A stretch of 64,000 bases of DNA from Salarchaeum sp. JOR-1 (GTDB lineage: Archaea; Halobacteriota; Halobacteria; Halobacteriales; Halobacteriaceae). Location: positions 1,364,001 to 1,428,000 of the forward strand of contig NZ_CP042241.1 of the NCBI RefSeq assembly GCF_007833275.1. The letters are read 5' to 3'. Below, one piece after another: positions 1 through 64,000 of the stretch. The notes under the pieces are model-generated. The model saw only the letters and a list, made by a program, of their open reading frames with translations, was not told the origin of the DNA and did not search any database. The stretch's first letter is position 1; every line of letters starts with the position of its first letter. The position numbers and the translations under genes were made by a program.

Positions 1-355
1 CTGCGACCTCGCGGGCGTACTCGACGCCCGTCCCGGACTCGTCGAACAGGCTTCCCGCCCACTCGGCGACGCGCTCCGCCAGCTCGTTCACCGTACTCGT
101 GAGGTCGGCGACGCCGCGAACGGCGTGCACCAGCTGCTGGTCGGTCGCGCGTTCGCGCTCACGAACCGCCGTCCGAGCGGCCGCCATCGTCGCCGCGTGG
201 AGCGCGTCGTAGTACTCGTCCGTGTCCGTCGCGAACCCGGCCTCGACCGCCTCGGTCGGCCAGTCCGCGGGCGCGCCCGCCGACCCCTCGCGCACGCTCG
301 CCGAGAGCGCGCCCACGTCGTCGGCGTCGCCGCTCGCGAACCATCCCTGCGTCAT
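1..355 (-). CDS. nop5: Nop5/Nop56-family C/D-box RNP core protein (3' end outside window)
   Basis: Only the N-terminal 118 codons lie in the window; the gene runs off the left edge. The visible part has the haloarchaeal Nop5 pattern: an acidic N-terminal domain, then the coiled-coil entry with DQQLVHAVRG, VNELAERVAEWAG and a terminal GVEYAREVA. In the family, Nop5 bridges fibrillarin and L7Ae on box C/D guide RNAs and directs 2'-O-methylation of rRNA and tRNA. The start is the ATG at 355-353; a GTG just upstream is in another frame. The L7Ae partner gene lies at 13.8 kb; fibrillarin, usually adjacent, would lie beyond the edge. The YwbE-like gene is 43 bases upstream on the same strand. Confidence 0.85.
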   Translation of the reverse strand, partial: MTQGWFASGDADDVGALSASVREGSAGAPADWPTEAVEAGFATDTDEYYDALHAATMAAARTAVRERERATDQQLVHAVRGVADLTSTVNELAERVAEWAGSLFDESGTGVEYAREVA

Positions 356-398
356 ACACTGGACTGCACGCCGTCCGCGTAAAAACCTACGTCTTCGC

Positions 399-608
399 TT
401 ACCGCGGCTGCTCGCGGCCGCCCTCCGACGGAACGACGCGCCGCACGCGGCCCTCCGCGCCGGACTTCAGCTTCACGTCCGCGCCGTTCGGGTCGGCCTC
501 GCCGAGCACGGTCGCCACCTCGCCCCGAATCGGCTCCTTGTCGTGGCCCTGTTCGATTTCGACGGTCATCCCGCGCTCCAACTCCCGGGGTCGTGGATAC
601 TCGGGCAT
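399..608 (-). CDS. YwbE/DUF2196-family small basic protein
   Basis: A 69-residue protein. Residues 11-60 match the YwbE pattern: a leading RGMTVEI, a central RGEVATVL and a closing DVKLKSGAEGRVRRVV, which together look like a small beta-barrel. The family is widespread in bacteria and haloarchaea but has no firmly established role; the fold suggests nucleic-acid or ribosome association. The ATG at 608-606 gives the right family length; the frame stays open further upstream, but that part overlaps the real plus-strand gene at 684. It lies 43 bases before nop5 on the same strand, so the two may be co-transcribed. Confidence 0.7.
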   Translation of the reverse strand: MPEYPRPRELERGMTVEIEQGHDKEPIRGEVATVLGEADPNGADVKLKSGAEGRVRRVVPSEGGREQPR

Positions 609-683
609 ACCCGGACTTGTTCGACGCCACCCGAAAGAACGTGGCGGCCAACCTTCATACCGAACGGCCGCGTTCTCCGACGC

Positions 684-1247
684 ATGCCGGAGCGCGAACT
701 CGACCAGCTGTTCGACGAACTCGAAACCCTCGAAGCCACGGTGGACGAGGACGCGCGCGAACGGGTGGCCGCCGTGATCGACGCCGCAGAGGACGTCGAG
801 GACGAAGTCGCGTACCTCGAAGACCGCGGCGCGTTCGGGAACGTCATCCGCGGATACGACCGCGCGGACATCACGGAGACGTTCCTCGGGAGTCTCCTGT
901 TCGGCGTTCCGATGGCCGTCGAGGGCGGCACCACCGAGGTCGGCGCGTTCTTCGCCGCTCGACCCTGGTTTCTCGCCGGCACCGTCGCGGCCACCGTCGC
1001 GCTCGTGTACGGCGTTCTCTACGTCGCGGACATCCAGGACGTTCGCGTCAAGGATCCACTCCTCGGCGTCTTGCCCCGGCGGTTCGTCGGTGTCATCAGC
1101 ATCTCCCTCGGAACCGCCGTCGTCCTGCTCACCGGATGGGGCCGCATCGACTGGACGGCTCCGGCGGTCGCGCTGGGCGCGTGCGTCGCCGCGTTCTTCC
1201 CGATGGCTATCGGCGCGGCACTCGGTGACATTCTCCCCGGAAGCTAG
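684..1247 (+). CDS. DUF2391-type integral membrane protein
   Basis: 187 residues. Residues 1-60 are an acidic, probably helical cytoplasmic region rich in Glu/Asp. Four hydrophobic segments follow, at about 66-80, 95-115, 134-151 and 159-180. This layout fits the DUF2391 family of archaeal and cyanobacterial membrane proteins of unknown function. The start is the ATG at 684; an open frame continues upstream but overlaps the minus-strand YwbE gene. It is divergent from that gene, with 75 bases between. No transport or catalytic motif is visible. Confidence 0.6.
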
Positions 1248-1293
1248 CGCGGAAAGGACAACCGTTAAAACCGCTCCCGCGACTAACCCCAGT

Positions 1294-1473
1294 ATGAGCG
1301 AATCAGAGACCCGGCAGGCGCGCAAGTGCGTCTCCTGCGGGATTAACATCTCCGGCACGACCGCCGCCTCGTTCAAGTGCCCTGACTGTGGCCAGCAGAT
1401 CTACCGCTGCTCGAAGTGCCGGAAGCAGAGCAACCTCTACGAGTGTCCTGACTGCGGATTCCGGGGGCCGTAA
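1294..1473 (+). CDS. HVO_2753-type double zinc-ribbon microprotein
   Basis: 59 residues with four CxxC knuckles: Cys12/15, Cys29/32, Cys39/42 and Cys51/54, the last in the form CPDCG. This fits two small zinc ribbons. The closest family I know is the haloarchaeal zinc-finger microprotein HVO_2753 of Haloferax volcanii, reported to affect biofilm formation and swarming; its molecular target is not known to me. The stop codon is only two bases before the EF-1beta start, so the two are almost certainly co-transcribed and possibly translationally coupled, which suggests a link to translation. Confidence 0.8.
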
Positions 1474-1475
1474 CG

Positions 1476-1742
1476 ATGGGGAAAGTCGCCGCACGCATCA
1501 AGGTCATGCCGCAGAGCCCGGAAGTCGACCTCGACGCCCTCACCGAGCGCCTCGAAGACGCGCTCCCCGAGGGCGCGAAGATCAGCCGAACCGACCGCGA
1601 GGACGTCGCGTTCGGCCTCATCGCGCTCTTCCCGACCGTCATCATCCCGGACGAAGCCGGCGGCACGGAAGCCGTCGAGGACGCGTTCCGCAACGTCGAC
1701 GAAGTCGAATCCGTCGACGTCGACGAAGTCGGTCGGATATAA
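1476..1742 (+). CDS. ef1b: Elongation factor 1-beta (aEF1B)
   Basis: 88 residues, the normal length of the archaeal factor, which corresponds to the C-terminal exchange domain of eukaryotic eEF1B-alpha. It starts [13 protein letters not shown], contains [15 protein letters not shown] and ends DVDEVGRI. It should promote GDP/GTP exchange on aEF1A in the cytoplasm during elongation. It is downstream of, and nearly contiguous with, the zinc-finger microprotein gene. Placement of both in one transcript fits the arrangement known from haloarchaea. Confidence 0.93.
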
Positions 1743-1873
1743 CGGCCTTTTTATTGTGAGTGCTGGCGGTCGCCGGCACTCGATTCCGCTCGATCAAAAC
1801 GCCGCCGTCCGCTCGTCCCGCGGTGGTCGTTCGTCGACCCCCGAGCCACCTGCGTGCGGGCGTTACCGTCCCG

Positions 1874-2521
1874 TCACGCGTCCGCGAGCGTCACCTCGAA
1901 CCCCCACTCGGTCTCCCCGAGGTAGTTCCCGTCCTCGAACCGGTAGGTCGCGGCCGCGAGGCAGTCGCTCTCCGGGCCGCCGAGAAGCGCGTACGTCCCG
2001 CTGCGGGTTTCGCCGGGCGCGAACTCGACTTCGTTCACGACTTGTATGGTGGCGATGCCGTCGGTCGCGCGCCAGCACGCCTCGTCCTGCGGCGCGTTCG
2101 GCACCACGTCGTTCCCGACGCCGCCGGGCGCGAGCAGGACGGTCGCGTCGCCGTCGGTGCGCGACCCGTACAGCGTCGACCACGGGACGATAGCGCCGAA
2201 CGACCACGTCCGCGCGGCGTCCGCAGTGTTCGTCACCGCCACCTGCATCGTCGGCGGGGACAGTTCCGTCGCGTTCGTCGCACCGGTCACCGCCACGTCC
2301 GCGTCCACGCCGTCCGGGAGGTCGTCGAGCGCCACGTCCGACACGACGAACCGCGTCGGGTTCGCGGGCGTCGTGGTCGTTCCGTCGGTCGTCGTTCCGT
2401 CCGTGGTCGTGTCGTCGTCGGTGGTCGTGTCGTCGCTATCGGTCACGTCACCGAGACAGCCGGCGAGTGCGGTCGCGCTGGCCGTCGCGCCGAGCGTTGC
2501 GAGGAGGGCACGTCGCTGCAT
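1874..2521 (-). CDS. Secreted haloarchaeal lipoprotein of unknown function
   Basis: 215 residues. The N-terminus has a twin arginine at residues 3-4, a hydrophobic stretch and a lipobox ending LAGC at Cys22, so it is probably Tat-exported and lipid-anchored outside the cell. Residues about 27-53 are a Thr/Asp linker. The remainder looks like one beta-rich domain, with TMQVAVTNTADAARTW resembling immunoglobulin-like conserved domains seen in haloarchaeal surface proteins. No catalytic motif is visible. It stands alone between convergent EF-1beta and the upstream cystathionine gene, 59 bases away. Substrate binding or cell-surface scaffolding are both possible. Confidence 0.7.
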   Translation of the reverse strand: MQRRALLATLGATASATALAGCLGDVTDSDDTTTDDDTTTDGTTTDGTTTTPANPTRFVVSDVALDDLPDGVDADVAVTGATNATELSPPTMQVAVTNTADAARTWSFGAIVPWSTLYGSRTDGDATVLLAPGGVGNDVVPNAPQDEACWRATDGIATIQVVNEVEFAPGETRSGTYALLGGPESDCLAAATYRFEDGNYLGETEWGFEVTLADA

Positions 2522-2580
2522 ACCCGGGAGAACGCGGGGGGAGAATAAACAGCCAGCGGAGGCTCAAACGGCGGTTTGTG

Positions 2581-3741
2581 TTATTCGAGCGCGCTCGCGA
2601 TGGCCTGGTCGAGGTCGGCTTTCAGGTCGTCGACGTTCTCGATGCCGACGCTCGCGCGGATGAGCGGGTCGGTGAGGCCCGCGGCCTCGCGCTCTTCTTT
2701 CGGGATGGCCGCGTGCGTCATCGCCGCGGGCTGTTCGATGAGGGACTCCACGCCGCCGAGGGACTCCGCGAGCGTGAACACCTCCGTGCTGGAGACGAAC
2801 TCGCTCGCCTCATCCAGGGTGGCGTCGAGCTCGAAGGAGAGCATCCCGCCGAAGTCGTCCATCTGCTCGGCGGCGAGGTCGTGCTGGCGGTGCGATTCGA
2901 GACCGGGATAGTAGACGTGTTCGACGTGTTCGTGGGCCTCCAGCCAGTGCGTGAGTTCGGTCGCGTTCTCGCAGTGGCGATCCATCCGAACGGGCAGCGT
3001 CTTCGTCCCGCGGAGGACGAGGAACGCGTCGAACGGCCCCGGCGTCGCGCCGACGGAGTTCTGGTAGAACCCGAACTCCTCGTCGAGTTCCGCGTCGTCC
3101 GTGACGAGCGCGCCGCCGACCACGTCGCTGTGTCCGCCGAGGTACTTCGTGAGCGAGTGCGAGACGATGTCCGCGCCGTGTTCGAGCGGCCGCTGGAGGT
3201 AGGGCGTAGCGAACGTGTTGTCGACCGCGCAGAGCGCGCCGTTGTCGTGCGCGATGTCGCTCAGGGCGTCGATGTCGTTCACGCGCAGCAGCGGGTTCGT
3301 CGGCGTCTCCACCCAGAGGAGTTCCGTGTCCTCCCGCATCGCGTCGGCGACGGCGTCGTGGTCGGTGGTGTCCACGAAGTCGAACTCCACGTCGTACTTC
3401 TCGTACACCTGCGTGAACAGCCGGTGCGTCCCGCCGTACACGTCGTCGCCCGTGACCACGTGGTCGCCGGCGTCGAGGAGGTTCATCACGGTGTTGATGG
3501 AGCCCATCCCGGAGGAAAAGGCGCGGCCGTACTCGCCGCCCTCCAGGGCCGCGAGGTTGTCCTCCAGGTCGCTCCGGGTCGGGTTCCCGGTTCGACTGTA
3601 CTCGTATCCCGTGTGCTCGCCGGGCGCGGACTGCTCGTACGTGGAGTTCGCGTAGATCGGCGTCATCAGCGCACCGGTCTCCTCGTCGGGCTCCTGTCCG
3701 GCGTGGATTGCGCGCGTCTCGAAGTGCTCGTCGTCGTCCAT
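2581..3741 (-). CDS. Cystathionine gamma-synthase/gamma-lyase family PLP enzyme
   Basis: 386 residues, full length for the Cys/Met-metabolism PLP family. Family marks include YSRTGNPTR (48-56), the cofactor-binding AVDNTFATP around residue 175 and the Schiff-base lysine in SLTKYLGG (Lys199). These enzymes join or cleave cystathionine in the cytoplasm; the sequence alone does not separate synthase from lyase. The MetE-like pair at 8-10 kb would act on the homocysteine that this pathway makes or consumes. It is transcribed singly on the minus strand and is divergent from rpl21e. Confidence 0.88.
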
Positions 3742-3864
3742 ACCGATGGATGGACGGAGTTCGTGTTAGGCCTGTCCCTCCCGCCCGGCACTACCGGCGC
3801 CTCCGACGCGAACGCGTAGCGTGCGTTTTATAACTCCGACGGAAGTACGAACTTGCATACGACT

Positions 3865-4155
3865 ATGCCGAGTTCCAACGGCCCCCTCAACAGCACGCGG
3901 AAGAAACTCTCTAACAAGCCCCGAGAGCGCGGCACGTCCCCGCCCCAGCGCTCCGTCGCCGAATACGACGAGGGTCAGAAAGTCCACCTGAAGATCGATC
4001 CCTCGACGCCGAACGGTCGGTTCCACGCTCGCTTCAGCGGCCTGACGGGCGAAATCGTCGGCGAACAGGGTCGCTCCTACAAGGTCAAGATCAACGACAA
4101 CGGCAAGGAGAAGGTCGTCCTGGCGTACCCCGCGCACCTCCGCGCGCAGAACTAG
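3865..4155 (+). CDS. rpl21e: 50S ribosomal protein L21e
   Basis: 96 residues, the expected length for archaeal eL21. It starts MPSSNGPLNSTRKKLSNKPR and carries the SH3-like core with KVHLKIDPSTPNGRFHARF and GEIVGEQGRSYKV. The ATG at 3865 is preferred over the one at 3853 because the protein then begins as in its relatives. It lies one base from rpoF, opening an rpl21e-rpoF-DUF655-ksgA translation and transcription cluster that is conserved in archaea. Confidence 0.95.
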   Translation: MPSSNGPLNSTRKKLSNKPRERGTSPPQRSVAEYDEGQKVHLKIDPSTPNGRFHARFSGLTGEIVGEQGRSYKVKINDNGKEKVVLAYPAHLRAQN

Positions 4156-4156
4156 C

Positions 4157-4513
4157 ATGACCATCTTCAAGGAGACGCTCGACGAGGAGTTCCTCACCAC
4201 GTCGGAGGCGAAAGCCCTCCTCGAGGACATCGAGGCCGAACGCGCGGCCGACGAAGACCGGGAACTCCGCTACGAACTCGCGCGCGCCGTCGAGCACACG
4301 AACCGGTTCGCGGTGCTGGAGGCCGAGGAGTCCCGCGAACTCGTGGACGAACTCCTCGACCTCGACACGCTGGAGCCGCAGGCGGCGTTCAAGGTCGCGG
4401 ACCTCCTGCCGCGGAGCCGGGACGAACTCCGGGCGGTGTTCGCGCAGGAGCGGTACGCGCTCTCCGGCGACGAACTCGACGACGTGCTGGACGTCGTCGC
4501 GAAGTACGCGTAA
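4157..4513 (+). CDS. rpoF: DNA-directed RNA polymerase subunit F (Rpb4)
   Basis: 118 residues. It shows the Rpb4/RpoF helical pattern: EFLTTSEAKALLEDIEAER near the start, then the HRDC-like C-terminal helices around EPQAAFKVADLLPRSRDEL. RpoF pairs with RpoE (Rpb7) to form the polymerase stalk. The ATG begins one base after the rpl21e stop. Its neighbours rpl21e, DUF655 and ksgA are the usual archaeal order. Confidence 0.95.
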   Translation: MTIFKETLDEEFLTTSEAKALLEDIEAERAADEDRELRYELARAVEHTNRFAVLEAEESRELVDELLDLDTLEPQAAFKVADLLPRSRDELRAVFAQERYALSGDELDDVLDVVAKYA

Positions 4514-4554
4514 GCCGTCCGACTTTTTAAGTATCGCGTGGTTCTAGGGCGAGT

Positions 4555-5124
4555 ATGAGCGACGCTGCTAGCGACGAGATGTCGGAGGCGGTCGTGCTCG
4601 ATGTCCTTCATCACGGCCGAAGCAACGGCGGTGCGTACAGCGGGTCGCCGCTCGCGTACGCTGTCGCCGTGGACGACTTCACTCTCTACGAACTCAGTCT
4701 ACGCGAGGACGCCGATATCTCCATCGGCGACTACGTACAGGTCACCCCCGAGTTCGATGCGGGCATCGAGCGCGGGCACACGGTGGACTACGACGGACTC
4801 ACGGACGGCGCGCGATCCGAACTCGACTACGTCGTGGAAGAGCTCGTCGAGGAGCACGAACAGCGCTTCGTGGACTTCTTCAACGACGCGCAGCCGCTGT
4901 CGCTGCGCCTCCACCAGCTCAACCTCCTGCCCGGCATCGGCGACAAACTCCGAGACAACGTGCTGGACGAGCGCAAGCGCACGGGGCCGTTCGAGAGCTT
5001 CGACGACCTCGAAGACCGCGTCTCCGGGCTTCACAGTCCGAAGGAGACGGTCGTGGAGCGAATCACGGAGGAACTGCAGAACCCGGACGACGTGAAGTAC
5101 CGGTTGTTCGTCCGGAGAGAGTAA
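4555..5124 (+). CDS. DUF655 family OB-fold/helix-hairpin-helix protein
   Basis: 189 residues. The N-terminal half looks like a small beta-barrel (FTLYELSLREDADISIGDYV), and the C-terminal half has a helix-hairpin-helix element, LLPGIGDKLRDNVL, followed by a second one around SFDDLEDRV. The family is conserved in archaea between rpoF and ksgA and is thought to bind nucleic acid, perhaps in ribosome assembly; its role is unproven. Forty-one bases separate it from rpoF, including a T-rich stretch at 4522-4528, so it may also have its own promoter. Confidence 0.87.
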   Translation: MSDAASDEMSEAVVLDVLHHGRSNGGAYSGSPLAYAVAVDDFTLYELSLREDADISIGDYVQVTPEFDAGIERGHTVDYDGLTDGARSELDYVVEELVEEHEQRFVDFFNDAQPLSLRLHQLNLLPGIGDKLRDNVLDERKRTGPFESFDDLEDRVSGLHSPKETVVERITEELQNPDDVKYRLFVRRE

Positions 5125-5148
5125 GGGTCGCCTGCGAGTACTACGCGT

Positions 5149-5982
5149 ATGACCGAGTACCGGAACCCGGACGCCCTGATTCGGCGTGCGGGCCGCGGGA
5201 ACCCCGACTTCGACCAGCACTTCCTCGTGGACGACCGCGTGCTCGACCGCATCCCGAGCTATGCGGGCGAGTTCGACCGGTCGCACGTCCTCGAAATCGG
5301 CGCGGGAACGGGCGCGCTCACCGACCGATTGCTCGACGCCGCCGACCGCGTGACGGCGATCGAGCGCGACCCCGACCTCGCGGCGTTCGTCCGCGAGGAG
5401 TTCGCTGGCGCAATCGACCGCGGCGACCTCACCGTCGTCGGGGGCGACGCGCTCGACGTCGACCTCCCCGAGTACACGTGCTGCGTCTCGAACCTCCCGT
5501 ACAGCGCGTCGAGCGAACTCACGTTCCGGCTGCTCCCGGCGGGGAAGCCGGCCGTGCTGATGTACCAGCGGGAGTTCGCGGAGCGGATGGCGGCCGGCGC
5601 GGACACGAGCGAGTACGGACGGCTCTCCGTGGCCGCCCAGCACTACGCGGACGTGGAAGTCGTCGAAGTCGTGCCGAAGGAGGCGTTCGATCCGCAGCCC
5701 CGCGTGGAGAGCGCAATCGTTCGGTTGACGCCGCGAGACCCCGACTACGAGGTTCCGGACGAGGCGTTCTTCCTCGACTTCGTGAAGGCCGTGTTCACGC
5801 AGCGCCGGAAGACGATGCGGAACGCCATCCGGAACACGGCCCACATCTCCGGACTCGACGACGCGGACGCGGTCGTGGACGCGCTGGACGACGACCTGCT
5901 CTCGGCGCGCCCGGAGAAATTGGAACCGCGGCGGTTCGCGGCGGTGGCGAGCGTCGCGTACGACCACGGTGACCCGTCGTGA
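5149..5982 (+). CDS. ksgA: 16S rRNA dimethyladenosine transferase KsgA/Dim1
   Basis: 277 residues. It carries DQHFLVD (22-28), the SAM-binding EIGAGTGALT (from residue 49), an acidic loop GGDALDVD, and the adenine-N6 methyltransferase motif NLPY (115-118). It should dimethylate two adjacent adenosines in helix 45 of 16S rRNA late in 30S assembly. The C-terminal region with FFLDFVKAVFTQRRKT is typical. Its stop overlaps the GTG start of the next gene by four bases, indicating translational coupling with the MscS-like gene. Confidence 0.95.
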   Translation: MTEYRNPDALIRRAGRGNPDFDQHFLVDDRVLDRIPSYAGEFDRSHVLEIGAGTGALTDRLLDAADRVTAIERDPDLAAFVREEFAGAIDRGDLTVVGGDALDVDLPEYTCCVSNLPYSASSELTFRLLPAGKPAVLMYQREFAERMAAGADTSEYGRLSVAAQHYADVEVVEVVPKEAFDPQPRVESAIVRLTPRDPDYEVPDEAFFLDFVKAVFTQRRKTMRNAIRNTAHISGLDDADAVVDALDDDLLSARPEKLEPRRFAAVASVAYDHGDPS

Positions 5983-7091
5983 GCGCGCTCACGGAACTCA
6001 CGGAGGCCGTGCAGGCGCTCGGGCCGGCTGAGCGCGCCCTGCTCTCTCTCGCGGTGCTCGCCGTGCTCGCGCTCGGCTGGCGGGCGTCGCGGCGGTTCGC
6101 CGCCAGCGCGCGCGAGAGCCGGAGCGACCGCGTCGTGGACGTGCTTCTCGTCGTGCTCGCGCTTGCGTTCGCCGCGCTCGGCGTCGAGACGTTCCTCGTG
6201 CTCTGGGGCGCACACCCGTTCGCGGTCGAGGCCGTGCAGGTCGTGACCGACCGCGCGGAACTCGGCGCTCGCCTCGGACTCACCGCGGCCGTGCTCGCGG
6301 GCGCGTACGTCTTCACGGCGTTCTTAGATGGGCGCGTCGACGACTTCGTGGCGAAACGCGAGAACATCACCGACCACCAGGCCGAAATCACGTTCCGACT
6401 CCTCCAGATGACGCTGTACGTCGGCGCGCTCGTCACCGCGCTCGGCATCTGGCGGGTGAATCTCTCCGGCCTCCTCATCGGCGCGGGGTTCGCCGGTATC
6501 GTGCTCGGTATGGCTGCCCGGCAGACTCTCGGCGCGGTCATCGCGGGGTTCGTGTTGATGTTCGCGCGGCCGTTCGAGATCGGTGACTGGGTGAAAATCG
6601 GCGACAACCACGGTATCGTCACGGACATCACTATCGTGAACACCCGCATCCAGACGTTCGACGGCGAGTACGTGATGCTGCCGAACGACTACGTCGGCTC
6701 CGAGGAGGTCGTGAACCGCTCCCGGAAAGGCAGGCTCCGCCTGCACGTGGAGGTCGGCGTGGACTACACGACCGACGTGGATAACGCCATCGAGGTGGCG
6801 GAGGAGGCTCTCAAGGACGTCGAGGACGTGCTGACGGTGCCCCAGCCGCAGGTCGTTCTGAAGTCGTTCGGGGATTCGGCGGTCGTGCTCGACCTCCGGT
6901 TCTGGATCGACAAGCCGAGCGCGCGCCGGAAGTGGCGCGCGCAGACCGCGGTCATCTCGCAGGTCCACGAGGCGTTCCGCGAGGCGGGTATCACGATCCC
7001 GTTCCCGCAGCGCGAACTCAGCGCGCGCGACGGCGGGACGGGCGTCCGTATTCCCGACCAGTACGGGTCATCGGGTGGCGGCGGTGAGTGA
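5979..7091 (+). CDS. MscS-family mechanosensitive ion channel
   Basis: 370 residues, GTG start overlapping the ksgA stop as GTGA. Hydrophobic segments lie near residues 15-33, 48-75, 90-112 and 135-160, followed by the Gly/Ala-rich pore helix with GLLIGAGFAGIVLGMAARQT and the conserved FARPFEIGDWVKIGD leading into the cytoplasmic beta domain. MscS channels release solutes on hypo-osmotic shock, a relevant job in a halophile. The C-terminal domain ends in a Gly-rich tail. It sits between two methyltransferase genes. Confidence 0.9.
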   Translation: MSALTELTEAVQALGPAERALLSLAVLAVLALGWRASRRFAASARESRSDRVVDVLLVVLALAFAALGVETFLVLWGAHPFAVEAVQVVTDRAELGARLGLTAAVLAGAYVFTAFLDGRVDDFVAKRENITDHQAEITFRLLQMTLYVGALVTALGIWRVNLSGLLIGAGFAGIVLGMAARQTLGAVIAGFVLMFARPFEIGDWVKIGDNHGIVTDITIVNTRIQTFDGEYVMLPNDYVGSEEVVNRSRKGRLRLHVEVGVDYTTDVDNAIEVAEEALKDVEDVLTVPQPQVVLKSFGDSAVVLDLRFWIDKPSARRKWRAQTAVISQVHEAFREAGITIPFPQRELSARDGGTGVRIPDQYGSSGGGGE

Positions 7092-7656
7092 CCTCGCCGA
7101 GCGACGCGGCGTCGAGACGGAGGTGTACCAGCCGGCGGAGGACTCGCTGCTGCTCGCCGATGTCGCCGTGAACGAACTCGCGCCGGGCGCGCGCGCGCTG
7201 GAGGTCGGAACGGGATCGGGCGTCGTCGCCGACCGCGTCCGGGAGGCGGGCGTCGATGTCGTCGCGTCGGATCTGAATCCGCACGCGTGCCGGCAGGCCC
7301 GCGAGCGCGGCGTGCCGGTCGCCCGCGCGGATCTCGTCGAACCGTTTCGCGACGGCGCGTTCGACGCGGTGCTGTTCAATCCGCCGTACCTCCCGGAAGA
7401 CCCTGTGGCGGAGCGCGACGACTGGATGGAGGTCGCGCTCACCGGCGGCGAGACGGGTCGCGAGGTCGTCGAAGCGTTCCTCGACGACGTGGCGCGCGTG
7501 CTCGCGCCGGAGGGGTACGTCCTCCTGCTCGTCAGCACGCTCACCGGCGTCGACGACGTGGTGGCGTACGCCGCCGACCGCGGGTTCTCCGCCGTCGCGC
7601 TCCGCGATGAGTCCTTCCCGTTCGAGACGCTCACCGTTCTGAAACTCGTCCGGTAG
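7084..7656 (+). CDS. HemK2/Mtq2-type protein-glutamine methyltransferase
   Basis: 190 residues. It has the SAM motif EVGTGSGVVAD (from residue 40) and the glutamine-methyltransferase signature NPPY (99-102) inside VLFNPPYLPEDP. YQPAEDS near the start is characteristic of the archaeal/eukaryal HemK2 branch, which lacks the bacterial PrmC N-terminal domain and methylates the GGQ glutamine of the class-I release factor. The GTG at 7084 overlaps the MscS stop and yields VSDLAERRG, close to relatives; a GTG at 7075 is the alternative. A role in termination fits the translation cluster. Confidence 0.87.
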   Translation: MSDLAERRGVETEVYQPAEDSLLLADVAVNELAPGARALEVGTGSGVVADRVREAGVDVVASDLNPHACRQARERGVPVARADLVEPFRDGAFDAVLFNPPYLPEDPVAERDDWMEVALTGGETGREVVEAFLDDVARVLAPEGYVLLLVSTLTGVDDVVAYAADRGFSAVALRDESFPFETLTVLKLVR

Positions 7657-7687
7657 CTCTTACTCGCTGGCCGTCCTTCGCTCAGGT

Positions 7688-8044
7688 ATGTCCACTGGGT
7701 CGAAGTGGCGGTACGTGGTGTACGCGATGCCCGTCGTCACCGCCATCGAAGCGACGCTCGGGCTCTTCCTCGTGGGCGTGGTCGTGCGCACGGGGGTGTC
7801 GCTGACGGCGCTCGCGGTGCTCGCCGCGCCGTTCCTGCTCGCCGCGTTGGTCGTCCGCTTCCTTCTCCCGATAGCGATTCGCGCGGACGCCCGCGTCGTC
7901 CACGAGTCTACGGGCGGCGCGTTCGACGGTGAGGTGTACGCGATGGCGGCGGTTCCCGGCGTCTTCGTGCCCGTGGTGGACTCGCTCATCGCCCTCCGCT
8001 ACCTCAGCCGAAGCCGCAGCGCATTGGATAACTACGAAGAATAA
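7688..8044 (+). CDS. Small integral membrane protein, unknown
   Basis: 118 residues with three hydrophobic segments at about 10-32, 39-65 and 84-103. The loop after the second segment (ADARVVHESTGGAFDGEVY) is hydrophilic, and the tail is Arg/Glu-rich. I do not recognise a named family; similar short membrane proteins occur in many haloarchaea. It lies 31 bases after hemK2 on the same strand and is followed at 48 bases by the MetE-like pair. Nothing indicates transport or catalysis. Confidence 0.6.
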   Translation: MSTGSKWRYVVYAMPVVTAIEATLGLFLVGVVVRTGVSLTALAVLAAPFLLAALVVRFLLPIAIRADARVVHESTGGAFDGEVYAMAAVPGVFVPVVDSLIALRYLSRSRSALDNYEE

Positions 8045-8091
8045 ATCCAGAGAGAAAATATTAAACAGGGGTGCGGCGTAGTTCGTGCCAG

Positions 8092-9078
8092 ATGACAGTC
8101 GTCAGCACGACGCTCGGCCTGTTCCCGCTGCCCGACGACGCGCGCGAGCGCCTCGCCGACCTCAAGGGCCACCAGAAAGAAGACCTCGTCTCCGGGGACG
8201 AACCCCCCGACATCGAGGCCGCCTACGACGAAGCGCGCGACGACCTCCTCACCCGGCAGTCGGACGCCGGCCTCGACCGCACCGTCGAGGGACAGGCGCG
8301 CTGGGACGACATGCTCGCCCACCCGCTCGCCGTCCACGAGAACGTCCGCACCGAGGGCATCGTCCGGTACTACGACAACAACAACTTCTACCGCGACCCC
8401 GTCGTCACCGGCGACCTCACGCACAGCGGCGACCTCGCCCGCGACCTCGAAAAAGCGAGCGCGCTGTCCGACGACCTCCAGGCCGTCGTTCCCGGCCCCT
8501 ACTCGCTCTCCCGACTCGCGACCGACGAACACTACGGTAGCTCGCAGGAGTTCCTCGCCGCGCTCGGCGACTTCCTCGCCGGCGAAGTCGAGTCCTTCCC
8601 GGACGCGGTCGAGACCGTGTTCGTCCTCGAACCCAGCCTCGCCACCGAGACGCTCGACGGCGGCGAGGACGAGCGCGCCGCCGCCGCCATCGACGGCGTC
8701 GCGGCCGCGGCCGACGCCGAGGTCGTCGTGCAGTCCTACTGGGGGACGTACGGCGAGAAACTCCACGCGCACCTCCTCGACACCGACGCCTCCGCGCTCG
8801 GCTACGACCTCGTCACCGCGCACGACGACGCCACCTACCTCGTCCAGGAGTACGGCACGCTCGACTCCGTGAGCCTCGGCGTCGTGGACGGCCAGAACAC
8901 GCTCGTCGAATCGCCCGACACCATCGACGAACGCATCGAGTGGTTCAGAGACCAGATTCCCGTCAGCGAGTTCGACACCGTGTACGCCACCCCCAACACC
9001 GAGTTGTTCTACCTGCCCGTGAACAAGTTCCAGGCGAAACTTCGCGCGCTCGGCGCGGCCGGAGGTGACCGCGAATGA
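8092..9078 (+). CDS. MetE-fold protein without zinc ligands, partner of the downstream methionine synthase
   Basis: 328 residues with the (beta/alpha)8 outline of cobalamin-independent methionine synthase, starting TTLGLFPLP and including QAVVPGPYSLSRLA and DSVSLGVVDGQN. Where the catalytic MetE domain has a zinc-binding HxC, this protein reads VVVQSYWGTYGEK, with neither His nor Cys, so it should not activate homocysteine by itself. It probably serves as the equivalent of the non-catalytic MetE N-terminal half. Its stop overlaps the ATG of the zinc-binding partner. The ATG at 8092 is chosen; a GTG at 8071 is in frame. A TATA-like TTAAACA lies near 8071. Confidence 0.8.
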   Translation: MTVVSTTLGLFPLPDDARERLADLKGHQKEDLVSGDEPPDIEAAYDEARDDLLTRQSDAGLDRTVEGQARWDDMLAHPLAVHENVRTEGIVRYYDNNNFYRDPVVTGDLTHSGDLARDLEKASALSDDLQAVVPGPYSLSRLATDEHYGSSQEFLAALGDFLAGEVESFPDAVETVFVLEPSLATETLDGGEDERAAAAIDGVAAAADAEVVVQSYWGTYGEKLHAHLLDTDASALGYDLVTAHDDATYLVQEYGTLDSVSLGVVDGQNTLVESPDTIDERIEWFRDQIPVSEFDTVYATPNTELFYLPVNKFQAKLRALGAAGGDRE

Positions 9079-10127
9079 GCGAGAACCGCGAGCAGTTCCG
9101 CCCCCCGGGTCACGAGAACGACCACTTCCTCCTCACCACAGTCGTCGGATCCTACCCGAAGCCGTCGTGGCTGAACCGCGCCCGCGACCTCCACGCGGAT
9201 CCGGAGAGCGAGTTCGACGACGAGGACTGGCGGGAAGCACAGGACGACGCCAGCCGCCTCATCACGAACGAACACGAGCGCGCCGGCCTCGACGTGGTCG
9301 TGGACGGCGAGATGCGGCGCAACGAGATGGTGGAGTTCTTCGCGGATCGCATCGACGGCTACGAGTTCAACGGCCCCGTGAAGGTCTGGGGGCACAACTA
9401 CTTCGACAAGCCCAGCGTCACGGGCGAGGTCGAGTACGACGAGTCCTGGCTCGTCTCCGAGTACGAGTTCACCGCGTCCGTCGCCGACCGGCCGGTCAAA
9501 GTCCCCATCACGGGCCCCTACACGCTCGCGTCCTGGAGCTTCAACGAGGCCTACGACGGCGAGGAAGCGCTCGCGTACGACCTCGCTGACCTCGTGAACG
9601 AGGAGATCGAGAAACTCGTCGCCGCCGGCGCTCGCTACATCCAGATCGACGAACCGGCCTTGGCGACGACGCCCGACGACCACGCGATCGTCGGCGAGTG
9701 CCTCGAACGCATCGTCTCCGGCATCCCGGACGACGTCCGCATCGGCCTCCACGTCTGCTACGGCGACTACTCCCGCATCTATCCCGAACTCCTCGACTTC
9801 CCGGTACATGAACTCGACCTCGAACTCGCGAACGGCGACTACGACCAGCTCGACGTGCTCAAACAGCCCGAATTCACGAAAGACCTCGCGCTCGGCGTCG
9901 TCGACGCCCACGTCGCCGAGGTCGAATCGGTCGAACAGATCGAGCGGAACATCCGGAAGGGCCTCGAAGTCGTGCCGCCCGAACAACTCACCGTCAGCCC
10001 CGACTGCGGCGTGAAACTCCTCCCGCGCGAGGTCGCGTACGGGAAGATGGAGAACCTCGTCACCGCCGCGCGCAACGTCGAGGCGGAGCTCGACGCGGGC
10101 GAGATCGACGTTCCGGCGCGCGACTAA
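9075..10127 (+). CDS. metE: Methionine synthase, MetE catalytic domain
   Basis: 350 residues, the size of a stand-alone catalytic domain rather than the 750-residue bacterial enzyme. Zinc ligands are visible as His226 and Cys228 (GLHVCYGDY) and Cys311 (SPDCGVKLLPRE). The substrate-site IDEPAL is at 191-196 and TTVVGSYPKP at 21-30. It should transfer a methyl group to homocysteine; whether the donor is a folate, a corrinoid or something else cannot be read from the sequence. ATGA overlap with the preceding cysteine-less paralogue suggests that the two proteins are made in equal amounts. Confidence 0.88.
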   Translation: MSENREQFRPPGHENDHFLLTTVVGSYPKPSWLNRARDLHADPESEFDDEDWREAQDDASRLITNEHERAGLDVVVDGEMRRNEMVEFFADRIDGYEFNGPVKVWGHNYFDKPSVTGEVEYDESWLVSEYEFTASVADRPVKVPITGPYTLASWSFNEAYDGEEALAYDLADLVNEEIEKLVAAGARYIQIDEPALATTPDDHAIVGECLERIVSGIPDDVRIGLHVCYGDYSRIYPELLDFPVHELDLELANGDYDQLDVLKQPEFTKDLALGVVDAHVAEVESVEQIERNIRKGLEVVPPEQLTVSPDCGVKLLPREVAYGKMENLVTAARNVEAELDAGEIDVPARD

Positions 10128-10144
10128 CGTCGGCCTCTTTTTCC

Positions 10145-10468
10145 CTATCGGATACCGCGAACGAGTCCGCCGAGCGTCGCGTACACGAGCGGAATGGCGA
10201 GCGCGACGTACAAGACCCGTCCCGTGTCGAGCGCGACTCCGAGACTGTCGTGGCTGGCGAGCAGTCCGACGAACACGCCGACCGAGAAGAGGCCGACGAG
10301 GAACCCGGCGAACGCGGCCCGTCGGAGCGAGCGCTGGCCGAACCCCGCTATCGCGCCGCCCGCGAGGAACCCACTCCAGGAGACCTGTCCGAGCAGTACC
10401 GCGACCAGCGCGCCCGCGACGAACCACGCGACGTTCGCGCGCGGGTTCGCGCGCCACGCGGTGTTCAT
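10145..10468 (-). CDS. Small four-helix membrane protein (possibly DUF5518-like)
   Basis: 107 residues, almost entirely hydrophobic, with segments near 12-28, 32-46, 49-69 and 83-103 and Gly-rich turns such as GFLAGGAIAGFGQRS. The Gly-rich membrane core resembles the haloarchaeal DUF5518 proteins, but the match is weak. Its ATG overlaps the stop of the upstream penicillin-acylase gene as ATGA, so the two are translationally coupled. No function can be assigned. Confidence 0.6.
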   Translation of the reverse strand: MNTAWRANPRANVAWFVAGALVAVLLGQVSWSGFLAGGAIAGFGQRSLRRAAFAGFLVGLFSVGVFVGLLASHDSLGVALDTGRVLYVALAIPLVYATLGGLVRGIR

Positions 10469-12825
10469 CGGTCGTCCTCCACGAACCGAACGCTCGTCTC
10501 CACTGGTTCGACGGGAAACGGCTTGTACTCGGTGTCCGCCCACAGTCGGAGTTGGTCGCTGTAGTGCTCGCTCCACGCCTCGCCGTCGTTCCCGCCGGGA
10601 ACGATGCAGACCGACCGGCCGCCGGGTTCGCACACCATCCGCCAACTGCTCCCGGTCGGCCGCTCCACGGCGTAGTTGTTCACCGTCGCCCGCGAGCCGT
10701 CCGTCGGATACTCTGGGTAGTTGAGGAACGACTGGTCGAACGGGTGCGTGACGGCGGCCGTGGTGTTGTAGTCGCCGTACGTCTCGTAGCCCTCCGCGTC
10801 GATGGTTTCGACGGCCGCCTCGAACGCCGCACGCATCACCGCGCGCCGGGAGCGCTCCGCGAACCACTCGCTCTCCGGGTCGAGGTGCTGCACTATCCAG
10901 TCGCGGGGATAGTAGTCGGCGTCCAACCCCACCGCGTCGAACCGGGACTCGAACAGTTCGCGTTTGTACTCGTCGAACCAGAGCGCGAAGGCGAGCGCCG
11001 CCGTCGAACCTCGCTCCATATGGCCGTTCCAGTCGCGGAGCGCGCTCGCGTACCCCGGATAGGCGTCGGCGATAGCGTCTGCGAGCGGCCCGACGAGTCC
11101 CTCGACCCGACCGTCGTAGGCGTCGTCGTGGAGGTCTCGCATGAACTCGAACGTCACCGGCTCCCCGGATCGGACGCGCTCGTCGAGTCGCTCGTAGATG
11201 CGGATGCCTCGATACGGGTCAGCGTAGGACTCGGCGAGGTAGTGTTCGGGCGCGTCGGTCACGCGCTGGTTCGCGGTGGCGACGTAACCGGGGTTGACGA
11301 CGCCGGGTTTCTCGTCGAACGGCACGAACCCCCGGCTCCAGTCCGTCGTCCCGTACGGCTCGAAGCCGCCCCACTCGCCCTCGCCCGCGGAGCCGTCGAA
11401 GATGCGCGTCCCCCGGACTTCCTCGCCGTCTATCGTGCGGATCGGAATCTGGCCGGTCGCGTAGTAGAGCGTGTTCCCCTCCGTGTCGGCGTACACGAGG
11501 TTTTGGGTCGGCTCGTCGAACCGCTCGGTCGCCGCGAGCACGTCCTCGAGGCCGGTGCTGCGGTTGAAGTCGTAGACCGCCTCCGTCGTGCGGGTGGCGG
11601 TGAGGCCCGTCCACGCGACGGCGACGCTGTACCCCTCGCGTTCGAGGTAGGGGCCGTGCCGGGTCGTCCGCCGCGTGATGGTCTCGTCGGGCGCGCCCGC
11701 GACGGGGATCGTCACGTCCTCCGTCTCGAACGCCTCCCAGTCGTCCCCGTACCGGTACTCGCCGTCTCGCGTCTCGTACTCGTAGACGTCCAGCACGTCC
11801 GCGCCGACGTTCGTGAATCCCCACGCGCCGTGGTCGTTCTCGCCGATGACGACGAACGGCACGCCCGGGAACGTCACGCCCCGCACGGCGTAGTCGGGCG
11901 CGCGGAGGACTTGCTCGAACCACACCGGCGGCGCCATCAGGGAGAGGTGGGGGTCGTTCGCGACGAGCGGCCGCCCCGACTCCGTGAACTCGCCCGACAC
12001 CACCCACGAGTTCGAGCCGATACCGGGCGGACTCTCGAACCCGGACAGCCACCCCGTGAGGCCGCGCGCGTCCCCGCTCGGCGTCCGCAGGGGCGGCTCC
12101 CGAATCGTCTCGGGTCGCCCGCCGTCCGCGTCGCGGAGGATGGGCGCGTCGTGGTTCAGCCGGTAGGGGTAGAGGTCGCTCGCCGTCTCCTCGCCGAGCG
12201 CGTCCGCGGCCGCCGCGTTCCGCAGCGTCTCGAAACTTCCCGTGAGCTGCCACGCGATCTGTTTCTCCATCAGCATCGTGTCGGCGGGCGTCCACGGCGC
12301 GGGCTCGTACTCCAACAGTCCGAACTCCACCGGGAGCGGTTCGTGTTCGATGCAGGCGTTCACGCCGTCGGCGTACGCCTCCACGAGGTCGCCGGTGTCG
12401 GAGCCGGCGAGTTCGTCCCAGGTCGCGTCGGCGGCGCGCGCGAAGTCCATCCGCCGGTGGAACTCGTCCGAGGAGAGCGTCGCCTCCCCGACGACCGCGC
12501 TCAGCTGTCCGCGCATCTGGCGGCGCTGTAAGTCCAGTTGGAACAGGCGGTTCGCGCCGTGCACGTATCCGGTCGCGAAGTAGAGCGCGCGCTCGTCGTC
12601 CGCCTCGATGGTCGGAACGCCGTACTCGCCGTCGTACGCGACGGTGGCGGGCCCGTACGGGCTTCGCACCCGGTCGTTCGTGCGGTCGGTCGCGTCCGCC
12701 CACGCCCCGCCCGAGAACGGCGCGAACCGCTGGAGGTAGCCCGATACCGGCGACATCGCGCCCGCCGCCGCCCCGCCGCCGACGATTGCGGCGATGAGCC
12801 CGCGACGCGTCAACTCGCTATCCAT
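10465..12825 (-). CDS. Penicillin acylase family Ntn-hydrolase, Tat-exported
   Basis: 786 residues. A Tat-type signal (TRRGLIAAIVGGGAAAG) opens the protein. The alpha region is followed by the autocatalytic cleavage site GIGSNSWVV, making Ser271 the expected N-terminal nucleophile of the beta chain, and VANDPHLSL just after it is a family mark. Such enzymes cleave amide bonds of beta-lactams or N-acyl homoserine lactones outside the cell. In haloarchaea the natural substrate is unknown; quorum-signal or acyl-amide hydrolysis is possible. It is followed by an overlapping small membrane-protein gene. Length fits an intact precursor. Confidence 0.9.
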   Translation of the reverse strand: MDSELTRRGLIAAIVGGGAAAGAMSPVSGYLQRFAPFSGGAWADATDRTNDRVRSPYGPATVAYDGEYGVPTIEADDERALYFATGYVHGANRLFQLDLQRRQMRGQLSAVVGEATLSSDEFHRRMDFARAADATWDELAGSDTGDLVEAYADGVNACIEHEPLPVEFGLLEYEPAPWTPADTMLMEKQIAWQLTGSFETLRNAAAADALGEETASDLYPYRLNHDAPILRDADGGRPETIREPPLRTPSGDARGLTGWLSGFESPPGIGSNSWVVSGEFTESGRPLVANDPHLSLMAPPVWFEQVLRAPDYAVRGVTFPGVPFVVIGENDHGAWGFTNVGADVLDVYEYETRDGEYRYGDDWEAFETEDVTIPVAGAPDETITRRTTRHGPYLEREGYSVAVAWTGLTATRTTEAVYDFNRSTGLEDVLAATERFDEPTQNLVYADTEGNTLYYATGQIPIRTIDGEEVRGTRIFDGSAGEGEWGGFEPYGTTDWSRGFVPFDEKPGVVNPGYVATANQRVTDAPEHYLAESYADPYRGIRIYERLDERVRSGEPVTFEFMRDLHDDAYDGRVEGLVGPLADAIADAYPGYASALRDWNGHMERGSTAALAFALWFDEYKRELFESRFDAVGLDADYYPRDWIVQHLDPESEWFAERSRRAVMRAAFEAAVETIDAEGYETYGDYNTTAAVTHPFDQSFLNYPEYPTDGSRATVNNYAVERPTGSSWRMVCEPGGRSVCIVPGGNDGEAWSEHYSDQLRLWADTEYKPFPVEPVETSVRFVEDDR

Positions 12826-12888
12826 AGCCCCGGCTAGGCTACCTGATACGATAAAAGGATAGAGAACTCGAGAGGGGTTTGCGAGCGT

Positions 12889-13371
12889 TTAGTGGTCGTC
12901 CGCGTCCTCGTACACCCACTGCGTGGTGGCGAGGTCCCAGTCGACCAGCTCGTCCTCGTCGAAGAACAGGCCGATTTCGCGCTCGTTCGCGCCCTCGTCC
13001 TCGTGGTCGCTCCCGTGGATGAGGTTGTGGCCGAGGTCGTTCCCGTAGTCACCGCGGATGGTGCCGGGAGCGGCCTCCTGCGCGTCCGTCGCTCCCATCA
13101 TCTGCCGGACCTGTCGGGTCGCGTCAGCGCCCTCCCAGACCATCGCGAAGACGGGGCCGGACGTGATGAACTCGACGAGCCCCTCGAAGAAGGGCTTGTC
13201 CTCGTGCTCGGCGTAGTGCTCGTGCGCGAGCTCCTCGTCGATCTGCATGAACTTCCCGCCGACCATCTTCAGGCCCTTGTCCTCCAGGCGACCGACGATG
13301 TCGCCGATGAGGCCGCGCTGAACGCCGTCGGGCTTCACCATCACGAACGTCCGCTCGTCGTGGTGGCTCAT
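12889..13371 (-). CDS. ndk: Nucleoside diphosphate kinase
   Basis: 160 residues. It starts with [18 protein letters not shown] and contains the phosphohistidine motif NLIHGSD (His119), [10 protein letters not shown] and GTIRGDYG. It equilibrates nucleoside triphosphates using ATP. The very acidic tail is a halophilic trait. It is the last gene of the L7Ae-S28e-L24e-Ndk transcript, with an ATGA overlap to rpl24e, the standard haloarchaeal arrangement. Confidence 0.95.
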
Positions 13372-13562
13372 TCGTTCTCCCCGCTCTGCGCCTGGCCTTC
13401 CTCAGTCCACTCCAGGTCACGCGGCTCGCGACCGAGATCCGCGTTCTTCTCGCACTTCGACGAGCAGAAGTGGACGGTTGTGCCGTCGTTGTGGACGAAC
13501 ATCGTTCCCGTGCCGGGTTCGATGTCGCTCCCGCAGTAGTCGCATTCTCGTGTCTGGGGCAT
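13368..13562 (-). CDS. rpl24e: 50S ribosomal protein L24e
   Basis: 64 residues with the zinc-ribbon cysteines Cys7, Cys10, Cys33 and Cys37 (CDYCG and FCSSKCEKN). The usual archaeal eL24 length is about 60, with an acidic tail added here. It overlaps the rps28e stop by one base (TAATG) and the ndk start by four bases. Confidence 0.94.
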
Positions 13563-13786
13563 TATTGACCTCCGATGGGGTCAGCCTCGCGAGCCGTCTC
13601 GCGGAGCTGGATAATGTCGCCGACCCGGACGGGGCCGAGGCAGTTCCGCGTGATGATGCGGCCCTGATTCGACCCCTCCTGGATTCGGCACTTCACTTGC
13701 ATCGCCTCGCCGTGCATTCCGGTCTTTCCGACGACCTCGATGACCTCGGCGGACGTGGAGTCGCTTGCTGGTTCTTCCGCGCTCAT
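13562..13786 (-). CDS. rps28e: 30S ribosomal protein S28e
   Basis: 74 residues. The OB-fold core contains [19 protein letters not shown] and ends with the eS28 signature [16 protein letters not shown]. It lies six bases after rpl7ae. The short Glu/Ser N-terminal extension (residues 2-12) is halophile-type. Confidence 0.95.
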
Positions 13787-13792
13787 GAGTTA

Positions 13793-14155
13793 TTACTTGA
13801 GCTCCTCGACTTTCGCCGAGATGTCCTCGACGTCGTCCTCTGCGTCCCCGGCGTCCACGACGGCCGCGGCGGCAGAGCCGACTTCGAGACCGGCGGCGCT
13901 CCCGAGTTCGTCCTGGGTGGCGACGAACACGTACGGAATCCCCTTTTCGTCTGCGAGCTCGGGGATGTGGAGGACGATCTCCTCGGGGGAGACGTCTTCC
14001 GCGACGAACACGAGGTCTGCGTTCCCGCGCTCGATGGACTTCGTGGTCTCGTTCGTACCTTTCTTCACGCTCCCGGTGTCGCGAGCCACTTCGAGGGCTT
14101 CGAGGGCTCGTTCCTGGAGATCCGCTGGGACGTCGTAGTTAACGTACACTGGCAT
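13793..14155 (-). CDS. rpl7ae: 50S ribosomal protein L7Ae (k-turn binding)
   Basis: 120 residues, beginning [23 protein letters not shown]-binding residues sit in [23 protein letters not shown], the k-turn-recognition loop of the L7Ae/L30e superfamily. It acts in the large subunit, in C/D- and H/ACA-box RNPs and in RNase P; Nop5, its partner, is at the left edge of the window. The ATG at 14155 is preferred to the one at 14167. The gene has a leader of about 90 bases behind a TATA element near 14271. That length leaves room for RNA-level control. Confidence 0.94.
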
Positions 14156-14277
14156 AGTTGTGTTCACCTAGTTGCCGTGGCGGGCTTGCGCTCCCCTGCC
14201 GGGTCAATCCCTAACGGCTAGGAGCATCATCGACCCCCACTGGCTGTACTACTACCGTGGGGTTCCTATGCTTAAAA
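14156..14277 (-). promoter_or_regulatory. Promoter and leader of the rpl7ae operon, with k-turn-like bases
   Basis: On the minus strand a TATA-like TTTTAAG lies at 14277-14271. Transcription would start near 14246, giving a leader of about 90 bases. Inside it, GATGATG (14231-14225), resembling box C, precedes TTGA (14207-14204), resembling box D, and the intervening bases can form a short stem (CCTA/TAGG). GGGTC and GACCC flank the element. The box-like bases compete with that outer stem, so the k-turn reading is tentative. Confidence 0.4.
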
Positions 14278-14381
14278 GCGCTTTCAAAGCCTCGCGGGAA
14301 CGTGTTCCCCGCGTCTCGCCCGTGCGACGCGAACCCACGCCGCCCGGTACGTTCACGTTCTTCCGAAGCACACGTTGCAGC

Positions 14382-15116
14382 ATGAAACTATCCCTCGGGG
14401 GCGCACTCGCGACTGGGGTCGATAGCGTTCGCCAACGCAACGGGCTGCTGCTCTTCGGTATCGTGTACGCCCTGACGGTCGTCGAGTCCGTCTTCGGAAC
14501 CGCCTCGTCGTTCACGTTCACCCTCCCGGGCGGCGAGGAACTCGCGGTGGACTCGACGGCGATCGTCGAGGTGTCGCCGCTGGTCGACAGCCTCATCGCG
14601 CTTCTGGTCGGCGTCGCGGGCCTTCTCACGACCGTCGCCGCACTCCGCGTGTTCGCGAGCAACGAGACGGAACGCCTCCCGATCACGGCGTTCACGCGCC
14701 GCGGCGTCTGGGCGTTCGCGAACGTGTTCGTCGGCGCCATCGTCTTCGCCGTCGTCGTCGCGCTCGGATTCGCCGCGCTCGTGCTCCCCGGTCTCTACCT
14801 GCTCTCAGCGCTCTTCCTCTGGGCCGTCTTCGTCGCCGTTGAGGACGAGAACTTCCTCGAGGGACTGCGCTCCTCGTGGCGCCTCACGTCCGGCCACCGC
14901 CTCCGGACGTTCCTCCTCGGCGTCGCGTTCCTCCTCGTCGCGTTCCTCGTCAACATCGTCACCGCGATCCCGATCACGGTCTTCGGCGCGTCCGAGTTCG
15001 ACTTCCTCGTCAGTAACCTCGGGTCCGCGTTCGTCACCGTGTTCGGGAACGGCGTGCTCGTCGCCGCCTACCAGCAACTCTCCGCCGACGGGCCGGAGCC
15101 GACTCCCGGTGCGTAG
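14382..15116 (+). CDS. Multi-pass membrane protein, unknown
   Basis: 244 residues with about six hydrophobic segments, near 21-40, 67-90, 112-132, 138-160, 182-203 and 215-237. After the fourth comes a hydrophilic loop with EDENFLEGLRSSWRLTSGHR, a phrase common in haloarchaeal membrane proteins of the YIP1/DUF7847-like kind. No pump, channel or enzyme signature is visible. It is divergent from the rpl7ae operon and precedes tmcA by 36 bases on the same strand. The annotation is structural only. Confidence 0.65.
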   Translation: MKLSLGGALATGVDSVRQRNGLLLFGIVYALTVVESVFGTASSFTFTLPGGEELAVDSTAIVEVSPLVDSLIALLVGVAGLLTTVAALRVFASNETERLPITAFTRRGVWAFANVFVGAIVFAVVVALGFAALVLPGLYLLSALFLWAVFVAVEDENFLEGLRSSWRLTSGHRLRTFLLGVAFLLVAFLVNIVTAIPITVFGASEFDFLVSNLGSAFVTVFGNGVLVAAYQQLSADGPEPTPGA

Positions 15117-15152
15117 GGCGAAACTGCCTTGCCCGCCTCGGCCGAACGTCCG

Positions 15153-17330
15153 ATGATGGTTCGCGAGGTCGCCGCCGCGCTCCGCGAGGAGGCGGAGTCC
15201 GTGAACGAACGCCGCATGCTCGTGCTCACCGGATCCCGGGAGACGTGTCTGGACGCCGCGAACGACGCGCTCTCCGCCGCCGCCGTGCCGCGCGACGAGG
15301 CCACCCACCTCGGGACGGTCGGGAGCCTCGACTGCGAGCGCGTACACCCCCGAAACTCCGACGACCTGCTCGGAACGACCCGGACAGCCGTGGTGTACGA
15401 CGCGCACGACGAGTGTCGGCCGAACGCGCTCGGCCGCATCGCCGGGGCGGTGGACGGCGGCGGCCTCCTCCTCCTGCTCGCGCCCGCTCTCGACGACTGG
15501 CCGCGCGTCCGCGAGGACTTCGACGAGGGCCTGGCGGTGCCGCCGTTCTCGCTGGCCGACGTGACCGGGCACTTCCGCCGCCGGCTCGTCGACACGCTCC
15601 GCGCGCATCCCGGAATCAGCATCTACGACGCCGACACCGGCACGCTCGAACGCGACGGTCGCACGCGTCCCGCGCCCCGGAGCCGCCCGCCGCCGCCGGA
15701 GTCGCCCGCCGACCACGACTTCCCCGAGCGGGCGTACGACGCCTGCTTGACGCAAGATCAAGTGGACGCGGTGCACGCGCTCGAAGCCCTCCGCGAGACC
15801 GGCGAAGCGGTCGTCGTGGAGGCCGACCGCGGCCGCGGGAAGTCGAGCGCCGCCGGCATCGCCGCCGCCTGCCTCGCCGACGAGGGCCTCGACGTGCTCG
15901 TCACCGCACCACGGAAACGGAGCGCGAGCGAACTGTTCGAGCGCGCCGACGAACTCGGCTGTGGCGGTCTCCGGTTCGAGAAACCGCCCGCGGCCGCCGA
16001 CCTCCCGGGCAACCCCGACGTCGTGTTCGTGGACGAGGCCGCGGCGCTCCCCGTCCGCCTGCTCGAGGACTTCCTCGACGCCGACCGCGTCGCGTTCACC
16101 ACCACCGTCCACGGCTACGAGGGCGCGGGCCGCGGGTTCGACGTGCGCTTTCGCGACCGCCTCGCCGACAGCGACCTCGACGTGGTCGAGGCCCGCATGA
16201 GCGACCCCATCCGGTACGCCGCGGGCGACCCAGTCGAAGTGTGGGCGTTCCGCGCGCTCCTCCTCGACGCCCGTCCCCCCGTGACCCCGCTCGTCGCCGA
16301 CGCCGCTCCCGAAGACGCGACGTACGACGCGCTCACGAGCGAGGACTTGCTCGCGGACGAAACACTCCTCCGGGAGGCGTTCGGCCTGCTCGTCTACGCG
16401 CACTACCGCACCGAACCGAACGACCTCGCGCGACTCCTCGACGCCCCGAACCTCAGCGTTCGCGCGCTCCGCCACGACGGCCACGTCGTCTCCGTCGCGC
16501 TCCTCGCCCGCGAGGGGGGCCTCGACCGAGAGACGCGCGAAGAGATGTACACGGGCGGCCGCATCCTCGGGAACATGATTCCGGACGTGCTGACGAGTCA
16601 GCTCCGCGACGAGAACGCCGCCGTCCCCGTCGGCTGGCGTGTCGTCCGCATCGCCACCCACCACGCCGCCCGCTCCCGCGGGTTCGGCGGCCACCTCCTC
16701 GACGAACTCCGGAACGAAATCACCGGCGACCTCGACTGGCTCGGCGTCGGGTACGGCGCGACCCCCGAACTCGTCTCGTTCTGGGACGAGAACGGCTTCG
16801 ACACCGTCCACGTCTCCACCACCCGCAACGACACGAGCGGCGAGTACTCCGCCATCATGCTCGACCCGCTCAGCGAGGCCGGTACCGACGTCCACGACCA
16901 CCACGCGGCGTGGTTCGCCGACCGGATCCCGGACGTGCTCGGGGACGCGCTCGCCGATCTGGACGCGGACGTGGCGCGCGCCTGCCTCGCGGCCGCCGAC
17001 GCCCCGCCCGCGCTCTCGCTCTCCGACCACCAGTGGCGGGTCGTCGTCGGCGCCTCGTACGGCCCCGGCCTCTACGCCGCCGACCCCGCGCCCTTCCGCG
17101 CGCTCGCCGCCCACCACCTCACCGGCCCCCACCCGGATCTCCTCACGCCGCGAGAGGAACGCCTCCTCGTCCGGAAACTCCTCCAGACCGAGGACTGGGA
17201 CTCGGTCGCCGCCGACCTCGACTACCACTCCACGGGCCAGTGCATGCGCGCGCTCGGCGGCGCGCTCGAACCGCTCGTCGACGAGTACGGCACGCCAGCC
17301 GCCCACGAGGACGTCCGGAGGTACGACTGA
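15153..17330 (+). CDS. tmcA: tRNA(Met) cytidine acetyltransferase TmcA
   Basis: 725 residues, full length. Order of parts: an N-terminal DUF1726 region, a RecD-like helicase module with the Walker A-type EADRGRGKSSAAG and Walker B VVFVDEAAALP, then a GNAT acetyltransferase domain with RIATHHAARSRGFGGHLL, and a C-terminal RNA-binding part. The enzyme uses acetyl-CoA and ATP to form N4-acetylcytidine in RNA, in bacteria at the tRNA-Met wobble base; archaeal homologues may modify more sites. The ATG at 15153 is used, with another at 15156. Its stop overlaps the next gene by one base (TGATG). Confidence 0.93.
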   Translation: MMVREVAAALREEAESVNERRMLVLTGSRETCLDAANDALSAAAVPRDEATHLGTVGSLDCERVHPRNSDDLLGTTRTAVVYDAHDECRPNALGRIAGAVDGGGLLLLLAPALDDWPRVREDFDEGLAVPPFSLADVTGHFRRRLVDTLRAHPGISIYDADTGTLERDGRTRPAPRSRPPPPESPADHDFPERAYDACLTQDQVDAVHALEALRETGEAVVVEADRGRGKSSAAGIAAACLADEGLDVLVTAPRKRSASELFERADELGCGGLRFEKPPAAADLPGNPDVVFVDEAAALPVRLLEDFLDADRVAFTTTVHGYEGAGRGFDVRFRDRLADSDLDVVEARMSDPIRYAAGDPVEVWAFRALLLDARPPVTPLVADAAPEDATYDALTSEDLLADETLLREAFGLLVYAHYRTEPNDLARLLDAPNLSVRALRHDGHVVSVALLAREGGLDRETREEMYTGGRILGNMIPDVLTSQLRDENAAVPVGWRVVRIATHHAARSRGFGGHLLDELRNEITGDLDWLGVGYGATPELVSFWDENGFDTVHVSTTRNDTSGEYSAIMLDPLSEAGTDVHDHHAAWFADRIPDVLGDALADLDADVARACLAAADAPPALSLSDHQWRVVVGASYGPGLYAADPAPFRALAAHHLTGPHPDLLTPREERLLVRKLLQTEDWDSVAADLDYHSTGQCMRALGGALEPLVDEYGTPAAHEDVRRYD

Positions 17331-17803
17331 TGGAGGCGCTCGTCCTCCTCGCGTTCGCCCTGCTCGCGCTCGGCATGATCGGTAGCATCCTCCCGCTCCT
17401 CCCGAGCGGCCTCACCAGCCTCGCCGGCGTCGCCGCCTACTGGTGGCAGACCGGCCGGCCCGGCCCGCTCGCCCTCGCCGCCCTCGTCGTGTTCGGCGTC
17501 GCCGCGACACTCGTGGACTGGTTCGGCGGCGCGCTCGGCGCGAACGCCGGCGGCGCGTCCACTCGAACCACCCTGATAGCCGCGGGCGTCGGACTCCTCC
17601 TCATCCCCCTCGGCGGCCCCGTCGGTATCATCCTCGGCATCGCCGGCACCGTCTTCGCCCTCGAATACTACCGACACGGCGACCACGAAGCCAGCCTGAA
17701 AACAGCCGCGTACGCCACCGCCGGCGTCCTCGCGTCCGCGCTCGCTCAACTCCTCCTCACCGGCGCGATGTTCGCGATACTTCTCGCCGCCCACTTCCTC
17801 TGA
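17330..17803 (+). CDS. DUF456-family membrane protein
   Basis: 157 residues with four or five hydrophobic segments and the small-residue-rich centre seen in DUF456: GMIGSILPLLPSGLTSLAG, LVDWFGGALGANAGGAS and GGPVGIILGIAGTVFALEYY. The family has no established function. It is translationally coupled to tmcA through a TGATG junction. After its stop, CGGGA and TCCCG around GTTA (17806-17819) form a small hairpin that might help end the transcript ahead of the convergent gltX. Confidence 0.8.
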   Translation: MEALVLLAFALLALGMIGSILPLLPSGLTSLAGVAAYWWQTGRPGPLALAALVVFGVAATLVDWFGGALGANAGGASTRTTLIAAGVGLLLIPLGGPVGIILGIAGTVFALEYYRHGDHEASLKTAAYATAGVLASALAQLLLTGAMFAILLAAHFL

Positions 17804-17892
17804 ACCCGGGAGTTATCCCGAGCGCCCGCGACGCCGCTATGGGCGAGAACCTCGACGGATGAAACGCCGAAGTCGTCGCGCCCGACTAACCG

Positions 17893-19608
17893 TCAGGGGT
17901 GCGCGTAGTAGACCACTGACTCCTCGTCCTCGTGGCGGTCAACTCTCACGAATCCGACGCGGACGAACTGGAGGGTCTGGCCCGGCTCGTAGTCGACCAG
18001 TCCGGGTTCCGCGCGACCAGCCACGTCGCCGTCGGGCGTTCGCATCCGCACGGGGACGCTCTCGTCGGCGGGAACCCACTGCACCACGTCCACGTCGTGT
18101 TCGCGAACCAGGTCGATGTCGTCGTCGGTCACCGTCAGCGAGCCGCCGTCGTACTCGACGGGCCCGTAGCCCTTCAGCCAGAGTTTCTCGCCCTCCGCGG
18201 GGAGGTCGTCCGCCTCGACGAGCACGGCGTCGCCGACCGGGATGTCGCGCTCGCCGCGGTTCTCGTGCTCCGGGTGGACGGGCGGGTGCGCGCTGTCCGA
18301 ACCGCCCGAAATCGAGAGTTCGACGCCGTCAGAGACGAAGAAGCACCGCGGGCTCTCGTCGTCGATGCGGTCGCGGTTGTTCGCGTACACCGAACTCATC
18401 GCCAGGTCGACGTCCGAGGTCGAGGTGCCGAGTTCCACCATCGCGTCGACGATGGCTTCGCCGCGGATGCCGCGGCGGCGCGTCGAGAGCAGGGTGGGGA
18501 CGCGGGGGTCGTCCCAGCCGTCGAACTCGCCGGCTTCTATCTTCTCCCGGATGGTCGACGTGCTCATCTTCACGTCGTACTCGTCCACCTGGACGTGCCC
18601 CCAGTGGACGACCTCGGGGTACTCCCAGCCGAAGTAGTCGTAGACGAAACCCTGGCGCTTCGCGGAGTCCTGGAGGTCGATACCGCGAATGATGTGCGTG
18701 ACGCCAGTGAGGTGGTCGTCGATGCCGGACTGGAAGTCGAGCATCGGCCAGCACCGGTAGTCCTCGGCCTCCGGACGCGGGTGCGGCGTGTCGATGATGC
18801 GGAACGCCACGAAGTCGCGGAGCGCGGGGTTCTTGTGCGTGATGTCGGTCTTCACGCGGAGCACCATCTCGCCCGACTCGTACTCGCCCGCGATCATGGC
18901 CTCGAACTCGTCGAGCACCGTCTCGCTGTCCTTCTCGCGGTGCGGGCACGCCTCCCCCGAGTTCTTCAACTCGGAGAACTCCTCGGCGGGACACGAGCAC
19001 GTGTACGCGCCGTCCATCTCGATGAGGTCGCGGGCGTACTCGTAGTAGGTGTCGAGGCGGTCGGAGGCCGTGATGACCTCGTCCGGCTCGAACCCGAGGT
19101 ACGCCACGTCGTCTAAGACCTGGTCGTATACCCAGTCGAGCGGGCGTTTCGTCTCGGGGTCGGTGTCGTCGAACCGGACGAGCATCCAGCCGTCGTAGCG
19201 CTCCTTGTAGGAGCCGATGACGGCGGGCATCCGCGCGTGCCCGATGTGCCAGGGGCCGTTCGGGTTCGGCGCACAGCGCATCCGGACCTCGTCGTACTCC
19301 TCGACGTTCGGCAGGTCGGGAAGCGGGTGCTCCTCGCCCTCGTCCTCGGCCTCCAGTTCCGCGAGCCGCTCAGGCGCGAGTTCCTCCAGTCGCTCCCGTT
19401 TCTCCTCCGTCGAGAACGCGTTCACGTCCTCGACGACCGGCGCGACGACGCCCGGAACCTCGTCGCCGTACTCCCGGAACTCGGGGTTCTCTCCCATCAT
19501 CGGCCCCATCAGGGCACCGACCTGTGCGTCGCTCCCGTGCTTGAGCGCGTTGTAGAGCGCGTACACTTCCGCCTCCCGGCGGACGCGCTCGCGGAGGTCT
19601 TCGTCCAT
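17893..19608 (-). CDS. gltX: Glutamyl-tRNA synthetase (archaeal type)
   Basis: 571 residues. Class I motifs are HIGH (121-124, in PNPNGPWHIGHARM) and a KMSKS equivalent in VKMSTSTIREKI. The anticodon-binding half is the beta-barrel type of archaeal/eukaryal GlxRS. About 105 residues precede the catalytic domain, as in archaeal enzymes. Archaea lack GlnRS, so the enzyme should also load tRNA-Gln with Glu for later amidation. The ATG at 19608 gives the family start MDEDLRERV; the frame is open further up but without homology. Confidence 0.95.
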   Translation of the reverse strand: MDEDLRERVRREAEVYALYNALKHGSDAQVGALMGPMMGENPEFREYGDEVPGVVAPVVEDVNAFSTEEKRERLEELAPERLAELEAEDEGEEHPLPDLPNVEEYDEVRMRCAPNPNGPWHIGHARMPAVIGSYKERYDGWMLVRFDDTDPETKRPLDWVYDQVLDDVAYLGFEPDEVITASDRLDTYYEYARDLIEMDGAYTCSCPAEEFSELKNSGEACPHREKDSETVLDEFEAMIAGEYESGEMVLRVKTDITHKNPALRDFVAFRIIDTPHPRPEAEDYRCWPMLDFQSGIDDHLTGVTHIIRGIDLQDSAKRQGFVYDYFGWEYPEVVHWGHVQVDEYDVKMSTSTIREKIEAGEFDGWDDPRVPTLLSTRRRGIRGEAIVDAMVELGTSTSDVDLAMSSVYANNRDRIDDESPRCFFVSDGVELSISGGSDSAHPPVHPEHENRGERDIPVGDAVLVEADDLPAEGEKLWLKGYGPVEYDGGSLTVTDDDIDLVREHDVDVVQWVPADESVPVRMRTPDGDVAGRAEPGLVDYEPGQTLQFVRVGFVRVDRHEDEESVVYYAHP

Positions 19609-19801
19609 TACCCGCGAATAGCCGGGACGCCGGGAAATCGGTTTGGATTCTGCGGACAGACGACCCCGCTTCGTGCGCCGGTCGGTCGCCGTTTCCGCGG
19701 GCCCGACGCGCGCCACTCGCTACACACCCCGATCTGGCCGCGGCCTCGTATTTGAACGCTCGCACCGACAGCGAGAAATTACTTGCCGCGAAGGACTGGG
19801 T

Positions 19802-20626
19802 ATGCCCACGGTTCGGACGAACGGTGTCGAGACCTACTACGAGTCCCGCGGCGAGGGCCCAGTGGTGGTGTTCCTGCACGGCGCGTTCAGCGACCACCGC
19901 GTCTGGGCCGAACGCACCCGTTCGCTCGCGGACGAATACCGGGTCGTCGTGTACGACCTCCGGGGGCACGGCCGAACCGGCGGCTCCGACCGCGACGCGT
20001 ACAGCATCGACACGTACGCAGACGACCTCCGCGCGCTCGTGGACGCGCTCTCGCTCGACGCCCCGGTCGTCTGCGGGCTCTCGATGGGCGGCATGGTCGC
20101 ACAGCGATACGCTGCAACCAGCAGCCGGCTCTCCGGCGTCGTCAGCATCGCCGCGCTCTCCTCGAACGCGCTTTCGCCCGGTGAGTGGGTGGAACGCCGC
20201 GCCGCCGTCCCGGGCGCACTCGTGCTCGCTAGCGTCCTCGGGTTCGACGCCGTCGAGCCGTTCGTCTCCTGGCTGTCGAACCGCGGCGACGACTTCGACC
20301 CCGGCGACCTCGACGAGAAAGCCCGCATCGAAACCGCGCACGCCAACGACTACCCCAGCGTTCCTCCGAGAGAAGCCGCGAAAATCCGTCGCGCGCTCCT
20401 CTCGTGGGGGACGCTCGACACCGACTACGCGAGCATCGACGTACCCGCGCTCGCGATGTGCGGCGGGAACGAAACCGCGCGAATGACCGCCCACGCCCGA
20501 TACCTCGCGAGCGAGATTCCGGACGCCGACTATCGCGAAATCCCGGACGCCGGCCACAACGCCCACGTGGACAACCCCGAATTCGTTCGGGACGCGCTCA
20601 CGGACTTCCTCCGAGAGACCACGTAG
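19802..20626 (+). CDS. Alpha/beta-fold hydrolase
   Basis: 274 residues. The oxyanion-hole HG is at 26-27 (VVFLHGAFSDHRVW), the nucleophile elbow GLSMGG puts Ser at residue 94, and the catalytic His is in DAGHNAHVDNPEFV near the C-terminus. It looks like an intact serine hydrolase of the esterase/lactonase/C-C hydrolase group; the substrate cannot be read from the sequence. It is transcribed alone and converges on the idsA operon, with a long hairpin in between. A TATA-like GTATTTGA is at 19748-19755. Confidence 0.85.
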   Translation: MPTVRTNGVETYYESRGEGPVVVFLHGAFSDHRVWAERTRSLADEYRVVVYDLRGHGRTGGSDRDAYSIDTYADDLRALVDALSLDAPVVCGLSMGGMVAQRYAATSSRLSGVVSIAALSSNALSPGEWVERRAAVPGALVLASVLGFDAVEPFVSWLSNRGDDFDPGDLDEKARIETAHANDYPSVPPREAAKIRRALLSWGTLDTDYASIDVPALAMCGGNETARMTAHARYLASEIPDADYREIPDAGHNAHVDNPEFVRDALTDFLRETT

Positions 20627-20781
20627 AACAAACGAAACCACCAGTTCGGTCGCGGTACGGTTGCGGTGCGGTTGCGGACGCGGGCGGTCGTGTACGGCGC
20701 TGTGCGGCGCGGTCGCTGTGCGGGTGTCGTTCCGATGCCCGACCGCGAGCGCCGACGACGCTCGCGTCTTTTTAGTGGAGG

Positions 20782-20827
20782 TTTTTACGGTGAGCGGGTC
20801 GCCGGAGGCGACCCCGAACCGTAAAAA
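20782..20827. terminator. Long interrupted hairpin between convergent genes, probable two-way terminator
   Basis: TTTTTACGGT (20782-20791) pairs perfectly with ACCGTAAAAA (20818-20827). Inside, GGGTCGCC (20796-20803) pairs with GGCGACCC (20807-20814) over a three-base loop; GAGC and CGA form a small internal loop. A run of T/A closes the base on both strands. The hairpin sits between the 3' ends of the hydrolase gene and idsA, just seven bases from the idsA stop, so it can end both transcripts. Confidence 0.65.
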
Positions 20828-20833
20828 AGTCCG

Positions 20834-21880
20834 TTAGTAGCCGCGTTCGATGAGGTAGTCGGCGAGGTCGTTGAGCGTGTCGTGGGCGTCGTTGTCGGGG
20901 AGGACGCTGAGGTGGTCTTTGCCTTCCTGAACGAGGTCTTCGGCGAGATCGCGGGCGAACTGAATGCTGCCTGCGTCCTGGAGGGTGTCGACGGCGTCGT
21001 CGATTTCGGATTCGGTGACGTCCTCGGGGTTGTCCGCGTCGACGAGGTTGTCCACGTCGACGCCCTGTTCGCGGGCGTGAAGCGTGACCGCGGTGCGCTT
21101 TCCTTCGACGAGGTCGCTGCCGCGCTGTTTCCCCAGTTCCTCGCTGGGGACGGTGAGGTCGAGGACGTCGTCCTGTATCTGGAACGCTTGGCCGATGGCG
21201 CGGCCGTATTCGTAGAGCGCGTCGACGGTGTCGTCGTCGGCGCCGAGGACGATTCCAGAGACCGATGCGGCGGCGGCGTAGAGAACCGCGGTCTTCAGCT
21301 CGACCATGTCGAGGTACTCCTCGATCGTGACGTCGTCTCGGGTTTCGAAGTCGACGTCGTACGCTTGGCCTTCGCAGATGTGGGTGCACGTGCACGCGAG
21401 CATACGGAGGGCGTCGAGACCGCGCTCCGGCGGTGCTTCGGTTCGGAGCATAATCTCGAACGCCTTCGAGTAGAGGGTGTCCCCGGCGAGTATCGCGGTT
21501 TCGGTGTCGTACTCGCGGTGGACGGCGGGGACGCCCCGTCGGAGGTCGTCGTCGTCCATGATGTCGTCGTGAATGAGCGTGAACGACTGAATGACCTCGA
21601 TGGAGACGGCGGCCGCCATCAGGTCTACCGCACCCTCGTTGAGCGAGGGGAACGCCTGGTAGTCCTCACTCAGCGGTTCGACGTCGAGCAATGCCTCCCC
21701 GACGAGCATCGAGACGGTCGGCCGGAGGCGCTTCCCGCCGGCGTCGAGGAGATAGCGCGAGGCCTCGTAGAGCCGTTCGGGTTCCGCCATCGGGAGTTCC
21801 TCGTCGATAGCGTCGTTCACTTGCTCCCGGCGGTTCTCGATGGCCGCGAGCACCGTTTCCTCACGTGCTTCTTGCGTCAT
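20834..21880 (-). CDS. idsA: Polyprenyl (geranylgeranyl/farnesyl) diphosphate synthase
   Basis: 348 residues. The first Asp-rich motif is [15 protein letters not shown] and the second [18 protein letters not shown] near residue 49 binds the diphosphate of isopentenyl-PP. It builds the C20 chain for archaeal ether lipids and carotenoids. Its ATG overlaps the RNase J stop by four bases. It ends the Mvk-IPK-RNase J-IdsA gene string, so precursor synthesis (Mvk, IPK) and chain elongation are genetically grouped. Confidence 0.93.
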
Positions 21881-23223
21881 TCTACGAGCTGAATGATGTT
21901 GCCGTTGGCGCTCAGGTGGAGGTCGCGGCCGAGCTCGTACCCCTCGCCCTTCGCGAGTTTCGCGTACTTCCCGAAGTGTTCGAGGTTCTGGTGGGCGGGA
22001 ATGACGTGCTGGGGCTGGAGGGCGTCCAGCATCTCGTAGTGGCCTTCCTCGCGGAGGTGGCCGGACACGTGGATTTCGTCGTAGATGCGCGCGCCCTGCA
22101 TCCGCAGGAGCTGCTCGGACTGGTAGCGCTGGCCCTCGTTCGTCGGCTCCGGAATCACGCTCGCGGAGAAGATGACTTTATCACCGTTCTCGATGTCGTA
22201 CGGCGTCTCGCCGCGCCCCATCCGAGTGAGCATCGCGCGCGGCTCGCCCTGGTGGCCGGTGACGATGGGGAGGAAGTTCTCCTTGCCCTCGTTCATGATG
22301 CGCTTGAACGCGCGGTCGACGCTCTTGCGGTGGCCGAACATCCCGAGGTTGTCCGGGAAGCGCACGCGACCCATTCGCTCCGCGGTGCCCGAGTAGCGTT
22401 CCATCGACCGACCGAGGAGGATCGGTTCGCGGCCGATCTCCTGTGCGAACTCGATGAGGCTCGACACACGGGAGACGTGACTGGAGAACGTCGTCGCGAT
22501 GATGCCGCCGTCGTAGTCCTCCATGCTGTGGATGGTGTCCTGGAGTTCGCGGCGGGCGACGGACTCGCTCGCGGTTCGACCCTTCCGGCCGGCGTTCGTC
22601 GTGTCCTCGATGTACGCGAGCACGCCCTCGTCCTCGCGCCCGATCTCGCGGAACCGCTTCATGTCGATGGGATCCTCGAGCACGGGGTCGTGGTCGAGGC
22701 GTTTGTCGAGGCCGTAGACCACTGCGCCCTCGGGCGTGTGGAGGACGGGGTTGATCGCGTCGATGATGGAGTGAGTGACGTGCACGAACTCCAGTTCGCA
22801 GCGCTCGCCGATGGGCATCGTCTCGCCCGCTTCCATCTCCACGAGGTCGTTCTCGACGCCGAACTTCTGCTCGCTCTCGATCTCGTCCTTCACGAGTTCG
22901 AGCGTGAACGGCGACGCGACGATGGGCGCGTTGTAGCGGTGCGCGAGCTTGCTGAGCGCGCCGATGTGGTCGAGGTGGCCGTGCGTCGGCACAATGGCCT
23001 GCACGTCTCCCTCGAGGTCGCTCATGACGCGGTCGTCCGGAATCGCGCCCATGTCGATGAGGTCGAGGCTGTGCATCTGTTCGGTTTCGACGTTATCGTG
23101 AATCAGGACCTGCGAGAGGTTGAGGCCCATGTCGAAGATAACGATGTCGTCACCTGCGCGGACGGCAGTCATCTGTCGTCCGACTTCTTCGTATCCGCCA
23201 ATTGTTGCGATCTCGATTTCCAT
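21877..23223 (-). CDS. rnj: Archaeal RNase J (metallo-beta-lactamase/beta-CASP 5'-3' exoribonuclease)
   Basis: 448 residues. The metal-binding motif HGHLDH is at 81-86, with further beta-CASP ligands in [12 protein letters not shown] and in the [10 protein letters not shown] and [15 protein letters not shown] segments. The size matches archaeal RNase J, which lacks the bacterial C-terminal domain. The enzyme degrades RNA from the 5' end. It lies between ipk and idsA, the typical euryarchaeal position. The ATG at 23223 is preceded by a structured leader and a TATA element at 23370-23363, so the rnj-idsA pair has its own promoter. Confidence 0.93.
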
Positions 23224-23370
23224 TGTTAATCACTGAGAGCCAGGTAGCTCTCTGAAACCCCCGCCGGAGTGGCGGCCGCGGGTCGCGGCGTCTTACGGCC
23301 GTCGTCCCGCCGCCGGTATCCGTCCGGCGGGACGCTTCTTAGGCCACATTACGATTCCCGGTATTAAAAG
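23224..23370 (-). promoter_or_regulatory. Promoter and structured leader of rnj-idsA
   Basis: On the minus strand a TATA-like CTTTTAAT lies at 23370-23363, so transcription should begin near 23340 and leave about 115 untranslated bases. Two perfect inverted repeats fall in this leader: GTCCCGCCG/CGGCGGGAC (arms 23304-23312 and 23325-23333) and GAGAGC/GCTCTC (arms 23235-23240 and 23247-23252). The second ends 11 bases before the ATG. Long leaders are unusual in haloarchaea, where many mRNAs are leaderless. Confidence 0.5.
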
Positions 23371-23387
23371 TAGCAGGATCTCGCGGG

Positions 23388-23409
23388 ACGCCGAACTCCG
23401 GCTCGGCGT
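23388..23409. terminator. Hairpin after ipk
   Basis: ACGCCGA (23388-23394) pairs perfectly with TCGGCGT (23403-23409) around an eight-base loop, three bases beyond the ipk stop and 18 bases before the rnj TATA box. No T-run follows, so it is only a candidate terminator or mRNA 3' end, separating the mvk-ipk transcript from rnj-idsA. Confidence 0.4.
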
Positions 23410-23412
23410 TCG

Positions 23413-24141
23413 CTATCCGCGGACGGTCGTTCCCGCGTTTTCGCCGCGCAGGAAGTCCGCGAGGTCGTCCGCGCCGAACACGGACGCGGGCGCGCCGAGC
23501 GCGAGCAACTCCCGAACCTTCCCCGCCATCCCGCCGGTCACGTCGGTGTCCTCGCTCCCGCCGAGCACGTCCGAAACATCGTCGTACGCCGTTATCTCGG
23601 AAATCACGGTATCGGATTCGTCGAGGACGCCGGGCACCGTCGAGCAGAGGCCGACGCGGTCGGCGTCCAGCTGACGGGCGAGCGTCGTGACAACCTCGTC
23701 GCCGCTGAGAATGGTCGCGCCAGCACCGCTCTCGGCGACCACGTCGCCGTGCAGAACCGGCGTGAACCCCTCCGCGAGCATCGCCTCGACCTGGTTCGTG
23801 TAGAACTCCAGTCCGTCGTCGCGACGCGCCGCCGAGAACGGCCGGACTGGCACGCCCGCGACGCCCGCGTCGTCGAGGTAGTCGAGAACGGCCTTGTTCA
23901 GCCGCGTCATCGAATCGTGGATCTCTCGCACGGCCCGCGCGTCGCGCGTGCCGTTCGTCGTCGAGACGCCGTGCTCGTCCGCGTAGTAGTGACCGAAACT
24001 CCCCGCGCCGTGTACGACGACGAGGTCGTCGACCTCGGCCTGCCCGATGACGCCGGCGAGGCGGGCGAGCGCGTCGAGGTCGACCGTCTCGCGCTCGCCC
24101 TTCTCCGTGATGACGCTCCCGCCGAGTTTGAGCACGATCAC
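23413..24141 (-). CDS. ipk: Isopentenyl phosphate kinase
   Basis: 242 residues of the amino-acid-kinase fold. LKLGGSVIT opens the protein, and VVVHGAGSFGHYY (residues 41-53) carries the key His51 that distinguishes IPK from other kinases; DVTGGMAGKV is the nucleotide-site loop. It phosphorylates isopentenyl phosphate to isopentenyl diphosphate, the last step of the archaeal mevalonate variant. The start is a GTG at 24141-24139 overlapping the mvk stop (GTGA), which shows tight coupling with mevalonate kinase. Confidence 0.93.
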   Translation of the reverse strand: MIVLKLGGSVITEKGERETVDLDALARLAGVIGQAEVDDLVVVHGAGSFGHYYADEHGVSTTNGTRDARAVREIHDSMTRLNKAVLDYLDDAGVAGVPVRPFSAARRDDGLEFYTNQVEAMLAEGFTPVLHGDVVAESGAGATILSGDEVVTTLARQLDADRVGLCSTVPGVLDESDTVISEITAYDDVSDVLGGSEDTDVTGGMAGKVRELLALGAPASVFGADDLADFLRGENAGTTVRG

Positions 24142-25124
24142 TCGACACGCACCCCGTCTTGGGCGAGCTCCGCGCGGAACGCCCGCGTGCAGTCCGGCGT
24201 CAGCGAGAGCGCGGTCTTCGTCCCGCGCTCGCCGTCCAGCGCGACGATACAGCCGCCGCCGCCCGCGCCCGTGAGTTTCGCGCCGAGCGCGCCGCCGTCC
24301 CGCGCCGCCCACACCATGTTATCGAGGGATCGCCCGGAGACGCCGAGCGCCGCGAGCAGGCCGTGGTTGAAGTCCATGAGGCGGCCGAGCTCGGCGAGGT
24401 CGCCGTCCGTGAGCGCGTCCTCGCCCTGCCGGACGAGGTCGCCGATGGCGGCGACGGTGTCCCCCGCGAAGCCGTACTCCTCCTTGAGTTTTCGGACGCC
24501 GGAAACGAGCTCGCCGGTGTCGTGGCTCGTGCCGTCGTAGCCGACGACGAACGGGAGGTCGGGCGTGTCGAGCGTCCGGCAGTCGCCGCCCTCGACGCGC
24601 ACCGCGCCGCCCATCGCCGAACAGAAGGTGTCCGCGCGCGAGGCTTGTCCCTCCTGCACGTCGTACTCCACCTGGTAGGCGCGTTCGGCTATCTCGCGCG
24701 CGTCGAGGTCGCAGCCGAGTTCCGCGGTCGCGGCGGCGATACCCGCGACGGCGACCGCCGCGGACGACCCCAGTCCGGCACCGAGCGGGATGTCGCTCTC
24801 GATCTCGACGTTGAACCCCGCGTCCGGCGCGTCAGCCGCGTCCCGCGCCTGCGACACCGCGGCGTCAACGTACCCGAACGCCGCCTCGATGAGCGGCGTC
24901 GGCACGTCCACGTCCGGCCGCTCGTCGCTCGACCCGCTGTACTCCACGGTGAATCCGTCCAGCGAGAGGTCGTCCGCGCTCACCCGGAGGCGGTCGTCCT
25001 CCCGCGCCTCCACCGTGACGGACGCCCGGCGCTCGATAGCGCACGGGACCGCCGGCTCCCCGTAGACGACGGCGTGCTCCCCGAACAGGTAGACTTTGCC
25101 GGGAGCGCTCGCAGTAGTCGACAT
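24138..25124 (-). CDS. mvk: Mevalonate kinase (GHMP family)
   Basis: 328 residues. GHMP motif 1 begins SAPGKVYLFGEHAVVYGEPA, motif 2 is PLGAGLGSSAA (113-123), and motif 3 is KLTGAGGGGC near residue 284. It makes 5-phosphomevalonate. It overlaps ipk by four bases. The BCCT transporter gene ends 42 bases upstream on the same strand, so mvk either has a promoter in that short gap or reads through from it. Confidence 0.94.
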   Translation of the reverse strand: MSTTASAPGKVYLFGEHAVVYGEPAVPCAIERRASVTVEAREDDRLRVSADDLSLDGFTVEYSGSSDERPDVDVPTPLIEAAFGYVDAAVSQARDAADAPDAGFNVEIESDIPLGAGLGSSAAVAVAGIAAATAELGCDLDAREIAERAYQVEYDVQEGQASRADTFCSAMGGAVRVEGGDCRTLDTPDLPFVVGYDGTSHDTGELVSGVRKLKEEYGFAGDTVAAIGDLVRQGEDALTDGDLAELGRLMDFNHGLLAALGVSGRSLDNMVWAARDGGALGAKLTGAGGGGCIVALDGERGTKTALSLTPDCTRAFRAELAQDGVRVE

Positions 25125-25166
25125 ACCGCAGAGTCCGTGCGACCGAGTGAAAGACCGTTCGGTTCG

Positions 25167-26681
25167 CTACTTGTCGTACCGGCGCTCCGCGACGACGTAG
25201 GTGGCGTAGGCGACGAGGACGTAGAGCGCGGTGAGCGGGAGGGCGAGCGTCGTGGAGAAGGATTCGAGGACGGTCGTCCCGCCGCCGACGAACGTCGTCA
25301 TCACGCCGACGCCGACCATCGCGATCCCCCACGCCGCGCGGTTTCGGACGTTCGGCTCGCGTTCCCCGAGCGTGATGGCGGCGAGCATGTAGACCGCGGA
25401 GTCGAGGCTGGTGACGATGTAGCCGGCCAGCGCGAGGAGCGCGAGCGCGCCGACAAGCCGCGGGGCGGGGACGAGCGTGAGCGCGGTGCTGAGCGCCGCG
25501 GCGTTCCCGTCCGCGGCGAGCGCGGCCGCGACGGGGTCGAGGTTCCCGGGGGCGAGCGCGAGGCCGCCGAGGACGCTGTGCTGGAAGACGAGGAAGGCGG
25601 CGGGCGCGATGCAGAGCCCGACGAACACCTCCCGTATCGTGCGGCCCTTCGAGATGCGCGCGACGAAACTCCCGACGAACACGCCCCAGGCGGCCCACCA
25701 CGCCCACCAGAAGCTCGTCCAGTTCTGCGGCCAGTTTCCGGGCGAGGTGGGGGCGGTGTAGAGCGAGAGCCGGGCGAGGTTCGACAGCCAGACGCCCATC
25801 GCGTCCAGTCCGAGGTCGAGGATGAACCCGGTCGGGCCGAGGACAAACAGGACGACGGTGAGGAGGACGTTCGCGGCGACGGCGACCCGGGCGGCGTTCT
25901 GGATGCCGCGGCGGAGGCCGGCGAACACGTCCACGACGAAGACGACGGCGACGGCGAGGAACAGGACGAGGGTGACGTAGCTGGCGTCGAAGCCGAAGAC
26001 GACGCGGACGATGGAGGAGAGCTGTTGGCCTATGAACCCGAGGGAGGTGCCGAGTCCGCCGACGATGGCGAGCACGGTGACGACGTCCACCAGCCACGCG
26101 ACGGCGGGATGGGTGAACGGGCGGCCGAGCGGTTCGAGGAGGACGCTCGCCTTCCAGTTGTCGTGCTGCCACGCGACCAGTCCAAAGAGTACGGCGAACG
26201 GGAGGTACCACGCGACGAGACCGGGGAGGATGTCGTGGAGGAAGGTGAATGCGAGCGCGAGCGACTCCGGGGACGCGCCGGGGACGGGCGACCTCGGCGG
26301 GGGGCTGGTGACGATGCTGACGGGTTCCGCGACGCCCCAGAACAGGACGGCGATGGAGTAGCCGACGGTGAACGCCATCGCCACCCAGGAGACGGTTCCG
26401 AACTCGGGGTCGGCGTCGGGTCCGCCGACGCGCAGGTCGCCGTATCGGGAGACGCAGAGCCACGTGAAGAAGACGGTGAGCGCGAACCCGAGGAGGATGA
26501 ACCACCAGCCCGCGTTCACCGTCACCCACGCGAAACTGCTCGCGAAGAACCCGCCGACTGCATCGGGGTAGAGGATGCCGGCGGCGGCGAGCGCAACCGA
26601 GAGCGCCACCGAGAGCGCGAACAGCAGTCGTTCCGCGACCGTCGTCGATTCGAGGCCGAACAGCCGTGCGAGTCGCGTCAT
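25167..26681 (-). CDS. BCCT-family betaine/choline/carnitine transporter
   Basis: 504 residues with about twelve hydrophobic segments. The BCCT signature NWTSFWWAWW is at about residues 318-327, followed by FVARISKGRTIREV. These sodium- or proton-coupled carriers import quaternary ammonium compounds such as glycine betaine for osmoprotection. The family's glycine-betaine site typically needs several Trp residues in TM4 and TM8; the TM8 ones are visible. The upstream TATA box and a perfect 6-2-6 inverted repeat at the start codon suggest regulated expression. It is divergent from the LLM monooxygenase gene. Confidence 0.92.
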   Translation of the reverse strand: MTRLARLFGLESTTVAERLLFALSVALSVALAAAGILYPDAVGGFFASSFAWVTVNAGWWFILLGFALTVFFTWLCVSRYGDLRVGGPDADPEFGTVSWVAMAFTVGYSIAVLFWGVAEPVSIVTSPPPRSPVPGASPESLALAFTFLHDILPGLVAWYLPFAVLFGLVAWQHDNWKASVLLEPLGRPFTHPAVAWLVDVVTVLAIVGGLGTSLGFIGQQLSSIVRVVFGFDASYVTLVLFLAVAVVFVVDVFAGLRRGIQNAARVAVAANVLLTVVLFVLGPTGFILDLGLDAMGVWLSNLARLSLYTAPTSPGNWPQNWTSFWWAWWAAWGVFVGSFVARISKGRTIREVFVGLCIAPAAFLVFQHSVLGGLALAPGNLDPVAAALAADGNAAALSTALTLVPAPRLVGALALLALAGYIVTSLDSAVYMLAAITLGEREPNVRNRAAWGIAMVGVGVMTTFVGGGTTVLESFSTTLALPLTALYVLVAYATYVVAERRYDK

Positions 26682-26683
26682 CT

Positions 26684-26718
26684 GTCGGTGTACCGACTAG
26701 CACCACTCGTGCATAAAA
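26684..26718 (-). promoter_or_regulatory. BCCT transporter promoter with start-site palindrome
   Basis: A TATA-like GATTTTATGC occupies about 26720-26711 on the minus strand, predicting a start near 26690. GTCGGT (26684-26689) and ACCGAC (26692-26697) form a perfect inverted repeat with a two-base spacer exactly over that start and two bases before the ATG. This is a good position for a repressor. Confidence 0.5.
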
Positions 26719-26809
26719 TCTTTTTCCAAACATCGCTAGTGAAGGAGATAGTTCTTCACGAGGTGCCGGTACAGTAACTACTACCTTCGACCCGTTCGAG
26801 TGGAGGCGT

Positions 26810-28150
26810 ATGTCCGACGACGCGACGCTCGACCTGCTCGCGTACGCCAACTGCAGTCACTCCCCGGCGGTCGAAGACGCGTGGCGCCTCCCCGAACACC
26901 GCCAGCCGGACGGCTACCGCGACCTCGACTTCTGGCAGTCTCTCGCCCGCCGCCTCGACGGCGCGTTCAGCGCGCTGTTCTTCGCGGACGCCTACAACGT
27001 CGCCAACACCTACGAGGACAGCATCCGCCCCACCGTCCGCCACGGCGAACAACTCCCAGAGAACGACCCGCTCCCCCTCCTCCCCGCCCTCGCCGCCGCC
27101 ACCGACACCCTCGGCCTCGTCACCACCGCCTCCACGTCCTTCTATCCGCCCTACCTTCTCGCGAAGAAACTCTCCAGCATCGACGACCTCACTGACGGCC
27201 GCCTCGGCTGGAACGTCGTCACCTCAAGCGGCCGACTCGAATTTGAGAACGTCGTCGGCGAGTACGTCCCCCACGACGAACGCTACAACCGCGCCGACGA
27301 CCACCTCCGCGCCTGCTACGCCCTCTGGATGGACTCCTGGGACGACGACGCCGTCGTCCGCGACGCCGCCACCGGCACCTACGCCGACCCCGACCGCGTC
27401 CGGTTCATCGACCACGACGGCCCCCACCACCGCGTCCGCGGCCCGCACATGACCGCGCCCACGCCCCAGCGCACGCCCGTCGTCTTCCAGGCCGGGCAGT
27501 CCGAACGCGGCCGCGAGTTCGCCGCCGAACACGCCGAAGCCACCTTCGCCTTCCACCTCACCCGCGACTCGCTCGCGGACGCCACCCGCGACCTCGACGC
27601 GCGCGCCCGCGATCACGGCCGCACCATCGACGACATCCGCGTCTATCCCGCCATCACGCCGTACGTCGCCCCAACCGACGCGGCCGCCGCCGCGTACCGC
27701 GACCGCGTCATCGACGCCATCGATCCGGAGACCGGCCTCGTTCGCCTCTCGAACCACCTCAACCACGACTACAGCCAGTACGACCGCGACGCCCGCCTCG
27801 AAAACATCTCCGTCGAAGGCATCCGCGGCGCGCTCAACGCCTTCCTCCGCGACGACCGCGAGTGGACGGTCGGCGACGCCGCCGCCCGCTACGCCCGCTA
27901 CCCCACGCCCGAGTTCGTCGGCACCCCCGAATCCGTCGCGGACGAACTCGAAGACTGGATGGACGCCGGCGCGGACGGCTTCGTCGTCATGGCCCCTGTC
28001 GTCCCCAAGACGTTCACCGACGTGATCGACTACCTCATCCCCGAACTCGACGACCGCGGCCTCGCCCCGTCGCCCGCGGGCGACACGCTCCGCGAAACGC
28101 TCGGGTTCGACGGCCCTCGGCCGGCCAGCACCCACCCCTCACGGGACTGA
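26810..28150 (+). CDS. LLM-class flavin-dependent monooxygenase (NtaA/SnaA/DszA type)
   Basis: 446 residues, the length of the NtaA/DszA/SoxA branch of bacterial-luciferase-like monooxygenases. Family marks are LTDGRLGWNVVTSS (flavin phosphate region), FADAYNVANTYEDSIRP, GPHMTAPTPQRTPVVFQAGQSERGREFAAEHAEATF and DGFVVMAPVVPKTFTDVIDYLIPEL, cited piecewise. Such enzymes use reduced FMN and oxygen to attack organosulfur, aminopolycarboxylate or alkyl substrates. No flavin reductase gene is next to it. It is divergent from the BCCT gene, and joint use of an imported amine or sulfonium compound is possible but unproven. Confidence 0.86.
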   Translation: MSDDATLDLLAYANCSHSPAVEDAWRLPEHRQPDGYRDLDFWQSLARRLDGAFSALFFADAYNVANTYEDSIRPTVRHGEQLPENDPLPLLPALAAATDTLGLVTTASTSFYPPYLLAKKLSSIDDLTDGRLGWNVVTSSGRLEFENVVGEYVPHDERYNRADDHLRACYALWMDSWDDDAVVRDAATGTYADPDRVRFIDHDGPHHRVRGPHMTAPTPQRTPVVFQAGQSERGREFAAEHAEATFAFHLTRDSLADATRDLDARARDHGRTIDDIRVYPAITPYVAPTDAAAAAYRDRVIDAIDPETGLVRLSNHLNHDYSQYDRDARLENISVEGIRGALNAFLRDDREWTVGDAAARYARYPTPEFVGTPESVADELEDWMDAGADGFVVMAPVVPKTFTDVIDYLIPELDDRGLAPSPAGDTLRETLGFDGPRPASTHPSRD

Positions 28151-28201
28151 CGGCGCTGTCGCTCCCCGAGCGAGAGACAGGACAGAAACGAAAGAACCCC
28201 G

Positions 28202-28948
28202 CTAGATTTCGCTCTCGAAGTCCTCGAGGGCGTACGCCGGTTCCGCGCCGCGGCGGTCGAGCGTCTCGTTCGCGAGCAGCCAGTAGACGACGCTGAGGGC
28301 GCGACGGCCCTTGTTGTTCGTCGGGACGACGAGGTCGACGTTACTGGTCTGGTTGTTCGAGTCACACATGGCGATGACGGGGATGCCGACCGTGATGGCT
28401 TCCTTCACCGCCTGCGCGTCGCCGATTGGGTCAGTGACGACGAGCACGTCCGGCTCGATGTAGCCGTCGTACTGGGGGTTCGTGAGCGTCCCCGGGATGA
28501 AGCGGCCCGTTCGAGCGCGCGCGCCGACCGCTTCCGCGAACTTCTCCGCGGGGAACCGGCCGTACTGACGGCTGGAGGTGACGAGCACCTGCTCGGGGTC
28601 GTAGTTCGCGAGGAAGTCCGCGGCCGTGCGGATGCGCTCGTCCGTCTTCGCGACGTCGAGCACGTACAGGCCGTCGGTGCGGACGCGGTGGATGAACCGG
28701 TCCATGTCCTCGGTCTTCTGCTGGGTACCGATGTGGACGCCAGCGCCGAGGTAGTCCTCGACGGGAATGAGGAGGTCGGCTTCGGCGTCGCTCATGACGT
28801 CCTCCGCCGACTCCGTCGGTTCTGCGGCCGGAGCGTCCTCGGCGGCGTCCTCGGTGTCGGCCTCGACGGCTTCCTCCTCGGACGCGGCCTCGGCCGCGTC
28901 GGCCTCGGTCGATTCTTCGGGTTCGAGTTCTTCTTCGTTCTCGCTCAT
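28202..28948 (-). CDS. rps2: 30S ribosomal protein S2
   Basis: 248 residues. Residues 1-55 are an almost pure Glu/Asp/Ala extension (a halophile feature), followed by the uS2 core with [33 protein letters not shown] and DTLTNPQY-like [19 protein letters not shown]. It is the last gene of the long block that starts with tRNA-Ser, and overlaps the enolase stop by four bases. The extension is easily mistaken for a linker of another protein but belongs here, since [10 protein letters not shown] starts at the overlap. Confidence 0.95.
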
Positions 28949-30150
28949 AGGGCTTCGTCCGCGATGCGGATGAGTTCGTTCAGCTTAGCGGTTCGCTCGC
29001 CGCCCACGGTTCCCGTCTTGATGAACGGGGCGTCCGCGGCGACGGCGAGGTGTGCGATGGTCGCGTCCTCCGTCTCGCCGCTCCGGTGCGACACGACGGG
29101 CGTGTAACTGGATTCGACGGCGAGTTCGATGGCGTCGAACGCGTCGCTGAGGGTCCCGATCTGGTTCGGCTTCACGAGGATGCTGTTCGCGGCACCCTGC
29201 TCGATGCCCTCTCGGAGACGGTTCGTGTTCGTGACGAACAGGTCGTCGCCGCAGACGAGCGTTCGGTCGCCCACGCGATCCGTGAGGTCTGCGAACGCGT
29301 CGTAGTCGTCCTCGTCGAGCGGATCCTCGACGTACACGAGACCGTACTCGTCGACGAGGTCGGCGATGTACTCGATCTGCTCCTCGGTGGAGCGAGTCGT
29401 GTCGCCGTACACGTACGCGTCCTCGTCGGCGTCGTACAGCTCCGCGCCGGCCACGTCGAGTCCGAACTCGATGTCGAACCCGAACGCGTCCTCGACTTCG
29501 TCGACGGCTTCCGCCATCAACTCGAACGCATCGGCGTCGCTGATCGAGGGCGCCCACGCGCCCTCGTCGCCTTTCGCCGCGGGCGTGCCGCGCTCAGTGA
29601 GGAGTTCGCCGACCGTCTCGTGGACGGCGGCGTTCGCGAACACGGCGTCCCGAACGTTCGGAGCGCCGACAGGTGCCGCGAGGAACTCCTGAATGTGGGT
29701 CGCGTCAGCGGCGTGCTCGCCGCCGCCGATGACGTTGCCGAGCGGAACCGGATAGTTCCGCCCGCGGAACGCGCCGCCGAGGTGCTGGTAGAGCGGCGCA
29801 CCGAGCACGTCGGCGCCGGCCTTCGCCGCCGCCATGCTGATAGCGACCGCGGAGTTCGCGCCGATAGTGGAGAAGTCGTCGGTACCGTCCGCCGCGTGCA
29901 AGGCCTGATCGACCTCGCGCTGGTCGGCGGCGAACGCCCGTCCTTCGAGCCGGGGAACCGCGTGCTCGCGAGCCGCGGCCACGGCTTCCTCCGCCGGAAG
30001 TTCGATGGCCTCGTACTCGCCAGTGCTCGCGCCCGACGGCGCCGCCGCGCGCCCGTGCCCACCGCTCTCGGTGTGCACGTCCGCCTCGACGGTCGGATTC
30101 CCGCGGGAGTCGAGCACCGTCCGCAGCCGAACCGACTCGATGCGCGTCAT
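28945..30150 (-). CDS. eno: Enolase
   Basis: 401 residues. It has [14 protein letters not shown] at the N-terminus, [15 protein letters not shown], the catalytic-lysine segment [15 protein letters not shown] and [16 protein letters not shown]. It interconverts 2-phosphoglycerate and phosphoenolpyruvate. The archaeal habit of placing eno between rpoK and rps2 is kept, with four-base overlaps on both sides. Confidence 0.96.
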
Positions 30151-30320
30151 TGCTCTCTCCGAACCGTGAACGGGAGGACGTCCGCGTCGTACTCCTCGGC
30201 CGCGATGAGGATCGGCTCCGTCTGGTCGGTGTCGACGAGCACGGGCGCCCCGTAGGACACCTGCAGCGCTCGCGCACCGATGATTCGGGCCTTCTCGTAG
30301 CGGTTGTACTCTCCCCTCAT
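30147..30320 (-). CDS. rpoK: DNA-directed RNA polymerase subunit K (Rpb6)
   Basis: 57 residues, too short for many gene finders. The translation begins [20 protein letters not shown] and ends [11 protein letters not shown]; the [16 protein letters not shown] segment is the RpoK/Rpb6 core that clamps the largest subunit. The ATG at 30320 overlaps the rpoN stop, and its TGA overlaps the enolase ATG, so the rpoN-rpoK-eno-rps2 genes are chained by overlaps. Confidence 0.94.
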
Positions 30321-30517
30321 TGGTAGGGGCTCACGACGTCCACGAGATCCTGGTGGCTGACGAACATCCGCCGGCAGCAGTAGCGGTCGAGCCCGAGGTC
30401 GTCGAGGACTTCCTCGGGGTCTTCGTCACCCTCCTTGGAGGCGGCTCGCGCCTTGAACTCCTCCCAGTGTTCGCCGATGACTTTACCGCAACTGAAACAC
30501 CGGACTGGTACCATCAT
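30317..30517 (-). CDS. rpoN: DNA-directed RNA polymerase subunit N (Rpb10)
   Basis: 66 residues. The atypical zinc site is Cys7, Cys10, Cys47 and Cys48 (RCFSCG and YCCRRM). [20 protein letters not shown] is the usual haloarchaeal beginning, so the first of two ATGs is used (30514 is the alternative). It needs zinc to assemble with RpoD and the polymerase core. It is between rps9 and rpoK as in most euryarchaea. Confidence 0.96.
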
Positions 30518-30529
30518 GGTTTGTATACC

Positions 30530-30928
30530 TCAGCGGTAGGACTTCTGGTAGCGCGCCCGAGCGCCCGGGCCGCCCCACTTCTTGGACTCGCGCTGCCGCA
30601 CGTCGTTCACGAGCAGCGACCGGTCGAACTCCATGAACGCGTCACGGAGCTCAGCGTCGTTCCGGAACTCCACGATGCCGCGCGCGATGGCGGTGCGGAC
30701 GGCGTCAGCCTGTCCGGCGAACCCGCCGCCGTTCACGGTCACGTCCACGTCGACCTCGTCACGGAGGTCGTCGCCGGCGATGCGGAACGGCTCCAGCATC
30801 TTCAGGCGCGCGACCTCGGGTTCGACGAGCTCGACGGGCGTGGAGTTGATTCGAACACGACCCTCGCCGTCGCTCACGGTCGCCCGTGCGACGGCGGTCT
30901 TCTTCTTTCCGCTCGTGTTGGTTACCAT
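30530..30928 (-). CDS. rps9: 30S ribosomal protein S9
   Basis: 132 residues. It starts with [20 protein letters not shown] and ends [13 protein letters not shown], the uS9 C-terminal tail that reaches the P-site tRNA. Its ATG lies within the last codons of rpl13 (seven-base overlap). It is twelve bases before rpoN. Confidence 0.96.
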
Positions 30929-31359
30929 GTGACGTTAGCACCGAGTTCTTCGGACACGTCTGCGAGAGTGACGAACTTGATGTTCGACAGGCGGTCGAGC
31001 GAGGTGCCGTCGAGAACTTCGCCGTCCTCGTCGGTGTGGTTCCCGACGTAGATACGGACGTTCTCGAACGCCTCGCGACCGCGATCCTGTTTGTACGGAA
31101 GCATCCCGCGCACCGCGCGCTTGAAGATGCCGTCCGGCCGCTTCGGGTAGTACGGACCCGAGTCGGATCCGAGTTCCGCGCGTTTCCGGTAGGTCGCGAA
31201 CGTCGCTTCCTTGTTCCCCGTGATGACCGCCTGCTCGGCGTTCACAACGGCGACGGATTCGCCGTCGAGAGCGAGCTCAGCGACGTTCGAAGCGACGCGA
31301 CCCATGATGCAGTCGCCGGCGTCGACGACGATGTCCGCGTCGAACTCTGCGAGACTCAT
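30922..31359 (-). CDS. rpl13: 50S ribosomal protein L13
   Basis: 145 residues. It carries [18 protein letters not shown] at the start, SLA-type [21 protein letters not shown] in the middle and an EELGANVTW end. These match archaeal uL13. It overlaps rpl18e upstream by four bases and rps9 downstream by seven. Confidence 0.96.
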
Positions 31360-31709
31360 CGGATCACCCGGACGTTCGACCCTTCGGGGTTCTGTTGGAC
31401 TGCCTGTTCTAGCTGGACGGTTTCGCCATCCGCGTGCTCAATCTTCGTCTCCGCGCTGCCGGAGAAGTCGACAGCGGCGACCGTGACGGATTTCTGGAGC
31501 ACGCCGGACCCGAGCACTTTGCCGGGTACGACGACGGTTTCGTCCTCGTTCGCGTACCGTTCGATGCGACTCAGGTTCACCTCTGCGTGCGTCCGGCGCG
31601 GCTTCTGCAGCCGTTCCGCGACGTCGCCCCAGACGTCCGCGCCCTCGTCGCGAGAGACGGACTTCAGCTCGGCGATGAGACTGCTGAGTCGTGGACTCGT
31701 CTTACTCAT
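31356..31709 (-). CDS. rpl18e: 50S ribosomal protein L18e
   Basis: 117 residues. It begins [20 protein letters not shown] and contains [19 protein letters not shown] and [20 protein letters not shown], diagnostic for eL18. Its ATG is 29 bases after the 3' end of tRNA-Leu, on the same strand. Its own TATA box would have to lie inside the tRNA, so co-transcription with the tRNA and release by tRNA processing is the simplest reading. ACTATAAC at 31728-31721 is too close to the ATG for a TATA box. Confidence 0.95.
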
Positions 31710-31738
31710 AGTTCTGACTGTTATAGTTAGGAGTGGAG

Positions 31739-31823
31739 TGCAGGGAGCAGGATTTGAACCTGCGAACCTCTACAGGACAGCGCCCTGAACGCTGCGCCTT
31801 TGGCCAAACTTGGCTATCCCTGC
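31739..31823 (-). tRNA. tRNA-Leu (anticodon CAG)
   Basis: An 85-base class II tRNA on the minus strand. The acceptor stem is GCAGGGA (5' end at 31823) with TCCCTGC, discriminator A at 31739 and no encoded CCA. The anticodon stem is CAGCG/CGCTG around TTCAGGG, reading CAG (decodes CTG). A long variable arm and the T arm GCAGG-TTCAAAT-CCTGC are present; there is no intron. It lies between rpoD and rpl18e. Confidence 0.95.
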
Positions 31824-31945
31824 ACGCCCGTTGAGAAGGCGTACCTCCACGTTGGCCCCCGCCCTTGATACCGATTTCGGTCCGGCGGAGCGGCTGCTCC
31901 GTCGAAGTGCGAACGCCGGTAGTGTGGGTCGGGGAGGTCATTTTG

Positions 31946-32692
31946 TTATAGTTGGACTGCCTGTTCGAGTTCGTCCGCGCGCGAACTCAGGGAGTTCACG
32001 GCGCGGAGCACCAGTTCGTCGACGGCCATCGAGCCGTCGGACTCGACGTGGAAGACGAACGCGCCCGGCACGTCGTGGAGTTCGACCTCCTTGCCCTCGT
32101 AGCGCTGGGTGAGGTCGTGGTCGAACTCCTCGGTGGGGACGAGTTCGCCGTCGTCCTCGAGGACGCCCCGAACGATTTCGGGTTCGTCCTCGGCGTACTC
32201 GTCCGCGTCACCGACGACTTCGACGCGCTGGAGGTGGCGGTAGCCGACGCCCACGCCGCCCTGGTGTTTGGCGTGGTCGCGGCCCCGGCCGAGAACGGCG
32301 TCCGCTTCGAGTTCCAGCCGCTGGTCTTCCTTCAGCTCGATGATGGGGACGTTCTTGTCCGCGGGTTCGACCTGCGGGTCGTCGGAGACGAGGTCGCCCG
32401 AGTAGGCGACCCCGGGACCCTCGACGTCGAGCGCGAGCGTGACGCCCTCGCCCTCCTCGAACTCGCCCTCGGGCGTCGTGAGCGGCACGAGGCCCAACCG
32501 GAGCGCGAGCTGTTCGTCGAACATCACGCTCGAGTTCTCGACGAACCGCACGCTGTCGATGGAGAGCGTCGGGACGTCCGCGATGATAGCCCGGCGGATG
32601 CCGTTCGCGAACGCGGGCGTCGCGTTCCGAACGAGGAAGCGGGATTCCCGGTCGCCGTGGTCGATGAATTCGACGTCGAAGTCAGTTGCCAT
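31946..32692 (-). CDS. rpoD: DNA-directed RNA polymerase subunit D (Rpb3)
   Basis: 248 residues. [19 protein letters not shown] is the alpha/RpoD dimerisation motif, and [17 protein letters not shown] the second conserved block. Cysteines for the 4Fe-4S cluster of some archaeal RpoD proteins are absent, as there is no Cys in the protein; the central region instead reads [13 protein letters not shown]. RpoD assembles with RpoL, RpoN and RpoP to nucleate the polymerase. It ends 122 bases before tRNA-Leu. Confidence 0.95.
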
Positions 32693-32695
32693 GTG

Positions 32696-33085
32696 TTAGA
32701 ATCCCGAGTTCTTGGGGGGTCGTGTCCCGTCGTGCGGGATAGGTGTGACATCCTCGATGCGGCCGATTTCGATACCGGCACGGGCGAGCGCACGAATCGT
32801 CGCCTGCGCGCCCGGCCCCGGGTTCTGCTGGAGGTTGCCACCGGGGCCGCGCACGCGAACGTGCACGCCCTCGATGCCCTGTTCTTTCGCGTCCTCTGCG
32901 ATCTTCTCCGCCATCTGCATCGCCGCGTACGGCGACGCCTCGTCTCGGTTCTGCTTCACGACCGCGCCACCGCTCGACTTCGCGAGCGTCTCTGCGCCCG
33001 TCTCGTCGGTGATGGTGAGGATCGTGTTGTTGAACGAGGCGTGCACGTGGGCGATGCCCCATTTGTCGTCTGTTTCTTCAGCCAT
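32696..33085 (-). CDS. rps11: 30S ribosomal protein S11
   Basis: 129 residues. It has [40 protein letters not shown] and the conserved end [17 protein letters not shown]. uS11 forms part of the platform near the mRNA exit. It is three bases both from rps4 and from rpoD. Confidence 0.97.
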
Positions 33086-33088
33086 AGT

Positions 33089-33607
33089 TTACTCCTGATT
33101 GTCCGCTCGCGCGGGGTGAAGCTCGTCCGTGAGCGGGCTGGTTTCGTCGAACTCGATGGCGTCCTCCTCCGCGACCTCGACCTTGTACGACGGCGCGGTA
33201 ACGCGGTGGCCGTCGACCGTGATGTGGCCGTGAGTGAGGAACTGTCGCGCCTGCTTGGGCGTGTTCGCGAGGCCCTTGCGGTACGCGACCGTCTGGAGGC
33301 GGCGTTCGAGCACGTCGGTCACGTCCAGCGACAGGACGGCGTCGAGTTCGTCCGTCTCGCCGAGGATGCCGATGCGCTTCAGTCGAGCGAGGAACTCCTC
33401 GCCCTCTCGCTCCTCCTTGTTCATGGTTCCGAGGAGGTCACGCGCCTCGCGGCGGTACGAGCGCAGTTCGGACTGCGCACGCCAGAGCTCTTCTTTGTTC
33501 TTCAGGCCGTAGCGGCCGAGGAGGTCGGACTCCTCGGCGATGCGCTCGCCCTGATAGGGGTGGTTCGGCGTCTCGTAGAACTTGGTGTTCTCTCCGGGAA
33601 GCGCCAT
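33089..33607 (-). CDS. rps4: 30S ribosomal protein S4
   Basis: 172 residues. The S4 RNA-binding domain is visible as [20 protein letters not shown] (start of the S4 fold) with [20 protein letters not shown]. It is a primary 16S rRNA binder, shorter than bacterial S4 as in archaea. Its ATG overlaps the rps13 stop by one base. Confidence 0.96.
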
Positions 33608-34128
33608 TATTCACCAGCCTCCTCGGCCGCTGCTTCTTCTTCGGCTTCTTCGCGGAGCTCCTCGACGTTCACGCCGATGGTGCCCTCGGTACGACCGGTG
33701 GACTTGGTGCGCTGACCGCGGACCTTCTGTCCGCGCTCGTGACGCACGCCCTTGTAGGACCGAATCATCCGCATCCGGTTGACGTCCTGATTCCGCGTGA
33801 GTTCGACGTCGTTTCCGGTGACGTGTTCGGTCTCGCCGGTGTAGAAGTCGTTGCGTCGGTTCGTCAGCCAGTCGGGAACCTCGTCAGCGAAGCCCTCGAC
33901 GGACTCGACGACGGCTTCGATCTCGTCGTCGTCGAGTCGGCCGAACGTCGCCGAGCGGTCGACGCCGGAGTTGTCGGCGACGATCCGCGCGGTGCGTCGA
34001 CCGAGACCGTCGAGTTCGGCGAGGGCGCGCTCGACGGTCTTGGTGCCGTCGAGGTCCGTCTGACCGATGCGGACGAAGTACTGGAGTTCCTCGTCTTCGT
34101 CCGGTTCTTGGTGGTCTTCTGCACTCAT
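33607..34128 (-). CDS. rps13: 30S ribosomal protein S13
   Basis: 173 residues. An acidic start ([20 protein letters not shown]) precedes the helix-two-turn-helix core [18 protein letters not shown] and the tail [19 protein letters not shown], which contacts the P-site tRNA. Ala/Glu repeats form the end. The ATG at 34128 is chosen over an upstream one at 34212, which lies inside tRNA-Ser. The 5' end is 34 bases after tRNA-Ser. Confidence 0.95.
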
Positions 34129-34162
34129 AGTTTGATTTCGTGGGTGTTCGTTGCGGTTGAGG

Positions 34163-34245
34163 CGTCGTGGCGGGGATTTGAACCCCGGAGGCTTACGCCA
34201 CAGAGTTAGCAACCCTGCGCCTTGACCAGGCTAGGCTACCACGAC
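34163..34245 (-). tRNA. tRNA-Ser (anticodon GCT)
   Basis: An 83-base class II tRNA on the minus strand. Acceptor stem GTCGTGG (5' end at 34245) pairs with CCACGAC, the discriminator is G (34163), and no CCA is encoded. The anticodon arm CAGGG-TTGCTAA-CTCTG gives GCT, reading AGC/AGT. The variable arm is TGGCGTAAGCCTC and the T arm CGGGG-TTCAAAT-CCCCG. No intron is present. It heads the ribosomal protein block. Confidence 0.95.
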
Positions 34246-34328
34246 CCGTTCGCGTGTGTACTGTCGCCCTCTCGGACTCGGGACCTCGCGCCCCTACAGT
34301 GACTGCATCAGTAACGAACCACCGCCCT

Positions 34329-34336
34329 TACTTAAA
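34329..34336 (-). promoter_or_regulatory. TATA element ahead of tRNA-Ser and the ribosomal block
   Basis: TTTAAGTA on the minus strand predicts a start near 34305, 60 bases before tRNA-Ser. It is the only clear TATA box between moaA and S13, so it probably serves the tRNA and the genes after it. Confidence 0.5.
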
Positions 34337-34365
34337 CATCACGAACCACCGTCAGCCGGCGAGCG

Positions 34366-35325
34366 TCACGCTGTCACGTACTTCTCGTTGACTTCCCAAC
34401 CGCCGTCACCGTCCCGAACCATGTACTCGCCGTAGAACGGCACGCGCTCGTCCACCGTTCGCTCGAACGCTCCGCGGATCTCGGGTCTCGTCATCTCTCC
34501 CATCGATTTCAGGTCGTCGTTCCGGTTCAGACAGCCTTTGAGATATCCTTCGTGCGTGACGCGCACCCGATGGCAGTTCGCGCAGAAGTTCGCGTTCCCC
34601 ACCGGGTCGACGATTTCCACCATCCCCCCGTTCACCCAGTAGCGCTTGCGGTCGTGCATCTCGCGGTGCTCTACCTCGTCCGCCTGCTCTGCGAGCCAGT
34701 CGTGCACGCGGTCGATGTCGACCGCCCACTCGGGCTTCCCGACGAGTTCGGGCATGAACTCGATGAGCTGGAGCTGGAGCCCCGAGTTCTCCGCGACGTG
34801 CTCGACCATCCCGGGAACGTAGCCCGCGGTCTTCTCGAAGACGACCATGTTGAGCTTCACCGGATCGAGGCCGGCGTCGAGCGCCGCTTCCACGCCCTCC
34901 AGCACGCGGTCGTACGCGCCGGACTGCGTGACGTGCTTGAACTGCTCTCGGTCGAGAGCGTCCTGACTGACGTTCACGCGCTCCAGTCCCGCGTCCACGA
35001 GATCTTCGGCTCGCCCGGGGAGGAACGTTCCGTTCGTCGTCATCGACACCTCCATCGAGTTCGGCGTCCGGCGAATGATGTCTTCGAGATCGTCCCGGAG
35101 CATCGGCTCTCCTCCCGTGAACTTCACCGAATCCACGTCGTACTCGGCGGCGACTTCGAGGAACCGAACCACGTCGTCCGCGCTCATCTCGTGGTCGCGC
35201 GCGTCCATCGGCCCCCGCGTGTCCCCGAGCCCCTCGTTGTGGCAGTAGACGCAGTCGAAGTTACAGCGGTCGGTGAGAGAGACCCGCACCCCTGAGACCT
35301 CCCGTCCGAACGAGTCCTCGCGCAT
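34366..35325 (-). CDS. moaA: GTP 3',8-cyclase MoaA (radical SAM)
   Basis: 319 residues. The N-terminal radical-SAM cluster is Cys21, Cys25 and Cys28 ([10 protein letters not shown]), and the C-terminal cluster lies in [19 protein letters not shown]. It carries out the first step of molybdenum-cofactor synthesis from GTP in the cytoplasm. [11 protein letters not shown] is the SAM-binding GGE motif. The ATG at 35325 is three bases from the predicted transcription start, so the gene is probably leaderless; an upstream ATG at 35352 lies in the TATA box. No other moa gene is in the window. Confidence 0.94.
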
Positions 35326-35350
35326 ACGTACAGATGGTTGCCGGACGTGC

Positions 35351-35421
35351 ATAAAATCGTGGGTGAAAGCGCGCTCACGTAACCGGAATCGGTTACATCA
35401 GCCGGTGCGCAATCCTTATCC
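35351..35421. promoter_or_regulatory. Divergent moaA/mrp promoter with perfect 7-4-7 inverted repeat
   Basis: For moaA, TTTTAT on the minus strand lies at 35357-35352, predicting a start at the ATG. For mrp, a weaker CCTTATCC is at 35413-35420. Between them GTAACCG (35379-35385) and CGGTTAC (35390-35396) are exact inverted copies separated by GAAT, a typical operator form for a dimeric helix-turn-helix protein. Confidence 0.55.
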
Positions 35422-35445
35422 ACGCCACACCACCTACTCCGCGCC

Positions 35446-36468
35446 ATGACTCCCGAGGACGTACGCGACATCCTCCGCACCGTCGAGGACCCCGACCTCG
35501 GCGGCGACATCGTCTCGCTCAACCTCGTCAACGACCTCCAAGTTGACGGCGACACAGTCAGCGTCTCCCTCGCCCTCGGCGCTCCCTACGCCCCCAACGA
35601 AACCGCCATCGCGAACCGCGTCCGCGAGGCGCTCCGCGACGAAGACCTCACCCCCGACATCTCCGCTCACACCGACACCGACAGCTCCGTCCTCCCCGGC
35701 GTGAAGAACGTCATCGCAGTCGCCTCCGGGAAGGGCGGCGTCGGCAAGAGCACCGTCTCCGTCAACGTCGCCGCCGGCCTCGCCGACCGCGGCGCGCGCG
35801 TCGGCCTGTTCGACGCCGACATCTACGGCCCGAACGTCCCCCGAATGGTCGACGCCGACGACCACCCGAAAGCAACCCAGGACGACACCATCGTCCCCCC
35901 CGAGAAGTACGGAATGAAACTCATGAGCATGGCGTTCATGGTCGGCGACGACGACCCCGTCATCTGGCGCGGCCCGATGGTTCACAAGGTCATCACCCAG
36001 CTCGTCGAAGACGTCGAGTGGGGCGCTCTCGACTACCTCGTCGTCGACCTCCCACCAGGCACCGGCGACACCCAACTCACGATGCTTCAAACCGTCCCGC
36101 TCACCGGGGCTGTCGTCGTCACCACCCCCCAAGACGTCGCCGTCGACGACGCCCGCAAGGGCCTCCGGATGTTCGGTAGGCACGACACTCCCGTCCTCGG
36201 CATCGCCGAGAACATGAGCACGTTCACGTGCCCCGACTGCGGCAGCCAACACACCATCTTCGGCAGCGGCGGCGGCGAGGAGTTCGCCGACGAGAACGAC
36301 CTCCCGTTCCTCGGCTCTCTCCCCCTCGACCCTCGCGTACGTGAGGGCGGCGACGGCGGCCGCCCCATCGTCCTCGACCAGGACAGCGAGACCGGCGACG
36401 CCTTCCGCGACCTCGCCGGTAACGTCGCCAACATGACCGGGATCCTCAACCGCCGCAGCCTCCAGTAA
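35446..36468 (+). CDS. mrp: Mrp/NBP35-family iron-sulfur cluster carrier ATPase (ApbC)
   Basis: 340 residues. Residues 1-80 are a MIP18/DUF59-type domain (VRDILRTVEDPDLGGDIVSL). Then comes the deviant Walker A GKGGVGKS (95-102), the FDADIYGPNVPRM switch, and near residue 260 the CPDC that holds the bridging 4Fe-4S cluster in the dimer. It delivers Fe-S clusters to target proteins in the cytoplasm. MoaA, divergently encoded, is an Fe-S enzyme. A 68-residue gene begins two bases after its stop. Confidence 0.93.
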   Translation: MTPEDVRDILRTVEDPDLGGDIVSLNLVNDLQVDGDTVSVSLALGAPYAPNETAIANRVREALRDEDLTPDISAHTDTDSSVLPGVKNVIAVASGKGGVGKSTVSVNVAAGLADRGARVGLFDADIYGPNVPRMVDADDHPKATQDDTIVPPEKYGMKLMSMAFMVGDDDPVIWRGPMVHKVITQLVEDVEWGALDYLVVDLPPGTGDTQLTMLQTVPLTGAVVVTTPQDVAVDDARKGLRMFGRHDTPVLGIAENMSTFTCPDCGSQHTIFGSGGGEEFADENDLPFLGSLPLDPRVREGGDGGRPIVLDQDSETGDAFRDLAGNVANMTGILNRRSLQ

Positions 36469-36470
36469 CA

Positions 36471-36677
36471 ATGCCCAGTGACCACGAGAAACGCGACGTC
36501 CTCCGCGAGGTCGCGAGCGACCTCCGCGACGAGAGCGACGAAGGAGAGAAAATCGCCGCCATTCTCCAGCGCGTCAGCGACCTCTACGACGAAACAGAGG
36601 ACACCAGCCCACAGAAAATCTACCTCAACATGCGGAACATTCTCCAGGTCAGCGAACAGGGCGGCCTCGACCGCTAA
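36471..36677 (+). CDS. Short acidic protein co-transcribed with mrp
   Basis: 68 residues. It is charged and helical, with KRDVLREVASDLRDE and AILQRVSDLYDE as likely helices and IYLNMRNILQ near the end. I recognise it only as a haloarchaeal small protein that follows mrp. The two-base gap suggests translational coupling and perhaps an accessory role for the Fe-S carrier. Its last four bases overlap the 3' end of the convergent surface-protein gene. Confidence 0.65.
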   Translation: MPSDHEKRDVLREVASDLRDESDEGEKIAAILQRVSDLYDETEDTSPQKIYLNMRNILQVSEQGGLDR

Positions 36678-37558
36678 CCCCGCCACCACCACACAGCACC
36701 GAGGACCACCAGTCCCAGCACGCCCGCCCCAATCAGCGGCACGCCGTCCGGAACGCCATCACTTCCCGCATCGTCGTACGAATACCCACCGTTCGGGCCG
36801 TCGAGACTGAACGGCTCGTACGACTCCCGCGAGTACTCGGTTCCAGACTCAGCGGATCCACTGAACTCCACCTGCGCCAACGCACCCTCCGTCTCGTTCG
36901 GCTTCCCCATGAATAACCGGATTTCACCCTGAACATCCGTCCCCACCGGCTCCAACAACTCCAACTTTACAGTCTCAGATGTTCCCGGCAGGGGGTTTGC
37001 TACGTTCGTACTAGCACTCGTTTCCTTCGTATGAGCCACGACGTACGACGCGTACACGTTCTTACTCGGGTTCTCGACGGTCACGTAGACGACCGTCGAT
37101 TCGTTTCCGCGTGCGGTTCCGGTATCGACTTCGATGTCGGTGATTTTCGGGACTGGTACGTCTGCTGGATTCAGAGTTGAATACGTTCCGTTGAATTCGA
37201 ACTCAGCGCGTCCGCCGGCGGTTACGAGCAGTATTGAGTGGACGTCTTGTTCTACGCGTATTCTGTCCGTTATGTTGTACGTTTGGTGCCGGGATTCGCC
37301 CGGTTTGAGTGTGAACGTGCTTCGGCTGTACTCCCAGCCATCGACGTTGAACGAGTACGTCGTGTTCAGTGTTTGTCCCGTCGGGTTCTTGATGCTGACC
37401 TGCAGTAGTCTGGTGTTTTCGTTGAACGAGACAGCGTACTCGGCACCCATCATTGAGTCGAACTGTTCCGTATCGACCTGTGTGGGGCCCGGTGTGGGTT
37501 GCATACCTGTCGTAATTACCGCGACTATGACGAGTCCAAGCAAGTATTTTTTAAACAT
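36674..37558 (-). CDS. Secreted beta-domain protein with C-terminal membrane anchor
   Basis: 294 residues. A short N-terminal signal-like helix (FKKYLLGLVIVAVITTG) and a C-terminal hydrophobic segment (about 270-290) ending in WWWRG frame an extracellular region. The latter has two beta-sandwich-like parts, around residues 40-125 and 130-230, the second with VVYVTVENPSKNVYASYVV, reminiscent of CARDB-type adhesion domains. No PGF archaeosortase signature is visible, so the last helix probably stays in the membrane. The gene is richer in A+T than the genome and lies 32 bases downstream of the large PKD gene on the same strand, probably as an operon. Function unknown. Confidence 0.7.
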   Translation of the reverse strand: MFKKYLLGLVIVAVITTGMQPTPGPTQVDTEQFDSMMGAEYAVSFNENTRLLQVSIKNPTGQTLNTTYSFNVDGWEYSRSTFTLKPGESRHQTYNITDRIRVEQDVHSILLVTAGGRAEFEFNGTYSTLNPADVPVPKITDIEVDTGTARGNESTVVYVTVENPSKNVYASYVVAHTKETSASTNVANPLPGTSETVKLELLEPVGTDVQGEIRLFMGKPNETEGALAQVEFSGSAESGTEYSRESYEPFSLDGPNGGYSYDDAGSDGVPDGVPLIGAGVLGLVVLGAVWWWRG

Positions 37559-37590
37559 ATATTTAAAATTCTGTATTACAATTGAGTATT

Positions 37591-40500
37591 TTATTCTACT
37601 GGTTCGTATCCACTGACCGTTTTCGTCGTGGTGTTGACGATTGTCTCGGGGGTGAACGTGCGTAGTTCCTCGTTCACGTACGGGATGACGATCTCTTGAC
37701 GGACAGTGAGCTTCGTCTTGCTGACTGCCGATTTACTGGCTGGCTCGTCCACCCACTCGGTCTGTGTGCCGGTTTGTTTCCGTAACGTCCACTCGAACGT
37801 CGGTTCTGAGTCGCTGATTCGACGAGTCGGATCGGTAGCAAGCGCTGCGGCATCGAGCACGCTTCTCGTCGTATCCGTGGTGACCCACTTGTAGGTCGCT
37901 GGGGCGGTCTGCACTTGCCGGGTCGCGGTGTACGTCGTCACACGTTCGGTGTACGTTCGTTCGTAGCTGTATCGGTATTCTGTGCCGTATCGGGCGTTTT
38001 GAACCTTCACTCGTGAGGTTCGCCCGGTGAACTCGTGGTCCCAGCTCCGCTTGGACAGGCCCCAGTACGTCTCGGACTCAGTCGTCCAGTACGTGTAGGA
38101 GACGGTCGTCTGGTACGATTCATAGACGGTCTTCCACCGTGTCTCGGTGACGGTCGCCCAGTAGCACCCGAAGAAGTCGTTACACCGCCGGACCTGTTCC
38201 GTGACCTCGTACGGGACTCGACCCATCCGATACCGCGTCACGGTCTTCGTTCCGGTTCGTTCAACGCGACGGTCGTACCGGTACTGTCGGTACGTCTGGT
38301 AATCCGCGTCGTCGATGAGTACACGGCGTGTCTCCCCCGTAAACCGTCCCTTCCCCGAGCGCGAATCCCGCCACTCGGACTCGGTCACCGACCGCTCCTC
38401 GAGCGTCATCGACGACGGCCCCTCGCGCCACGCCTCGTTCACCGACAGAAACGCCTCCAAATATCCCTGCTGACTGAACGTCTTGTACCTCGTCTCGTAC
38501 TGGGCAGACCGAACGAGCCGACGCTCCTCCACAGTATACAGCGTTCCAACTCGCTCCTTCCGCGTGATAGCGTACCCCGACCCGAGCAGTTCGTTCTTCT
38601 TCTGCTCACTCCGAACCACCTGGGTGGTGTAGGTGGGCGATTCTACCAAGTACTCCGCGTCAACGACTGTATCGTCTGCCACTATCGGTTTACCGTGCGG
38701 AATTTTGGAGATACTCGGCAGAGGCTTTCGCACTACGTTCCAACTCCCTCCGTTCTTGTTGAACAATTCGACCACTGGTTGGCCATTTTCGAACGCTTCA
38801 ACTGGAACCGAAACCGTTCCGCTGAACTGGACGCCAGTTCCTCTTCGCGGCCCATCGTAGACTAGTCCGTATTCCTTCTTCCAAGAAAGGACGTGACCGC
38901 TACCCGGTACACGAACCCCAATATCCAAATTCAACTCGTAGGTATTCTTCGGCAACATCGCCGCAATCGAAGAAACACGGAACAGAACTGAGTCGTTCAA
39001 CCGATACGGGCCGACGGAAACCTCAGTAATAGTCTCTATCTCGGGAACATACCCATCCAAGAAACTGTAGGTCTGCTCCGACTTACCCTTATTATTGTCG
39101 TGAACGACCAGCGTGGAGCGGTAATGAGACTCTGTCTTCGCCACTTTCGGAGAGACATCAAGAGCTGTCGCGCCACCCTTCCAGTAAAATGTTAGATTTG
39201 TATCGTCTGGATCGAACGTTTTGCTGGCGTTAATCACTATTCCACGCTGATCGAAGTTTCCGGTGACGCCTTCGCTGTCGATAGTGTATCGGATTACGGG
39301 GTCGCTGGGGTGTGCTTTGAACGATTGTTGGGTAGATTTCGAGACGAGTGTTCCGCGCCAGTTGACCGCGTGGGAGACTTGTCCGACTTTGGGGATATCA
39401 GCTGCCCAGTACGTGTGAACAGTGAGGATGTCTGTTTGCCGGTTATAGGCTCGGTTGCGTTCGTGTACGTGTGTCGGAAGCTCGAGGACGTCGGTGACGG
39501 TCGGAGTACTGACGAGAGTTACGTCCGCGGGTGTCGCTCCGTTGAGGGCGATTCTGGTGATGTGGTGAGCGGTGTAGCTTTCGGGTGGAAGTCGGTGGTC
39601 GTAGGCGGTTCTGTTGTCTTCGCGTTCGGTGAATCTGGCAGAGATGATTTCAGGTGGGCGGGGTGCGGAGACGGTTTTGGTCTCGGTGGTGGTTTGATTT
39701 CTGGTGTCGGTTGCGGTGATGGTGACGGTGTGGTTGCCGGGTTCGATGGCCGCTCGGCGGTAGGTAGTGCGGAGGGTGGTGTGCCTGTGTTTGATGTGGT
39801 CGAGGTCGGTTCGAGCGCGGTGGTAGACTGATCTGCCGTCGATGCTGATGGTGAGCGTGTCGAGGTTGTCGAGCGCGTCGGTGGCGCTCGCGGAAATAGT
39901 GATTCCGGGGCCAGTCTGGATGTCGTTGATCGCGACTGTGGGGGCAGGGTCGGCGATGACGGTGGTGGTGTTGTCGGGGAATCGAATGGTCGTGGTGTCG
40001 ACGGTGGCGGCGATGTCGTGGATGCCGGGTTGGAGCGTGAGTGTCGCGGTTCGGCCGAAGTGTCGTCGCTGGCCGTCGACGTGTATCGTCGTGGGTGTGT
40101 TGTTGGGAGCGTCGGTTACGCGGTAGGTTCCGCTGAGGGGTTCGGCGCCGGTGAGCACTCGTGGGCCGCGGAGGCGGGGGTCAGCATCTGCTGTCTGTCC
40201 GATGAGTGGCGGCGGTGCGTGTGCCGTCGGGTCGGTGCTTTGGTTCGTCGTGTTACTACCGGTGAGCGCGCTCGTGCGTGTGTGGGCGGTCGCGTGGCGG
40301 TCGTCGGTGTCGGTGACGCGAACGCGGACGGTGTGGTCGCCGGGCCCGTCGAAGTAATGGGTGAGCGTGTCGGTTCGTCGAGTCTCGTCGAGCGTCGTCG
40401 TTCGGAGGCGGGTGCCGTCGACGTACCACGAGATGCTGGTGAGCGCGGCGATTCCCGGGGTGGCGGCGGCGCGGTAGGTCGCGGCGTGGTCGGTTCGGAC

Positions 40501-40869
40501 GGCGTCAGGGCCGTCGACCGTGACCGTCGGTGGGTCGCCGGGTTCGACGGTGACGTAGAGGGTGTCGGTCGCGCTGGCGCCGTCGGTGTCGGTGACGCGG
40601 ACGGTGACGGCGTAGGTACCGGTCGACCGCGGCGTGAACGCGGTGGTGGGGCAGGTCGCGCAGTCCGGGATGCCTGTCGTACCGTTCGGGCGGTGTATCG
40701 TCCACTCCGTTTCGGCGAGTTCGCCGTCGGGGTCGTAGGAGCCTGTGGAGTCGAGGTAAACCGGAGCGCCGCGCGTGGCGGTCTGGTCGAGGCCGGCTTC
40801 CGCGAGTGGCCGTTCGTTCCCGCTGGCGGCGACGGTCGCCGGGAGGAGAGTGAGGAGGAGGACAACCAC
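37591..40869 (-). CDS. Large secreted PKD-repeat protein with C-terminal Tyr/Arg/Thr-rich repeats
   Basis: 1092 residues. A hydrophobic signal-like start (VLLLTLLPATVAASG) is followed by PKD-like domains at about 20-110 (LDSTGSYDPDGELAETEW, VTVRVTDTDGAS) and 110-205, and further beta domains to about 640. From about 770 to 1000 come Tyr/Arg/Thr-rich repeats, with three copies of a 26-residue element near residues 776, 841 and 945. Cys near 894 and 900 (RCNDFFGCYW) could form a disulfide. There is no C-terminal anchor, so it is probably surface-attached through partners. The GTG start at 40869 leaves the signal without its positive N-region. Base composition falls to about half G+C in the middle. 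Function unknown; adhesion is likely for PKD proteins. Confidence 0.7.
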   Translation of the reverse strand: MVVLLLTLLPATVAASGNERPLAEAGLDQTATRGAPVYLDSTGSYDPDGELAETEWTIHRPNGTTGIPDCATCPTTAFTPRSTGTYAVTVRVTDTDGASATDTLYVTVEPGDPPTVTVDGPDAVRTDHAATYRAAATPGIAALTSISWYVDGTRLRTTTLDETRRTDTLTHYFDGPGDHTVRVRVTDTDDRHATAHTRTSALTGSNTTNQSTDPTAHAPPPLIGQTADADPRLRGPRVLTGAEPLSGTYRVTDAPNNTPTTIHVDGQRRHFGRTATLTLQPGIHDIAATVDTTTIRFPDNTTTVIADPAPTVAINDIQTGPGITISASATDALDNLDTLTISIDGRSVYHRARTDLDHIKHRHTTLRTTYRRAAIEPGNHTVTITATDTRNQTTTETKTVSAPRPPEIISARFTEREDNRTAYDHRLPPESYTAHHITRIALNGATPADVTLVSTPTVTDVLELPTHVHERNRAYNRQTDILTVHTYWAADIPKVGQVSHAVNWRGTLVSKSTQQSFKAHPSDPVIRYTIDSEGVTGNFDQRGIVINASKTFDPDDTNLTFYWKGGATALDVSPKVAKTESHYRSTLVVHDNNKGKSEQTYSFLDGYVPEIETITEVSVGPYRLNDSVLFRVSSIAAMLPKNTYELNLDIGVRVPGSGHVLSWKKEYGLVYDGPRRGTGVQFSGTVSVPVEAFENGQPVVELFNKNGGSWNVVRKPLPSISKIPHGKPIVADDTVVDAEYLVESPTYTTQVVRSEQKKNELLGSGYAITRKERVGTLYTVEERRLVRSAQYETRYKTFSQQGYLEAFLSVNEAWREGPSSMTLEERSVTESEWRDSRSGKGRFTGETRRVLIDDADYQTYRQYRYDRRVERTGTKTVTRYRMGRVPYEVTEQVRRCNDFFGCYWATVTETRWKTVYESYQTTVSYTYWTTESETYWGLSKRSWDHEFTGRTSRVKVQNARYGTEYRYSYERTYTERVTTYTATRQVQTAPATYKWVTTDTTRSVLDAAALATDPTRRISDSEPTFEWTLRKQTGTQTEWVDEPASKSAVSKTKLTVRQEIVIPYVNEELRTFTPETIVNTTTKTVSGYEPVE

Positions 40870-41093
40870 GATATATTTCCGAATTTCTAAACTGTTGTAT
40901 TTACGCTACCGTATTTGAACGTTCGCGTTTCGTGTCGCCGGGGCGCCCTCCCCGGGCCTCCTCGTTGGCGGGCGGGAGAGTGCCCAGGTAGCGGTTTTTC
41001 ACGAACTTTCCCTGCCAATGGATAGCAAACGATTTAGTGAGTCGCGCCAAATTTTGCGATAAGGCCCAGACTGCAGGGGGCCAGAGACCTACT

Positions 41094-42986
41094 ATGACTA
41101 ACGACGAACTCATCTGGCGAATCGCGGGCGGTTCCGGGGACGGAATCGACTCGACCAGCCAGAACTTCGCGAAGGCGCTGATGCGCTCAGGCCTCAACGT
41201 CTTCACGCACCGGCACTATCCGTCGCGCATCCGTGGCGGCCACACGTACGTCGAGATTCGCGCGTCGGACGAGAACGTCCGCTCCCGGGGAGACGGCTAC
41301 AACTTCCTCCTCTCGCTCGGCGACTCCTTCGCCCGGAACCCGAAGGAGGGCGCGTACTACGGCGAGGAGGAAATCAAGCCGCTCTCCGAGAACCTCGACG
41401 AGCTCCGCGAGGGCGGCGTCATCGTCTACGACTCCGGCCTCCTCGACACCGACGACATCGAGAACTTCGACGAGCGCGTCGAGGAGAACAACTGGCACGT
41501 CTACGACCTGGATCTCCGCGGCCTCGCGAAAGAACACGGCCGCGAGATCATGCGGAACACCGCCGGCGTCGGCGCGACCGCCGCAATCATCGGCTTCGAC
41601 CTCGACTACATCGAGGAACTGATGGCCGACGCGATGAGCGGCGACATCCTCGACGCAAACATCGACGTGCTCCGCGACGCCTACGAGAGCGTTCAGGAGG
41701 ACTACGACGTGGACGCCCACGACGTCTCCGTCCCCGATGGCAGCCACGAGGAAGAACAGGTGCTCGTCTCCGGGAGCCACGGCATCGCGTACGGCGCCCT
41801 CGACGAGGGCTGCCGATTCATCTCCGGCTACCCGATGACGCCGTGGACGGACGTCTTCACAATCCTCACCCAGCTCATGCCCGACGTGGGCGGTATCAGC
41901 GAGCAGGTGGAGGACGAAATCGCGGCGGCGGCGCTCGCGGTCGGCGCAAGCCACGCGGGCGTGAAGGCGATGTCCGGCTCCTCCGGCGGCGGGTTCGCGC
42001 TCATGTCGGAGCCGCTCGGCCTCGCCGAGATGACCGAAACACCGCTCGTTCTCGTCGAGTCCATGCGCGCGGGCCCCAGCACGGGGATGCCGACGAAGCC
42101 CGAGCAGGCCGACCTCGAGCACGTTCTCTACACGAGTCAGGGCGACAGCCACCGCGTGGTGTTCGCGCCATCGGATCCGATCGAGTGCTACGAGCAGACC
42201 CGGAAGGCGTTCCAGGTCGCGTGGGAGTACCAGATTCCGGTGATGGTCATCTACGACCAGAAGCTCTCCGGCGAGTACCGGAACGTCCCCGCGTCGTTCT
42301 TCGATCAGGAAGCGAACCCCAGCCTCGGATCGACGCTCACGGAAGACGAAATCGCAGAGGCCGCGCACGACGAATTCGGGAAGTTCGAGCGGTTCCGCCA
42401 CGACCCCGAGAACGGCGTGAGCCCGCGGTCGATTCCCGGACAGAAGGGCGGGCACTTCCTCGCGACTGGCAACGAACACACTCCGGAGGGGCACATCAGC
42501 GAAGACCCCGATAACCGCGTGAACCAGATGGATCGTCGGCTCCGCAAGATGCGAACCATCCGCGCGGACCTCGACGAGGACGAGCGCCAGGACACGTACG
42601 GCGACGCCGACGCGGACTTCGGCCTCGTCTCCTGGGGCAGCCAGACGGGGACGGTCGAGGAGGCCGTCGACCGCCTGAACGACTCGGGGTACTCGGTGAA
42701 GGCGCTCTCCGTCTCGGAGATGGCGCCGTTCCCGGAGCGGAAGGTGCGTGAGTTCCTCGACAGCGTCGACGAGGCGCTCGTCGTGGAGATGAGCACGACC
42801 GCGCAGTTCCGCGGCCACATCCAGAAGGAGACCGGGGACTACGGCGACCTGCTCTCCAGTCTGCTCAAGTACAACGGGAACCCGTTCGAACCCGCGGAGA
42901 TCGTGGAAGCGGCCGAGATCGAGATCGAGGATCGCCTCGACGAACCATCGAGTCAGACGCGACTCGAACCCGCGGCAGGTGACTAA
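41094..42986 (+). CDS. korA: 2-oxoacid:ferredoxin oxidoreductase, alpha (gamma-alpha fused) subunit KorA
   Basis: 630 residues. The N-terminal gamma domain begins with IAGGSGDGIDSTSQNFAKA and extends to about 190. The alpha domain follows with SGSHGIAYGALDEGCRFISG, YPMTPWTDVF and a long C-terminal part. Pyruvate and 2-oxoglutarate enzymes share this layout; the sequence resembles KorA most, judged from memory of haloarchaeal homologues. It oxidises the acid to its acyl-CoA and passes electrons to ferredoxin. The ATG at 41094 is chosen because homology starts there. KorB follows after two bases. Confidence 0.91.
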   Translation: MTNDELIWRIAGGSGDGIDSTSQNFAKALMRSGLNVFTHRHYPSRIRGGHTYVEIRASDENVRSRGDGYNFLLSLGDSFARNPKEGAYYGEEEIKPLSENLDELREGGVIVYDSGLLDTDDIENFDERVEENNWHVYDLDLRGLAKEHGREIMRNTAGVGATAAIIGFDLDYIEELMADAMSGDILDANIDVLRDAYESVQEDYDVDAHDVSVPDGSHEEEQVLVSGSHGIAYGALDEGCRFISGYPMTPWTDVFTILTQLMPDVGGISEQVEDEIAAAALAVGASHAGVKAMSGSSGGGFALMSEPLGLAEMTETPLVLVESMRAGPSTGMPTKPEQADLEHVLYTSQGDSHRVVFAPSDPIECYEQTRKAFQVAWEYQIPVMVIYDQKLSGEYRNVPASFFDQEANPSLGSTLTEDEIAEAAHDEFGKFERFRHDPENGVSPRSIPGQKGGHFLATGNEHTPEGHISEDPDNRVNQMDRRLRKMRTIRADLDEDERQDTYGDADADFGLVSWGSQTGTVEEAVDRLNDSGYSVKALSVSEMAPFPERKVREFLDSVDEALVVEMSTTAQFRGHIQKETGDYGDLLSSLLKYNGNPFEPAEIVEAAEIEIEDRLDEPSSQTRLEPAAGD

Positions 42987-42988
42987 CA

Positions 42989-43924
42989 ATGAGTGCATTC
43001 AGCGCAATCGGTAACGACCGCGAGGTCGACCAGAACGAATTCACGCCCGGTATCGAACCGCAGCCGACCTGGTGTCCGGGCTGCGGGGACTTCGGCGTCC
43101 TCAAGGCCCTCAAGGGTGCGATGGCGGAGCTCGGGAAGGATCCCGAGGAAGTCCTGCTCTGCACCGGCATCGGTTGCTCGGGCAAACTGAACAGCTACTT
43201 CGACAGTTACGGCTTCCACACGATTCACGGTCGCTCGCTCCCGGTCGCGCGCGCGGCGAAGCTCGCGAACTCCGACCTCGAAGTCGTCGCCGCCGGTGGC
43301 GACGGTGACGGGTACGGCATCGGCGGGAACCACTTCATGCACACCGCCCGCGAGAACCACGACATGACCTACATCGTGTTCAACAACGAGGTCTTCGGGC
43401 TGACAAAGGGCCAGACGTCGCCCACGTCGCCGCAGGGTCACAAGTCGAAGACCCAGCCGGAAGGGAACGCGAAAGCGCCCATCCGTCCGCTCTCGCTCGG
43501 CCTCACGTCGGGTGCGTCCTACGTGGCGCGCACGGCCGCCGTGAACCCGAACCAGGCGAAGGAAATCCTCGTCGAGGCGATGGAGCACGACGGCTTCAGC
43601 CACGTCGACTTCCTCACGCAGTGCCCGACGTGGAACAAGGACGCGAAGCAGTACGTGCCCTACGTGGACATCCAGGACTCCGACGACTACGACTTCGACG
43701 TGTCCGACCGCCGGGAGGCCCAGGAGATGATGCACGAGACCGAGGACGCCCTCTACGAGGGCACCGTGCTCACGGGCCGCTACTACGTGGAGGAGGGCCG
43801 CCGATCCTACCAGCAGGAGAAGCGCCACCGCGGCTCGATGCCGGAGCAGCCGCTCGCGGAGCGCTACTTCGACGACGACGCCGAGTGGGAGCGGTCGTTC
43901 GACTACATCGACCGCCACAAGTAG
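42989..43924 (+). CDS. korB: 2-oxoacid:ferredoxin oxidoreductase, beta subunit KorB
   Basis: 311 residues. The thiamine diphosphate motif is visible as GGDGDGYGIGGNHF with the downstream FNNEVFGLTKGQTSPT. PTWCPGCGDFGVLKA and CTGIGCSGKLN supply cluster-binding cysteines. It pairs with KorA. Substrate specificity (2-oxoglutarate rather than pyruvate) is inferred from resemblance, not from a decisive residue. An Lrp-type regulator follows on the same strand. Confidence 0.92.
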   Translation: MSAFSAIGNDREVDQNEFTPGIEPQPTWCPGCGDFGVLKALKGAMAELGKDPEEVLLCTGIGCSGKLNSYFDSYGFHTIHGRSLPVARAAKLANSDLEVVAAGGDGDGYGIGGNHFMHTARENHDMTYIVFNNEVFGLTKGQTSPTSPQGHKSKTQPEGNAKAPIRPLSLGLTSGASYVARTAAVNPNQAKEILVEAMEHDGFSHVDFLTQCPTWNKDAKQYVPYVDIQDSDDYDFDVSDRREAQEMMHETEDALYEGTVLTGRYYVEEGRRSYQQEKRHRGSMPEQPLAERYFDDDAEWERSFDYIDRHK

Positions 43925-43941
43925 CGTTTACTCCTTCGGAA

Positions 43942-43951
43942 GATATTTTTT
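43942..43951 (+). promoter_or_regulatory. TATA element of the Lrp-type regulator gene
   Basis: GATATTTTTT is centred 26 bases before the GTG at 43973, which would make the mRNA leaderless. The regulator is therefore not solely read through from korAB. Confidence 0.6.
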
Positions 43952-43972
43952 CACGGACGCCAAAGACAGGGT

Positions 43973-44401
43973 GTGAGTAGTGAATCGACCGAGGACCGAA
44001 TCCTGTCGGCGCTCGAAGCGGACGCGCAGGCCTCGTACGCCGATATCGCCGAGGACGCCGGTGTCTCCAAGCCTACGGTCCGGAAGTACATCAACAAACT
44101 CGAAGACGAGGGCGTCATCGTCGGCTACTCGGCCGACGTAGACCCGAAGAAGCTCTCGGGACAGAGCATCGCGATGGTCGGGATCGACGTCGCGAGCGAA
44201 CAGTACGTCGACGCGACGCGCGCGCTGAAGCAACTGGAGAGCGTGCACGCGCTCTACACGTCCAGCGGCGACCACATGCTGATGGCAGAAGTGCGCGCGG
44301 CGGACGGCGACGAACTCGGTGCTGTGATCTCCGACGCAATACTCGAAATCGACGGCGTCACCGCCGCTCACCCCTCCTTCCTACAGGAACGCCTCAAATA
44401 G
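43973..44401 (+). CDS. lrpA1: Lrp/AsnC-family transcriptional regulator (LrpA1-like)
   Basis: 142 residues. An N-terminal winged helix-turn-helix (SYADIAEDAGVSKPTVRKYI) is followed by the RAM effector domain (AMVGIDVASEQYVDATRALK). In Halobacterium, LrpA1 has been linked to control of an aspartate aminotransferase gene; here an aminotransferase is convergent and overlaps it by eight bases, and korAB is upstream, so the context fits. Start is GTG behind a well-placed TATA box. Probably a dimer or octamer responsive to an amino acid. Confidence 0.85.
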   Translation: MSSESTEDRILSALEADAQASYADIAEDAGVSKPTVRKYINKLEDEGVIVGYSADVDPKKLSGQSIAMVGIDVASEQYVDATRALKQLESVHALYTSSGDHMLMAEVRAADGDELGAVISDAILEIDGVTAAHPSFLQERLK

Positions 44402-45539
44402 TGGTCTGGGAGAGGAGCTCGTCTAGCCGGGAGACGGCTTCTTCGAGGTCGCTCGTGCTCGTCGCGTAGGACGCTCTGAGCGTGTCCTCCGCGTGTTCGC
44501 CGAAGTCGGGGCCGGGAGTCATCGCGACGCCGGCTTCTTCGAGAAACACGTCCGCGACCTCGAACGCGTCGCCGGGGAGGTGGCTCACGTCGAGCAGGAG
44601 GTAGTACGCGCCGCCCGGCGTGTAGTCCATCGACAGGCCGAGGTCGGCGGCGGCGTCCACGAGGAAGTCGCGGCGCTCCCGATACGTCTCTTTGATGTCG
44701 TCGAGCCAGCCGTCGCCCATGCGGAGTGCGGCCTCCGCGCCGTCCTGAACGTGGTTGGGCGCGCAGATGACGATGTTCTGCGCGAGCCGGTTCAGCGTAT
44801 CGACGAGGTCGGGCGGTGCGACCATCCAGCCGAGCCGCCACCCCGTCATTCCGTAGCGCTTCGACACGCCGTCCAGGACGATGGCGTCCTCGGTGTATTC
44901 GAGGACGGAATGCTCGTCGTCGTCGTACGTGAGGCCGTGGTAGACCTCGTCGGAGACGAGGCGAGTGTCGGTTCGCCGCGCGCGCTCCGCGATCGCTTCC
45001 AGGCTGTCGTCGCTCATCACCGCACCCGTGGGGTTGCTCGGCGAGTTCACGAGCGCCGCGGCGGTGTCGCGCGTGATGGCGGACTGGAACGCGTCCACGT
45101 CGGGCGCGAACCCCGCGTTGGGGTCGAGCGGCACCGTCGAGATCTCGCCGCCGGCCTGCCGGACGAAGTTCGGGTAGCACGCGTAGTAGGGGTCGGTGAG
45201 CACGACCTCCTCCCCGGGATCCACGACCGTGAGCATCGAGAGGAGGAGTGCGGGCGACGAACCGGGCGTGACGATGATGCGGTCTGCGGGCACGTCGACG
45301 CCATACCGGCGGTCGTAGTAGTCGCTGATGGCGTCCCGCAGGCTCTGTTTTCCGCGGCTCGACGTGTACTCCGTCGGGCCGTCCCGGAGCGCCGCTGCCG
45401 CCGCCTCGATTGCCGCCGCGGGGGGTTCGAAGTCGGGTTCGCCCACTTCCATGTGGACGACTCCCTCCATTTCGCTGGCACGTTCGAGGACGGACATCGC
45501 TGTGAACGGTGTCGTGCGAGTCGCACGCTCCGAGGGCAT
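44394..45539 (-). CDS. Class I aminotransferase (aspartate/aromatic type)
   Basis: 381 residues. PLP residues are visible: Asn169-Pro170 (SPSNPTG), Asp197 and Tyr200 (SDEVYHG) and Lys227 (VSKRYGMTGWRLGW). The conserved Arg for the alpha-carboxylate is in the last part (TLRASYATS). It moves amino groups between amino and 2-oxo acids. The ATG at 45539 sits at the predicted start from the TATA box at 45569-45563, so it is leaderless; ATGs further upstream (45566) lie inside that box. Its end overlaps lrpA1. Confidence 0.89.
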   Translation of the reverse strand: MPSERATRTTPFTAMSVLERASEMEGVVHMEVGEPDFEPPAAAIEAAAAALRDGPTEYTSSRGKQSLRDAISDYYDRRYGVDVPADRIIVTPGSSPALLLSMLTVVDPGEEVVLTDPYYACYPNFVRQAGGEISTVPLDPNAGFAPDVDAFQSAITRDTAAALVNSPSNPTGAVMSDDSLEAIAERARRTDTRLVSDEVYHGLTYDDDEHSVLEYTEDAIVLDGVSKRYGMTGWRLGWMVAPPDLVDTLNRLAQNIVICAPNHVQDGAEAALRMGDGWLDDIKETYRERRDFLVDAAADLGLSMDYTPGGAYYLLLDVSHLPGDAFEVADVFLEEAGVAMTPGPDFGEHAEDTLRASYATSTSDLEEAVSRLDELLSQTTI

Positions 45540-45562
45540 ACTCTCCCGAAAGTCCCTGTGGT

Positions 45563-45569
45563 ACATAAG
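45563..45569 (-). promoter_or_regulatory. TATA element of the aminotransferase gene
   Basis: CTTATGT on the minus strand, centred 27 bases before the ATG at 45539. It decides the start choice, since the upstream in-frame ATG (45566-45564) lies within it. Confidence 0.55.
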
Positions 45570-45639
45570 CGTGCTTCCTGTGGCTAGCACTTGCCACGGT
45601 CGCCGGGAGCGTTTAGATGGTGGCGTCCGTACGCTACGT

Positions 45640-46116
45640 ATGGCGATCTACGAGCGCGAGGTGCGCGTCGACGCGCCGCTCGACGACGTGTGGGCGTTCC
45701 ACTCCCGCGTCGAAGGGCTCGAGGAACTGACACCCGCGTGGGCCGGTCTCCGCGTCGAGTCCGTCGTCGGCCCCGATGGCGCGCCCGACCCAGGCGTCCT
45801 CGAACCCGGCGCGCGCATCCGAATGTCCGCCGGACTCCCCGGGTTCGGCCCCCGGCAGTCCTGGACGTCCGTCATCGCCGAGCGCGAGGAACGCGACGGG
45901 GTCGCGTACTTCGTGGACGAGATGGTGGGCGGGCCGTTCGAGTCCTGGCGACACACACACCTGTTCTACGCGGAGTCCGACGACCGGACGCTGATTCGCG
46001 ACCGCGTCCGGTACGAACTCCCGTTCGGCGCGCCCGCCGCGCTCGGCCGCCCCGGCCTCGATATGATGTTTCGCGCGCGCCACCGCCGAACCCGAGAGCG
46101 CTTCTCCGGCCTGTAG
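45640..46116 (+). CDS. SRPBCC/START-fold ligand-binding protein
   Basis: 158 residues. It has the polyketide-cyclase/SRPBCC frame: IYEREVRVDAPLDDVWAFHS at the N-terminus and DRVRYELPFGAPAALGR at the C-terminal helix. MIRMS-type loop ARIRMSAGLPGFGPRQSW follows. These proteins bind lipids, polyketides or aromatic ligands; a specific ligand cannot be named. It is transcribed singly, and the FAD protein gene follows at 31 bases. Confidence 0.8.
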   Translation: MAIYEREVRVDAPLDDVWAFHSRVEGLEELTPAWAGLRVESVVGPDGAPDPGVLEPGARIRMSAGLPGFGPRQSWTSVIAEREERDGVAYFVDEMVGGPFESWRHTHLFYAESDDRTLIRDRVRYELPFGAPAALGRPGLDMMFRARHRRTRERFSGL

Positions 46117-46147
46117 ATTTATCTGGCCTCCGACCGGACTCTACGAT

Positions 46148-46705
46148 ATGTCTGACGTACTCGTCGTCGGCGGTGGCGCGGCAGGACTGAGCGCTGGACT
46201 GTTCACCGCCAAGAACGGCCTCGAAACGAAGGTGTTCGACACGGACGGAACGTGGCTCCACAAGGCCCACCTGTTCAACTACCTCGGCATCCGCTCCATC
46301 GACGGGAGTGTGTTCCACGAGCGCGCGCGAAAGCACGCGAGCGACGACCACGGCGCGGAACTCCACGACGACGAGGAAGTCGAGTCCGTCACGAAGAAAG
46401 ACGACGGTCGGTTCCACGTCGTGACTGGCGAGGACGAGTACGAGTCGGAGTACCTCGTGCTCGCGACGGGCGCGAACCGCGACCTCGCGGAGGAACTCGG
46501 CGCTGACTTCGACGGCGACGTGGTCGGCGTGGGCGTCGACATGGAGACGAGTGTCGAGAACGCGTACGCGACCGGCGCGATGGTGCGCGACCAGGAGTGG
46601 CAGGCCGTCATCTCCGCGGGCGACGGCGCGGCCGCCGCGCTCGACATCCTCTCGAAGGAGGAGGGCGAGCACTTCCACGACTTCGACGTGCCCGACGACG
46701 TCTAG
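46148..46705 (+). CDS. Half-size FAD-dependent oxidoreductase
   Basis: 185 residues with one Rossmann dinucleotide motif, GGGAAGLSAG, at the start and ATGANRDL and NAYATGAMVRD later, as in thioredoxin-reductase relatives. The usual second (NADPH) domain and the redox CxxC are missing, so it cannot act as a classical thioredoxin reductase. Haloarchaea carry a family of such short proteins. A TATA-like TTTATC lies at 46111-46116. It may bind FAD and act with a partner. Confidence 0.75.
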   Translation: MSDVLVVGGGAAGLSAGLFTAKNGLETKVFDTDGTWLHKAHLFNYLGIRSIDGSVFHERARKHASDDHGAELHDDEEVESVTKKDDGRFHVVTGEDEYESEYLVLATGANRDLAEELGADFDGDVVGVGVDMETSVENAYATGAMVRDQEWQAVISAGDGAAAALDILSKEEGEHFHDFDVPDDV

Positions 46706-46741
46706 AAACGCACTTCTTTCGCGGCCCTCGATTCCCCGGTA

Positions 46742-47659
46742 GTGAGCGCTCTCGACCGACTGGCGGCGCGCACCGACCCGATGGCGGCGCTCGCCGTCGC
46801 GGTGGTCGCCGTCTCGACCAGCGCGATTCTCGTTGAGGCGTCGAGCGCGCCGAGCCTCGTGAAGGCGTTCTATCGCGTGCTCTTCACGACCGCCTGCATC
46901 CTCCCGTTCGCGCGCGGGCACGGCGGCACCGTGCGGTCGCTCCGCCGTCGGGACGTGGCGGTGGCCGTCGTCTCCGGCGTGGCGCTCGCCGTTCACTTCG
47001 CGGCGTGGTTCGAGAGCCTGAACTGGACGAGCGTCGCGGCCTCGGTCACGCTCGTGCAGACCCAGCCGCTGTTCGTCGCGCTCGGCGCGGCCGTCCTGCT
47101 CGGCGAACGCCTCACCCGCCGGATGCTCGCCGGCATCCTCGTCGCCGTCGCCGGCGCGGCGGTGATGGCGCTCGGTGAACCCGCGCTCGGCGGCGCGAGC
47201 GTCCTCGCCGCGTTTCTCGGGTCGGGCGCGCTCTACGGCGACCTGCTCGCCGTCGCGGGCGCGCTCGCCGCGTCCGTCTACGTGCTCGCCGGTCGGTCGC
47301 TCCGCCAGCGCGTCGCGCTCGTCCCCTACACGCTCGTCGTCTACTCCGTCTGCACGCTCACCCTCCTCGCGTTCGTGCTCGCCGCCGGCCATCCGCTCCT
47401 CGCGTACCCCACCGGGGAGTGGGCGCTGTTCGCGGCGATGGCGCTCGGCCCCGGTCTGTTCGGGCACACGGTGGTGAACTGGGCGCTCGAACACGTCGAG
47501 TCCAGCGTGGTTTCCGTCAGCCTGCTCGGCGAACCGCTGGGGAGCACGCTGCTGGCGCTCGTCGTCTTCGCCGAAGTCCCGGGCGCAGCCACGATCGGTG
47601 GCGGGGCCGTGGTGCTCGCGGGCATCACCGCGACGGCGCGGGCGCGGCAGACCGCGTAA
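46742..47659 (+). CDS. EamA/DMT-family transporter
   Basis: 305 residues with about ten hydrophobic segments in two EamA halves (WTSVAASVTLVQTQPLFVAL and the related LEHVESSVVSVSLLGEPLGS). The family exports metabolites or imports small solutes; the substrate is unknown. It starts with GTG at 46742. It is 36 bases from the FAD protein gene, so co-transcription is possible. Confidence 0.88.
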   Translation: MSALDRLAARTDPMAALAVAVVAVSTSAILVEASSAPSLVKAFYRVLFTTACILPFARGHGGTVRSLRRRDVAVAVVSGVALAVHFAAWFESLNWTSVAASVTLVQTQPLFVALGAAVLLGERLTRRMLAGILVAVAGAAVMALGEPALGGASVLAAFLGSGALYGDLLAVAGALAASVYVLAGRSLRQRVALVPYTLVVYSVCTLTLLAFVLAAGHPLLAYPTGEWALFAAMALGPGLFGHTVVNWALEHVESSVVSVSLLGEPLGSTLLALVVFAEVPGAATIGGGAVVLAGITATARARQTA

Positions 47660-47804
47660 CTCGCGGCCCCTGATCCGCCCGGCTGTTACCGAAGATTCCC
47701 GAGACGCCACGAGAACCTAGTTTCGTACAGTTCAACGAGCGGTGCGTTTACAGCGATAACTGACTGTCGGTGGTTTAATGAGCGAGCGCGCCGACCGACC
47801 GCGT

Positions 47805-49763
47805 ATGGACGTAGACGACATCGAAACGGTCGCGGTCATCGGTTCCGGGAACATGGGCCACGGCATCACCGAAGTCGTGGCGATGGCCGGATACGACGTC
47901 ACGATGCGTGACATCGAGGAGGACATCGTACAGGACGGCTACGAGTCCATCGAGTGGAGCCTCGACAAACTCGCCGAGAACGACCGACTCGACGAGCCCC
48001 CCGCGGCCATCCTCGACCGCATCAGCACCGAGGTCGACCTCGAAGCCGCCGTCGCGGGCGCGGACATCGTCATCGAAGCCGTCCCCGAGCAGATGGATCT
48101 CAAGAAGGACGTGTTCTCCGACCTCGACGACTACGCCGAGGACGGCGCGATTCTCGCCTCGAACACCTCCTCGCTCTCCATCACCGAAATCGCGTCCGCG
48201 ACCGACCGCCCCGAGGACGTGGTGGGGATGCACTTTTTCAACCCGCCCGTGAAGATGGATCTCGTCGAGGTCATCTACGGCGCGGAGACGGACGACGACA
48301 CCGCACAGGCGACCTACGACTTCGTCGAGGCCGTCGAGAAGACGCCGATCTTCGTGCGCAAGGACGTGAACGGCTTCGTCGTGAACAGCGTGCTCGGGCC
48401 GTTCGGCGAGGAGGCCGCGTGGATGGCGTCCGAGGACCTCGCGACGATCGAGGAGATCGACGCCGCCATGGTCTACGGGCGGGGCTACCCGATGGGGCCG
48501 TTCGAACTCGGCGACCTCACGGGCATCGACGTGGGCTACCACGTCCGCAAGGAGGCCGGCAAGGAGATTCCGCCCCTGATGGAGGCCAAGGTCGAGGCCG
48601 AGGAACTCGGCCGCAAGACCGGCGAGGGCTACTACCGGTACGACGACGGCGAGGGCGTCACGTACGAGCAGGGCCAGGGCGAGGACGTGGACACGCTCCG
48701 CATCGAGGCCCGCATGGTGAACGAGGCCGCGAAGCTCGTCGGGAACGACGTGGCGACCCCGGACGCCATCGACACCGGGATGAAACTCGGCGCGGGCTTC
48801 CCCGAGGGAATCTGCGTGCGCGGCGACAAACTCGGCCTCGATACGGTGCTCGCGAAGCTCGAAGACCTCCACGAGCAGTACGGCGCGGATCGCTACGAGC
48901 CCGCCGACTACCTCGTCGGACTCGTCGAGGACGGCAAAACCGGGAAAGAAGCGGGCGAGGGGTTCTACGAGTACAACACGGGCAGCGGGCCCGGCGACTA
49001 CAACACCATCACCTGGGACCTCACGGACGACGGGCTCCTCGAAGTGAAACTCGACCGGCCGGAGCGCATGAACGCGCTCAGCAACGACCTGATGGACGCC
49101 GTCGTCGACCTCCTCGAATCCGTCGACACCGAGGACGTGCGCGCGGTGTCCTTCGAGGGCGCGGGCGACCGCGCGTTCAGCGCCGGCGCAGATGTTACGG
49201 GATTCGCGGACATCGAACCCGCGAAGCGCGCGGAACCCACGGAAGTCTTCCGGGTCGTCGACGAGTTCCCGCGGCCGACCATCGCGAAGATCGACGGCTA
49301 CTGCCTCGGCGGCGGGTTCGAACTCGCGCTCGCCTGCGACCTCCGCGTCGCCACCGAGGACTCCCAGTTCGGCTTCCCCGAGATCACCCTCGGTCTCCTG
49401 CCGGGCGGCGGCGGCACGCAGCGCGCGCTCCGCATGATCGGTGAGGCGCGCGCGAAGGAACTCGTCTTCCGCGGCGAACACATCGACGCCGAGCGCGCGG
49501 AGAACTGGGGGCTGATCAACCGCGCCGTCCCCGAGGAGGAGTACGAGGACACCTGCGCGGACTTCCTCGACGACCTCGTCTCCGGGCCGCCGCTCGCGCT
49601 CCAGCACGCCAAACGCGTGATGAACGAGGGCGCGGACGAAGACCTCGACGCCGGCCTCCAGATGGAGAGCCAGGCGTTCGCGCTCCTCCTCACCACGCAG
49701 GACGCCCGCGAGGGCACGGCGGCGTTCCAGGAGGACCGCGAACCGGAGTTCACGGGCGAATGA
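47805..49763 (+). CDS. Fused 3-hydroxyacyl-CoA dehydrogenase/enoyl-CoA hydratase
   Basis: 652 residues from the ATG at 47805; an in-frame ATG at 47778 is possible, but TTTAAT (47774-47779) looks like the TATA box. Residues 1-380 form the dehydrogenase: GSGNMGHGI binds NAD, and NTSSLSITEIA and GMHFFNPP are catalytic-region marks. From about 395 comes the crotonase domain: DRPERMNALSNDLM, FSAGADVTGFADI and CLGGGFELALACDL, with the catalytic Glu in FGFPEITLG. It should carry out two beta-oxidation steps in one chain. The domain order is the reverse of bacterial FadB. A thioesterase gene overlaps its end. Confidence 0.92.
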   Translation: MDVDDIETVAVIGSGNMGHGITEVVAMAGYDVTMRDIEEDIVQDGYESIEWSLDKLAENDRLDEPPAAILDRISTEVDLEAAVAGADIVIEAVPEQMDLKKDVFSDLDDYAEDGAILASNTSSLSITEIASATDRPEDVVGMHFFNPPVKMDLVEVIYGAETDDDTAQATYDFVEAVEKTPIFVRKDVNGFVVNSVLGPFGEEAAWMASEDLATIEEIDAAMVYGRGYPMGPFELGDLTGIDVGYHVRKEAGKEIPPLMEAKVEAEELGRKTGEGYYRYDDGEGVTYEQGQGEDVDTLRIEARMVNEAAKLVGNDVATPDAIDTGMKLGAGFPEGICVRGDKLGLDTVLAKLEDLHEQYGADRYEPADYLVGLVEDGKTGKEAGEGFYEYNTGSGPGDYNTITWDLTDDGLLEVKLDRPERMNALSNDLMDAVVDLLESVDTEDVRAVSFEGAGDRAFSAGADVTGFADIEPAKRAEPTEVFRVVDEFPRPTIAKIDGYCLGGGFELALACDLRVATEDSQFGFPEITLGLLPGGGGTQRALRMIGEARAKELVFRGEHIDAERAENWGLINRAVPEEEYEDTCADFLDDLVSGPPLALQHAKRVMNEGADEDLDAGLQMESQAFALLLTTQDAREGTAAFQEDREPEFTGE

Positions 49764-50194
49764 AGACCGCATCCGGTCTCGGGTTCGACGAGTTCGTCGG
49801 CAGCCACGGCTACCTCTCGTGGCTGGGCGTCGAGTTCGACGAGATCGCGGAGGGCCGCGTCGTCATGCGCGTCCCCTACGACGAGAAACTCATGAACCCC
49901 GAAACCGAGGACTCCGGCGGCTCCGTCCACGGCGGCATCGCGGCGACGCTCGTGGACACGTCGAGCGCGTTCGCGCTCCGCACGACCTTCGACGACCCGA
50001 GCGACGTGTCGCTCAGCACCACCGACCTCGACGTGAAGTACCTCCGGCCCGCCACGAGCGACCTCGTCGCGGACGCGAAAGTCGTCCGCGCCGGCGGCTC
50101 CATGGGCGTCACCGACGTCACGGTCAAAAGCCAGTACGAGGGCGAGCTGGTGGACGTGGCCGTCGGCGCGACCTCCTACCGGCTCTTCCGATAA
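49760..50194 (+). CDS. PaaI-type hotdog thioesterase
   Basis: 144 residues. The hotdog motif is visible as DSGGSVHGGIAATLVDTSSAF, with the catalytic-region Asp in ATLVDTS. It should hydrolyse an acyl- or aryl-CoA ester. It overlaps the preceding fused dehydrogenase/hydratase gene by four bases (ATGA), so the two are coupled, and it could free CoA from intermediates that stall. A GGGTTTTT stretch at 50220-50227 may end the transcript. Confidence 0.88.
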   Translation: MKTASGLGFDEFVGSHGYLSWLGVEFDEIAEGRVVMRVPYDEKLMNPETEDSGGSVHGGIAATLVDTSSAFALRTTFDDPSDVSLSTTDLDVKYLRPATSDLVADAKVVRAGGSMGVTDVTVKSQYEGELVDVAVGATSYRLFR

Positions 50195-50219
50195 GGTCGT
50201 CTGACGGCCGTGTGACGGT

Positions 50220-50228
50220 GGGTTTTTG
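50220..50228 (+). terminator. T-rich stretch after the thioesterase
   Basis: GGTTTTTG follows the small inverted repeat ACGGCCGT (50210-50217). This is a weak intrinsic-terminator candidate for the fused dehydrogenase/thioesterase transcript, 26 bases after its stop. Confidence 0.3.
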
Positions 50229-50364
50229 CCCGTACTCGCCTTCAACGTAGGTGTCTCGTGCGGGCGACGGCTTCCGATTCGGGGAGTCCCACGCTGCCCG
50301 CACGGGACGCGGGGCGGGCGTGCTCCATGGGTATGGGGTGAGCGCGCCCGCGACCCGCGACGCG

Positions 50365-50601
50365 CTAGAACTCGTAGTCGTCTTCGTCGCCGCCGAGCGA
50401 CCGCTCACTCGTCTCGAGCATCTCCTCGCCGAACATCTCTTCTTCCTCCCGGTTCGCCTCGATTTCGGGCTTGTACACCTGGAGTCCGTGCGCGAGAATC
50501 TCCTCGGCGGCTTCCTGGCGGCTCACGAACTCGCCCTCGTCAACTAATCGATCGAGTTCGACCTCGACGTTGTCCGGAATGTCGACTTCGACGCGTGGCA
50601 T
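50365..50601 (-). CDS. Ribbon-helix-helix-like small protein
   Basis: 78 residues. PRVEVDIPDNVEVELDRLV is a beta strand and helix in the style of CopG/NikR N-terminal domains, with FVSRQEAAEEILAHGL as the second helix pair. The acidic tail has FGEEMLETSERSLGG. Such proteins bind DNA as dimers; this could be an antitoxin-like or regulatory protein, but no toxin gene is adjacent. The ATG at 50601 follows a TATA-like TTTAGTG at 50626-50620. Confidence 0.65.
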   Translation of the reverse strand: MPRVEVDIPDNVEVELDRLVDEGEFVSRQEAAEEILAHGLQVYKPEIEANREEEEMFGEEMLETSERSLGGDEDDYEF

Positions 50602-50700
50602 ACACGCGACTTCCACCTCCACCACTAAAGGCGGTGGGGTCGCGGCTCCGGAGCGCACGACGTCTGGCGCTCTGCTGGTGTGGTGACGCGACCGCGTTCG

Positions 50701-51219
50701 CTACTCCGATCGCGGGAGCGCGTCGAACAGCTCGGGGTTCGTGCCGAAGTGGAGGACGTTCGTCACGACGGAGTTCCGGATGTTCGAGATGACGGCGCCG
50801 TGATCCTTGTAGAAGTTGTGAATCCACTGGGATTCCGCCTGTCGTGTGGGGAACATCATCACGGACTTCCACTGGTACTCGCCGTCCGAGAGGAAGTAGA
50901 ACAGCGTGTTCTCGTGGTCGCGGATGTACTCCATGGCGTCCCGCCAGCCCTCCGCGAAGTGCTCGGGGTTGAACTTGAACTCCATGAGCGCGAAGATGAA
51001 GTACGCCTCGTTCGGGATGATGGCCTCCCGGAACACGCCCGCGCGACGCATCTTCCGAATGGATTCGGAGACGGTGACGTGCGAGACGTCGATGTCGTAC
51101 TCCTGGTCGAGGATGTCCGTGAGGTCGCGCGAACTCACCTGCGGGTTCTTCGCGAGTTCCTTCAGGATGACCACGTCGCGTTCCTTGAAATCCCAGTCCG
51201 GTTCTTGCTCCATGCTCAT
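50701..51219 (-). CDS. Winged helix-turn-helix regulator of the acyl-CoA cluster
   Basis: 172 residues. Residues 10-70 form a winged helix (DVVILKELAKNPQVSSRDLT, then HVTVSESIRKMRRAGVFREA), of the Lrp/TrmB kind; the rest, with FNPEHFAEGWRDAMEYI and FYFLSDGEYQWKSVMMF, is a haloarchaeal effector domain that I cannot name. The ATG at 51219 overlaps the alpha/beta hydrolase stop, so it is in one operon with that gene and the acyl-CoA dehydrogenase; autoregulation of that operon is plausible. Confidence 0.8.
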   Translation of the reverse strand: MSMEQEPDWDFKERDVVILKELAKNPQVSSRDLTDILDQEYDIDVSHVTVSESIRKMRRAGVFREAIIPNEAYFIFALMEFKFNPEHFAEGWRDAMEYIRDHENTLFYFLSDGEYQWKSVMMFPTRQAESQWIHNFYKDHGAVISNIRNSVVTNVLHFGTNPELFDALPRSE

Positions 51220-52058
51220 AGGAACGCGCGTAGTTCCTCGGTATAGGCCTTCGGTCTGTCCTCCATCACCCAGTGGTAGGCGTCGTCGAGCGTCACGACC
51301 TCGCCCGCCCCGGACACGTCCTCGGCGAGCCACTCCGCGTAGGACACCGGTTGGAGGATGTCGTCGCCCCCCCACAGACAGAGCGTGTCCGCGGTTATTT
51401 CAGCGTAGTCGAGTTCCGTGGTGTGATTCGTGTTCGTCGCGACCGCACACCGCGAGAGCGACCTACGGCCCGCGTCGGTCATCCACGGGGCTTTCATGCC
51501 CTCGATGAACTCGGCGTGCTCGGACTCGTCGCCGTGCACGCCACCACCGAACGCGAAGTCGAGGTTCTCTTCGAGTTCGTCGAACGGCAGTTCGGCCGTC
51601 CCCGGGAGGCCGAGGTCGTTGACGAACTCGACCGGCCACGAGTCGTAACACACCGCGTTCGACACGACGAGCGTCGACACCGCTTCGGGGCTGTGCGCGG
51701 CGTACCGGCTGGCGACGCCGCCGCCGATGTCGTGGCTCACGAGGTTCAGGGGCGTCGCGATGTCGAGTTCGTCGACCAGCCCTTCGATGACCTGCTCTTG
51801 GGCGCGGATGGAGCGGTCGAAGCCGTCGGTTTTCTCGCTCGACCCGTAGCCCGCGAGGTCGGGGACGACGACCCGGTAGTCGTCCGTGAACTCGGGCGCG
51901 ACCTCCCGCCAGAGGAACCCCCAGGTCGGGATGCCGTGAACGAACACGAGCGGCTCGCCGTCCGCGGGCCCGTCCTCGTAGTACGCGATCTCGACACGGT
52001 GGCCGTCCACGTCGACCGTGACGGTGTCCTGTCGCGTGCGGTACTCTTCGTGGTTCAT
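51216..52058 (-). CDS. Alpha/beta hydrolase of the epoxide hydrolase/dehalogenase type
   Basis: 280 residues. HGIPTWGFLWREV (41-) is the oxyanion hole, and the nucleophile elbow reads VSHDIGGG, giving Asp110 rather than Ser. An Asp nucleophile means epoxide hydrolase, haloalkane or fluoroacetate dehalogenase chemistry. The halide-binding Trp that follows the Asp in haloalkane dehalogenases is Ile here. The catalytic His lies in DAYHWVMEDRP near residue 265. It is sandwiched between the regulator gene (four-base overlap) and the acyl-CoA dehydrogenase (one-base overlap). Confidence 0.87.
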   Translation of the reverse strand: MNHEEYRTRQDTVTVDVDGHRVEIAYYEDGPADGEPLVFVHGIPTWGFLWREVAPEFTDDYRVVVPDLAGYGSSEKTDGFDRSIRAQEQVIEGLVDELDIATPLNLVSHDIGGGVASRYAAHSPEAVSTLVVSNAVCYDSWPVEFVNDLGLPGTAELPFDELEENLDFAFGGGVHGDESEHAEFIEGMKAPWMTDAGRRSLSRCAVATNTNHTTELDYAEITADTLCLWGGDDILQPVSYAEWLAEDVSGAGEVVTLDDAYHWVMEDRPKAYTEELRAFL

Positions 52059-53203
52059 CAGAGTATCTGGCCGGCGATGATGTTCTTCTGGATCTCCGAG
52101 GTGCCCTCGTAGATCTTCGTGATGCGGGCGTCACGGTAGTAGCGCTCGACGGGGTGGTCGGTGACGAACCCGGCGCCGCCGTGCACCTGAATCGCGTCGT
52201 CCGCGACGTCCACGGCGTTCTCGGACGCGGTGAGTTTCGCCATCGACGCGAACCGCGTCGCCTCCTGGTCGTTCCCGTTATCGACCGCCGCCGCGGCGCG
52301 GTACGTGAGCGATCGCGCGGCCTCCGTGTTCGCCGCCATCTCCGCGATCATGTGGCTGACCGCCTGGTAGTCCTTGATGAGCTGTCCGCCCTGCTCGCGC
52401 TCGTTCGAGTACGCCTTCGCCTCGTCGATGGCGGCCTGCGCGACCCCGACGGCCTGGGACGCGACGCTCGTCCGACCGGACGCGAAGAAGTCCATCAGCT
52501 GATAGAACCCCTTGTTCACGTCGCCGATGACGTTCTTCTCGGGCACGCGCACGTCGTTCAACTGCACCTCGGCGAGGTCGCTCGCGCGAATCCCGAGCTT
52601 GTTGTCGATCTTCGTCGTCTCGAACCCGTCGGTGTCCGTGGGCACGAGGAACGCCGTGATACCCTTGCGCTGGGGTTCGACGTCCGTATCGGTCTTCGTC
52701 ATCACGACGGCGACGTCCGCGACCGTGCCGTTCGTGATCCACATCTTGTTCCCGTTGATGACGTACTCGTCGCCGTCCTTCTCCGCGACCGTCTCGATGC
52801 CGGCGACGTTCGAGCCGTGCGCGGGTTCGCTGATGCAGGAACAGCACGCGGACTCGCCGTTCGCGATCCTCGGCAGCCACTCCTCCTTCATCCACTCGTC
52901 GCCGTACTTCCGAATCATGTTCGACCCGAACCCCCGAGAGCCGATTGCGCTCCCGATACCAGGGTCGGCCCGCCACAACTCCTCGGTGACGATGACGCTG
53001 GAGAGCGTGTCCATCCCCGCGCCACCGTACTCGACGGGAATTCCGGGTGCGACGAAGTCGAACTCCGCCGCCTTCTCGATGAGGTCGATGGGATACGACT
53101 TGTTCTCGTCGTGCTCGCGCGCCACCGGCTCGATCTCGTTCTCGCCGAACTCGCGAACCGCCTCCCGGATCGCCTGATGCTCGTCTGAGAGCTGGAAACT
53201 CAT
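52058..53203 (-). CDS. Acyl-CoA dehydrogenase
   Basis: 381 residues, full length for the medium-chain type. The substrate-region motif reads SEPAHGSNVAG, close to the canonical TEPGAGSD, and the C-terminal catalytic-Glu motif is YEGTSEIQKN. It should oxidise an acyl-CoA at the alpha-beta carbons and pass electrons to an electron-transfer flavoprotein. The ATG at 53203 is at the predicted transcription start behind the TATA box at 53234-53226. First gene of the dehydrogenase-hydrolase-regulator operon. Confidence 0.92.
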   Translation of the reverse strand: MSFQLSDEHQAIREAVREFGENEIEPVAREHDENKSYPIDLIEKAAEFDFVAPGIPVEYGGAGMDTLSSVIVTEELWRADPGIGSAIGSRGFGSNMIRKYGDEWMKEEWLPRIANGESACCSCISEPAHGSNVAGIETVAEKDGDEYVINGNKMWITNGTVADVAVVMTKTDTDVEPQRKGITAFLVPTDTDGFETTKIDNKLGIRASDLAEVQLNDVRVPEKNVIGDVNKGFYQLMDFFASGRTSVASQAVGVAQAAIDEAKAYSNEREQGGQLIKDYQAVSHMIAEMAANTEAARSLTYRAAAAVDNGNDQEATRFASMAKLTASENAVDVADDAIQVHGGAGFVTDHPVERYYRDARITKIYEGTSEIQKNIIAGQIL

Positions 53204-53225
53204 ACGCGACAATTACGCTCTACCG

Positions 53226-53234
53226 TTTAATAAG
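53226..53234 (-). promoter_or_regulatory. TATA element of the acyl-CoA dehydrogenase operon
   Basis: CTTATTAAA on the minus strand, centred 27 bases before the ATG at 53203. This implies a leaderless mRNA. The AT-rich patch continues to about 53262. Confidence 0.6.
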
Positions 53235-53326
53235 TTTGCAAGAATTCTATTTTCGTTAACCGACGGGGGTGTCGTCCGCTCCGACACGGCCGTCCCTTGT
53301 CCGGCCACTCCGAAGAGAGACCATGG

Positions 53327-53371
53327 CTCGCGGCTCACGGCGCTCGCCGCTCGTCTGTTCGGCGACGCCTC
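53327..53371. repeat. 45-base direct repeat, copy 1
   Basis: The 45 bases match 53434-53478 at 43 positions; the two differences are C/T changes at 53343 and 53354. Both begin CTCGCGGCTCACGG. The element lies between the acyl-CoA dehydrogenase promoter and the acyl-CoA ligase end and contains GGCG...CGCC inverted bits. It may be a dispersed element, as no coding sense is visible. Confidence 0.7.
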
Positions 53372-53410
53372 CTCCTCACGGGTCGCACCGCTCCCCGTTC
53401 GGACGTTCGG

Positions 53411-53427
53411 TCAGCCCTGCGGGCTGA
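53411..53427. terminator. Perfect hairpin between repeat copies
   Basis: TCAGCCC (53411-53417) and GGGCTGA (53421-53427) pair around TGC. It is 69 bases beyond the stop of the acyl-CoA ligase, on whose transcript it would fold. No T-run follows. Confidence 0.4.
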
Positions 53428-53433
53428 CTACGT

Positions 53434-53478
53434 CTCGCGGCTCACGGCGTTCGCCGCTCGCCTGTTCGGCGACGCCTC
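53434..53478. repeat. 45-base direct repeat, copy 2
   Basis: Second copy of the 53327-53371 element in the same orientation, 107 bases on. It ends 17 bases from the stop of the acyl-CoA ligase gene. A partial further copy, GCTCGGCGTCGCC, follows at 53484-53496. Confidence 0.7.
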
Positions 53479-53495
53479 GCGTTGCTCGGCGTCGC

Positions 53496-55049
53496 CTACT
53501 CCTCTCCCGCGAGTTCGTACTTCTGGACCTTCCCGGTGGTGGTGCGCGGGAGTTCCTGCACGAACTCGACCTCCCGCGGGTGCTTGTAGGGCGCGAGGTT
53601 GTCGAGGCAGAACTGCTTGAGTTCGTCGGCGGTCACGTCGCCGTCGGGCGTCTTGACGACGAACGCTTTCACGGTTTCACCGCGGCGCTCGTCGGGGACG
53701 CCGACGACCGCCGCGTCGGCCACGTCCTCGTGTTCGAAGAGGAGTTCCTCGACCTCGCGCGGGTAGACGTTGTAGCCGCCCGTGACGATCATGTGCTTCT
53801 TCCGGTCGACCACGTAGAAGAACCCGTCCTCGTCGTGGTAGCCCACGTCGCCGGTGTGGAACCAGCGCTTGCCGTCCGCCTCCGTGAACGCTTCCTCGTT
53901 GGCCTCGGGGCGCTCGTAGTAGCCCTTCATGACGTTCGGCCCGGAGATGACGAGCTCGCCCGTGATCTCGTGGAGCGCGGCCTCGTCCTCGTCGACGGGG
54001 CCGTCCTCGACGGGGGCGATGGCGTTGAAGTCGTCGTCGACGATGCGGGCGTCGACGCCGGGGAGGGGTTTGCCGATGCTGCCGGGGCGGCGGTCGTCGG
54101 GGTGGTTGGCGTGCGTGATGGGGCTCGTCTCGGTGAGCCCGTACCCCTCGCAGAGCGGGACGTCGTACATGTCGTCCCAGGTTTCGAGGACTTCCATCGG
54201 GAGGCCGCTCCCGCCCGAGTTCGCGAACCGCAGGCTGGAGAAGTCGAACTCGGCGGCGTCCGGCTGATTGACGAGGTCGTTGTACATCGCGGGCACAGCG
54301 TGCAGGAGCGTGAGGTTCTCGCCCTCGATGAGGTCAACTGCGTCCTCGGCGTCCCACTCGGCCATGGGGTAGTACGCGCCGCCGTTGAACAGCGTCGCGT
54401 TCATCGTCACCGTCATCCCGTAAATGTGGAAGAGGGGAAGCACGCCGAGGTGGCGGTCGTCGCCGCGGATGCCGTCCGGAATGGGGTCGTCGGCCACGTC
54501 CGCGTCCCAGTAGAGGTTCTTGTGCGTCAGGAGGACGCCCTTCGGCGTGCCCGTCGTTCCGGACGTGTACGGCTGGCAGGCAACGTCGTCGTCGTCTCGC
54601 TTGACGGGGCCGAACGTGTCGTCCGCGAGGAACTCCTCGAACGCGGTCGAGGTCTCGGTCTCCGCGCCGACGGTGACGACGAACTCCACGTCGGTGTCCT
54701 CGCGCACGTCCTCGACGTGCTCGACGAGGCTCGGGAGGGTCACGACGGCGTTCGCGCCGGAGTCGCCGAGGAGGTGTTCGAGCTCGCGCGAGCGGTACTG
54801 TGGGTTCATCGGCACGACGATGCCGCCGGCGCGCATGATTCCGTGGAAGGCGGTGACGAACTGCGGGAGGTTCGGCAGGTACACCGCGACGCGGTCGTCG
54901 GGTTCGATGCCCTCGCGTTCGAGCGCTGCGGCGAACCGGCCGGTACGCTCCCAGAACTCCTCGTAGGTCTGTTCGCGTCCCTCGTGGTGGATGGCGACGT
55001 TCTCCGGGTGTTCGTCCACTGCGCTCTGGACGTGTTCGACGAGGTTCAT
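53496..55049 (-). CDS. Long-chain acyl-CoA ligase (AMP-binding)
   Basis: 517 residues. The ATP loop is YTSGTTGTPKGVLLTH, followed by GYGLTETSP, the adenylation GKRWFHTGDVGYHDEDGFFY region and the C-terminal lysine motif LPRTTTGKVQKYEL. It activates a fatty or other carboxylic acid via an acyl-AMP. It is divergent from the FMN-dependent hydroxyacid oxidase gene, with an inverted repeat in the shared promoter. Confidence 0.92.
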   Translation of the reverse strand: MNLVEHVQSAVDEHPENVAIHHEGREQTYEEFWERTGRFAAALEREGIEPDDRVAVYLPNLPQFVTAFHGIMRAGGIVVPMNPQYRSRELEHLLGDSGANAVVTLPSLVEHVEDVREDTDVEFVVTVGAETETSTAFEEFLADDTFGPVKRDDDDVACQPYTSGTTGTPKGVLLTHKNLYWDADVADDPIPDGIRGDDRHLGVLPLFHIYGMTVTMNATLFNGGAYYPMAEWDAEDAVDLIEGENLTLLHAVPAMYNDLVNQPDAAEFDFSSLRFANSGGSGLPMEVLETWDDMYDVPLCEGYGLTETSPITHANHPDDRRPGSIGKPLPGVDARIVDDDFNAIAPVEDGPVDEDEAALHEITGELVISGPNVMKGYYERPEANEEAFTEADGKRWFHTGDVGYHDEDGFFYVVDRKKHMIVTGGYNVYPREVEELLFEHEDVADAAVVGVPDERRGETVKAFVVKTPDGDVTADELKQFCLDNLAPYKHPREVEFVQELPRTTTGKVQKYELAGEE

Positions 55050-55072
55050 GGTCGATGCGACGGCCGTCCCCG

Positions 55073-55157
55073 CCTTAGGTATTGTGAACGTTGTTCATCG
55101 AGCGTGGAGTTTACCTTAGTTTCGTTCACGACGACGCGATATCGAGCGAACAGTTAA
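55073..55157. promoter_or_regulatory. Divergent promoter of acyl-CoA ligase and hydroxyacid oxidase with 5-3-5 inverted repeat
   Basis: TGAAC (55085-55089) and GTTCA (55093-55097) flank GTT. It lies directly upstream of a TATA-like AATACCTAAG (55082-55073) of the ligase gene. On the other side AGTTAACA (about 55150-55157) is about 28 bases before the FMN enzyme's ATG. Confidence 0.4.
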
Positions 55158-55182
55158 CACGCCCCAGTCGAAACCCCGCGGT

Positions 55183-56349
55183 ATGGAGAACCCCGGCGAC
55201 GACCGACAGCAGGCGGTGTACGGGCAGGGAATGCTGATGGGCGAGACGCCCGACGTCCCGCCGAACTTCGAGGAACTCGAACGCCAGGCGCTGGAGGCGA
55301 TGAGCGACGAGGCGTACGCGTACGTGAAGGGCGGCGCGGGCAGCGAGGACACCGTCTCCGAGAACCGCCGGGCGTTTCGCGACCACCGAATCGTCCCCCG
55401 GATGCTCCGCGACGTGTCCGAACGCGACCTCTCCGTCGACGTTCTGGGACAGACGCTGCCCGCGCCGGTCGTCCTCGCACCCATCGGCGTGCAGTCCATC
55501 ATCCACGAGAACGGCGAGCTCGCGACCGCGGACGCCGCCGCCGACACCGGCGTTCCGATGTGCCTCAGCTCCGCGTCCTCGGAGACGCTCGAAGACGTCT
55601 CCGACGAACTCGGAGACACCCGGAAGTGGTTCCAGCTCTACTGGTCGAGCGACCGCGACATCGCCGCGAGCTTCGTCGAACGCGCCGAGAACGCCGACTA
55701 CGACGCGCTCGTCGTGACGCTCGACACGCCGATGATGGGGTGGCGCGAACGCGACGTCTCTCACGGCTACCTCCCGTTCCTCGACGGCGAGGGCGTCGCG
55801 AACTACACGAGCGACCCCGCCTTCCGCGACCTGCTCTCCCAGCCGCCCGAAGAGAACATGGACGCCGCGCTCAGCGAGTTCCTCGCCGTCTTCGGGGACG
55901 CGACGCTCACCTGGGACGACCTCGACTGGCTCACCGACCAGACCGACCTCCCGATAGTCTTGAAGGGCATCCTCCATCCCGCGGACGCCCGCCGCGCCGT
56001 CGGGAAAGGGGCGGAGGGAATCGTCGTGTCGAACCACGGCGGCCGCCAGGTGGACAACGCCGTCGCCGCGCTCGACGCCCTCCCCGGAGTCGTGGACGCC
56101 GTCGGCGAGGACGCGGACGTGCTGTTCGACTCCGGCATCCGTCGTGGTGCGGACGCCGTCGTCGCGCTCGCGCTCGGCGCGGACGCCGTCCTGCTCGGCC
56201 GCCCCTACGCGTACGGACTCGCGCTCGACGGCGCCGAGGGCGTTAGTGAGGTCGTCGAGAACTTCCTCGCCGACCTCGACCTCACGCTGGCGCTCACCGG
56301 GAACACCAGCCCCGCCGACCTCGACCGCTCTATCTTCGCGGATTCATAA
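55183..56349 (+). CDS. FMN-dependent alpha-hydroxy-acid oxidase/dehydrogenase
   Basis: 388 residues. FMN-binding marks include the substrate-binding AYVKGGAGSEDTVSEN at the N-terminus, PIVLKGILHPADAR (active lysine) and VVSNHGGRQVD, with catalytic His285. Lactate 2-monooxygenase, lactate dehydrogenase and glycolate or mandelate enzymes share these features. The N-terminus, with LGQTLPAPVVLAPIGVQS, is of the type annotated as lactate 2-monooxygenase in haloarchaea. It is a plausible feed of pyruvate or acyl precursors. Confidence 0.88.
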   Translation: MENPGDDRQQAVYGQGMLMGETPDVPPNFEELERQALEAMSDEAYAYVKGGAGSEDTVSENRRAFRDHRIVPRMLRDVSERDLSVDVLGQTLPAPVVLAPIGVQSIIHENGELATADAAADTGVPMCLSSASSETLEDVSDELGDTRKWFQLYWSSDRDIAASFVERAENADYDALVVTLDTPMMGWRERDVSHGYLPFLDGEGVANYTSDPAFRDLLSQPPEENMDAALSEFLAVFGDATLTWDDLDWLTDQTDLPIVLKGILHPADARRAVGKGAEGIVVSNHGGRQVDNAVAALDALPGVVDAVGEDADVLFDSGIRRGADAVVALALGADAVLLGRPYAYGLALDGAEGVSEVVENFLADLDLTLALTGNTSPADLDRSIFADS

Positions 56350-57312
56350 GTCCGTGGGCGCGAGCGCCGCCACCGTCCGCTCCGCGAGGTCGGCGCTCGC
56401 GTTCGACGGCGTCACGACCAGCGGCTCGTCCACCACCGGAATCGCCGCGACTTCGCGAAGCCGCTCGCGGGCCTCGTCCGGCGTGCCGGCGACGCCGAGC
56501 GCGTCCACCATCTCGTCGCTCACGTGCCCCCTGGCCGCCGCGCGGTCACCGCTCCGCCACGCGTCGGCGACGGCGTCGGCCTCGTCGGGGAACGACTGGG
56601 CGACCGCGTTCTTGTAGCCGTCCGCGCTCCCGACGTAATAAGCGAGGTGGCCCCTGAGCGCGTCGTACGCCTCCGCCCTGTCCTCGCTCACCGCCGCGGG
56701 AACGTACGGCACGACGTCGATGTCCCCGGGGTCGCGGCCCGCCTCCCGCGCCGTCCGCGCCACCAGCTCGAACGCGGGTTCGAGGCACTCGAACGGGATG
56801 TTGTGCGGGAGCCAGCCGTCCGCGACGCGGCCGGTCGCGCGACGAGTCGCCGGCCCGAGCGCCGCCGCGTACACCGGCACGTCCGCGTCCAGCCCCCGGA
56901 AGTCGCGAACTGAAAACAGCTCGCCGTCGTACGACACCCGCTCGTCGGTTTCGAGGAACCGGCGCGCGAGTTCTATCGCCTCGTGCAGGCGACGCGGCGG
57001 ATTCGCGAACTCGACCCCGTGCAAGTCCTCGACGGCTTTCTCCGTGCTCGTGCCGACGCCGAGCGTCACCTGTCCCGACGTCGCCTCGCTGACGCTCGCC
57101 GCCGCGCCCGCGAGCGCCGCCGGACTCCGCGAGTACGCGTTCACGATGCTCGTGCCCACATCGATGTCCGTTCGCTCGGCGATGCGCGCGAGCGTGACGA
57201 ACGCGTCCGTCCCCCAGAGTTCGCCCGTCCACACGCCCCGGTAGCCGAGGTCTTCGGCGCGCTCCGCGAACCCAACGGGGTCGTCGCCGGTGAGCTGGAC
57301 GCTCGCCCGCAT
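56344..57312 (-). CDS. F420-dependent LLM-class oxidoreductase (haloarchaeal)
   Basis: 322 residues. The (beta/alpha)8 luciferase-like fold is visible: DPVGFAERAEDLGYRGVWTG, SIVNAYSRSPAALAGAAASV and SGQVTLGVGTSTEKAVEDL. It resembles the TIGR04024-type F420 proteins restricted to haloarchaea. Coenzyme F420 hydride transfer is inferred from the family. Its last six bases overlap the convergent FMN enzyme gene. The substrate is unknown. Confidence 0.85.
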   Translation of the reverse strand: MRASVQLTGDDPVGFAERAEDLGYRGVWTGELWGTDAFVTLARIAERTDIDVGTSIVNAYSRSPAALAGAAASVSEATSGQVTLGVGTSTEKAVEDLHGVEFANPPRRLHEAIELARRFLETDERVSYDGELFSVRDFRGLDADVPVYAAALGPATRRATGRVADGWLPHNIPFECLEPAFELVARTAREAGRDPGDIDVVPYVPAAVSEDRAEAYDALRGHLAYYVGSADGYKNAVAQSFPDEADAVADAWRSGDRAAARGHVSDEMVDALGVAGTPDEARERLREVAAIPVVDEPLVVTPSNASADLAERTVAALAPTDL

Positions 57313-57388
57313 CTACGCCCCCTCCACGAACCGACTGTGTGTGCGAATACCGTGCATGGTCGTGTCTGCGCCGCCGCCCCGAAAAGGG

Positions 57389-58504
57389 TTACCGGTCGTC
57401 CGGGTCGACGCCCGCCTCGCGGAGCAGTTCCCCCGTGTGTTCGCCGAGGTCGGGGACCGACTCGCCGGCGGCCGGAACGTCACCGTCGACGCGCGCCGGG
57501 AACCCGACGCGGCCGTCGTGGACAACGCCGCGCTCCCGGAAGTGCGCGGCGTCGATTGCGTCCCGGGGCGTGCGGACGCGGGCAACCATTCCGTCCGCCC
57601 CGCAGCGGCGCTCCCACTCCGCCGCGGGTCGCTCCGCGAACGTCGATTCGAGTTCCGCGCGGAGCGCCTCGCGTTCGACGGGGTCGGTCGTGCCGTGCGC
57701 GTCCACGAGGTCGGGGCGGTCGGCGTCCGCACAGAACGCCTCCCAGAACTCGGGTTCGAGCGCTGCGAGCGTCACGTACTCGCCGTCCTCGGCCTCGTAC
57801 ACGTCATACCAGGGGTACTCGCCAGTCAGTGGTGTGCGTCCGGGCCGCGGGTCGCCGTCGAACGCGAGCATCGCGAGCGGTTGGCTGACGGAGAGCGCGG
57901 CGTCAGCGAGCGACGTGTCGACGTATCCCCCGCCGTTTCCGAGTTCGCGCGACAGGAGCGAGGCCGCGACGGCGAACGCCGCGAACAGACCGCCCGCCAT
58001 GTCCGCGACAGGAATCCCGGGAATACGCGGTGTCTCGTCCGTATCGCGTCGAGTCGCGTCGAGCACGCCCGCCGCGGCGAGGTAGTTGATGTCGTGACCG
58101 GCGCGCTCCGCGAACGCCCCCGTCTGTCCGTACCCGGAGAGCGAGCAGTACACGATGTCCTCGTTGTGCTCGCGGACGCGCTCGTAGTTCACGCCCAGAC
58201 GGTCGACCGTTCCGGGACTGAACCCCTCCACCACGGCGTCCGCGTCGGCCGCGAGCGCGTAGAACGCCTCCCGGTCGACGTCGGTCGTGAGGTCGAGCGC
58301 GACGCTTCGCTTCCCGCGGTTCACCGCGTCGAACAGCCGGCCGACGCCGCCCTCCGTCGTCGGTGGCATGCTGCGGGCGTAGTCGCCGCGGTCGGGGGAC
58401 TCGACCTTCACGACGTCCGCGCCGGCGTCCGCGAGTAACTGCGTCGCGTACGGCCCGGGGAGGAGTCGCGTGAGGTCGAGGACGCGTATTCCCTCAAGAT
58501 CCAT
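57389..58504 (-). CDS. CaiB/BaiF-family CoA transferase (alpha-methylacyl-CoA racemase-like)
   Basis: 371 residues. It starts with LEGIRVLDLTRLLPGPYATQ, has KVESPDRGDYAR, then VEGFSPGTVDRLGVNYE and the CoA-pocket SGYGQTGAFAERAGHDINY. Class III CoA transferases move CoA between carboxylic acids, and racemases in the family invert methyl-branched acyl-CoA. A branched isoprenoid-like substrate would suit an archaeon. Its ATG overlaps the redoxin-like gene by 11 bases. Confidence 0.9.
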   Translation of the reverse strand: MDLEGIRVLDLTRLLPGPYATQLLADAGADVVKVESPDRGDYARSMPPTTEGGVGRLFDAVNRGKRSVALDLTTDVDREAFYALAADADAVVEGFSPGTVDRLGVNYERVREHNEDIVYCSLSGYGQTGAFAERAGHDINYLAAAGVLDATRRDTDETPRIPGIPVADMAGGLFAAFAVAASLLSRELGNGGGYVDTSLADAALSVSQPLAMLAFDGDPRPGRTPLTGEYPWYDVYEAEDGEYVTLAALEPEFWEAFCADADRPDLVDAHGTTDPVEREALRAELESTFAERPAAEWERRCGADGMVARVRTPRDAIDAAHFRERGVVHDGRVGFPARVDGDVPAAGESVPDLGEHTGELLREAGVDPDDR

Positions 58505-58964
58505 GTACGGTTTCCTCGATGTCGCTCGCGGGCATCGGCGTCGTCCAGTCGTCCAGCACCCACGACGCCCGGACCGTGCGGTCGGCGTCGAGGAGGAATG
58601 CGCTCCGCTTCGGAATCCGCACGCCCGCCATGTTCTCGCGGCGCGCGAGCACGCCGAACTCCTCCGCCAGCCGGCCGTCCACGTCCGCGTAGATGCGGAA
58701 CGGGCTGTCGAGACTGCGGAGGAAGGCGTTCTGGGCGTTCGGACCGTCCCGGCCGACGCCGACGACGGGCACGTCGAAGTCGTCCCAGCCCCGGCGGTCG
58801 TACTGCCGCCACCAGTTCTCGGCGATGGCGCTGAACGCGAACCCGTAGAACACGAGCAGCGCGCCGCCCTCGCTCACCTCTTCGATGGAGGTCGCGGTGA
58901 ACACCTCGCCGTCGCAGAGCAGGCCCTCGCAGTTCCGCGGCCGGTCGCCGGGTTCGAGCGTCAT
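58494..58964 (-). CDS. Redoxin (AhpC/TSA-like) fold protein lacking the peroxidatic Cys
   Basis: 156 residues. The thioredoxin-like outline is clear: LLVFYGFAFSAIAENWWRQY, then DVPVVGVGRDGPNAQNAF and RSAFLLDADRTVRASWV. The position of the peroxidatic Cys (after the first strand, normally PxxxxxC) holds no cysteine, and the only Cys are Cys13 and Cys17 near the start, so it is not an ordinary peroxiredoxin. Its start overlaps the cupin gene stop by four bases. Probable accessory protein to the neighbouring CoA enzymes. Confidence 0.75.
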   Translation of the reverse strand: MTLEPGDRPRNCEGLLCDGEVFTATSIEEVSEGGALLVFYGFAFSAIAENWWRQYDRRGWDDFDVPVVGVGRDGPNAQNAFLRSLDSPFRIYADVDGRLAEEFGVLARRENMAGVRIPKRSAFLLDADRTVRASWVLDDWTTPMPASDIEETVHGS

Positions 58965-59371
58965 CGGCGCGGGTCGTCGATGTCGTGGGGGTTCAGGCCC
59001 TCGTCCTCGATTGCGGGCGCGCCGAACGCGAACACGACGCCCGTCTCGTCGCCGACGTTCCGGTGGCCGTGGCCGACCATCGGCCCCGCCGCCCACCACG
59101 TCCCCGGGCCGGCCTCGACCACCTCGGTGTCGCCCGACCGCCCGAGCTTGAGGCTGAACGTCCCCTCGGCGACGTAGAACAACTCCTCCTGCTCGCTGTG
59201 CGCGTGGTAGCCGATCTCCTCGCCGGGGTCGATGCGCCACACCTTCGCCCGCATCTCCGCGAGGCCGAGCGCGTCGTCGATGGGGAGCATCTCGTGGTCG
59301 GGCGGCGTCTCGTCGCTCTCCGAGAGGTCGACTCGCTCAACGTCGTCCTCGTGAACGTACGCGTACTTCAT
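58961..59371 (-). CDS. Cupin-domain protein
   Basis: 136 residues. Metal-binding cupin motif 1 is GYHAHSEQEELFYVAEG (His, His, Glu) and motif 2 has GHGHRNVG. It starts MKYAYVHEDDVERVDL. It could be a small dioxygenase, isomerase or sensor of the cluster's substrate. ATGA overlap with the redoxin-like gene. Confidence 0.86.
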   Translation of the reverse strand: MKYAYVHEDDVERVDLSESDETPPDHEMLPIDDALGLAEMRAKVWRIDPGEEIGYHAHSEQEELFYVAEGTFSLKLGRSGDTEVVEAGPGTWWAAGPMVGHGHRNVGDETGVVFAFGAPAIEDEGLNPHDIDDPRR

Positions 59372-59416
59372 GTGGAATGCTACCGCAGTACGCGGAATAA
59401 ATCTATGGCCGCCGCG

Positions 59417-60583
59417 TCAGGGGCGGTGCTTCGAGAGGACGTTGATGCAGGAGACGCTCCCGGTGGCGTCCCGGCCGATACCGATGTTGTGCTGGAGGCC
59501 GTACTCGGGGTCGTTCTCCACCTGCACCGCGCCCGCCTCGCCGCGGAGCTGCTCGTAGATCTCGTTCACCTGCGCGACGCCGGTCGCGCCGATGGGGTGG
59601 CCCTTCGCGAGCAGGCCGCCGGACGGATTGACGGGCTTCTCGCCGTCCAGGTGGGGCGTTCCGGACTCGACGAACGCGCCGCCCTCGCCCGTCTCGCAGA
59701 ACCCGAGATCCTCGTACGTCACGAGTTCGGTGATGGTGAAGCAGTCGTGGACCTCCGCCACGTCGACGTCGTCCGCCGTGATGCCCGCCTCCTCGTACGC
59801 CTGCTCGGCGGCCTGCCGGGTCGCGGGGAACCCCGCGAGCGACTCGTCCTTCCCGCGCTGGAAGGTGTCCGTGGCGAGGCCGCTGCCGGCGACCCAGACC
59901 GGGTCGTCCGTGTACTCGTCGACCACGTCCTCGCTCACGATGACGGTCGCGGCCGCGCCGTCCGTGACGGGACAGCAGTCGTAGAGGTTCAACGGATAGG
60001 TGACCTGCGGGCTGTCCACCACGTCCTCGACGCTGCACGTGAACCGGTAGTGCGCGTGCGGATACTTCGCGCCGTTCTCGTGGTTCTTCACGGACACCTC
60101 CGCGACCTGCTCGCGCGTGGTGCCGTACGCCTCCATGTGGCGGGTGGCGCGCAGGCCGAAAAAGGCGGGCATCGTGACGCCGCGGCCGCGCCAGACCTGT
60201 TCGAGGGACGCGCCCTCGATGAGGCCGCCCGCGGAGTCCCGCATCTTCTCCGCGCCCAGCACGAGCGCCACGTCCGCCGACCCGGCCCGAACGGCCTCGA
60301 CCGCCGACCGGAACGCCGTGCTCCCCGTCGCGCACGCGTTCTCCACGCGCGTCACCGGCATCTCGAACAACCCCGTCGGATGGCTGAGACCGAGCCCCGA
60401 GGAGGCGTTCTCCGCGATGTCGAGCGTGCCGAACCACGCCGCGTCGATGTCGTCCGAACTGATTTCCTTGTCCACGTCGTCCAGCGCGTTCAGGTACGCC
60501 CGCTCGGCCATGTCGTCGAACGACTGCTCGAACAGCTCTCCGAAGTCTATCATTCCCGCGCCGACCACTGCGACATCCCTCAT
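59417..60583 (-). CDS. Thiolase-family acyltransferase (SCP-x/archaeal ACAT type)
   Basis: 388 residues. Nucleophile Cys84 is in ENACATGS, one His is in EVHDCFTITE and a second in KGHPIGATG, the set typical of archaeal acetoacetyl-CoA thiolases and SCP-x. It should join or split acyl-CoA units. The four-base overlap with the DUF35 gene and the HMG-CoA-synthase-like gene beyond it match the archaeal thiolase-DUF35-HMGCS complex. Substrate unknown. Confidence 0.9.
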   Translation of the reverse strand: MRDVAVVGAGMIDFGELFEQSFDDMAERAYLNALDDVDKEISSDDIDAAWFGTLDIAENASSGLGLSHPTGLFEMPVTRVENACATGSTAFRSAVEAVRAGSADVALVLGAEKMRDSAGGLIEGASLEQVWRGRGVTMPAFFGLRATRHMEAYGTTREQVAEVSVKNHENGAKYPHAHYRFTCSVEDVVDSPQVTYPLNLYDCCPVTDGAAATVIVSEDVVDEYTDDPVWVAGSGLATDTFQRGKDESLAGFPATRQAAEQAYEEAGITADDVDVAEVHDCFTITELVTYEDLGFCETGEGGAFVESGTPHLDGEKPVNPSGGLLAKGHPIGATGVAQVNEIYEQLRGEAGAVQVENDPEYGLQHNIGIGRDATGSVSCINVLSKHRP

Positions 60584-60993
60584 AGCCGGTCACCCCGCGG
60601 GCGCTTGAACTTGAAGGAGTGGACCGGGAGGCCGTCCACGTCGAAGACGCGGCGGAAGTCGGCTTCGGCCTTCATCCCGATATCGATGTGCTCCGGGTCG
60701 GTCTCCGTGAACAGGCCGTAGACGCGGGCGGGGTCGCCGCCCGACGTCTGGGGGACGTCCATGATGGCGAGCGGGAGCGGTGTCTCGAACTCGTCCGGCA
60801 ACCGTTGCTGGACGACGTAGGACTGGACGGTGCCGCGCTCTTCGAGTTCGGTGTCCGTCCACTCGCCCACGCTCTCGCAGCGCTTGCAGATGTCGCGGAA
60901 CTCGGGGAAGCTCACCCAGCCGCAGGCGTCGCACTCGCGGGCGGCGAGGCGTTCGTTCGCGTCCCGGTCGCGGGTGAATGGGGGTTCGTACAT
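60580..60993 (-). CDS. DUF35 zinc-ribbon/OB-fold acyl-CoA-binding scaffold protein
   Basis: 137 residues. The zinc ribbon is Cys21, Cys24, Cys36 and Cys39 (ECDACGWVSFP, CKRCES); residues 45-135 form the OB fold. In archaea such proteins bind CoA in a shared pocket and hold thiolase and HMG-CoA synthase together, channelling acetoacetyl-CoA. Here it lies between those two genes, with overlaps at both ends (ATGA with thiolase, TGATG with the synthase-like gene). Confidence 0.89.
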   Translation of the reverse strand: MYEPPFTRDRDANERLAARECDACGWVSFPEFRDICKRCESVGEWTDTELEERGTVQSYVVQQRLPDEFETPLPLAIMDVPQTSGGDPARVYGLFTETDPEHIDIGMKAEADFRRVFDVDGLPVHSFKFKRPRGDRL

Positions 60994-61952
60994 CAGGCCG
61001 CACCTCCGCGGAAGCCGCGGTGTTTGCCGTACGGCACGTGCTCCTTGCTCTCGATGTAGTCGTCAGTGGTCATCTCGGGTGTTCCGTCGGTCGTGCGGTC
61101 GATGCTGAGCGCGTCGCAGCCGCCGGGGCCGTAGCCGGCGACGAGGACGGTGTCCCCGGCGTCCGCGGCGTCGAGGCCCGTGGCGAGGTCGAGGAGGACG
61201 CCGCCCGCGCCCGCGAACCCGACCGCGTCGAACGTCGAGTCGAGGTCGGCGTCGAGGTCGAGCGCGCCCGCGGCCTTCGACGCCCAGCGGCCGTCCGGAG
61301 CGGGGAGGGCCGCTCGGTCGAACGAGCCGTCGAGCCCGTTGACGGCGGTCGTGACGGCGTCGAGGTAGCGTTCGCGATTGAACCGGCCGTCGCCCGTCTC
61401 CGGGGGGCCATCAGACGGCGCGAACCGCCCGACGAACCCCGTGGTCGCGACCGCCGTCTCGCGGAGGTCCGCGACGCCGTCACCGGTTCCGAGGACGAGC
61501 GCACCCGCGCCCGCGCCGGCCGTCCGCTCGGCGCGCGTCCCCGCGTCGGCGGTGAGAACGTCGCTCGCGACCACCAGTGCCGTTTCGGCGCGCCCGGCCT
61601 CGACGGTGTCCCGCGCGGCGAGCACGGCGTTCGTCGCCGCCCGCGCGCTCCCCTGGAAGTCGGAGACGCGCGCGTCCCCGTCCGCGCCGACCGCGTACGC
61701 GACGTGCGCGGCGACCCCGCGCTCGTCGAAGTCGTCGCTCGTCGTCGCGGCGTACACCGCGTCCGGCGCGTCTACGCCGGCGTGCGAGAGCGCGTTCTTC
61801 GCGGCCTGCACGCCCAGCGTCGTGACGTTCTCGTCGTGCGCGGGGACGGCGGTCTCCCCGCCGCCCGCGCGCTCGCCGTACTGTTCGGCGATGGTCGACC
61901 GCTCGATCCGGTAGAGCGGCACGTAGGAGCCGTACCCCCGTATCGACACCAT
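60993..61952 (-). CDS. HMG-CoA-synthase/KASIII-like protein without catalytic Cys
   Basis: 319 residues, beginning MVSIRGYGSYVPLYRIERS with a thiolase-superfamily layout (TLGVQAAKNALSHAGVDAPD, AGAGAGALVLG). In HMG-CoA synthases a Cys follows an acidic-Phe pair (EFACKAGT). The equivalent is DFQGSARAAT (98-107), with Gly101 and Ser102 and no Cys; the protein's sole Cys is near the C-terminus in GGCDALS. It is about 100 residues shorter than bacterial HMGCS. It may be a structural partner or use another residue. It shares the operon with DUF35 and thiolase. Confidence 0.84.
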   Translation of the reverse strand: MVSIRGYGSYVPLYRIERSTIAEQYGERAGGGETAVPAHDENVTTLGVQAAKNALSHAGVDAPDAVYAATTSDDFDERGVAAHVAYAVGADGDARVSDFQGSARAATNAVLAARDTVEAGRAETALVVASDVLTADAGTRAERTAGAGAGALVLGTGDGVADLRETAVATTGFVGRFAPSDGPPETGDGRFNRERYLDAVTTAVNGLDGSFDRAALPAPDGRWASKAAGALDLDADLDSTFDAVGFAGAGGVLLDLATGLDAADAGDTVLVAGYGPGGCDALSIDRTTDGTPEMTTDDYIESKEHVPYGKHRGFRGGAA

Positions 61953-61980
61953 ATCTAACGATACCCATAGATTCGCGCAC

Positions 61981-62074
61981 AATAAATACCGATGTTCAAC
62001 TAATCCGCCATTTCGATTTTTACTGGTGTGTTCGGGGCCGCCCCTGGGATTTATCATCATCATTGAAAAATGAT
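61981..62074. promoter_or_regulatory. Divergent promoter of HMGCS-like operon and acyl-CoA synthetase
   Basis: GTATTTATT on the minus strand (61989-61981) is centred 33 bases before the 61952 ATG. GATTTATC (62048-62055) is 28 bases before the 62080 ATG. An inverted repeat ATCATT/AATGAT with GAAA between (62059-62074) sits between that TATA box and the start. Confidence 0.55.
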
Positions 62075-62079
62075 ACCGT

Positions 62080-63738
62080 ATGACAGTATCCGACCGGCTC
62101 GACCCGTACCACTTCTACGAGGACGACTGGGACGATTACGACGCCCTGCGCGACGCCTTCGAGTGGGAGGTTCCGGATCGGTTCAACATGGCGCACTACG
62201 TCTGCGACCGCTGGGACGACGACGAGCGGGTCGCGCTGTACGCGGAGGACGGCGACCGCGAACGCACGCTCACGTTCGGCGACCTCGCGGACGCGACCGA
62301 CCGGCTCGCGAACCACCTCGCCGCACGGGGCGTCGAACCCGGCGACCGCGTCGGCGTGAACGCCCCGCAGAAACCGGAGACGGTCATCGCGCACGTCGCC
62401 GCGTGGAAACTCGGCGCCGTCTCCGTCCCCCTCAGTACGCTGTTCGGCGTCGACGGCCTCTCCTATCGCCTCGACGACTCCGGAACCGTCGCGTGCGTGG
62501 TCGACGCGTCCAACGTCGACACGCTCCGGGACGTCCGCGACGACCTCGACGACCACCACACCGTCCTCACCGTGGACGTCGACGACCCCACCGGGGACGA
62601 GGCCGACCTCTGGGACGCCATCGACGATTCCTCCGCCGACTTCGATACCGCAGACACGGACGCCGAGGACGACGCGATCATCATCTACACGTCCGGCACC
62701 ACCGGCGACCCGAAAGGCGTCCGGCACGCCCACCGCCTCCTCCTCGGCCACCTCCCACTCTTCCTCACCACCTTCTGCAACCTCGACCTCCGCGAGGACG
62801 ACGTCGCGTGGACGCCCTCCGAGTGGGCGTGGGTCGCCTCCCTCTTCGACGTCGTCTTCCCCGCGCTCTACTACGGCCGGCCGGTCGTCGCCTCCGCCGG
62901 CGGCCAGTTCGACCCCGCGGACGCCTTCGAAACTATCGAGCGGTACGACGTCTCCCTCCTCTTCGCACCGCCGACCGCGCTCCGAATGATGATGCGGGTC
63001 GACGACCCCGACGAGACCTACGACACGGACGCGGTGCGCGTAATCTCGAGCGGCGGCGAATCCCTCGGGCAGAGCATCGTCGACTGGGGCGAAGACGTCT
63101 TCGCGGGCGCGGCCGTCCACGAGGGGTACGGCCAGACGGAGGCCAACCTCCTCATCGGGGACTGCACCGCGCTCACCGAGTTCCGCGAGGGGAAGATGGG
63201 GCTCGCCGGCCCCGGACACGACGTCCGCATCGTCGACACCGAAACGGCGGAACCCACGGTCGACTCCGGGGCGGTCGGCGAGATCGCGGTTCGGTACGAC
63301 GGCGACCCCGTCTGCTTCAAGTCCTACCTGAACAAGCCCGAGAAGACGGAGCGGAAGGTCCGGAACGGCTGGCTGCTCACCGAGGACCTCGGGCGGATGG
63401 ACGCTGACGGCTACGTCTCCTTCGTGAGCCGGAAGGACGACGTGATCATCTCTGCGGGCTACCGCATCGGCCCCGAGGAAATCGAGGAGAGCCTCGCCGG
63501 TCACGACGCCGTCGCGGACGCGGCCGTCATCGGCGTGCCGGACGACGAACGCGGCGAAATCCCGAAGGCGTTCGTCGTGCTCGCCGACGGCTACGACCCG
63601 AGAGACGACCTCCGCGAACGCCTGCAGTCGCACGTGAAGGAACGGCTCGCGAAGTACGAGTACCCGCGTGAGCTCGAGTTCATCGACGCCCTCCCGAAAA
63701 CGACGACCGGGAAAGTACGGCGCGCGGACCTCCGCTAG
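62080..63738 (+). CDS. Acyl-CoA synthetase (medium-chain/acetyl-CoA-type AMP-binding)
   Basis: 552 residues. The ATP loop is YTSGTTGDPKGVRH, EGYGQTEANLLIG is the adenylate motif, and YRIGPEEIEESL and the lysine motif LPKTTTGKVRRADL close the protein. It resembles the medium-chain acyl-CoA synthetase branch. It is divergent from the HMGCS-like operon and converges, with a four-base overlap, on an alcohol dehydrogenase gene. Confidence 0.91.
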   Translation: MTVSDRLDPYHFYEDDWDDYDALRDAFEWEVPDRFNMAHYVCDRWDDDERVALYAEDGDRERTLTFGDLADATDRLANHLAARGVEPGDRVGVNAPQKPETVIAHVAAWKLGAVSVPLSTLFGVDGLSYRLDDSGTVACVVDASNVDTLRDVRDDLDDHHTVLTVDVDDPTGDEADLWDAIDDSSADFDTADTDAEDDAIIIYTSGTTGDPKGVRHAHRLLLGHLPLFLTTFCNLDLREDDVAWTPSEWAWVASLFDVVFPALYYGRPVVASAGGQFDPADAFETIERYDVSLLFAPPTALRMMMRVDDPDETYDTDAVRVISSGGESLGQSIVDWGEDVFAGAAVHEGYGQTEANLLIGDCTALTEFREGKMGLAGPGHDVRIVDTETAEPTVDSGAVGEIAVRYDGDPVCFKSYLNKPEKTERKVRNGWLLTEDLGRMDADGYVSFVSRKDDVIISAGYRIGPEEIEESLAGHDAVADAAVIGVPDDERGEIPKAFVVLADGYDPRDDLRERLQSHVKERLAKYEYPRELEFIDALPKTTTGKVRRADLR

Positions 63739-64000
63739 TCCCAGTTGTGGAGCGCGTCGGCGAACACCTCCCGCACGTCCTCCTCGGTGACGGGCCGCGG
63801 ATTCGTTCTGAGGAGGCGTTTCTGGGTGTCGACGGTCTGTTTCGCGAGCCAGTCCAGGTCGTCCTCGGTGACGCCCGCGAGTTCGTGGAGGCCGCTCGGC
63901 AGGACGTTCAGGTCTTTCTGTAGCTGAATGTACTGCTCCTTGAGCGCGTCCGCGGCTTCGCGGTTCGTCATGCCCGCGGTGTCCACGTCGAACATCTCCG
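63735..64000 (-). CDS. Iron-containing alcohol dehydrogenase, C-terminal fragment (start outside window)
   Basis: Only the last 88 or so codons are visible. The end has PSGLHELAGVTEDDLDWLAKQ and NPRPVTEEDVREVFADAL, matching the helical C-terminal domain of group III Fe-dependent alcohol dehydrogenases. The metal-binding His residues are beyond the right edge. An ATG at 63995 is internal. The stop lies inside the acyl-CoA synthetase stop region. Confidence 0.83.
   Translation of the reverse strand, partial: EMFDVDTAGMTNREAADALKEQYIQLQKDLNVLPSGLHELAGVTEDDLDWLAKQTVDTQKRLLRTNPRPVTEEDVREVFADALHNWD

Follow-up and report, generated by a model that had tools for sequence, protein, structure and literature searches.

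The window analysed here is a 64,000-nt stretch of Salarchaeum sp. JOR-1 (GCF_007833275.1, NZ_CP042241.1, positions 1,364,001-1,428,000, forward strand), and all coordinates below are those of the window. Between mrp and korA it carries two adjacent genes, hereafter the large and the small gene. The features of the locus are as follows.

35446..36468, plus strand: mrp (NUBPL-type Fe-S P-loop NTPase), conserved flank, from Pfam and synteny
36471..36677, plus strand: conserved 68-aa ORF 3' of mrp (cluster c14) without a Pfam match, overlapping the small gene's 3' end by its final 4 bases
36674..37558, minus strand: small gene, ORF of 294 aa with 49 relatives; signal peptide, two Fn3/Ig-like domains, linker and C-terminal membrane helix; AF2 mean pLDDT 83
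36680..36736, minus strand: C-terminal membrane helix of the small protein, residues 275-293, from alignment and AF2 model
36824..37147, minus strand: membrane-proximal beta-sandwich of the small protein, residues 138-245, from the AF2 model; conserved, 81% identity to the same-genus relative over residues 131-248
37190..37477, minus strand: membrane-distal beta-sandwich of the small protein, residues 28-123, from the AF2 model; fast-evolving, 39% identity to the same-genus relative over residues 28-130
37591..40869, minus strand: large gene, ORF of 1092 aa with 49 full-length relatives; PKD domain, Ig-like array and C-terminal beta domain, no anchor, from Pfam (PKD) and AF2 model
37684..38667, minus strand: C-terminal Tyr/Thr/Arg-rich beta domain of the large protein, residues 735-1062
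38059..38328, minus strand: long beta-hairpin, residues 848-937, arms of 48 and 32 residues to the tip, from matched arm lengths; AF2 strands 856-897 and 901-937
38164..38184, minus strand: hairpin tip, Cys896-NDFFG-Cys902, with C896 and C902 at least 90% conserved; putative disulphide
38680..40542, minus strand: Ig-like array of the large protein, residues 110-730, roughly six more beta-sandwiches by AF2 secondary structure
40546..40818, minus strand: PKD domain, residues 18-108, with a CxxC motif (C70, C73); PF18911 E=2.3e-11, block pLDDT about 84-93 over residues 21-120
41094..42986, plus strand: korA, 2-oxoacid:ferredoxin oxidoreductase alpha subunit, conserved flank, from Pfam and synteny

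The two ORFs are spaced by 32 bp and both are kept in 48 other genomes; on the same strand and in conserved order, they form an operon-like pair, in line with the likely operon proposed in the initial annotation. Its description of two secreted products, one of 1092 residues without an anchor and one of 294 residues with a C-terminal membrane helix, agrees with the signal peptides and the helix seen in sequence and model. A genome search returned no second copy of the pair in the genome itself. Counterparts of the 68-aa ORF directly 3' of mrp occur at 15 compared loci. The annotated GTG start of the large gene leaves a signal peptide without basic residues. It is doubtful because the nearest (same-genus) relative begins 5 codons upstream with ATG (MRKYLVVV), where Salarchaeum sp. 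JOR-1 has ATT (IRKYIVVV; 40869-40884, minus strand). Translation may begin at ATT, the start codon may have changed, or the sequence may contain an error.

The invariant columns in the alignment of the small protein lie nearly all in the membrane-proximal domain or just after it, and the linker is modelled with low confidence by AF2. Foldseek searches with this model returned transglutaminases and the biofilm scaffold protein RbmA with E-values of 1e-5 to 1e-3 and low TM-scores. Matches to the carbohydrate-binding family CBM6 in 4/27 small proteins (best E 0.0016) were too weak to be accepted. No PGF-CTERM (archaeosortase) family was found in the pair in an NCBIfam scan, and the small-protein C-termini consist of a membrane helix followed by Arg, without PGF.

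The PKD domain of the large protein scores 44.0 bits against PF18911 (cut-off 27), is matched in 26/26 relatives as well, and is 82% identical to that of the same-genus relative; PDB profile matches for the protein include the Clostridium collagenase ColH. The count of about six Ig-like domains in the array is a reading of the AF2 strand pattern, and the fastest-evolving parts of the array are residues 406-520 and 621-730 (52-55% identity to the same-genus relative). No Pfam match was obtained for residues 735-1062 in either the window protein or its relatives, and among 393 genomes of the phylum relatives of this segment occur only inside the class. The AF2 model of the whole protein (pLDDT 73, pTM 0.35, hairpin-arm blocks about 43-79) shows the C-terminal part as long strands, and Foldseek matches it with low TM-scores to generic multi-Ig proteins, the S-layer proteins SbsB and EA1 among them. 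C70, C73, C896 and C902 are its only cysteines. Many relatives (e.g. L004, L011, L020) have a second cysteine pair in the last ~25 residues of the large protein, which is absent from the window protein and the Halobacterium copies.

Relatives of each protein were sought in 391 genomes of the class Halobacteria. Full-length relatives of both were found in an identical set of 49/391 genomes (12.5%), and neither full-length protein was found alone. The genes are adjacent and on the same strand, with the small gene downstream, in 48/49; in the remaining genome a contig break splits the pair, with the large gene about 500 bp from a contig end and the small gene at base 125 of another contig. Outside these 49 genomes, four marginal small-protein matches were detected (E 1e-4 to 7e-4), and in many other genomes the match is confined to about 100-200 N-terminal residues and falls in different, mostly shorter proteins. 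The check proposed earlier, a search with both proteins for their co-occurrence across haloarchaea, thus recovers them together repeatedly and in constant order. As judged from this sample, the pair is apparently inseparable, that is, obligate.

The locus had been described as a lower-G+C surface-protein island between mrp and korA, and as looking horizontally acquired. The hand counts behind the first statement were reproduced exactly (32/60 G+C at 38641-38700, 31/60 at 39001-39060 and 45/60 at 48001-48060), although such counts are weak evidence alone, since 4.3% of all 60-base windows in the stretch contain 32 or fewer G+C. The stronger comparison is regional. The 4,196 bp of the pair have 59.2% G+C vs 67.7% in the rest of the window, and every 4,196-bp stretch clear of the pair has at least 64.1%, which makes the pair the window's lowest-G+C 4.2 kb. 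The description therefore stands for the region as a whole, but the drop spares the first ~220 codons of the large gene, which have 70-71% G+C (GC3 about 0.85) vs 51-57% for codons 420-730. Both G+C and third-position G+C step down near codon 420 of this gene (37591-40869). The same step appears in the mean of 25 aligned large genes, with successive values of 0.66, 0.67, 0.64, then 0.47, 0.51, 0.52, 0.57, 0.56 and 0.54. Overall GC3 is 0.73 in the large gene and 0.68 in the small gene, compared with 0.90 in korA and mrp. Base composition across the locus is not normal in relatives either: G+C was below that of the flanks in 25/25 large genes and 23/23 small genes measured (means of 57.6% for large, 53.7% for small and 65.8% for flanks). 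Because G+C lies below that of the flanks in every measured relative and the within-gene profile recurs, low G+C is an inherited property of these genes. It is best read as an old property, mostly of weaker third-position G+C, and gives no sign of recent import. These data caution that a surface gene of lower G+C need not have been recently transferred.

Gene order and tree comparisons bear on the same question. The pair sits between mrp and korA in the window and in at least four other genera, Halobacterium, Halorussus, Haladaptatus and Halomicrococcus. The mrp-pair-korA order was found in 12/27 named relatives, and several more keep one side only; full-length copies lie elsewhere at six loci (L068, L071, L076, L077, L080, L102). 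Distance matrices of the large protein correlate with those of korB, korA and mrp at Spearman values of 0.95, 0.89 and 0.77, respectively, and those of the small protein at 0.90, 0.84 and 0.70. The correlation between large and small proteins (0.81) is no higher than that of either with korA or korB, and therefore reflects shared history rather than binding. In same-family genomes without the pair in which both flanks were found together, the mrp-korA gap is 141-1219 bp with one exception, so these sites are empty or hold one small gene. The exception, G236 (L158 1957-3204), lacks the small gene and holds in this interval only a 415-aa PKD/Ig protein, the counterpart of the large protein's first 400 residues. 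No relatives of the pair were found in phages, nor any of the large protein in viral contigs, and plasmids gave a single PKD-domain match; on these grounds a viral or plasmid origin was rejected.

That the pair is a recently acquired low-G+C island, the earlier reading, is hardly credible on this evidence. Its lower G+C, weaker GC3 and patchy presence (49/391) would be expected of such an island, but synteny is kept, trees are congruent with the flanks, the composition and its within-gene profile recur in the 25 relatives measured, and sites in most non-carriers checked are empty or nearly so. Recent transfer was accordingly rejected, with position, trees and host range congruent and low G+C family-wide. 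The horizontal acquisition once proposed gives way to an old, vertically inherited pair, the reading to which the sequence comparisons point. Transfer or rearrangement may have occurred in some lineages, which is conceivable because no more than 12.5% of the genomes sampled carry the pair and not all full-length copies are at this site.

The hairpin within the C-terminal domain is the most conserved part of the large protein, 95% identical to the same-genus relative (dN 0.03, dS 0.53, dN/dS about 0.05). Residues 848-937 show a period-2 alternation, and the second arm a period of 8 as well. Arms were measured between alignment-based anchors, the first from Arg848 to Cys and the second from Cys to a Tyr-Trp pair. 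Four arm-length classes were observed (first/second: 48/32, 46/30, 34/18 and 32/16 residues), and the first arm exceeds the second by 16 residues in 38/40 sequences (one genome represented twice) and by 15 in two (L076, L080). Eight proteins fetched later as a test fit this register, allowing for a left anchor placed one residue later in that script, and a Haloarchaeobius-like clade has one residue fewer at the base of the first arm. The Cys tip is present in 47/55 distinct proteins, and these 47 keep the near-constant register across the four classes. By parsimony, a tree from which the hairpin core was left out requires eight or more changes of arm class; in about five of them both arms of a tipped form change length together, and the others are transitions to tipless forms. 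That the arm difference stays nearly constant through these changes is explained by strands paired antiparallel in a fixed register. The arm lengths thus show the register of two paired strands whose length alters in both together, and the cysteines at the tip probably form a disulphide. This is an unusual case in which sequence lengths alone indicate strand register, and it reveals repeated paired insertions and deletions in two separate segments of one protein. A tentative extension, which we regard as possible but doubtful, is that the C-terminal domain has an undescribed fold in which the disulphide-tipped hairpin acts as a molecular ruler. Arm length would be set stepwise and change on both strands together (short side 16, 18, 30 or 32 residues, with an 8-residue repeat; absent in a few), and would determine how far a surface stalk extends beyond its membrane anchor.

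To our knowledge, little has been described of the haloarchaeal surface apparatus beyond S-layer, pili and archaella. We judge it fairly probable that the two proteins form an obligate complex on the haloarchaeal cell surface, old and passed on vertically, in which the small protein would tether the large, stalk-like one. Both proteins would be exported through their signal peptides. The small protein, held in the membrane by its C-terminal helix, would display two Fn3/Ig-like domains, and the anchorless large protein would most likely be kept at the surface by it. Contact would probably be made by the modules that evolve most slowly, in the large protein the C-terminal hairpin domain and in the small protein the membrane-proximal domain; the contrast in rates suggests that these two form a constant core, with the other parts facing outward. 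Together with the PKD domain, the Ig-like array would then form an outward stalk whose exposed surfaces evolve fast. The least secure step is that the stalk would serve attachment or cell-surface assembly; adhesion is a plausible candidate role of the pair. Haloarchaea would thereby have a conserved two-gene surface module open to clear deletion tests.

The initial annotation knew of no characterised system with this pairing. We likewise found none in the open-licence literature searched, and an earlier description elsewhere is possible. The nearest architectural analogues are SlaA/SlaB and VARTIG, and on the features tested the pair belongs to neither. Sulfolobus SlaA is a soluble, beta-rich protein of 1424 aa, and SlaB (475 aa) has N-terminal beta-sandwich domains and a C-terminal membrane helix (PMC10903991). 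The likeness is one of a large, soluble, beta-rich, anchorless protein and a smaller one with beta-sandwiches and a C-terminal membrane helix. We know of no counterpart in SlaA/SlaB for the PKD domain or the Cys-tipped hairpin. A second, SlaA/SlaB-like lattice or S-layer accessory, in which the large protein polymerises as a sheet or patches on small-protein pillars, would share this division of labour (PMC10903991) and would accommodate SbsB and EA1 among the generic multi-Ig Foldseek matches. It is nevertheless unlikely, given the low TM-scores of those matches and the missing SlaB-type long coiled-coil trimeric pillar, residues 275-293 being the only long helix in the AF2 model of the small protein. 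Neither protein's profile matched an S-layer protein among PDB chains, the only source of the SlaB sequences compared. The haloarchaeal S-layer glycoprotein family TIGR04216 was absent from an NCBIfam scan of both proteins, and the genome search, which lists weak halobacterial S-layer family matches (best in an 848-aa frame, all below cut-off), places none within the pair.

In the VARTIG loci of Thermococcales, a large secreted Ig protein precedes smaller membrane proteins that also carry Ig domains. The C-terminal Ig region there is hypervariable and undergoes recombination, and the set of downstream genes is not constant; the authors saw no counterpart outside Thermococcales (PMC8416519). 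Gene arrangement and fast-evolving Ig regions are alike in the pair, whose large Ig protein likewise precedes a smaller membrane protein bearing Ig-like domains, and a recognition or conflict module with variable Ig surfaces that tell self from non-self or act against neighbours could be envisaged. We consider this quite improbable: in contrast to the hypervariable VARTIG C-terminal Ig region, the hairpin is the best conserved part of the large protein, the partner is constant in 49/49, and trees follow the flanks, as expected of vertical inheritance. Sulfolobus threads (Saci_0406), which assemble through donor strand complementation and do so without the class III signal peptidase (PMC9715654), are likewise secreted Ig-like archaeal surface proteins, but their subunits are small, single-head and donor-strand joined. 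The pair could by analogy supply subunit and anchor of a donor-strand fibre in which each large protein would lend strands to the sheets of its neighbour, and it is Sec-type secreted, beta-rich and Ig-like. Such a fibre is very unlikely: a multidomain protein of 1092 aa far exceeds a simple pilin, no free N-terminal donor strand was recognised, and arms of matched length speak for pairing between the two strands of the hairpin itself. We know of no membrane-anchored partner of the small-protein kind in thread filaments. The tethered two-part complex remains the reading we prefer.

The large protein joins the PKD family (PF18911/PF00801, e.g. ColH) through its N-terminal domain; there is no Pfam match for the remainder, above all for residues 735-1062. 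No PKD or immunoglobulin protein is mentioned in a paper on haloarchaeal protease-precursor antagonism. Haloarcula, Halorientalis, Halosimplex and others (L085-L135) have PKD proteins of about 300-490 aa that are about 40-50% identical to the large protein over the first ~200 residues, but only this N-terminal part matches and no small-protein relative was detected alongside. CAP-domain and other lipoproteins beside related PKD proteins were considered as distant relatives of the small protein and rejected by hhalign. In Haloarcula and relatives (L089-L115), the PKD proteins that share these first ~200 residues measure about 376-490 aa. A lipoprotein of about 215-370 aa (cluster c20) often comes next, which makes another arrangement of PKD protein and anchored partner. 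At L123, L124, L128, L129 and L130 (Halobaculum, Halolamina and one related MAG), the site next to korA is taken by a PKD protein, called at 579 aa in L130 and at 905-918 aa in the others. The longer ones have a Tyr/Trp-rich C-terminus, and the gene that follows encodes, in place of the small protein, a lipoprotein of a CAP (cysteine-rich secretory) family cluster.

Follow-up and report, generated by a model that had tools for sequence, protein, structure and literature searches.

Head-to-tail twin-hairpin units beside an acyl-CoA ligase gene of Salarchaeum sp. JOR-1 and a palindromic repeat dispersed through haloarchaeal genomes

By description, the nearest haloarchaeal relatives of the repeat reported here are the PATEs and terminal-only IS605-type elements of Haloquadratum walsbyi, which carry palindromes, are free of a transposase and have no terminal inverted repeats or target duplications (PMC3119063, available text). 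According to the same text, some terminal-only forms are 52 bp long, and mobility was inferred although 15/15 and 16/17 tnpA genes were disrupted. The palindromes of PATEs lie close to the termini and resemble the ends of IS605, and PATEs have a terminal stretch of 20–50 bp and a terminal oligonucleotide (PMC3119063, available text). The present repeat consists of two hairpins joined by a short linker, occurs order-wide and lies in frame in genes; it differs from PATEs as they are described, but may nonetheless belong with them. REP and REPIN sequences are similar in being short, high-copy extragenic palindromes, often doublets, with predicted single-strand hairpins and occasional copies in genes (PMC3733652 and PMC3116915, both in the parts available), but here two dissimilar hairpins stand in direct order and are not inverted copies. 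In the available text of the REP survey (PMC3733652), the word 'archaea' occurs in the reference list only. A MITE would have inverted repeats at its ends, derived from a parent transposon; the present unit is made of two separate hairpins and not of one inverted pair.

Rickettsia palindromic elements (RPEs) are palindromic repeats found in frame in many unrelated genes, to which they add a conserved peptide, and are about 150 bp long (PMC10969869, available text); the present units share the in-frame habit and are set apart by size and description, being 47–65 nt long, archaeal, twin-hairpin and built with tandem G-A mismatches. The oligonucleotide d(GCGAAGC) is described as an extraordinarily stable DNA mini-hairpin (PMC10527192, available text); the apical module found here is likewise a GNA triloop, often GCGAAGC, but caps a genomic repeat family. 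On our best reading, the repeat would work like REP/REPIN and, in genes, like the Rickettsia elements. No earlier description of this twin-hairpin family was found in the literature searched, a search that left subscription journals largely outside.

The array at the ligase gene

The window analysed was a stretch of 64,000 nucleotides (contig NZ_CP042241.1, positions 1,364,001 to 1,428,000), and positions in the feature list are those of the window unless marked as contig. A 292-base gap separates an AMP-binding ligase gene from an acyl-CoA dehydrogenase gene, both on the minus strand. On that strand, directly 3' of the ligase stop codon, three head-to-tail twin-hairpin units of about 60 nt were identified using covariance model R1, which was built from 30 units; units 3 and 2 were among these and therefore match partly by construction, and unit 1 does not. 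The features were as follows.

53496..55049, minus strand: AMP-binding acyl-CoA ligase, upstream gene (Pfam PF00501, E 3.3e-97), with its stop codon abutting the array
52058..53203, minus strand: acyl-CoA dehydrogenase, downstream gene (Pfam PF00441, E 4.3e-51)
53433..53494, minus strand: unit 3, the closest of the three to the ligase stop codon and a full twin-hairpin element (model R1, 53.2 bits, E 5.4e-9, partly by construction)
53374..53432, minus strand: unit 2, in the middle, a full element whose hairpin A is different (model R1, 44.8 bits, E 3.6e-7, partly by construction)
53326..53372, minus strand: unit 1, truncated hairpin A with one arm left (53361-53369, by sequence; model R1, 39.7 bits, E 4.6e-6)
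53327..53371, minus strand: first 45-mer, spanning unit 1 from hairpin B through the linker into hairpin A (sequence comparison)
53434..53478, minus strand: second 45-mer, spanning unit 3 from hairpin B through the linker into hairpin A (sequence comparison)
53410..53428, minus strand: hairpin A belonging to unit 2, with a GCA triloop on an 8-bp stem (minus strand GTCAGCCC-GCA-GGGCTGAC; forward strand GTCAGCCC-TGC-GGGCTGAC)
53468..53496, minus strand: hairpin A belonging to unit 3; its 9-bp stem contains a GA/GA internal loop, and the G of TAG, the ligase stop codon, lies within the feature
53434..53460, minus strand: hairpin B of unit 3, an exact match to CGANNNNNGARCGNNGYGANNNNNGAG (contig 1417434-1417460)
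53375..53401, minus strand: hairpin B of unit 2 (contig 1417375-1417401; outer TCC/GGA, inner ACGGG/CCCGT, GC/GC)
53327..53353, minus strand: hairpin B of unit 1 (contig 1417327-1417353)

An initial annotation, made from the letters and open reading frames of the window, had reported two 45-base copies on both sides of a 7-pair hairpin, between the dehydrogenase and ligase genes, and a third partial copy following them. Both copies are real (53327-53371 and 53434-53478), with 2/45 positions differing and starts 107 bases apart, and their placement was borne out by the two Pfam families. The hairpin between them also exists, with eight pairs in its stem and not seven. A third member was found too, as the diverged middle unit (60% identical to the first); the stretch that comes after the second 45-mer on the forward strand is the remainder of that copy's own hairpin A (53468-53496). 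The core of the 45-mer occurs twice in the window without mismatch, while shuffles gave 0.17 occurrences on average with up to 3 mismatches allowed and reached two occurrences in 2/100; a chance origin of the duplicated 45-mers is unlikely. The hairpin B stem is ACGGG/CCCGT in unit 2 and GCGGC/GCCGC in units 1 and 3, so that compensatory changes are present within a single locus. A processed RNA, also suggested in the initial annotation, may apply as well; Rfam 15 returned one match only for positions 53100-53600, at 14.8 bits against a cut-off of 40.

The earlier proposal that the element is a target of rearrangement was partly supported by comparison of the same gap in relatives. It holds three units here and differently composed units in a genome of the same genus (G001), where two were seen by eye, one of them reaching the threshold of the model and having a hairpin A similar to unit 2's; in a more distant genome with the same gene order by reading (G007), no match to model R1 was found in the gap. 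Tandem arrays were also found elsewhere: this genome has a four-unit array at 656384-656635, and genome G023 has one of seven units that score equally and are spaced 77 bp apart.

Unit architecture, covariation and distribution

Each unit is defined on one strand only and runs from hairpin A through a linker of mostly 9–10 nt to hairpin B, with a length of about 47–65 nt. On that strand hairpin B has the form C-GA-stem-GA-RC-GNN-GY-GA-stem-GA-G, in which Watson-Crick segments alternate with tandem G-A/G-A mismatches, and it is usually capped by a GNA triloop (117/147 copies, often as GCGAAGC, the first G being set by the search pattern). GNA triloops would be expected to favour DNA over RNA. 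With copies of fewer than 4/6 pairs left out, a perfect hairpin A stem of at least 7 bp preceded hairpin B on the same strand in 45/75 copies, compared with 8/75 in windows about 200 nt further upstream. Measurements were taken on 44 units, excluding copies with fewer than 4/6 pairs, without a stem of 6 or with a linker outside 6–12 nt; the linker was 9–10 nt in 38 of these, 31 began with CGAG, and 28 distinct hairpin A arms were present. Hairpin A thus varies from place to place, and linker length and hairpin B are kept.

Covariation was scored on 147 distinct 27-mers (100 from the listed matches of the order search and 47 from those of the phylum search, the rest of the 648 order matches described below not being included). 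The proposed pairs form in 87.3% of cells, compared with 71.8% in shuffles that leave the kinship of the copies in place, and cells changed on both sides number 188 against 75. The covariation score was 0.423, compared with 0.177 in shuffles; it was reached in 0/500 shuffles and fell to 0.092 or less when the partners were slid. The number of pairs with change on both sides did not differ (6 versus 5.6 in shuffles). On the G-A strand of the same copies, G-T wobbles (58) exceed A-C mismatches (30), and the G-A strand is therefore taken as the folding strand.

Folding with RNA parameters gave z-scores against shuffles of −2.06, −2.89 and −0.54 for units 3, 2 and 1, respectively, and −2.96 for the complement of unit 2. 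With DNA parameters the corresponding values were −0.07, −1.74 and −0.95 (complement of unit 2, −2.65), units 3 and 1 being not clearly better than shuffles; folding programs may fail to reward sheared G-A pairs. Within a 416-kb sample of this genome (the window and 19 further stretches, 11/20 sources having been chosen because they held hits), hairpins with the apical module were counted 30 times in intergenic DNA (11% of the sampled sequence) and 14 times in coding sequence. For hairpins whose inner pair is unmatched the counts were 2 and 6, and for eleven control patterns together 0 and 33, respectively.

Model R1 identified 26 copies in this 2.5-Mb genome (best 150 first-look candidates scored), of which 18 lie outside called coding sequence. 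Matches were obtained in 33/40 genomes, namely this one and 39 relatives, with at least 105 in one of them (best 134 candidates scored per genome), and in none of 19 controls comprising 17 phylum genomes, a Streptomyces plasmid and a Rhizobium plasmid (best 150 scored). Outside the list of 26, the model also matched L151 18136-18211 (32.5 bits) and L153 8083-8126 (32.3 bits, antisense in a tandem gap) and, at 24 bits or less, L150 9660-9710 and L135 15198-15258, and the true copy number may be higher. Across 146 genomes of the order, among them the present one, pattern CGANNNNNGARCGNNGYGANNNNNGAG, with stem pairing not required, matched 648 times and its reversed control 35 times; eight pattern matches fell in this genome, three of them being the array units. 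No match was found in 163 phylum genomes outside the order, where the reversed control also gave none, so this outgroup comparison says little beyond base composition. A stricter hairpin B pattern found at least 120 stretches in a collection of 84,980 genomes, and all those listed have haloarchaeal titles. The suggestion in the initial annotation of a dispersed haloarchaeal repeat agrees with these results.

BLASTN of the 45 bases had been proposed as a check, with the absence of other copies counting against such a repeat. In this genome a DNA search with the 45-mer found no near-identical copies elsewhere, the next best matches having 79% identity over 47 bases or higher identity over at most 29 bases; a pattern of the 45-mer with 3 mismatches gave 41 matches against 37 for its reversed control, and BLASTN against plasmids gave short partial matches only. 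BLASTN would here wrongly indicate that there are no other copies, because copies elsewhere share structure more than sequence, and the structure-scored search finds 26. For the same reason, the conclusion that there is no family, drawn from the 45-mer DNA and pattern searches, was misleading.

Copies inside genes

The remaining 8/26 copies lie within called genes, all in the sense direction, and 7/8 are read in the same frame, giving peptides such as AERASGDEPRA. Six of the host genes were assigned by NCBIfam (lysX, trpA, sufD, hemL by the PRK00062 model, a fused ahbA/ahbB, and aroC), and two had no NCBIfam family at the limit used. In other genomes 15/16 coding matches are sense, and 11/15 are read in the SGERSDPR frame, some of them orthologous. 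The copies in aroC and sufD are identical at 47/48 positions although the host genes are unrelated; this near-identity is the clearest sign of recent copying.

Comparisons with homologues, in which TrpA and AroC were each aligned with their best solved homologue only, place extra residues at the element. TrpA has 20 extra residues relative to 5ey5, in which residues 110 and 111 are adjacent at this point, and AroC has 16 relative to 7rca. In the LysX family, among 28 loci from 23 genomes, the element is present only in this genome and in same-genus G001; two of the 26 loci without it (L118 and L119) carry other, different stretches at the same loop. For LeuRS, 18 loci were compared. Two, both outside this genome, have different units at a shared loop, 13 show no unit when read at that place, and in three, which neither search expression matched, the flanking halves lie 3–9 nt apart as judged from match coordinates. 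Loss of the stretch from the other LysX, LeuRS, TrpA and AroC genes, rather than gain of the element, may account for the same pattern. Further matches to model R1 were seen in LeuRS loci L226, L229 and L230 of other genomes, which suggests that leuS or its surroundings were hit more than once. A small gene without family match (L400, contig 302486) was also seen to hold one unit followed by the in-frame start of a second, similar repeat.

Origin of the repeat

The array is best explained as three head-to-tail units of a non-autonomous palindromic repeat dispersed through haloarchaeal genomes, probably copied via a single-stranded hairpin and locally amplified, and we hold this account to be probable as a whole. 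The folded G-A strand would be exposed as single-stranded DNA and then copied or transposed to a new site; a single-strand step is proposed because the G-A signature is confined to one strand, the mismatches are kept, and REP/REPIN and IS605-type models provide for it (PMC3116915 and PMC3119063, available text). The array beside the ligase gene may have grown by local duplication, through slippage or unequal recombination between hairpins. Copies would survive at the least harmful sites, such as gene ends, between genes and in frame in tolerant loops, where they would add a short hydrophilic peptide (SGERSDPR or AERASGDEPRA). Inspection of 23 flank pairs by eye revealed neither a target-site duplication nor a fixed boundary of insertion, exact unit ends not being defined.

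A resident Y1 transposase was considered as the motor of this process, and the idea was weakened by the lack of a copy-number correlation. Across 146 genomes the count of Y1 transposases (PF01797) was not correlated with the count of copies (rho 0.12, p 0.14); Y1 was found in 77/146 genomes, and 49 of the 69 genomes without a Y1 match have copies. The sole Y1 (IS200-type) match of this genome is at L185 (1274129-1274476), beside a TnpB-like ORF downstream of which hairpins are found, one with GCGAAGC on the opposite strand; unit-length similarity between this element and the repeat was not shown. Proximity of Y1 genes to copies was looked at in this genome only. GTAG was present at the foot of hairpin A in 8/44 units and TAG directly before hairpin A in 11/44, and a tandem pair at 1938710 repeats AGTAGG before each copy, so that a subset of units may carry a GTAG tag. 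A reading of the family as GTAG-REPs was weakened by the restriction of the tag to 8/44 units and by the lack of a Y1 link.

Tentatively, and with clearly less assurance than for the mobile repeat, it is conceivable that haloarchaea carry widespread twin-hairpin elements which sheared tandem G-A pairs and GNA caps maintain in a folded, single-stranded form, with hairpin A made anew at each locus. Such elements would spread without a resident Y1 transposase and preferentially in the sense direction, writing in-frame peptides into essential enzymes, and might be an archaeal counterpart of RPEs with a mechanism of its own.

In this genome, the G-A strand runs in the sense direction of the gene containing or preceding the unit at 17/19 loci, and several units start at the stop codon. 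Such strong sense orientation is not expected of indifferent DNA insertion, though selection could give it. Strict co-direction (12/14 loci in an early sample) failed in other genomes, where tandem gaps gave 11 sense and 7 antisense matches in one count and 5 and 4 in a second; the bias outside genes is weak there. Gene context was taken from a codon-usage gene caller, two runs of which disagree for 1917210 (CDS antisense versus divergent), 1768225 (convergent versus tandem) and 1047252 (CDS antisense versus CDS sense, AhbA and AhbB being found in the sense frame).

This orientation bears on an RNA reading, in which the units are 3'-UTR structures on the transcribed G-A strand that shield mRNA or tRNA trailers from exonucleases or aid termination, and in which selection on RNA structure replaces mobility. 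The sense orientation and the stop-codon starts seen here are consistent with it, as are the wobble excess that marks the G-A strand as the folding one and the better-than-shuffled RNA folding of units 3 and 2, and in a reporter assay in Haloferax volcanii one hairpin from a coding region halted 59% of transcripts (PMC7237163, available text). However, unit 1 folds no better than shuffles and the complement of unit 2 folds as well as the unit itself, of 72 matches at 70 loci in other genomes 14 fall between divergent genes and 16 in coding sequence, and the copies within trpA, aroC and lysX cannot be 3' UTRs. By sequence reading, no T-run follows any unit at the array locus, and an intrinsic terminator was dropped there on this account; a T-stretch is the main intergenic termination signal in PMC7237163 (available text). 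We regard the RNA reading as unlikely, though still as a serious contender.

Replication by-products, in which quasi-palindrome correction by template switching, together with slippage, makes and homogenises inverted repeats with no transposition, would fit the variety of hairpin A arms and the homogenised look of the four-unit array and of that in G023. We judge this origin very unlikely, as correction should erase the tandem G-A mismatches, which are kept, and would neither produce one and the same architecture at unrelated places throughout an order nor yield the near-identical copies in aroC and sufD. Least likely of all, the hairpins would be DNA binding sites for a chromosome-organising or recombination protein, kept after an initial spread, as the conserved hairpin B and spacing, the strong covariation and the share of convergent gaps (20/52 intergenic matches with known context, such gaps making up 19% of the gap length sampled in this genome) might suggest, but copy number differs widely within a single order, with values per genome from 0 to more than 100, copies within enzyme genes better suit a mobile repeat than a required site, and no candidate protein is known.

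If the mobile-repeat account holds, a structured mobile repeat would be the single source of some of the GC-rich DNA that separates haloarchaeal genes and of a set of odd insertions in haloarchaeal enzymes, and annotation could account for insertions such as those in TrpA, AroC, LysX and LeuRS. Plain sequence search would miss such a repeat, the family becoming visible only in a structure-scored search. Protein evolution driven by palindromes, known chiefly in Rickettsia, would become testable in genetically tractable archaea, and structural work would gain a natural family of tandem-GA/GNA hairpins with many variants.

Several duplications associated with hairpins were noted in passing. At L028 (1359987-1360208) and L067 (1043008), an apparent tRNA 3' end is repeated several times downstream of the gene, the repeats being separated by GA-module hairpins, with a 72-bp period at 1360052-1360208. 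At L076 (1904372), the last 45 or so bases of an apparent acyl-CoA dehydrogenase gene are duplicated around a GA-module hairpin just past the stop codon. Seven hairpins with a 52-bp period are present at L056-L062 (230787-231111), one capped by GAGCGGAGCGA and six by GAGCGAAGCGA.
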